A DNA stretch of 21,468 bases from a virus. The notes under the pieces were generated by a model. It worked only from the letters and a program-made list of their open reading frames with translations, did not search any database and was not told the DNA's origin. Positions 1-21,468 of this stretch are shown in pieces. Position 1 is the stretch's first letter. The number at the start of each line of letters is the position of its first letter. A program made the position numbers and the translations under genes. The stretch spans positions 1-21,468 of IMG/VR virus record IMGVR_UViG_3300028840_000832. One strand, written 5' to 3'.

Positions 1-283
1 TACCAGAAGTCCAAGTACCGAGAGGATTGGTAATAATTGCCCGGATTTCCCAGTTACCAACCTGATCCATATCACCTACTTGAGAAGTGTACTGGATAAT
101 ACCATCTGAACCATCAGTCTTAAAATTTGCTGACACAGTAAGGTAAGTTCCATCAGGTTTCTTAAATTTAATCTGCCTGACAGAAGTAGTAGACAAATCG
201 ACCAACGCAGCGCAGTCCTTGAGAGTTACCTCAAAAACCGTACCAACATCGTTTACATGAATATCGTCGCCACAAGTCGCCAT
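1..283 (-). CDS. Probable baseplate/fibre-associated protein, N-terminal part (3' end beyond the window)
   Basis: Reading leftwards from ATG at 283-281 there are 94 open codons with no stop before the window edge, so the gene is cut at its C-terminus. An AGGAGG sits 5 bases upstream of the ATG, inside the 11-base gap after the giant LamG gene, which fixes the start. The protein begins MATCGDDIHVNDVG and continues with a VFEVTL strand, a VDLSTTSVRQIKFKKPDG segment and then DGSDGIIQY and VGNWEIRA. This pattern (polar N-terminus, 'DLS..T' strand, 'KPDG' turn, 'DG..G.I.Y', 'aG.W.i.') resembles the immunoglobulin-like N-terminal domain seen in BppU-type baseplate proteins and other phage tail or fibre proteins. 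That assignment is by resemblance only. The position after a putative adhesin fits a tail-tip or fibre component. Confidence 0.7.
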   Translation of the reverse strand, partial: MATCGDDIHVNDVGTVFEVTLKDCAALVDLSTTSVRQIKFKKPDGTYLTVSANFKTDGSDGIIQYTSQVGDMDQVGNWEIRAIITNPLGTWTSG

Positions 284-294
284 AATGCCTCCTA

Positions 295-3200
295 TTATAG
301 CTCAATCTCAAAACTAATTTTACGCGAAATTCCCAGCTCAAACGCGACATTTCGGCTAATTTCAACCTCAAATAGAGGATTTTGGCTAATCTCACAAGTA
401 TATGCTGGTGCTTGCGAAACCGCTACCTCAAACCCGACCCACTGGCTCATCCCCAGATTTACCCGCAAAAAGTCAGGTAACGCTGTCTGGTAATAAGTTC
501 CGGGAGCCGGGCCGAACAAACCAAGGTTCCCAGAAGGTGGAGCAGCGAGTTTATTCTCCAAATACTCCACATCAGGGGTGTTCCCGGTAAGTGTGATACT
601 ACCGATACCAATTTCCGCCAGTTTGTTCTGGAACGCCTCGGTGTCAGTATCAAGCCCGGTCAAGCTCAGGCTCCCGGCCTCTGCTTCTGAGATTTTGTGC
701 TCAGTAGCATCGGTCTGACCCGCAAACCCGGAAATATTCAGGTTTTCGGGTGCGCCGATAAATCTTGTATATACGTCACCAGAATAATAAGTATCGGGGT
801 TCAACCCAGTCAGAGCCATCGTACCCAACGGAGTATCGCTGACCTTACCTTCGAGGTACTCAATACTGGGTACGTTACCTGTAATTGTCAGACTACCAAT
901 ACCTGCGTCAGACAACTTGTTCTCAGTGTAGTTGGTAGCAGTTGACATCCCGGTCAGATCAATCGTACCGACAGGGATGGCACTGGCATTAATAATCAGG
1001 ACTTGAACTTCAGGGGTAAGCCCTGCAAAAGTCAAAGCTCCCGCTGGAATCTCTGAACTCTGCGGGTCGAATGCAGCCGCCTGTGGAGCAAGGCCAGCAA
1101 TAGCTAAAGCACCGGGGGTAAATTCTATTTCTATTGAATTCGCATTCACACTTACTGCCAAACCAGTAATTGTTAGCGCGCCAGTTACAAGATTTGACCA
1201 CTGTTTATCAGATACATCAGTTTGTGGTGTAAGCTCTGAAAGGGCTAAAGCCCCGGTAGGAATTTCTGATTTCTGTACGTCAGCCTGAGCACCGGGGGTT
1301 AATCCAGTGAGCGTCAGCGATCCGAGAGGAATCTGGGCTTCTGATCCTGTTTGTTCTGGAAAATCTACGAAGAACAGCGGGTCATAGGCCATCACCCCAC
1401 TGGCTCCACCTATATAATTCTCCGCTCCCAAGATACCGAGAACACGAATCTGAGCATCGGAATATCCCTGCTGTATATCTCTCGCTACATAAGTAGGCCA
1501 AGCGAGATTTGAATTTGCGTCGCCCGATATTGCGCTGGTACTACCATCGGTATCAATAGCGTAGACGTTATTATTAGGGTGGTTAAGAAAAGAAAGTCCG
1601 TATTCATTATCTGCATCATATGTTTTAGTTCTAGTAACACTTCTTTCCGTACCGCTCTGAACCAAAGTTGTTTTACTTCGCGAGATGTCAAAGTACGCAA
1701 TGAAGTTTGTATTTTGCCAAGTCGCTGAATTCTCACGACGCGCAGTAATTGTTGTATTAACTGCTGAAGCTTTTGGAAACGCTGATGCAAAAATATTAAA
1801 CTTTGGTAAAAGTGGAAGCTGCGTACCAATATCCCCGTATTGGGATGATGCTTTGTTGAACGTAATAAGACCTTGAGAATCCGCAGTTGGCCCATTAACC
1901 AGCGTCATGTCGTGGCCTTTGCCAGACAAATCCTCAACCGTAGTACCGTCAATATGATCTGGAGTAAACAGGTACAGAGCTTCAAGCTCACCGTTAAACA
2001 CACGGTTATTTATGTTCACCTCGTGAGTGGTTTGTAAACCTGCATTGTAGTGAGCTGCTACCTGTTGATCTGTTAGTGGGTAGTCATAAATAGCACCATG
2101 ACACATTGCTCCCTGAAACCCTTCAGCAGAAGTGGAAGCACCGAACCTTGTCTCTGTCGTAGAGAGGTTTAAAGCTCCACCAAAAGACCCCGTTGTTTTG
2201 TTGTTATTAACATAGAGTGCAACGTTACCAGACCCATCAACAGTACCAACAACGTGCATCCATTGACCCAACGTAATAGCTTGTGCAGCTACGTTTGAAG
2301 CAGTGTTACTAAGGTTAATATTACCAGAAGTGCTGTTACGAATAATTGTAAAATTACCATTACTAACATTATTCGCACCAACATAAGCGATGCGGCTCCA
2401 AGCACCAGACCACGAATCAACACGACACCACAACTCTATTGAGCCACCGCTGGTATTGAAATAAGTTACGCTGGAACTTGTATCTTCAAGCCTTTCACTT
2501 CCGCCGCCCTTGTATTTAGATTGGTAAAGCTGAAACGTAGGGCCACCCACATTAACCCAAGAAGGCCCAACGTAAGACCCAGTAACACTATCGTTATATT
2601 CAAGAGCTTTTTCTTGGGACTCAGCTATAGCTTCGAGGCCGCCATACCGTTCAGTCATAGGCCAGTAACGGTGGGGCGTATCTTCCATAAGTGCGCGATA
2701 ATAGTGAATATCCGACCTTGCTTGTACATACCATGCACCAGCAAAATAATGAGAACGGATTTCACTAACGCCAAGTTCACGGGGGTAGTATGCTATGTGA
2801 GAACAATAAGTATTACAGTTTTCACCGCTCTCTCCATTAATAACCAACCTGTCTGCAATAGTTACTGAGTAACTAGCAGTAGACCTTTGTACTCCATTTA
2901 GATAAAGTTTTTGTGAATTACCTGTATTAGTAAGAACAAGGTGATACCACTTGTTTAAATCCATCCCAGTAACTTGGCCTGCTTCAGAGCCAAGTCGGGA
3001 AATCTGAATACCTGTATTATTATGAGCGATAATACCGAGCATACTGCTGGTAGTAGCTGTACCCGCGTATATTACGCGTCCATTATCACTAAAGCTAGCA
3101 AACCTAATCCAACATTCGATAGTACCCGCAGTAGTAAACTCATCAAACCCACCACCTGTTGCAAGAGCATAATCAGTTGTACTTCCGTAATACACACTGT

Positions 3201-5553
3201 TTTGCCGAGGAGCATCCCAAGAAGCATCGTTGTTAACAGGACTATTGATATAACTAATATTTCCGAGATTGCCTGTAAAATCAGCTACGTCATTAACAGA
3301 CTGCATACGGTAATAGCAGGTTGGGTTCGAAGCTATTACTGCGTCATCATAAGGTGTAAGTGCGCCATCTTTAACTGGAATTTTTCCAGTAAGAGCTAAG
3401 TTACCAACAGGAGTTATAGAGTTCAGACCTTGGTGCTTAAAATGCGCTAAGACCTGAGTAGCTGTTAGTTCGTAATCATAAACAGCTACTTCATCGATTT
3501 CCCCATCCCAATGCCTTGCATTGTTAGGGGCCATACCGATGTTCTCTCCGTTTGTCGGAGTACCCAAGGTATAAGTTGAATTAGCAAAAACTGCTGTACT
3601 GTTAGTGTTTTTCAGGTCGCCATTAACATATAACTTAATTGTGTTGTTAGCGTAATCTAAAACCCCCACAACATGGTAGGTAACGCCAGCAGTTATTGCT
3701 GTTGTCCAAGATGTAGATTGAAAAGCATCTGCACTCCCTGAACGACCGCCAGCGAATATCAGCCCTGAGCTGTTAACCGCAATACCAAACCCTGTCGCTA
3801 TACTATTAACTTCAGAGTACCAAATATCCTCTGATTCAGTAGTTGGAACTACATCAGAAGATACCCACGCTTCGACTGTTACGACAGACTTACCATTTAT
3901 TAAATCTCCAATAGGTGTGTTACCTAAAGTGCCGATGTCAACGCGACCACTAGACCCGTTAAAATTAACAGATTTTCCTGTTGAAACTAACCCAGCCTGA
4001 TCTAAAGTATATGTTCCGTTGTATGTTCCTTCGTTCGCGCCAACGTAGTCGAGTGCCTCAGTACCAGAAGACTCATCCAGTCTCCACCAAGCTATAGGAG
4101 TATCCTGAGCTATAGACTGCGCGTATTCATCTGCTATACCAAGATCATAATGTAGTTTTGCCGAACCTTGTGTAAATGCAAAATCGTAGATAGCCACATC
4201 GCTGATGGAGCCGTCAAAATGGTCGCTCGGACTCGCCCCATCGTTCTCATTTGAAATGAAAGTTTTTGCAACAATAGTAAGGTCAGTAGTAAGCGTGTTA
4301 TTAACTACTTCTACGCCATCTACCCAAATCAATTGGGTATTGGCAGTATCGTCAATGGCGTAAACGATATGATGCCAATTACCGTCATTGAATCCATTCG
4401 CAACAGAGTGGTTACTCGTACCTGCAACAGTATAAAAAATGCGACCATTACCGCCAGCCGTACCATCTACACCAAGGCGAACAGCATCACCATCAGCCGC
4501 TGTATTCGATCCGAAGATAACGTTTTCGTTAGAATTAGTATCTGTGTTTTTAGTGGTTTTAAACCACGCTTCGATGGTTATCGCTGATGCAGCAGCAATA
4601 TCTGTAGCGACACCAGCGGGAAGTGTTGAATACTTGGTATTGTCTAAAACTACGCCGTTAGTGAGACCTTCAGGTGAATCTGATGCAGCAGCCGGAGCTG
4701 CGCTCCAAGTACCCTCATAAAAGTTATTAGAATTATCCGGGCAAGTTGTAGTTGTGTCGTCACATTTATAATGGGCAATTGGGTTTTTACGGACTACTTC
4801 TGCGGAATAGATACTATCCTTCTGCCTTAGTAAAGTCTTGTACGGATCAGCACTGATTTCAGCAATTTCTGCATCAGTTAAACCACGGTTGAACTTGAAG
4901 ACTGCATAAATCTTACCGTTCCAATAACCGTTGTCCTGCCCCTTACCGATCATCACAGGGGTGGCTTCGGTAGGTATTGTGCCAGACACACTACCAGTAT
5001 TATCTACTGCCCCGTCGAGATAAGTTCTCGCAGAAAGCGACCCGTTCTCATACCTACCAGCAACAACGTGTACTTGTCCGTCACCGCCGTAAGATTGAGT
5101 TAAAGAAGCTTTATTTGCCCAAGACCCCCAAGCTCCACCAAAACCACCAAAACCTGTGGTCGATGAATTTGAGCCTTCGGGAGAAAGCATGAAGTTGACT
5201 TGAGAAGTGTATTTATCCTGACAGATTGCGCCGTTGTCAGCAGCGAAACCATTATGCAAGACAATAGCAATTACCGTGAGGCCGTTTGAATTATGCAGCC
5301 CTGAGTAATTTGCAATTTCAAGCCAGTCTGAACCACTAAAACCAGAAACGTGGACACCGCCGATAGAATCTTCGGCGAGAGTTGTGCCCGTACCGTTTTC
5401 AGTAAGAGTTACATCGGGTTTAGATAAGTTGGCCCCTACCTTCTTATCGTCAGTAGGACAAAACGCTGCACAAATGTCGCTATAATATGTACCGTTTGGG
5501 TCAAGCTCTAACCTAATCCCCGATGGCTTTTTAATACCCGGAGGTAAAGCCAT
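295..5553 (-). CDS. Giant multi-LamG virion protein with C-terminal repeats (probable tail fibre/adhesin)
   Basis: A 1752-residue protein and by far the largest gene here. About six concanavalin-like (LamG) modules follow one another at roughly residues 45-235, 255-470, 480-705, 735-940, 945-1165 and a degenerate one at 1185-1395. Each shows parts of the usual pattern: a hydrophobic 'AhYrld' start, 'siEaWv', 'W.HvV....n....LYvNG', and a closing 'G.i.dvAiYdyeLt..qv..hY'. Residues 1406-1690 are about twelve copies of a 24-residue unit with core P-x-G-x-L-x-L-x-G. The last 48 residues hold a shorter repeat around FEVEIS. There is no signal peptide, as expected for a virion protein. LamG folds usually bind glycans or proteins, so a host-surface binding role is inferred. 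The start ATG lies 6 bases after the preceding stop with only a weak ribosome site, suggesting coupled translation. Base composition is AT-richer than in the packaging genes. Confidence 0.85.
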   Translation of the reverse strand: MALPPGIKKPSGIRLELDPNGTYYSDICAAFCPTDDKKVGANLSKPDVTLTENGTGTTLAEDSIGGVHVSGFSGSDWLEIANYSGLHNSNGLTVIAIVLHNGFAADNGAICQDKYTSQVNFMLSPEGSNSSTTGFGGFGGAWGSWANKASLTQSYGGDGQVHVVAGRYENGSLSARTYLDGAVDNTGSVSGTIPTEATPVMIGKGQDNGYWNGKIYAVFKFNRGLTDAEIAEISADPYKTLLRQKDSIYSAEVVRKNPIAHYKCDDTTTTCPDNSNNFYEGTWSAAPAAASDSPEGLTNGVVLDNTKYSTLPAGVATDIAAASAITIEAWFKTTKNTDTNSNENVIFGSNTAADGDAVRLGVDGTAGGNGRIFYTVAGTSNHSVANGFNDGNWHHIVYAIDDTANTQLIWVDGVEVVNNTLTTDLTIVAKTFISNENDGASPSDHFDGSISDVAIYDFAFTQGSAKLHYDLGIADEYAQSIAQDTPIAWWRLDESSGTEALDYVGANEGTYNGTYTLDQAGLVSTGKSVNFNGSSGRVDIGTLGNTPIGDLINGKSVVTVEAWVSSDVVPTTESEDIWYSEVNSIATGFGIAVNSSGLIFAGGRSGSADAFQSTSWTTAITAGVTYHVVGVLDYANNTIKLYVNGDLKNTNSTAVFANSTYTLGTPTNGENIGMAPNNARHWDGEIDEVAVYDYELTATQVLAHFKHQGLNSITPVGNLALTGKIPVKDGALTPYDDAVIASNPTCYYRMQSVNDVADFTGNLGNISYINSPVNNDASWDAPRQNSVYYGSTTDYALATGGGFDEFTTAGTIECWIRFASFSDNGRVIYAGTATTSSMLGIIAHNNTGIQISRLGSEAGQVTGMDLNKWYHLVLTNTGNSQKLYLNGVQRSTASYSVTIADRLVINGESGENCNTYCSHIAYYPRELGVSEIRSHYFAGAWYVQARSDIHYYRALMEDTPHRYWPMTERYGGLEAIAESQEKALEYNDSVTGSYVGPSWVNVGGPTFQLYQSKYKGGGSERLEDTSSSVTYFNTSGGSIELWCRVDSWSGAWSRIAYVGANNVSNGNFTIIRNSTSGNINLSNTASNVAAQAITLGQWMHVVGTVDGSGNVALYVNNNKTTGSFGGALNLSTTETRFGASTSAEGFQGAMCHGAIYDYPLTDQQVAAHYNAGLQTTHEVNINNRVFNGELEALYLFTPDHIDGTTVEDLSGKGHDMTLVNGPTADSQGLITFNKASSQYGDIGTQLPLLPKFNIFASAFPKASAVNTTITARRENSATWQNTNFIAYFDISRSKTTLVQSGTERSVTRTKTYDADNEYGLSFLNHPNNNVYAIDTDGSTSAISGDANSNLAWPTYVARDIQQGYSDAQIRVLGILGAENYIGGASGVMAYDPLFFVDFPEQTGSEAQIPLGSLTLTGLTPGAQADVQKSEIPTGALALSELTPQTDVSDKQWSNLVTGALTITGLAVSVNANSIEIEFTPGALAIAGLAPQAAAFDPQSSEIPAGALTFAGLTPEVQVLIINASAIPVGTIDLTGMSTATNYTENKLSDAGIGSLTITGNVPSIEYLEGKVSDTPLGTMALTGLNPDTYYSGDVYTRFIGAPENLNISGFAGQTDATEHKISEAEAGSLSLTGLDTDTEAFQNKLAEIGIGSITLTGNTPDVEYLENKLAAPPSGNLGLFGPAPGTYYQTALPDFLRVNLGMSQWVGFEVAVSQAPAYTCEISQNPLFEVEISRNVAFELGISRKISFEIEL
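298..441 (-). repeat. C-terminal short repeats around the core F-E-V-x-I-S
   Basis: The last 48 residues of the giant protein (1705-1752) contain successive units GFEVAVSQ, YTCEISQN, FEVEISRN, FELGISRK and FEIEL. Spacing is about 10-12 residues, and the gene stops in the middle of a unit. This is a different repeat from the 24-residue tract that precedes it. Confidence 0.75.
484..1338 (-). repeat. Tandem ~24-residue protein repeats (P-x-G-x-L-x-L-x-G), about 12 units
   Basis: Residues 1406-1690 of the giant protein are built of units that open with I/T-P-x-G, run through alternating hydrophobic positions (SLTLTGL, ALALSEL, ALTITGL, ALAIAGL, ALTFAGL, SLTITGN, TMALTGL, SLSLTGL, SITLTGN) and close with a polar stretch that in later units reads ENKLSD, EGKVSD or ENKLAA. 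Period varies from 23 to 26 residues. The alternation suggests one beta strand plus a turn per unit, so a beta-solenoid or stacked stalk is inferred. One isolated unit, ITPVGNLALTG, also occurs between LamG modules 3 and 4 (residues 713-723). Confidence 0.85.
1369..5421 (-). repeat. Array of about six divergent LamG-like modules within the giant protein
   Basis: The coding region for residues 45-1395 repeats the same fold pattern at intervals of about 200-225 codons. Recognisable copies of the central motif are WHHIVYAIDD at 393-402, YHVVGVLDY at 626-634, WYHLVLTNTG at 869-878 and WMHVVGTVDG at 1098-1107. Matching module ends are DVAIYDF at 452-458, EVAVYDYEL at 688-696, HIAYYPREL at 919-927 and GAIYDYPLT at 1153-1161. 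The copies are too divergent at DNA level to be recent duplications. The sixth copy keeps the start (LEALYLF, DLSGKGHD) but has a poor centre. Confidence 0.75.
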
Positions 5554-5559
5554 GACTTA

Positions 5560-6018
5560 TTAGCCCATTGTGAACCAGCCACCAGCATTAACAGTAATGG
5601 TCAGCGTATTCGTATCGGTTGCAGTCACATCGGCAGGAGAATTATCCAGCAAACCCCAAGCCACGAGATTACGAGTTGCATCAGTCACATTGGTGTTTTC
5701 AAACAATACCCAGTAACGTGCAGTAATTGAGCCTCCAGAAGCAGTCCAGACAGGATCGTCTGAATCGAACTTCATCTGACCGTTACCGCCCCCTGACAGC
5801 ACAAAACTCGGATTTGCCAAGTTCTGCCGCGAGTAACCAGTACCACCAGCAACTTCGTTGGTGATGTCATCAACGAAGTTATGAGTCGCAGAATCTGGGG
5901 TATAGGCAGAAGTGGTCAGAAGTACAGCAAAGGTTTGGGTATCAAGATCAACCAAGCCTTTACCGATCTGCCCTTTTACACTATCGTAAAAGTTAAAAGA
6001 ACCAGTTGTAATCGCCAT
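5560..6018 (-). CDS. Small phage tail/virion structural protein (152 aa)
   Basis: The product starts MAITTGSFNFYDSVKGQIGK and contains the segments VDLDTQTFAVLLTTSAYTP, ATHNFVDDITNEVAGGTGYS, and MKFDSDDPVWTASGGSITARY. These match a phage structural family known to me by its pattern 'G.idLdtdt.kv.LltssYtP....h.f.ddi.neV.gtGYt....L' and a later 'f.adD..W....iTaRyavly'. No enzymatic motif is present, and a tail-associated beta-sandwich role is inferred. An upstream in-frame ATG at 6042 would add MKLLWRDK. I chose the ATG at 6018 because GGAGAG lies 7 bases before it and because the added codons overlap a separate small gene that ends at 6020. Confidence 0.8.
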   Translation of the reverse strand: MAITTGSFNFYDSVKGQIGKGLVDLDTQTFAVLLTTSAYTPDSATHNFVDDITNEVAGGTGYSRQNLANPSFVLSGGGNGQMKFDSDDPVWTASGGSITARYWVLFENTNVTDATRNLVAWGLLDNSPADVTATDTNTLTITVNAGGWFTMG

Positions 6019-6019
6019 T

Positions 6020-6163
6020 TTATCTCTCCAAAGTAATTTCAACTACCCTGCGGACGTACAGGGTAAATTTTACAAGTTCTTGCCATATTACCTGTATGGC
6101 ACCAGCATACGGAGCCCCAAGCCCCAACGCTCTAATTTGTTTTCCTAAGCCTAAAGTATTCAT
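6020..6163 (-). CDS. 47-residue hypothetical protein filling the gap before the 152-aa gene
   Basis: This ORF is below the usual length cut-off. It begins with an ATG at 6163-6161 that overlaps the TGA of the preceding gene as ATGA. It ends with TAA at 6022-6020, one base before the next gene's ATG. It therefore exactly fills what would otherwise be a 141-base intergenic space, and its last codons (TTG GAG AGA TAA) contain the next gene's ribosome binding site. The product starts MNTLGLGKQIRALGLGAPYA. It goes on through a largely hydrophobic stretch (residues 18-43, with scattered W, E, K and R) and ends VEITLER. I do not recognise a family. It could be a small virion or membrane-associated protein. 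No independent ribosome binding site is visible, so coupled translation is expected. Confidence 0.6.
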   Translation of the reverse strand: MNTLGLGKQIRALGLGAPYAGAIQVIWQELVKFTLYVRRVVEITLER

Positions 6164-7485
6164 ACCGGTGTCAACGACGACAAGTCATCAGGAGCTTGCC
6201 ACCTCTGATGCTCCGTAGTGTTGTCACTTTTATATAGTATAACCAAATTATTCACTTTATCGTGTACGCGTTTGTTGTACTCAGCCCTGTGAATATCGTG
6301 TACAAAATCTTCGCGGATTACAGTTGCTCCATTCGAATTATCAGTAAACTTGCCTGAAGTTATCGCTCGCATAGTTCCCTGAGTGTTTGAATTGTCAAAA
6401 ACTAAAGACCCACGAGCTATTTCTACAGAGACCACATCAGTAACCTGATTACAATCTTTAATCGTCATTTGCCCAGAATAATCAGTTAAGGTAAGCGTAG
6501 CCGTACCAGCATTATTTAAACTGATTGATGGCGAACCAGTAGGCATTCCAGAAGCACATCCTTTTACGAACGCGTTTGCTGTATTCGCAACTACTAAATC
6601 ACCCATTAACGCGCAATTCTCGTAATAACCATTTAGCTGCAAACCATTAAGCAACACACAATCTTGTGCGATAACATTACTTGTATGAGCTCCCTCAATA
6701 GCAACTTGGAAGAATCTAGTATTCTTCATATCGTACCCAGCAAGGTCAATAGTAGGTACGCCCTGCCCGATAATATTTAAATTCTTCAAGTTGCGGGTCA
6801 TAGTAATGTCGCCGCGAATTACTAAATCAGTGATTCCTTCGAACTCTGCATGATCAATCGCATCGTTAATATCATTAAACGGATATTCAGAACCGCCGTA
6901 CCCAGTACCCACAAAATCGGGATCATAGAAAACGGCTTTCGGTACATGGTGCATATAGTTCAACATGTGGCCAAAAGTAAGCGCACTGTTATATGATGGA
7001 GCATTGGCATTCCAAACAGCCGCAGCAACCTCGGTCGGTGTACCTACGCCACCACCAGTATTAACTTCGATAACCTCAACCTGTGGTGGAACATAATCAA
7101 TGTCTACCTCGGTTGAAGCGGTCAAAGGGGAACGGTCAAAACACGCACGACCTTCTTGCCCGTCATCCGTAATAATTACCCCGGTGATAATAAGTTGATG
7201 CGAAATATCGTACGGGATAATCCTCGTACCCAACTGACAAACCACATAACGTTCTGTGTATGTCGGTTTTGCGGTCTTTTGGTCAGCTCCTTTGGCAATT
7301 AAAAAAACATCATACCCACGCAGGGCTTCATTAAGCCTGCGGCAAATACGCATCTCTTTGTAAATATCGATAGGATGTACTTCTTGGTCTACAGTATTTG
7401 CAGACAGGTACAAATCTCTCGTAACAGGATCAATTCCCGCTAAGAGGGACACGCCCGTTAATCCGCTTACGTCTATGTAGGCCAT
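6160..7485 (-). CDS. Probable beta-helical tail/virion structural protein (441 aa)
   Basis: The N-terminal 130 residues (from MAYIDVSGLTGVSLLAG) form a mixed domain, followed by a Gly-rich hinge (NTGGGVGTP, 142-150) and a helical segment, PTEVAAAVWNA and FGHMLNYMHH. Residues 200-395 show short strands separated by turns: LVIRGDITM, LKNLNIIGQ, TRFFQVAIEG, ENCALMGDLVVA, MTIKDC, GSLVFDN. This is the look of a right-handed parallel beta helix. The C-terminus, YNKRVHDKVNNLVILYKSD, resembles the end of other phage tail proteins. No catalytic motif is apparent. GAGG lies 7 bases before the ATG. The gene follows the 104-residue gene by 2 bases and its stop overlaps the 47-codon ORF. A host-contact or baseplate role is inferred. 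Confidence 0.75.
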   Translation of the reverse strand: MAYIDVSGLTGVSLLAGIDPVTRDLYLSANTVDQEVHPIDIYKEMRICRRLNEALRGYDVFLIAKGADQKTAKPTYTERYVVCQLGTRIIPYDISHQLIITGVIITDDGQEGRACFDRSPLTASTEVDIDYVPPQVEVIEVNTGGGVGTPTEVAAAVWNANAPSYNSALTFGHMLNYMHHVPKAVFYDPDFVGTGYGGSEYPFNDINDAIDHAEFEGITDLVIRGDITMTRNLKNLNIIGQGVPTIDLAGYDMKNTRFFQVAIEGAHTSNVIAQDCVLLNGLQLNGYYENCALMGDLVVANTANAFVKGCASGMPTGSPSISLNNAGTATLTLTDYSGQMTIKDCNQVTDVVSVEIARGSLVFDNSNTQGTMRAITSGKFTDNSNGATVIREDFVHDIHRAEYNKRVHDKVNNLVILYKSDNTTEHQRWQAPDDLSSLTPV

Positions 7486-7487
7486 AC

Positions 7488-7802
7488 TTACGCCTCAATA
7501 ATTACATCACCAGTCTCAGAATCAATCGTGCCGTTATATCTCTGTGCAAGCCAATTAATAACTGCGAACGTAAGATGCGTACCAATATCTGCTGCGGTAA
7601 CGAAACCCACAGAGGTGTCCATCATAATAGGAAACTTCTGATCGGCTACATCTGACAGCCTATAATTAAACGAATCAAAATGATCCTGAACGTTGTGAAC
7701 GTCGCCAATTTTTTCAACGCGCTGAACTTCAACGCGAATCCAAGGTTCGCTCCCTTCCTTGGGGGTCTCAATCGAAATCTTATTCGCGCGAACCTTTATC
7801 AT
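7488..7802 (-). CDS. Hypothetical tail-region protein (104 aa)
   Basis: The start ATG shares its A with the TGA of the 661-residue gene (TGATG), so translation is probably coupled; no good ribosome site is visible. The protein starts MIKVRANKISIETPKEG and alternates short predicted strands (WIRVEVQRV, GFVTAADIG) with one helix (LTFAVINWLAQRY, about residues 78-90). It ends in an acidic strand, GDVIIEA. I do not recognise a family. The location between two large tail proteins suggests a tail assembly or structural role. Confidence 0.65.
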   Translation of the reverse strand: MIKVRANKISIETPKEGSEPWIRVEVQRVEKIGDVHNVQDHFDSFNYRLSDVADQKFPIMMDTSVGFVTAADIGTHLTFAVINWLAQRYNGTIDSETGDVIIEA

Positions 7803-9787
7803 CAGGCATTGTTCTCTACCGCTGGTTCTGCTGACAGAGACAGAGCAGAATTACTCAGAGTCTGAGTAGTTTTCGCCTGAGTAACGCCGCCATCACCTTC
7901 GCAGAGAATTACTACGTTGACGTCGCCGTCAGTAGAGTAGTCGTGCTCAAAATCGAAGAACGTATTCGCACCAGTAATAAATGGCGAACTGTTATCTGCC
8001 GGACCCTTCACTGCGACGTCCTGTGCATCCAAATAATCCACTGGCGAAGCTGTGTTGAAAGAAGCAGCGGTGAAGATATGGAACCAAGCCAGAGTATCGT
8101 CAATAGCTGACTGACCAATTTCTACGGTTACCGAAGTATAAACTGGGTAAGTCTTAGTGTTACCACCATCGTCGATGAAGGACACACGCAGTTTATCTGC
8201 ACCAGCCAGAGCGTCAATGAACAGACCTTGCGTACCAGTCTGACCACTATGCCAACCGTCAGCAGTACCAACAACCGGAGTAATCTCACCAGAAGGCTGG
8301 TAGTAGTACCACACGTCGTACGCTTTACCGTTCAGAGAAGGTGTGCCGACGTTAATGGTCGCATCGATAGTAGCCAATGCATCGAGGTAAGCAATACACT
8401 CGTTCAGAGTACCCGGAGCGGTGTTATTCAGAACCCAGAAGAAGTCGCCATCAGCCTGAGTAAACCCAGTCTTGGTCTGAGTAGTACCAAACTTCTCGAG
8501 TGACATTCCAGTCCAAGGAGCAATCTGCGCGTTGTTGATAGTTTCAGAACCAGTAGCAGCTTCGGTAGTGACCGCCTCAGTTACTGTGATCTCATCATTG
8601 GTAGCCAGATCATCGCCGATAGCGGTAATGGTAAACGTACCGTTGTTGGTAGTAGCCCCAGTAATTACCACCTTAGAACCTACACCGAAACCAAGCGCAG
8701 TCCAGTCAGTAGCACCAGAAGTCTCAAGTCTGAGGGTGTTAGCACCAGTACCTGCTACTGATTGTGAAGTCAGAGCGATAGTGTCGTCAGGAGCCACAGA
8801 TGCAAACGGATGGTCAGTAGTGCTGGTGGTCAGGTGTGAACTTTCGTTCAAGGCCGCACCAGATGAATAACCGCCGAGTTCTGCAATACCCAGAGTTGTA
8901 CCAGTTGAGATACGACCGTAGTTCTGACCGTAAGTACGAACTGAGAAGTAATGCGAACTCAGGGTGTTGTCGAAGTTACCGTGAGTTGCGTCACCATACA
9001 CTTGGAACGCTTCGTCCAAGTTACCCAGTTTGGTGAAGTCAAACATATCCGTGCCGGTAACATCAGCATACTTGGAAGTCTGGTAGTAAGGGACAGAATC
9101 GGACAGGATAGAACCCAGTCCTTTAGGACCGAACCAGATTTCGTTTACGGTAGTACCGGTCAGTTCACGCCAGCCGGAGCCACGGAACAGTTTACGGTCA
9201 GTATCAGTTTTAGGTACACGGCCAAATACGAAGTCGTACGCACCACCGAATTTAAACGTACCGCGAGTAAAACGGTCAGTACCACGAAGTACTTCGTCGT
9301 AACGACGCTCTTGGTTTTCAAATGCGTAGAGAGCTTCCAACTTCAGACCATCCAGCTCGATCAACGAGTTAGTGGTTGATGCGCCAACAATACGCTCGTC
9401 ACCGCCAGCCGCTTCGTCGGTCAGGGTGGTATCAACGCTGATAGTATCGTATGGGGTAGTAGTAGTCGAAATCGACACAATAGTGTGGGTGCCGGAGTTA
9501 CTGCCATTAGCAAAACCAGAAGCTGTAACATTCATGCCGGGGCGGAAACCCAGAGCACCGAAGTTAATACCTGTACCTACAAATTTATTGCCTGTAGCAA
9601 TGGCTTGTATTGATTGCGACGCAGTAGTGTCCGCGCTGGGGGTGTAAGTTGCATAATCCCCTGCGTGCCCAAAAGACACCTCGCCTGTGCCGGTATTCGG
9701 GTCAAAAAAGACGTTACCGTCTGTAAAAGATGCACTCGACGCCTGATGAAGGCTGGTCGAGTAGTTCGATAAATCAATTGTAGCCAT
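7802..9787 (-). CDS. Large virion/tail structural protein with duplicated beta domain (661 aa)
   Basis: The protein has no enzymatic motif. Two core blocks, residues 134-337 and 418-640, include KFGGAYDFVFGRVP, GSGWRELTG, YFSVRTYGQNYGR, GGYSSGAALNES and WVLNNTAPGTLNECIAYLD. These match a family of phage structural proteins I know by pattern rather than by name. A roughly 80-residue beta domain occurs twice, at 55-133 and 338-417. A strong ribosome site (GAGGAGG, 7 bases before the ATG) implies high expression. The start overlaps the previous stop as TAATG. A main tail component is a reasonable inference, but sheath, tube and appendage roles cannot be told apart here. Confidence 0.8.
   Translation of the reverse strand: MATIDLSNYSTSLHQASSASFTDGNVFFDPNTGTGEVSFGHAGDYATYTPSADTTASQSIQAIATGNKFVGTGINFGALGFRPGMNVTASGFANGSNSGTHTIVSISTTTTPYDTISVDTTLTDEAAGGDERIVGASTTNSLIELDGLKLEALYAFENQERRYDEVLRGTDRFTRGTFKFGGAYDFVFGRVPKTDTDRKLFRGSGWRELTGTTVNEIWFGPKGLGSILSDSVPYYQTSKYADVTGTDMFDFTKLGNLDEAFQVYGDATHGNFDNTLSSHYFSVRTYGQNYGRISTGTTLGIAELGGYSSGAALNESSHLTTSTTDHPFASVAPDDTIALTSQSVAGTGANTLRLETSGATDWTALGFGVGSKVVITGATTNNGTFTITAIGDDLATNDEITVTEAVTTEAATGSETINNAQIAPWTGMSLEKFGTTQTKTGFTQADGDFFWVLNNTAPGTLNECIAYLDALATIDATINVGTPSLNGKAYDVWYYYQPSGEITPVVGTADGWHSGQTGTQGLFIDALAGADKLRVSFIDDGGNTKTYPVYTSVTVEIGQSAIDDTLAWFHIFTAASFNTASPVDYLDAQDVAVKGPADNSSPFITGANTFFDFEHDYSTDGDVNVVILCEGDGGVTQAKTTQTLSNSALSLSAEPAVENNA
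8537..8776 (-). repeat. Second copy of the duplicated beta domain in the 661-residue protein
   Basis: Residues 338-417 include WTALGFGVGSKVVITGATT, NNGTFTITAI, DEITVTEAVTTEAATGSETI. They share the pattern L-G-F-x-x-G-x-x-V, N/S-x-G-T-x-T-I, D-x-I-x-V, T-x-E-A-A-x-G-x-E-x-I with residues 55-133. Confidence 0.8.
9389..9625 (-). repeat. First copy of the duplicated beta domain in the 661-residue protein
   Basis: Residues 55-133 include FGALGFRPGMNVTASGF, NSGTHTIVSI, DTISVDTTLTDEAAGGDERI. They align with residues 338-417 of the same protein. The DNA of the two copies is clearly diverged. Confidence 0.8.
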
Positions 9788-10107
9788 TAGATAGCCTCCT
9801 CATTAAGTAACATATGCTGTTCGAGAGCGGTGGCGAGTCTCTCGTTTTCTGCTTTCAAAACGTCAAGCTGCATTTGACCGCGTGCAGTAATCTCTTTAAT
9901 TTTAGCATCGCAGGCAGATTTAGTCTCATTTTCTGCCAGTTTCATCATCTTCAGGATAATGTCGCGAATCACGAAAGTATCCTGAACTGTGATATAGGCA
10001 GGCAGGCGGTAAAGTTCCTCTCCGTCAAGCGAAGCTACCCAATCTCCGTCTTCGCCATTTACAGTGAGTTGTTTGGTTTGTGCGTGTTTGATATTAATCA
10101 TTGTCAT
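9787..10107 (-). CDS. Small coiled-coil protein (106 aa)
   Basis: The protein has an N-terminal beta-like part (INIKHAQTKQLTVNGEDGDW, ELYRLPAYITVQDTFVIRD) and a C-terminal helical part from about residue 50 to 100 with heptad-like spacing (LKMMKLAENE, MQLDVLKAENERLATALEQHML). Two starts are possible, MTM at 10107 or MIN at 10101, and both overlap the end of the 559-residue gene. No strong ribosome site is visible, so coupling is likely. The downstream 661-residue gene starts within its stop codon (TAATG). I do not recognise a family. A small tail assembly or chaperone-like protein is possible but unproven. Confidence 0.65.
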   Translation of the reverse strand: MTMINIKHAQTKQLTVNGEDGDWVASLDGEELYRLPAYITVQDTFVIRDIILKMMKLAENETKSACDAKIKEITARGQMQLDVLKAENERLATALEQHMLLNEEAI

Positions 10108-11773
10108 CCGGTGTCAGTGTGATGTTTCTAGTCATATTGTTATCTTCAAGCGTGAAGAAATCGTTATATTCCACATAATCGTTGGAAATTATCTGGAGTA
10201 TTCTGTGTTGGTTTGCCGCGTAAGTGTACGTGTCGATGCTGTTTTTGGTAGCAGAAGTTTCCTGCTCCACACCATTGATCTCAGTAACGTTGTCAAACTC
10301 ACCCGCAGTATCAGTGCTGTACAGCCTCCACTCGTAATTTGGAGACGGCAATGGGCTGACGTTGAAAGACAACGTACGCTGGTTTGCTACAACCGCAACT
10401 GTACCAGTTCCGTCATTCTTCACAGATGGGATGGTAGCACCTGACGCGATGTTAATCGTTAATTTCTGGCCGGCACTTACGTTTACGAGGATGGCCGCAT
10501 TGGTAGTGTCATCCTCGGTAATTGGGTCGCCGGTTGTACCAGTAGCATAGCCAGACAGAATATTGTTCCAAGTAACGGTGGTACTGGATGTGATGTTGCC
10601 CAAATCAACAGCATGGTTTGTGCCATCTGAGATAAATGTATTGCCAGTTACCAAACTCAAATCATCGACCACAATGGAGGTCTGTGAAGTGCTGTTCGAG
10701 ATCAAGTTGCCGGTAATGGTTGCTCCGCCCTGAGTAATCTGGGCACAGCGACGAAATGATCCGTTTGTAATATCGACAGTTTTAGTTGCACCCTTGCTGA
10801 AAACAAAGGTGTCCATGTCGATAAAGTTACACTGATCGAGGGCCACATCGCACTGATCTGTCATCAAGAAACGGCCTTTAGACGCTGTAGTAGTGTCCAA
10901 AGTCTGGATCGTTATACCAGTCCACTCGATGTTAGAGCCTGTGTTTAAACACTCAATCAGGTTGAAGTTGGCTGTAACTTTTGGCGTCCATTGAATAAAG
11001 ACGGTTTTGTTGGAGTCTCTGAAATCTACAGCATTGGTCGCTGTACCCAGAGACATGCGGCCTTTCCAGAGATAACCACCAGAAGTCTTCGACAACAAAC
11101 CCCAACGGTTGTAACCGTTTGTTGCATCGTTGTAGTCGTTTACAGTAGCGAACCCATCAAAAGTACAGTACCCATTGGTGATGTCGCCATGCTCGAAAAT
11201 AGCAGAACAACGGCCATAACGTATGGCATCGACGTTGTGCACCTCACCTTTCGACGAACCGGTCGTAACATACACTGCCGCACCGATATATTGTTCTGTG
11301 CCGTTAGGAGTGCCTGCGGTGTAATCAGCGGTTACAGAGGTGTTTACAGCATGGTTAACCCAACCACCGTATGGGTATGGTGCTTTATCAACGCCACCAA
11401 CTGTCCATACGTCGAAATCTGAAGTAGAACTACCAACAACAAGCATAAAGCCGTCGTTGGCATAAGTCTCGATGTTGGAGGCCACCATGTAGTTCTGCCA
11501 GACAAGATAAGCCCCATCTGTGCCATGACCGCCTGTGCCGGCCCCATTATTAAACGCGAGAGAACCTACACCAACGTCTTTGGTACAGTCCTGAGTAACA
11601 GAATACAAACCTTGGATGAATGGGTAGTCAGGGTCTTCATAAGCTGGCGCACCCTGAGTGTTAAAAGCCTCAGAACCGCCAGACAGAGTGACAGAGCCAG
11701 TCATCTCAACCCAGCCGGAAGCTGCGTCTAAAGACAGGTCAGTCAAATCTTCAGTGTAACTCGGCGCGGCCAC
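10094..11773 (-). CDS. Beta-rich tail/virion protein, probable beta helix (559 aa)
   Basis: The start is GTG at 11773-11771, supported by GGAGG 6 bases upstream; it overlaps the end of the CxxCxxCC gene by 23 bases. The N-terminal 240 residues are rich in Gly, Thr, Asn and aromatics. Residues 240-455 show repeated short strands (NIEWTGITIQ, DVALDQCNFIDMD, KTVDITNGSF, ATITGNLISN, LVTGNTFISDG). The segment AAILVNVSAGQKLTINIASG with ATIPSVKNDGTGTVAVV resembles a motif common in large phage tail proteins. Residues 456-555 look like an Ig-like sandwich ending YVEYNDFFTLEDN and ITLTPDDND. There is no catalytic signature. It probably belongs to the tail or its adsorption apparatus. Confidence 0.78.
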   Translation of the reverse strand: MAAPSYTEDLTDLSLDAASGWVEMTGSVTLSGGSEAFNTQGAPAYEDPDYPFIQGLYSVTQDCTKDVGVGSLAFNNGAGTGGHGTDGAYLVWQNYMVASNIETYANDGFMLVVGSSTSDFDVWTVGGVDKAPYPYGGWVNHAVNTSVTADYTAGTPNGTEQYIGAAVYVTTGSSKGEVHNVDAIRYGRCSAIFEHGDITNGYCTFDGFATVNDYNDATNGYNRWGLLSKTSGGYLWKGRMSLGTATNAVDFRDSNKTVFIQWTPKVTANFNLIECLNTGSNIEWTGITIQTLDTTTASKGRFLMTDQCDVALDQCNFIDMDTFVFSKGATKTVDITNGSFRRCAQITQGGATITGNLISNSTSQTSIVVDDLSLVTGNTFISDGTNHAVDLGNITSSTTVTWNNILSGYATGTTGDPITEDDTTNAAILVNVSAGQKLTINIASGATIPSVKNDGTGTVAVVANQRTLSFNVSPLPSPNYEWRLYSTDTAGEFDNVTEINGVEQETSATKNSIDTYTYAANQHRILQIISNDYVEYNDFFTLEDNNMTRNITLTPDDND

Positions 11774-12170
11774 GTATAGCCTCCATCACATGGTTCAGTG
11801 AGTGGTTCTTGTGCAACTGGATATTCGTCTCATCGCCCCGATACAGGACAACAGAAAACCCCTCTTTTTTGAACGATTCAATTTGCTTGGCGGCTAATTG
11901 CGTCATTTTACGACGTTGATCAACTCTGCCAGACATAACATCTTTACTGGTTCTACTGAAAATTACGCCACACTTATCTGGGCGTAAATCTTCGCCAACC
12001 TTTTCCATTTGTGCCCAAACGCAAAGAAATTCCTTACATTCTTTTGGGCGTGTTTCGTAAATTGTGCAGCCTACTCCTTCCTCGCATTTACTGCATGGTT
12101 CCCCGATCTTACTGGGTATTTCATGCAATTCGAGGTCTCGGCAGCAAGCTGTACAGGTTCCGCAATCCAT
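11751..12170 (-). CDS. CxxCxxCC (YkgJ-type) zinc/iron-binding cysteine-cluster protein
   Basis: The 139-residue protein begins MDCGTCTACCRDLEL, giving the CxxCxxCC signature at Cys3, 6, 9 and 10. More cysteines follow at 26, 29, 35, 45 and 50 in the pattern PCSKCEEGVGCTIYETRP-KECKEFLC. This matches the family called YkgJ or zinc/iron-chelating CxxCxxCC proteins, whose biochemical role is poorly known. Residues 85-139 are a separate, more basic helical tail. The ATG overlaps the stop of the connector gene (TAATG), and the following gene begins 23 bases before this one stops, so it is fully embedded in the morphogenesis operon. Whether it is a virion part or a helper is unknown. Confidence 0.85.
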   Translation of the reverse strand: MDCGTCTACCRDLELHEIPSKIGEPCSKCEEGVGCTIYETRPKECKEFLCVWAQMEKVGEDLRPDKCGVIFSRTSKDVMSGRVDQRRKMTQLAAKQIESFKKEGFSVVLYRGDETNIQLHKNHSLNHVMEAIRGRAELH

Positions 12171-12877
12171 TAAATTCCGCCGTACATGACAACAGGTGCG
12201 CGACGACGCTTCTTGCGGAAAAACGATAACGCTGAATCAAGGGCGTCCCGCCAAAGTATCAGGCGTTTATTCATAGCCACTTCATTGTACGTTTCTGCGT
12301 CATCTTTCGCGTACGCCATAGCGCACGCTTTTTGTACCAGAGACCGTCTGAATCTTGGAGAAATCTCCAGATCAACGCCGGACTCTACTTCCTCCAAAGG
12401 CTCGCGATACACAGACAGCGTCAATGCGTCGTTTGCGGTTGGAATCGGATACAGTCGTCCTTTGTCGGCTTCCATATCGGTAATAATGTACCGGGGTGGG
12501 CCTTTTGAAGTCTGCCAGTCACCGTTCAACACACGAGAGCCATAATCAGAAGAATCGGCACTCCCGTGCTCAAATTCTTGCAGAGTAATGACCTCAATAG
12601 GCAGGCCGGTAGAATTCAGGTAAACCTTACGCAGTTCAACAATGCGGTCATCGATGGCGACCCAAGGGTCGTCTGCGGTAACAGCTACAGAGTTGAAGTA
12701 CGTAAAATCAGGAAGACACAGGGTTTCGCGAGCGAATTCCCTCTGTGCTTCATCAAGGTAGTGGTAAAGTTCTTCGTTTGACCAGAGAGAGTCACTGGAA
12801 TCACCAGAACCCGGGAGTTCAGGGTCATCCAGTTCCAATCGGATCAAGTTGATAATATCACTCGTTTCCAGAGCCAT
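12170..12877 (-). CDS. Probable head-tail connector/adaptor protein (235 aa)
   Basis: The protein opens MALETSDIINLIRLELDD and continues WSNEELYHYLDEAQREFARET, a helical N-terminus typical of phage adaptor proteins that dock under the portal. A beta-rich centre follows (AIDDRIVELRKVYL, GPPRYIITDMEADKGRLYPIP, TLSVYREPLEEV). It then ends with a long C-terminal helix (RRSLVQKACAMAYAKDDAET) and a basic end (FFRKKRRRAP). Length and layout fit the connector proteins found downstream of coat genes in podovirus-like phages. The role is inferred from this pattern and from position. AGGA lies 8 bases before the ATG. The start overlaps the previous gene by 20 bases. Confidence 0.75.
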   Translation of the reverse strand: MALETSDIINLIRLELDDPELPGSGDSSDSLWSNEELYHYLDEAQREFARETLCLPDFTYFNSVAVTADDPWVAIDDRIVELRKVYLNSTGLPIEVITLQEFEHGSADSSDYGSRVLNGDWQTSKGPPRYIITDMEADKGRLYPIPTANDALTLSVYREPLEEVESGVDLEISPRFRRSLVQKACAMAYAKDDAETYNEVAMNKRLILWRDALDSALSFFRKKRRRAPVVMYGGI

Positions 12878-13268
12878 CAGTCATTTCCTGTGCGACAGGG
12901 TTATTCATGTCGTCCCAGATTTTACTGACTTCATGTGCTTCAACCTTAAAGCCTACATCTCTGGAAACAACAGCAATTTTCGGACGGCCAGTACCAGCGA
13001 AGTCGTCCGCGTTGTTCTTCAGTATAAGTTTAGCCAAAGATTCCTTGATTGCATCAACGCGCGCAACACCAGAAACAATTGGTTCCATAGGCGGTTTAGC
13101 TGGTGGGGTTTTCTTGATTTCCCCTTCAACAGCGCGTGCGCCAATTGCGATACATTCGTCAACGACGTCATCGGCGACCATACGTTCAACGTCTTTCTGA
13201 AAGACTACAACACGTCCTCCCAATGAAGCAAGGCGGTGGTCGTAGTGAAGTACCATTTTTACAGGCAT
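12858..13268 (-). CDS. Small head-region protein (136 aa)
   Basis: First gene after the intrinsic terminator. The N-terminal half, MPVKMVLHYDHRLASLGGRVVVF followed by KDVERMVADDVVDECIAIGA, resembles small proteins encoded next to phage coat genes, with pattern 'f..g....vp..vv.ea...GA'. The second half is basic to neutral and holds a helix, RVDAIKESLAKLIL, and a C-terminal helix, VEAHEVSKIWDDMN. The function of such proteins is not established; head completion or connector assembly is the best guess from position. A GAGGAAA ribosome site precedes the ATG by about 8 bases, and its last 20 bases overlap the connector gene. Confidence 0.6.
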   Translation of the reverse strand: MPVKMVLHYDHRLASLGGRVVVFQKDVERMVADDVVDECIAIGARAVEGEIKKTPPAKPPMEPIVSGVARVDAIKESLAKLILKNNADDFAGTGRPKIAVVSRDVGFKVEAHEVSKIWDDMNNPVAQEMTDGSGNE

Positions 13269-13295
13269 AGTAGCATTTCCTCATAGATAGATAGT

Positions 13296-13326
13296 AAAAA
13301 GGGGGTGCTCCTTACGGAGTACCCCC
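13296..13326 (-). terminator. Rho-independent terminator after the coat/decoration genes
   Basis: On the minus strand GGGGGTACTCC and GGAGCACCCCC form an 11-pair stem with one A-C mismatch. The loop is GTAA, a GNRA-type tetraloop, and TTTTT follows directly. It lies 26 bases after the stop of the 134-residue gene and 28 bases before the next start, so it ends or attenuates the coat-protein transcript. Confidence 0.85.
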
Positions 13327-13351
13327 TCGCTCATGTCACCCCGGGGTGTAA

Positions 13352-13756
13352 TTACCCGCGAAGTTCGTTGGCACGATCCTGACGCAGATACAGAACAGAA
13401 ACCTGAACTTTACCTGCTGTTGCACCAGTACCAGTTACTGAGATGTCAGCTTCAACGTTTGCTACTTCACCGGTCAGAGAAACGCCCGCAGGAGCTTCCC
13501 AGTTACCGCCAGCAGCAGTGATGTCGACAGCAGTTGACAGTGCAACATCACCGCCAGCCGCAGCAAACTGAAGAGTCAGCGTACCAGCGGATACAGTACC
13601 GCCGGCCAGAGCCGCATCAACGTTTACGCTTACACCCAAAATGACTGCATCACCCGGCAGTTCGCAGATGTCGATGACAGCCGCGTCAACCAGTTCAGCC
13701 AGATTGATTTCTTTTGTGGAGCACAAAGCCCACTGATGTGCCTTATTGATAGCCAT
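13352..13756 (-). CDS. Probable capsid decoration/stabilisation protein (134 aa)
   Basis: A small beta-rich, Ala/Gly/Val-rich protein directly after the coat gene, starting in its stop codon (TAATG). After MAINKAHQWALCSTKEINL come repeated strand-turn segments: DAVILGVSVNVDAALAGG, GTLTLQFAAAGGDVALST, VEADISVTGTGATAG, and a closing strand KVQVSVLYLRQD. There is one Cys in the first strand and one more at ICELPGD. The composition, size and position fit head decoration or cement proteins, but no specific family was recognised. AGGAGG lies about 12 bases upstream, inside the coat gene's last codons. An intrinsic terminator follows at once. Confidence 0.7.
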   Translation of the reverse strand: MAINKAHQWALCSTKEINLAELVDAAVIDICELPGDAVILGVSVNVDAALAGGTVSAGTLTLQFAAAGGDVALSTAVDITAAGGNWEAPAGVSLTGEVANVEADISVTGTGATAGKVQVSVLYLRQDRANELRG

Positions 13757-14883
13757 TAGCTGTCAGAGCCTCCTGTAGCAACGTCCACAGTGATGACACC
13801 GAAATCTTCAACAGAGTTGGTTACATCAGTGTGGAACTTAGGTTTAAGGAAACCGAAGATTTTGCCTACAGAGATACCCTGCTGGTTACCGTAGTCAAAC
13901 ATTTCTTCATCCCATTCAGCGTTGCCGATGTCAGCGAAGCCCATAGCCTGAGCACCACAGAACAGCATACGGCAACCGTCTACTTTACCTGCGCCGCCAG
14001 AACCCCATTTGGAGCCATCAGCCAGACCGCGAGTATTGTAAACATGACGATATTCAGAAACAGCGATACCATCGATCATGATAGTGTCAGTGCCTTTGAA
14101 CAGTTGGTTAGCTTCACTACGAGGCATAGCGTCTTTAACAGCCGCCAGATACGTAGAATCCTGCTTCAGTTTCGCCATTGCGTCTGGAGTAACAAACGCG
14201 TGGTAGAACTCGATACCGTCTTTGGTACGGATAGGACGTACGTAGTTGTTTTTGGCAAAAGCCTTCAACTCAACGAACATTTCCCAAGTAGGGGTATCAG
14301 CAATAGCCAGAGTAGACTCGTCAGTATTTACACCAAAACCAGTCGCATCCCAAACGAGATGACGATTAGCAGAAGGAGCAGTTACGTCCGCAGCATATTC
14401 CAGATAAGGCAGGTCAGAACCTACACGAGTGGCACCATTGGTGTGTTTGTCATAGCCAACGCCAGACAGAGTCAGGAAAGCCATCTGATCCATACGGTCA
14501 GCAATCCAGTAAGCCAGCTTGTCGCGGGACTGTTCGCGGAAACGTACGATGGATTTCTGCTCAGCCATCTTACCTTCATTACGGTTGGCGTGACGCAGTT
14601 GGTCGATCCGGATAACCTGATCGTAAGAACGCATGGCTTCCTCGTTACCTTCCAAGGTACGATCGCCTGCGATACCGTCACCGAGCAGGTCGGCAACCAG
14701 AGTAATAACGGCACGAGCACCGCGTTCGTCTTTTTTCAGTTCAGTTACGCGCTGAATCAGGGAATCCTGACCAGTGCCCACAAATTTGTTCATGAAGCTG
14801 TAGTTACGAGCGTGCTTCCAAAAGTCCATAGACCAGACTGTTTTCTGCTCAGTCGTAAGTGCAGCAAAGTTAGTAAGAGCCAT
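13756..14883 (-). CDS. Major capsid protein, N4-gp56-like (HK97 fold)
   Basis: The 375-residue protein starts MALTNFAALTTEQKTVWS and continues DFWKHARNYSFMNKFVG, with SLIQRVTELKKDERG and the helical part RFREQSRDKLAYWIADRMDQ. These features resemble the N4-gp56 family of phage coat proteins (DUF4043-type), which adopt the HK97 fold and build the icosahedral shell. Further family-like segments are EFYHAFVTPDAMAKLKQD, GIAVSEYRHVYNT and CRMLFCGAQAMGFAD near the C-terminus. Size is normal. A strong AGGAGG site 7 bases before the ATG fits high expression. A 181-base leader with a possible promoter precedes the gene. No protease-cleaved delta domain is evident. Confidence 0.88.
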   Translation of the reverse strand: MALTNFAALTTEQKTVWSMDFWKHARNYSFMNKFVGTGQDSLIQRVTELKKDERGARAVITLVADLLGDGIAGDRTLEGNEEAMRSYDQVIRIDQLRHANRNEGKMAEQKSIVRFREQSRDKLAYWIADRMDQMAFLTLSGVGYDKHTNGATRVGSDLPYLEYAADVTAPSANRHLVWDATGFGVNTDESTLAIADTPTWEMFVELKAFAKNNYVRPIRTKDGIEFYHAFVTPDAMAKLKQDSTYLAAVKDAMPRSEANQLFKGTDTIMIDGIAVSEYRHVYNTRGLADGSKWGSGGAGKVDGCRMLFCGAQAMGFADIGNAEWDEEMFDYGNQQGISVGKIFGFLKPKFHTDVTNSVEDFGVITVDVATGGSDS

Positions 14884-15064
14884 TAGGCATCCTCCTGTGC
14901 TGTATTAAGTACGAGTTTTTCAGTTTGTACGTATCGCTGTACTTGCGTTTGGAAGCAACTCTTTTAGGTCGTTATGATAGACCCCAACGTTTTCGCTCGT
15001 CAGATTCGTACCTGAAAGTGTAGCAAGTGTTACGAAAAACGCAACAACTGTCGCTAAATTACTT
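14884..15064 (-). other. Non-coding leader upstream of the capsid gene
   Basis: This is the only gap over 100 bases inside the gene block apart from the one filled by the 47-codon ORF and the right-hand leader. No start with a ribosome site and reasonable ORF was found on either strand, and no terminator follows the 223-residue gene. It contains the possible promoter listed separately and the AGGAGG of the capsid gene. Confidence 0.6.
14974..15003 (-). promoter_or_regulatory. Possible sigma70-like promoter for the capsid gene
   Basis: On the minus strand CTGACG (15003-14998; four of six matches to TTGACA) and TATCAT (14979-14974; five of six to TATAAT) are separated by 18 bases. A transcript from here would have a leader of roughly 85 bases before the capsid ATG. 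Such short matches also occur by chance. The support is mainly its position ahead of the gene that needs the highest expression. Confidence 0.3.
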
Positions 15065-15736
15065 CTAAAGTGGGCTTAATGCCCATCTTGCGTTTCTTCC
15101 TACTGCCGTTGTGGCGAGTTCAGAAGCCCCCAATCCAAGCCCCTGAACGATTTTCCTTCGCAAATCATTCACAGGTTCGCCTTCAGGAATCACTCTTTTG
15201 ACTTCTTCAGGCATCATATTCTTCGGCATAATGGGTTTAATTCCAAGCGTTTTAGCTGCAATGGGTAGCATAACAGCCTGTTTCGCAGCTTCCCTACGAG
15301 TCATAGGCATCTCACCCATTTCTGCCAGTTTGCGGACATCCATTCCGGTACGCATGTGTAATTTACCAAATTCCCGGCCTGTAGCCGTAGAAGCCAATGC
15401 CGCAGCAGCCGCTTTAGCCGCTTCTGGAGATTGTCTTAATCCTTCAGCCATCTGCTTTACCGCTTGGCGGCGGGTAGGGTCAAAGACCACATCATCGACC
15501 ATCTTCTTGTTGACAGCACGCAGGCCCCGGTTTACAGCCTTAGCGCCAAGGCCAACGCCGGGGGCAATGTCCATAGCAGCACGAACATTGTCCCCATACG
15601 TCGGTTTTTGGTTCCAGTACGCCTTTTTCATGAGCGAGGCCAAGCCCGGCACCAATGTTTGTGCTGCCTGACTTGATCCAACTGTGTTCCACCATTCCGG
15701 CCTTTCCGGAATAGCGGTCATAGTGCCTCGCCCCAT
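15065..15736 (-). CDS. Unrecognised head-region protein between scaffold and capsid genes (223 aa)
   Basis: The gene starts 10 bases after the scaffold stop with AAGGAGG 5 bases before the ATG, which favours this start over an internal Met at residue 6. The N-terminus is WNTVGSSQAAQTLVPG-rich. The middle is basic and helical, with an alanine run (SPEAAKAAAAALASTATG, about residues 103-120), followed by MTRREAAKQAVMLPIAAKTLG and a Pro/Met-rich stretch, IKPIMPKNMMPEEVKRVIPEG. It ends in a Gly/Leu helix. There is no transmembrane or catalytic motif. I cannot place it in a family. A minor internal or ejected virion protein, or a DNA-interacting head protein, is possible given the basic charge, but this is a guess. 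Confidence 0.7.
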   Translation of the reverse strand: MGRGTMTAIPERPEWWNTVGSSQAAQTLVPGLASLMKKAYWNQKPTYGDNVRAAMDIAPGVGLGAKAVNRGLRAVNKKMVDDVVFDPTRRQAVKQMAEGLRQSPEAAKAAAAALASTATGREFGKLHMRTGMDVRKLAEMGEMPMTRREAAKQAVMLPIAAKTLGIKPIMPKNMMPEEVKRVIPEGEPVNDLRRKIVQGLGLGASELATTAVGRNARWALSPL

Positions 15737-15746
15737 TTGAGCCTCC

Positions 15747-16649
15747 TTAGAAAATGTCTCCGCGAAGACGTTTCAGGGAACTTTCTGGCAAAGAGTCCAG
15801 ATCGGCCTCGGTCAACTTGGAGCCATCCGGCAGGTCGCCCATGCCGCCCGAGTTGCCCGGATCACCCACACCGTCGAGATCAGGTGGCTGCTTGTCGGCA
15901 GCATCCAGTTTCTTCTTCAGATTTTTCTTCTTCGCTTCAGGGTCTTCACCCTTATTGGTATTCTCAGCGGTGTGCTTGACCTGTGGGTCAGGAACCAAAG
16001 TTTTGACCGCCTTGATCAGAGCCTGAGTCGGGGTGTAGCGTTTTGTCGCCAAGAATCCCAGACGCAGTTCCTGAATTTCGGCAACCAATTGCTTGTCGTA
16101 GTCGTCGTGGTCAGGGTTCAACTGGTCATAATTTTCTTCGATTGCGTCGAGAGTCAGGTCCAGACGTACCTGCTCCTGCGCTTCAGAGACAGACTTCTGG
16201 TCATTCTCACGCATTTCCAGACGCATCTGCTCACGCTCAGCAGCACGCTGCTTGGAACGCAATTCAGCGGCCTTGTCGTCGTCACCATCCTTGAGTGCCT
16301 GCATGATCTGTTTGTCCAGATTGATGATTTCCTGCTCGGCATTATCAACCTGTTCCTGACGTTTGGCATCGGCCTCTTCCTTCTTACCGGCGTTCTCCAG
16401 CTCCTGAATACGAGCTTCAAGTTCGCGGTTACGAGCGGCCACAGAGTCATAACGTGATTTCGGGAGCATGGGCTCCTTCTTTACGTCGTCGTCTTCTTCT
16501 TCTGGAGCTGCTCCTTCAGCGCCTTTGTCATCTTCTGGAGCTGCTCCTTTCGGGTCAACGTCTTTATCAACTTCCTTGCCTTCCGGCAGGTTCGACAAGT
16601 CATCGCCGCGATCTTCTAAGTCTTTGTTTTCATCTTCAACTGGTGGCAT
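15747..16649 (-). CDS. Head scaffolding protein (300 aa)
   Basis: A highly charged, low-complexity helical protein between portal and capsid genes, the usual place for scaffold. Residues 1-58 are very acidic with two GAAPE copies. MLPKSRYDSVAARNRELEAR at 61-80 leads into a coiled coil (about 68-160, rich in Glu, Arg and Gln). Residues 163-220 are a second helical domain. Residues 230-300 are Lys-rich then Gly/Asp-rich, ending SLPESSLKRLRGDIF. Scaffold proteins of P22-like phages assemble the procapsid with the coat protein through a basic C-terminal helix and are later released. The Lys-rich stretch KKKNLKKKLDAADK near 240-253 could serve that contact. AGGAG lies 7 bases before the ATG, and the start overlaps the portal end by 14 bases. 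Confidence 0.82.
   Translation of the reverse strand: MPPVEDENKDLEDRGDDLSNLPEGKEVDKDVDPKGAAPEDDKGAEGAAPEEEDDDVKKEPMLPKSRYDSVAARNRELEARIQELENAGKKEEADAKRQEQVDNAEQEIINLDKQIMQALKDGDDDKAAELRSKQRAAEREQMRLEMRENDQKSVSEAQEQVRLDLTLDAIEENYDQLNPDHDDYDKQLVAEIQELRLGFLATKRYTPTQALIKAVKTLVPDPQVKHTAENTNKGEDPEAKKKNLKKKLDAADKQPPDLDGVGDPGNSGGMGDLPDGSKLTEADLDSLPESSLKRLRGDIF
16498..16549 (-). repeat. Short in-frame tandem duplication in the scaffold gene
   Basis: A perfect 19-base direct repeat occurs at 16498-16516 and 16531-16549, offset by 33 bases. In the protein it gives two GAAPE copies 11 residues apart (GAAPEDDKGAE then GAAPEEEDDDV) in the acidic N-terminal part. Confidence 0.85.
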
Positions 16650-18750
16650 CAGATTTCTCCTGTTTTTGCTTCTGTTGATTCTGCTGGCCTGCTTGGAGTC
16701 CAGCGATTACTTTTGCGCGCTCAATTTCACCCTTCTGATCAGTTTCGCGCCTTCTCTGATCGAGTTCATCGTATTTGTAGCGTAATTCTTTATCGAACTT
16801 GTCCTGATCACGCTGAGCGTCCATCATGTACTTCTCATTTTCCGAAATCATATTACGAAGTTCAGCTACTTCGCCACTACCATCATTGCCTTTCTCGCCC
16901 TCTGCAATCTCCTGCGCACGCATGAGCGACAGAACTGCGTTGGCCTCGATCTGTTTGGTCTCGGCATCCATCTTCTTGGCTTCAAGACGTTTGATTTCAA
17001 GTTCAAGCTGTTCCATCTCAAGCTGTGCTTCAGAAGGCGTGCCGGCCACTTCCTGAGCAATCTCACTCTTACGCAAGAGCGAAGAGTTCTCGATAAGGAT
17101 GTGATCTGGAATATTAACACCCATTTCACGCAGCTCTTTGGCCTGCTGGAACTGAGTCTCTTCAAAGTTGTTACGGGCCGGTACTGTGGTCACAACCACT
17201 TCGTACTCACCAACCTGTAAGTTGTTCACGATCTCACCGGCTGGGGTCATCTGGTTGATTACAATCTCTTCAGACTGGGCAACCGGGTCATTACCGGTGA
17301 TCCGGTAAATACGTTCTTCAGTGAAAAAGCCCTGCCACAGATCAAGTACGCGCTCGGCCAACAGACCGCGTGTTCTCTGTAAGTTCTCCAACGGAGTAGC
17401 AAAGTTGGAAGAACTCATAGCCTGCTTGGTCAAAATGGCCTTGGCCGCTACGTCTTCTCTATCAAACCCACGGAGTGAGTCCGACGCCATGCTAATTTCC
17501 TTGAGGTCTTCGGCTGCTTGGAAACCGATACGGTCAAGACCGGTCGGAATCTGATTTGGCTGAATTTTGATGAGCGGGTCAGTTCCTTTTTTCCTTGCAA
17601 CAACAAGTCCTGTTTCTGCTCCACGAGCTTCGAGCTCCTCTTCAGTCATATTCGCCAACTGGCCTTCTTCCATCTGCCAACCGCCATTGGCCGTAGAGTT
17701 AATCACATGCAATTCCTGTGATTTCGTCTTGTTGTACAACTCCTGCGGATCGATCATATTCTCGACCAGACCGATAGTCTTACCGTGACGGAAAAATGGG
17801 AAATAGGGAACAGTGGTGAAGTTTTTGTAAGGACTTACCTTGTTGTGCGCCAGAACATCGTCAATAGTCGAAGTCCAGTGAATTTCTTCAAAAGTACGCC
17901 TTACTGTGCCGAGACCATAGGTATCAATGGCAAGTTTAATCTTTTCGCGATCCCAATCTTCTGGAATCACTCTTGTTTCGCCGGTTACGACATCAACAAA
18001 ATGGGGTCGGATAGACTTCGTGCGGTGCTGACGTTCTAACACCCTGAATCGCCGCCTGTGAGTTGCTTGGGGGTCGAACTCATCACCAACTCTACGGTCG
18101 CCGCCACCAAAACTCCCGTGTCGTTTGTCCACAAAGTCATATCCGATCTCGTAACGTGATTGAACTTTTCCTTCCAACTGACCTGCGACGTCCTTACCAT
18201 ACATTCTCTGAATGTCGTCGTAGCTCAACCACTTGGTTACCCAAACCTCTTTCCACTCCGCAGGGTCATATTCTTCCGCATCCGGATCAATGATTACGTT
18301 GTAGGGGTTGAGTAACTTTATCTTTATGTCACCAAAAATGTTTTGGTTAAAATCAAGACGTACATCGTAGAAACCACGAGAAGTGATAATTCCATCTGTG
18401 AATACGTCTGATTCGACTTGGTCAAGTTTATTCGTCGCCGCCGTGTGCAACCAAAGCTTGTCCATAATTTTCGCAGTATCCTCAGAACCATTCGCTTTCG
18501 GCCTGTAACTTATGTCACTTCGATTAGAAAGCTGCTGGCCCTGAATGACTGCAACTGAGGGTAAAGTTTTATTAAGCGTGAGTGCCGGCCTACGTTGACG
18601 ACGTAGTTTGGCGCGATCATTTGGGTCCCACTGGTCGCCACAATAGAACGAGTCGCATCGCTCAGCTTTCGATAGAAAGTTGATATGTCCATTGTCTCTG
18701 GCATAGATATAACGTTCATACTGTTCTCTTACAATGCTGTCATTGCTCAT
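16636..18750 (-). CDS. Portal protein, P22-like
   Basis: A 704-residue protein, close in size to the 725-residue P22 portal. Near the N-terminus it has ERCDSFYCGDQWDPNDRAKL then RRPALTLNKTLPSVAVIQGQ (residues 30-71). Then come LLNPYNVIIDPDAEEYDPAEW (146-166) and RHGKTIGLVENMIDPQELYN (321-340), all hallmarks of the P22 portal family. Residues 573-690 form a long Glu/Lys/Gln-rich coiled coil, comparable to the C-terminal barrel helices of P22. Twelve copies normally form the ring through which DNA enters the head. The reading frame extends upstream to 18810, but I chose the ATG at 18750 because it forms an ATGA overlap with the large terminase stop and begins with the conserved MSNDSIVREQYERY. 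Confidence 0.9.
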   Translation of the reverse strand: MSNDSIVREQYERYIYARDNGHINFLSKAERCDSFYCGDQWDPNDRAKLRRQRRPALTLNKTLPSVAVIQGQQLSNRSDISYRPKANGSEDTAKIMDKLWLHTAATNKLDQVESDVFTDGIITSRGFYDVRLDFNQNIFGDIKIKLLNPYNVIIDPDAEEYDPAEWKEVWVTKWLSYDDIQRMYGKDVAGQLEGKVQSRYEIGYDFVDKRHGSFGGGDRRVGDEFDPQATHRRRFRVLERQHRTKSIRPHFVDVVTGETRVIPEDWDREKIKLAIDTYGLGTVRRTFEEIHWTSTIDDVLAHNKVSPYKNFTTVPYFPFFRHGKTIGLVENMIDPQELYNKTKSQELHVINSTANGGWQMEEGQLANMTEEELEARGAETGLVVARKKGTDPLIKIQPNQIPTGLDRIGFQAAEDLKEISMASDSLRGFDREDVAAKAILTKQAMSSSNFATPLENLQRTRGLLAERVLDLWQGFFTEERIYRITGNDPVAQSEEIVINQMTPAGEIVNNLQVGEYEVVVTTVPARNNFEETQFQQAKELREMGVNIPDHILIENSSLLRKSEIAQEVAGTPSEAQLEMEQLELEIKRLEAKKMDAETKQIEANAVLSLMRAQEIAEGEKGNDGSGEVAELRNMISENEKYMMDAQRDQDKFDKELRYKYDELDQRRRETDQKGEIERAKVIAGLQAGQQNQQKQKQEKSDATS

Positions 18751-20786
18751 GCTGACATAGCTCCACCTGTGCGAAGGCCAAGCTGTTGTCGACGCAACTT
18801 GTCCTTCCAAGAATCAATTTTTGGTTCAGGTCTTTTCGGTTGTGGAGGTGCCACGCCTTCGACCATGCGGCATAACCACGACAAAGCATCGACGATGTCA
18901 TCGTGCAACCCATTAGGGAATCTTAGCAGTTCTGCAAGAAAAGTCTCGACCCAAGGCTGATCTTGCGGTAACAATATCTTACCATGCTGTGCCATACCCT
19001 GTGCAACCCGGGCACGGGCCACCTTATCAGTTATTGGTTTAAGGTCTTCGTTAAAGGAGGGGTAAAAGCCTCCGTTCGCCTTAGAATTGTCGTCAAACAA
19101 TCTTTCGAGTGAAGGCATGATGGACATCTGGATTTGACCACGTTCCAGACCCATTTGCTGGAGATTGTGACGGTAAAGCAGTGAGGTGTCGAAGATAAGT
19201 TTGGCGAGCTCATTGGTCTTTACCCTGATCATATCGTAAATAATTAAAAATCCGTTCTCGTCCAGCGCGCCTACCAGCCCTACAGTCCAGTCATTCTGCT
19301 GTTTCTGGCCGATAGCCAAATCCCACGCAATATACACATGATGATTCGACAGTCGGGGCCGGACAGGCATCATCCTGAAGCTGTCCTTGGTGAAAATATC
19401 ACCATCGTCCGGAACTGGATTCTGCTGCATGAGCGCAGACCAATGGCGTTTAGCCATTGTCCGCCGCATTTTTCTTAAGCTAAGTTCGTCAAAGCGTGCA
19501 GGATGTAGAGCATCTCCCTGATGACGTAGAAAACGACAACTATCGTTATCACGCGAATGAACGATCTTGCCAGAGACCGGATCGAAATATTCCTCCTGCT
19601 CAGCCAACGCCGGCAAGTTAATAATTTCCCACTGCTCAACTTCATCTTTCTTCGCCTCAATACGCGCTAACGTTTTCTCGTCGGCACCCGCCTCGCGGGC
19701 TTCTTGCAATTCTTCTTCGATTTCACGAAGGTCCTCCGTCATTTGGTGGATAAGTTTTCCTGATAGATCATCATCGTGCCATCGAGTCTGGATAACCAGT
19801 ATTCCGCCGCCCGGAGCAAGACGAGTACGGGCCGTAGAGCCATACCAGTCCCAATTGCGCTCCCTGATAGTCTCAGAGTCAGCCTCATCCGCATCTTTAA
19901 CAGGGTCATCAATAATAAGAACATGAGCACCCTTACCTGTAATAGAGCCGCCCACACCCGCCGGGACGTAGCCGCCTCCTTTTGTCGTCAGCCACCCCTC
20001 AGTTGCCTGAGCGTCGGGATGCATTAATGTTTTAGGAAAAACGCCCTGATACGCAGGCGTCTTGATCATCTCCTTGATCTTACGCGAGAACCCCATAGGC
20101 AGGCTCACACCGTAAGACGCAGCGATAATTTCATGGTGCGGAGCGTGGCCAAGATGCCATGCTGGGAAGTTTTTACTCGCTATCTCAGATTTTCCGTGCC
20201 TCGGCGGCACAAATATCATCAATCTTGGTGCTTTCTTGGCAATGACGTCAGCAGAAAATTTCTCAAGCTTGGTACAGATCAAATTATGTACCCAACCGGC
20301 CTCGTACTCAGGAAAAGTCCTCAAAATAAAATAAATAAGCTTACGCTTCGCCAATTGACGATTGGCTAACTCTCTCTGAACGACATTGGCACTGGCGGTC
20401 TTGCCCGGAACGGGACGGAGGGTGTTTTTCGCTCTTTTTTGCTGTAAAACTGTGTTTGTGTTGTCCGCAGAGTGAATATCTTCGCGCTTGTCCGCGCTGA
20501 TGGCCCAGTTCTTCTTGTCCTTGGCCTTTTTCACATTGGCTTTTTGTGCGTTTTTAACGCTGTCGGCTCTTTCTTTATTCGTCTTGATGACATTCTGTCG
20601 CTTGCGCTCAAGCCTTTTGTACTCATCTTTCACAGGGTGGTTGGCTTGGGCACATGGTCGGCAACGAATCACACGGTTTGTCGTGTAGGCATCGTGCACT
20701 TTCAGCTCGCCACATGCGGCACAGAACCTACGCGCCTTCAATTGGTGCGCGGTAAGCCCCCAATAAGTCTTTTTAGGTGTCGGCAT
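18747..20786 (-). CDS. terL: Terminase large subunit (TerL) with N-terminal zinc-finger-like extension
   Basis: A 679-residue packaging motor. Walker A is PPRHGKSE (194-201), Walker B is LIIDD (290-294), and TRWHDDDLSG at 334-343 follows the ATPase core. The nuclease half has IAWDLA (Asp489) and NGLHDDIVDALSW (Asp629/630), all typical of Terminase_6-type TerL. Unusually, the ATPase is preceded by about 150 extra residues. These hold CAAC at 22-25 and CRPC at 42-45, a four-cysteine zinc-finger-like pattern, then a very basic Lys/Asn/Ala-rich linker. A charged helical insertion sits at 351-386. The frame stays open to 21014, but those codons lie over the small terminase gene. ATG at 20786 gives MPTPKKTYWG and a 14-base overlap with terS. 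The ribosome site is weak. Confidence 0.92.
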   Translation of the reverse strand: MPTPKKTYWGLTAHQLKARRFCAACGELKVHDAYTTNRVIRCRPCAQANHPVKDEYKRLERKRQNVIKTNKERADSVKNAQKANVKKAKDKKNWAISADKREDIHSADNTNTVLQQKRAKNTLRPVPGKTASANVVQRELANRQLAKRKLIYFILRTFPEYEAGWVHNLICTKLEKFSADVIAKKAPRLMIFVPPRHGKSEIASKNFPAWHLGHAPHHEIIAASYGVSLPMGFSRKIKEMIKTPAYQGVFPKTLMHPDAQATEGWLTTKGGGYVPAGVGGSITGKGAHVLIIDDPVKDADEADSETIRERNWDWYGSTARTRLAPGGGILVIQTRWHDDDLSGKLIHQMTEDLREIEEELQEAREAGADEKTLARIEAKKDEVEQWEIINLPALAEQEEYFDPVSGKIVHSRDNDSCRFLRHQGDALHPARFDELSLRKMRRTMAKRHWSALMQQNPVPDDGDIFTKDSFRMMPVRPRLSNHHVYIAWDLAIGQKQQNDWTVGLVGALDENGFLIIYDMIRVKTNELAKLIFDTSLLYRHNLQQMGLERGQIQMSIMPSLERLFDDNSKANGGFYPSFNEDLKPITDKVARARVAQGMAQHGKILLPQDQPWVETFLAELLRFPNGLHDDIVDALSWLCRMVEGVAPPQPKRPEPKIDSWKDKLRRQQLGLRTGGAMSA

Positions 20787-21270
20787 CAGGCGTCGGCGGC
20801 TCCACGGTCTCGAAATCTCCCTCAATAACCTGAGCACCGGCCATATCGAGCAAATCTTCCGTGCTCGACTCTTCCAACTGGCGTAACTGCTCTTGTTTCT
20901 CGTTCGATAAAGTGATTTTCTTCTCTTCCGGCGCGTAAAGCCCGTGTAAACGGCCCAACTCCCGCCATCCATTGATCTGGGTGTTGGGCTCTTCCAAGTG
21001 CTTGGCGTCCTCAATCGCTTCCATGATTCCCTGAGTCACCTGCTCTCTCGAAACTGCCCATTTTTTCTTTTCTTCTTGCTGCAAATGCAGGGCGTATCGC
21101 TTCATATCCGGAAATTCACGCAACATCGCCTTCACAGAAGCGTGTTCGCCGTAGCCCGCGCGCTTTTTAGCCTGTGGTTCGCTCAACCCGGCAAATAATG
21201 ACTGGATCAACACCCTCTGTTTCTCAGAAATGTCGAAATCGTCATCCAAAATCATCGATAAACCATTCAT
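20773..21270 (-). CDS. terS: Terminase small subunit (TerS)
   Basis: A 165-residue protein immediately before TerL. Residues 14-60 (SEKQRVLIQSLFAGLSEPQA, KKRAGYGEHASVKAML) resemble the N-terminal helix-turn-helix of small terminases, which recognises the packaging site. A helical oligomerisation part follows. The segment NGWRELGRLHGLYAPEEKKI (100-119) is a frequent small-terminase motif. The acidic C-terminus ends TPDADT. Two Met codons, at 21270 and 21255, could start it. No clear ribosome site favours either, so the first is given. Confidence 0.85.
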   Translation of the reverse strand: MNGLSMILDDDFDISEKQRVLIQSLFAGLSEPQAKKRAGYGEHASVKAMLREFPDMKRYALHLQQEEKKKWAVSREQVTQGIMEAIEDAKHLEEPNTQINGWRELGRLHGLYAPEEKKITLSNEKQEQLRQLEESSTEDLLDMAGAQVIEGDFETVEPPTPDADT

Positions 21271-21320
21271 ATCGCGGAAGTTTAGCTGATTTGTTCCGAT
21301 TTTTACAACATTTAGGAGTT

Positions 21321-21337
21321 TAGGAATCTCATTCCTA
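21321..21337. repeat. Short hairpin with adjacent direct repeat before terS
   Basis: TAGGAAT and ATTCCTA flank a 3-base CTC loop. Immediately to the left, TTTAGGA is present twice (from 21311 and 21319). There is no following T-run on the minus strand, so this is not a clear terminator. Confidence 0.45.
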
Positions 21338-21373
21338 TGCCGTCAGCAGATTTTTTATAAAAATTTTTTGATA

Positions 21374-21395
21374 TTCGTAATTCGCGAATTGCGAA
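21374..21395. promoter_or_regulatory. 22-base near-perfect palindrome (operator-like)
   Basis: The sequence TTCG-N-AATTCGCGAATT-N-CGAA has a perfect 12-base centre (21379-21390) and matching outer arms. Only one base pair fails. It lies about 15 bases upstream of a TATAAA box on the minus strand, where a dimeric regulator could control the late genes. Confidence 0.4.
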
Positions 21396-21468
21396 ACCGG
21401 GAATTTTTTGAAAATAAAAAAAGTTGTGAGGTAGCTGCGGACCCGGGGGGTGCCCCGCTGCACAGCGG

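Follow-up and report, generated by a model that had tools for sequence, protein, structure and literature searches.

The stretch of viral DNA analysed here ("the window", 21,468 nucleotides, positions 1 to 21,468 of IMG/VR record IMGVR_UViG_3300028840_000832) carries a terL gene for a large terminase of 679 amino acids (positions 18747..20786, minus strand) between two genes that fit the same assignment. The protein combines a P-loop ATPase bearing a Walker A motif with a C-terminal RNase H-like nuclease, as expected of a large terminase; it matches Terminase_6N and Terminase_6C (PF03237, 5.4e-11 from residue 191; PF17289, 7e-08) as well as phrog_38 (2.9e-107), and its AlphaFold2 model matches the solved structures of T4 gp17, HK97 TerL, D6E TerL, and the P22 nuclease. 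Immediately upstream, with an overlap of 14 nt, lies a terS-like gene (20773..21270, minus strand) for a small terminase of 165 amino acids with an acidic C-terminal tail (weak match to phrog_51 "terminase small subunit", E 0.00068), while a P22-like portal gene downstream (16636..18750, minus strand; PF16510, E 1.4e-79) overlaps the terL stop codon in an ATGA. Together with an SU10-type adaptor protein (12170-12877, minus strand; PF24175, 4.1e-16), this portal suggests a podovirus-like head-tail. The structural gene cluster also includes a small cysteine-rich protein (MDCGTCTACC...; 11751-12170, minus strand; phrog_9155 of unknown function, no match in the Pfam scan), and a 1752-residue protein elsewhere in the window (295-5553, minus strand) contains five Laminin_G_3/concanavalin-like domains (E 5.8e-68) and short C-terminal repeats resembling GSLTLTGLTP.

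An N-terminal extension of the large terminase

The ATPase-nuclease core of the window TerL, as delimited by Pfam, alignment, and structure prediction, comprises residues 133-679 (18750..20390, minus strand), and its Walker A motif PPRHGKS, invariant in our TerL alignment, is found at residues 194-200 (20187..20207, minus strand). Ahead of it lies a predicted zinc module with a treble-clef-like four-cysteine (C4) site (residues 13-50; 20637..20750, minus strand), formed by a first knuckle CAAC (residues 22-25; 20712..20723, minus strand) and a second knuckle CRPC (residues 42-45; 20652..20663, minus strand). Module and core are joined by a basic and largely helical linker (residues 51-132; 20391..20636, minus strand), with 23 K/R against 10 D/E over residues 51-133. 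The translation therefore bears out the arrangement of knuckles, basic linker, and late Walker A motif that a preliminary description of this DNA had reported. Within the core, a charged helical insertion at residues ~345-385 (19632-19754) is shared in the TerL alignment only with L001, the closest relative of the window.

The preliminary description had allowed for a true start near residue 130-150. Short homologues of this kind do exist, yet the window gene offers no such start: There is no alternative ATG among codons 1-190, and the in-frame GTG/TTG codons (16, 30, 39, 52, 85, 145, 155, 169, and 189) lack a convincing ribosome site. The overlap between the terL ATG and the end of terS recurs in L001, where it spans 11 nt. 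When the first 136 residues of the window TerL were shuffled, a CxxC-x(8-40)-CxxC pattern arose in 47 of 200,000 cases.

Structure prediction, proposed earlier as a check, was run with AlphaFold2 on an input of 44 aligned TerLs and returned a confident treble-clef-like fold with a long helix behind it (mean pLDDT 89 for the full-length model, 85-95 for the module block). The model places strands at residues 19-21 and 28-30, a helix at 43-48 that starts at the second CxxC, a long helix at 54-104, and the core from residue 133. A treble clef runs from knuckle to hairpin to helix, with the second CxxC on the helix, and the modelled module follows this order, from which we infer that the fold is treble-clef-like and that its four cysteines would coordinate a single zinc ion. 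Folded alone, the module reached a pLDDT of 76-87 (mean 77), below its confidence in the full-length model. A Foldseek search of the isolated module against the PDB gave no significant match (best E 1.4), with many treble-clef-type zinc modules among the non-significant top neighbours (Stc1, FCS, FYVE, FmdE), and a PDB profile search with the module found generic zinc ribbons only.

Distribution of the module and selection acting on it

Scans of IMG/VR and GTDB yielded about 160 non-truncated TerL relatives, for which we refer to those with at least 39% core identity as the near group. A C4 module precedes the core in 71 of 93 near TerLs, whereas none of the 69 below that identity has one (Fisher p 2e-26, uncorrected for relatedness), and on a tree of 58 representatives its distribution requires 7 changes compared with 17.4 for shuffled labels. 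Alignment with homologues, as suggested in the preliminary description, thus confirms that extension and cysteines are conserved in relatives. Where the genome hits come from named isolates, these belong to the Gammaproteobacteria (Vreelandella, Oceanisphaera, Allochromatium, Shewanella, and Motiliproteus), and the module also occurs in the cultured phages Aeromonas phiA008 and Pseudomonas KPP25, so that the clade bearing it spans gammaproteobacterial prophages, uncultured phages, and these two isolates.

Several members of the near group deviate from this layout. L002 and L004 have no module, and their TerL starts near residue 130, which shows that the core can stand alone. Six others (L016, L018, L020, L022, L030, and L040) carry low-complexity basic tails rich in S/T/A/P/K in place of the module, with a net charge of +6 to +20 where computed; sub-clades with such a tail or without any module indicate that the function of the module is dispensable or replaceable. 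At the opposite extreme, L007, L027, and L100 have a tandem pair of C4 modules ahead of the core. Long basic tails of the same low-complexity composition were also seen instead of a zinc module at the TerL N-termini of L019, L026, and L183, and in a further locus (L186:2788-5274) an intein-like insert (Pfam LAGLIDADG_3, E 2e-08) splits terL just behind the Walker A motif.

Selection was assessed from 12 valid close pairs, since pooled dN/dS mixes distant, saturated pairs. In every one of these pairs, dN was lower for the module than for the linker (sign test p 0.0005); compared with the core, the dN of the module was similar or somewhat higher. Between the window and L001, identity falls from 82% in the core to 38% in the linker and 30% in the module, yet the four cysteines and their 16-residue spacing are intact; the chance that all four cysteines would be among the 9 identical of 30 module positions is 0.005. 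The metal site thus appears to be held while the surface of the module changes, and these sequence comparisons indicate purifying selection on the module across a large clade. Taken together, one clade of large terminases has evolved, and retains under selection, a C4 module on a variable linker before a self-sufficient ATPase-nuclease core.

Relationship to HNH and endonuclease VII proteins

The knuckles had been likened to those of phage HNH-type endonucleases, and this resemblance is supported at the level of the module family: of 22 members compared, 9 hit phrog_2255, annotated as "HNH endonuclease", with a best E of 2.8e-06. For the window itself, the profile search fell short, as residues 1-62 of its TerL alone gave nothing above threshold in Pfam or PHROG scans; the module matches weakly to an unnamed PHROG (E 0.016) and to phrog_2340 (0.09), and tblastn of the extension against phages returned chance hits only. 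The family matches cover the N-terminal accessory zinc part of HNH/endonuclease VII families and not their catalytic part, and no HNH family match to the catalytic beta-beta-alpha metal motif rose above threshold in window residues 1-190. The accessory modules of these families (PHROGs 2255, 1035, 2340, and 2633) share with the TerL module the CxxC-x(n)-CxxC pattern, a basic residue before it, and P/F positions between the knuckles. However, they are basic and precede a catalytic HNH domain, whereas the TerL module stands before an ATPase and has an average charge close to neutral.

Searching the DNA of the relatives with a TerL module profile also brought up genes in which a like module (E 4.5e-05 to about 0.4) stands ahead of an HNH/endonuclease VII-like domain; taken as full proteins, they match phrog_1035 with E values down to 6e-25. 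Where gene order was examined (e.g., L045, L063, and L090), it is HNH-terS-terL with the HNH gene directly upstream of terS. The preliminary description had mentioned endonuclease genes beside terL in some phages. Among module-bearing loci with 2.3 kb or more of upstream sequence, a gene-profile search located an HNH gene upstream of terS-terL in 20 of 45; module-free loci had none, whether near (0 of 16) or far (0 of 57). Descent confounds this association, as the HNH loci belong mostly to one clade. No HNH-type gene was found in the 5.4 kb upstream of terS in L001, and the record of the window ends ~200 bp beyond terS, which places genes further upstream outside its view. In L025, L067, and L094, the TerL has a module and the neighbouring HNH protein has none. 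Non-cysteine identity between TerL and HNH modules is 10.8% within a genome and 10.6% between genomes, so that no recent copying is visible.

A possible docking arm for packaging initiation

As the function of the module we favour, with a probability of about 0.5, a tethered docking arm that would help TerL dock at packaging initiation. With one zinc bound by its cysteines, the treble-clef-like module would tether TerL onto the TerS-DNA complex, or onto another packaging partner, and hold it there until the motor transfers to the portal; its role would be docking and not catalysis. Besides the distribution, selection, and predicted fold described above, several observations favour this reading: The first 23 residues of P22 TerL bind TerS (review PMC9611059), relatives retain TerS whether or not they have the module, and the average module is near-neutral. 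Mean net charge over 70 module-bearing TerLs is -0.3 for the module and -0.2 for the linker, compared with about +4.6 for neighbouring HNH modules, which makes a protein partner a better candidate for the shared function than general DNA binding. The acidic-tailed terS is present in relatives of both kinds, which argues that the module is no substitute for TerS. Counting against the docking reading, inspection of the TerS tail by eye revealed no change visibly tracking the module, and some sub-clades lack or replace the module.

The strongest competitor, though an unlikely one, sees in the module a zinc finger for DNA binding that reads or grips the cos or pac site, with or without the help of the basic linker. 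The net charges in the window (+4 for the module, +14 for the linker) suit DNA binding and docking equally well, and the basic tails of sub-clades without a zinc module and the basic HNH modules point towards DNA binding. On the other hand, the average TerL module and linker are not basic, both are acidic in most TerLs that have an HNH neighbour, and TerS as the usual reader of the site is present. Protein docking and DNA binding are therefore two live options that charge separates in part, and an added DNA contact may exist in the subclade of the window, where module and linker are basic. A device for packaging initiation is plausible, and the earlier suggestion of one that recognises the packaging site itself is possible.

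The HNH neighbours allow for a broader but doubtful idea in which one kind of zinc module would serve as an interchangeable docking tag on TerL, the neighbouring HNH nuclease, or both, bringing them to the TerS-DNA platform at the start of packaging. We similarly expect little from an oligomerisation or regulatory arm by which TerL would control, in cis, its ring assembly or its nuclease: The long helix at 54-104 and the tandem modules would suit it, but the linker, whose charge also differs widely among relatives, ranges from 15 to 81 residues and evolves fast in a manner more in keeping with a loose tether than with a fixed contact in cis. It is very unlikely that the extension is the leftover of a fused HNH endonuclease, as the preliminary description had proposed. 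The shared knuckle type and the HNH genes upstream of module-bearing loci speak for this origin, but the extensions match the accessory part alone, complete HNH genes coexist with the module in the same genomes without special likeness between the two, the module is under selection, L001 shows no such gene in the upstream sequence covered, and shared descent confounds the association. Finally, a misassigned start codon or chance cysteines, for which the extension-free relatives beginning near residue 130 could be cited, are refuted for practical purposes by the lack of an alternative start in the window, the terS overlap in L001, and a selected module with cysteines conserved in about 70 relatives.

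How TerS hands over the packaging site to TerL is poorly understood because their complex is usually transient. A separable, conserved module located at the terminus through which P22 TerL binds TerS offers a handle for testing this step, since the cultured phages KPP25 and phiA008 have it and some close relatives naturally lack it or carry something else instead. To our knowledge, no such module has been described for the solved TerLs T4 gp17, HK97, and D6E or the P22 nuclease, and we found no description of a zinc module in TerL in the open-access literature, to which our search was confined. The C4 module is thus an addition to the known TerL architecture, with a mechanism proposed by inference, and adds to a well-known motor rather than defining a new system. 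The TerLs of phiA008 and KPP25 (Terminase_6N/6C, PHROG 38) share the core of the window protein and carry an N-terminal C4 module as well, apparently unremarked.

Zinc sites in a packaging terminase are also known from herpesviruses, whose pUL28/pUL56 carries zinc fingers (PMC9611059), but these sit in the small subunit and the predicted one of the window in TerL, a likeness that claims no sequence relationship. In HK97, where the Walker A lysine of TerL lies at residue 60 (PMC9410871), the HNH protein gp74 is a packaging partner (PMC9410871; Kala et al. 2014 as cited in PMC9611059). Many relatives of the window likewise have an HNH gene beside the terminase genes, although as a gene separate from terL, and L001 shows none upstream. 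In P22, where the N-terminus of TerL and the C-terminal tail of TerS are the parts concerned (PMC9611059), the end of TerL is the same and the partner, TerS, is likely the same as in the window, but P22 uses a short stretch of 23 residues where the window TerL has a predicted zinc module.
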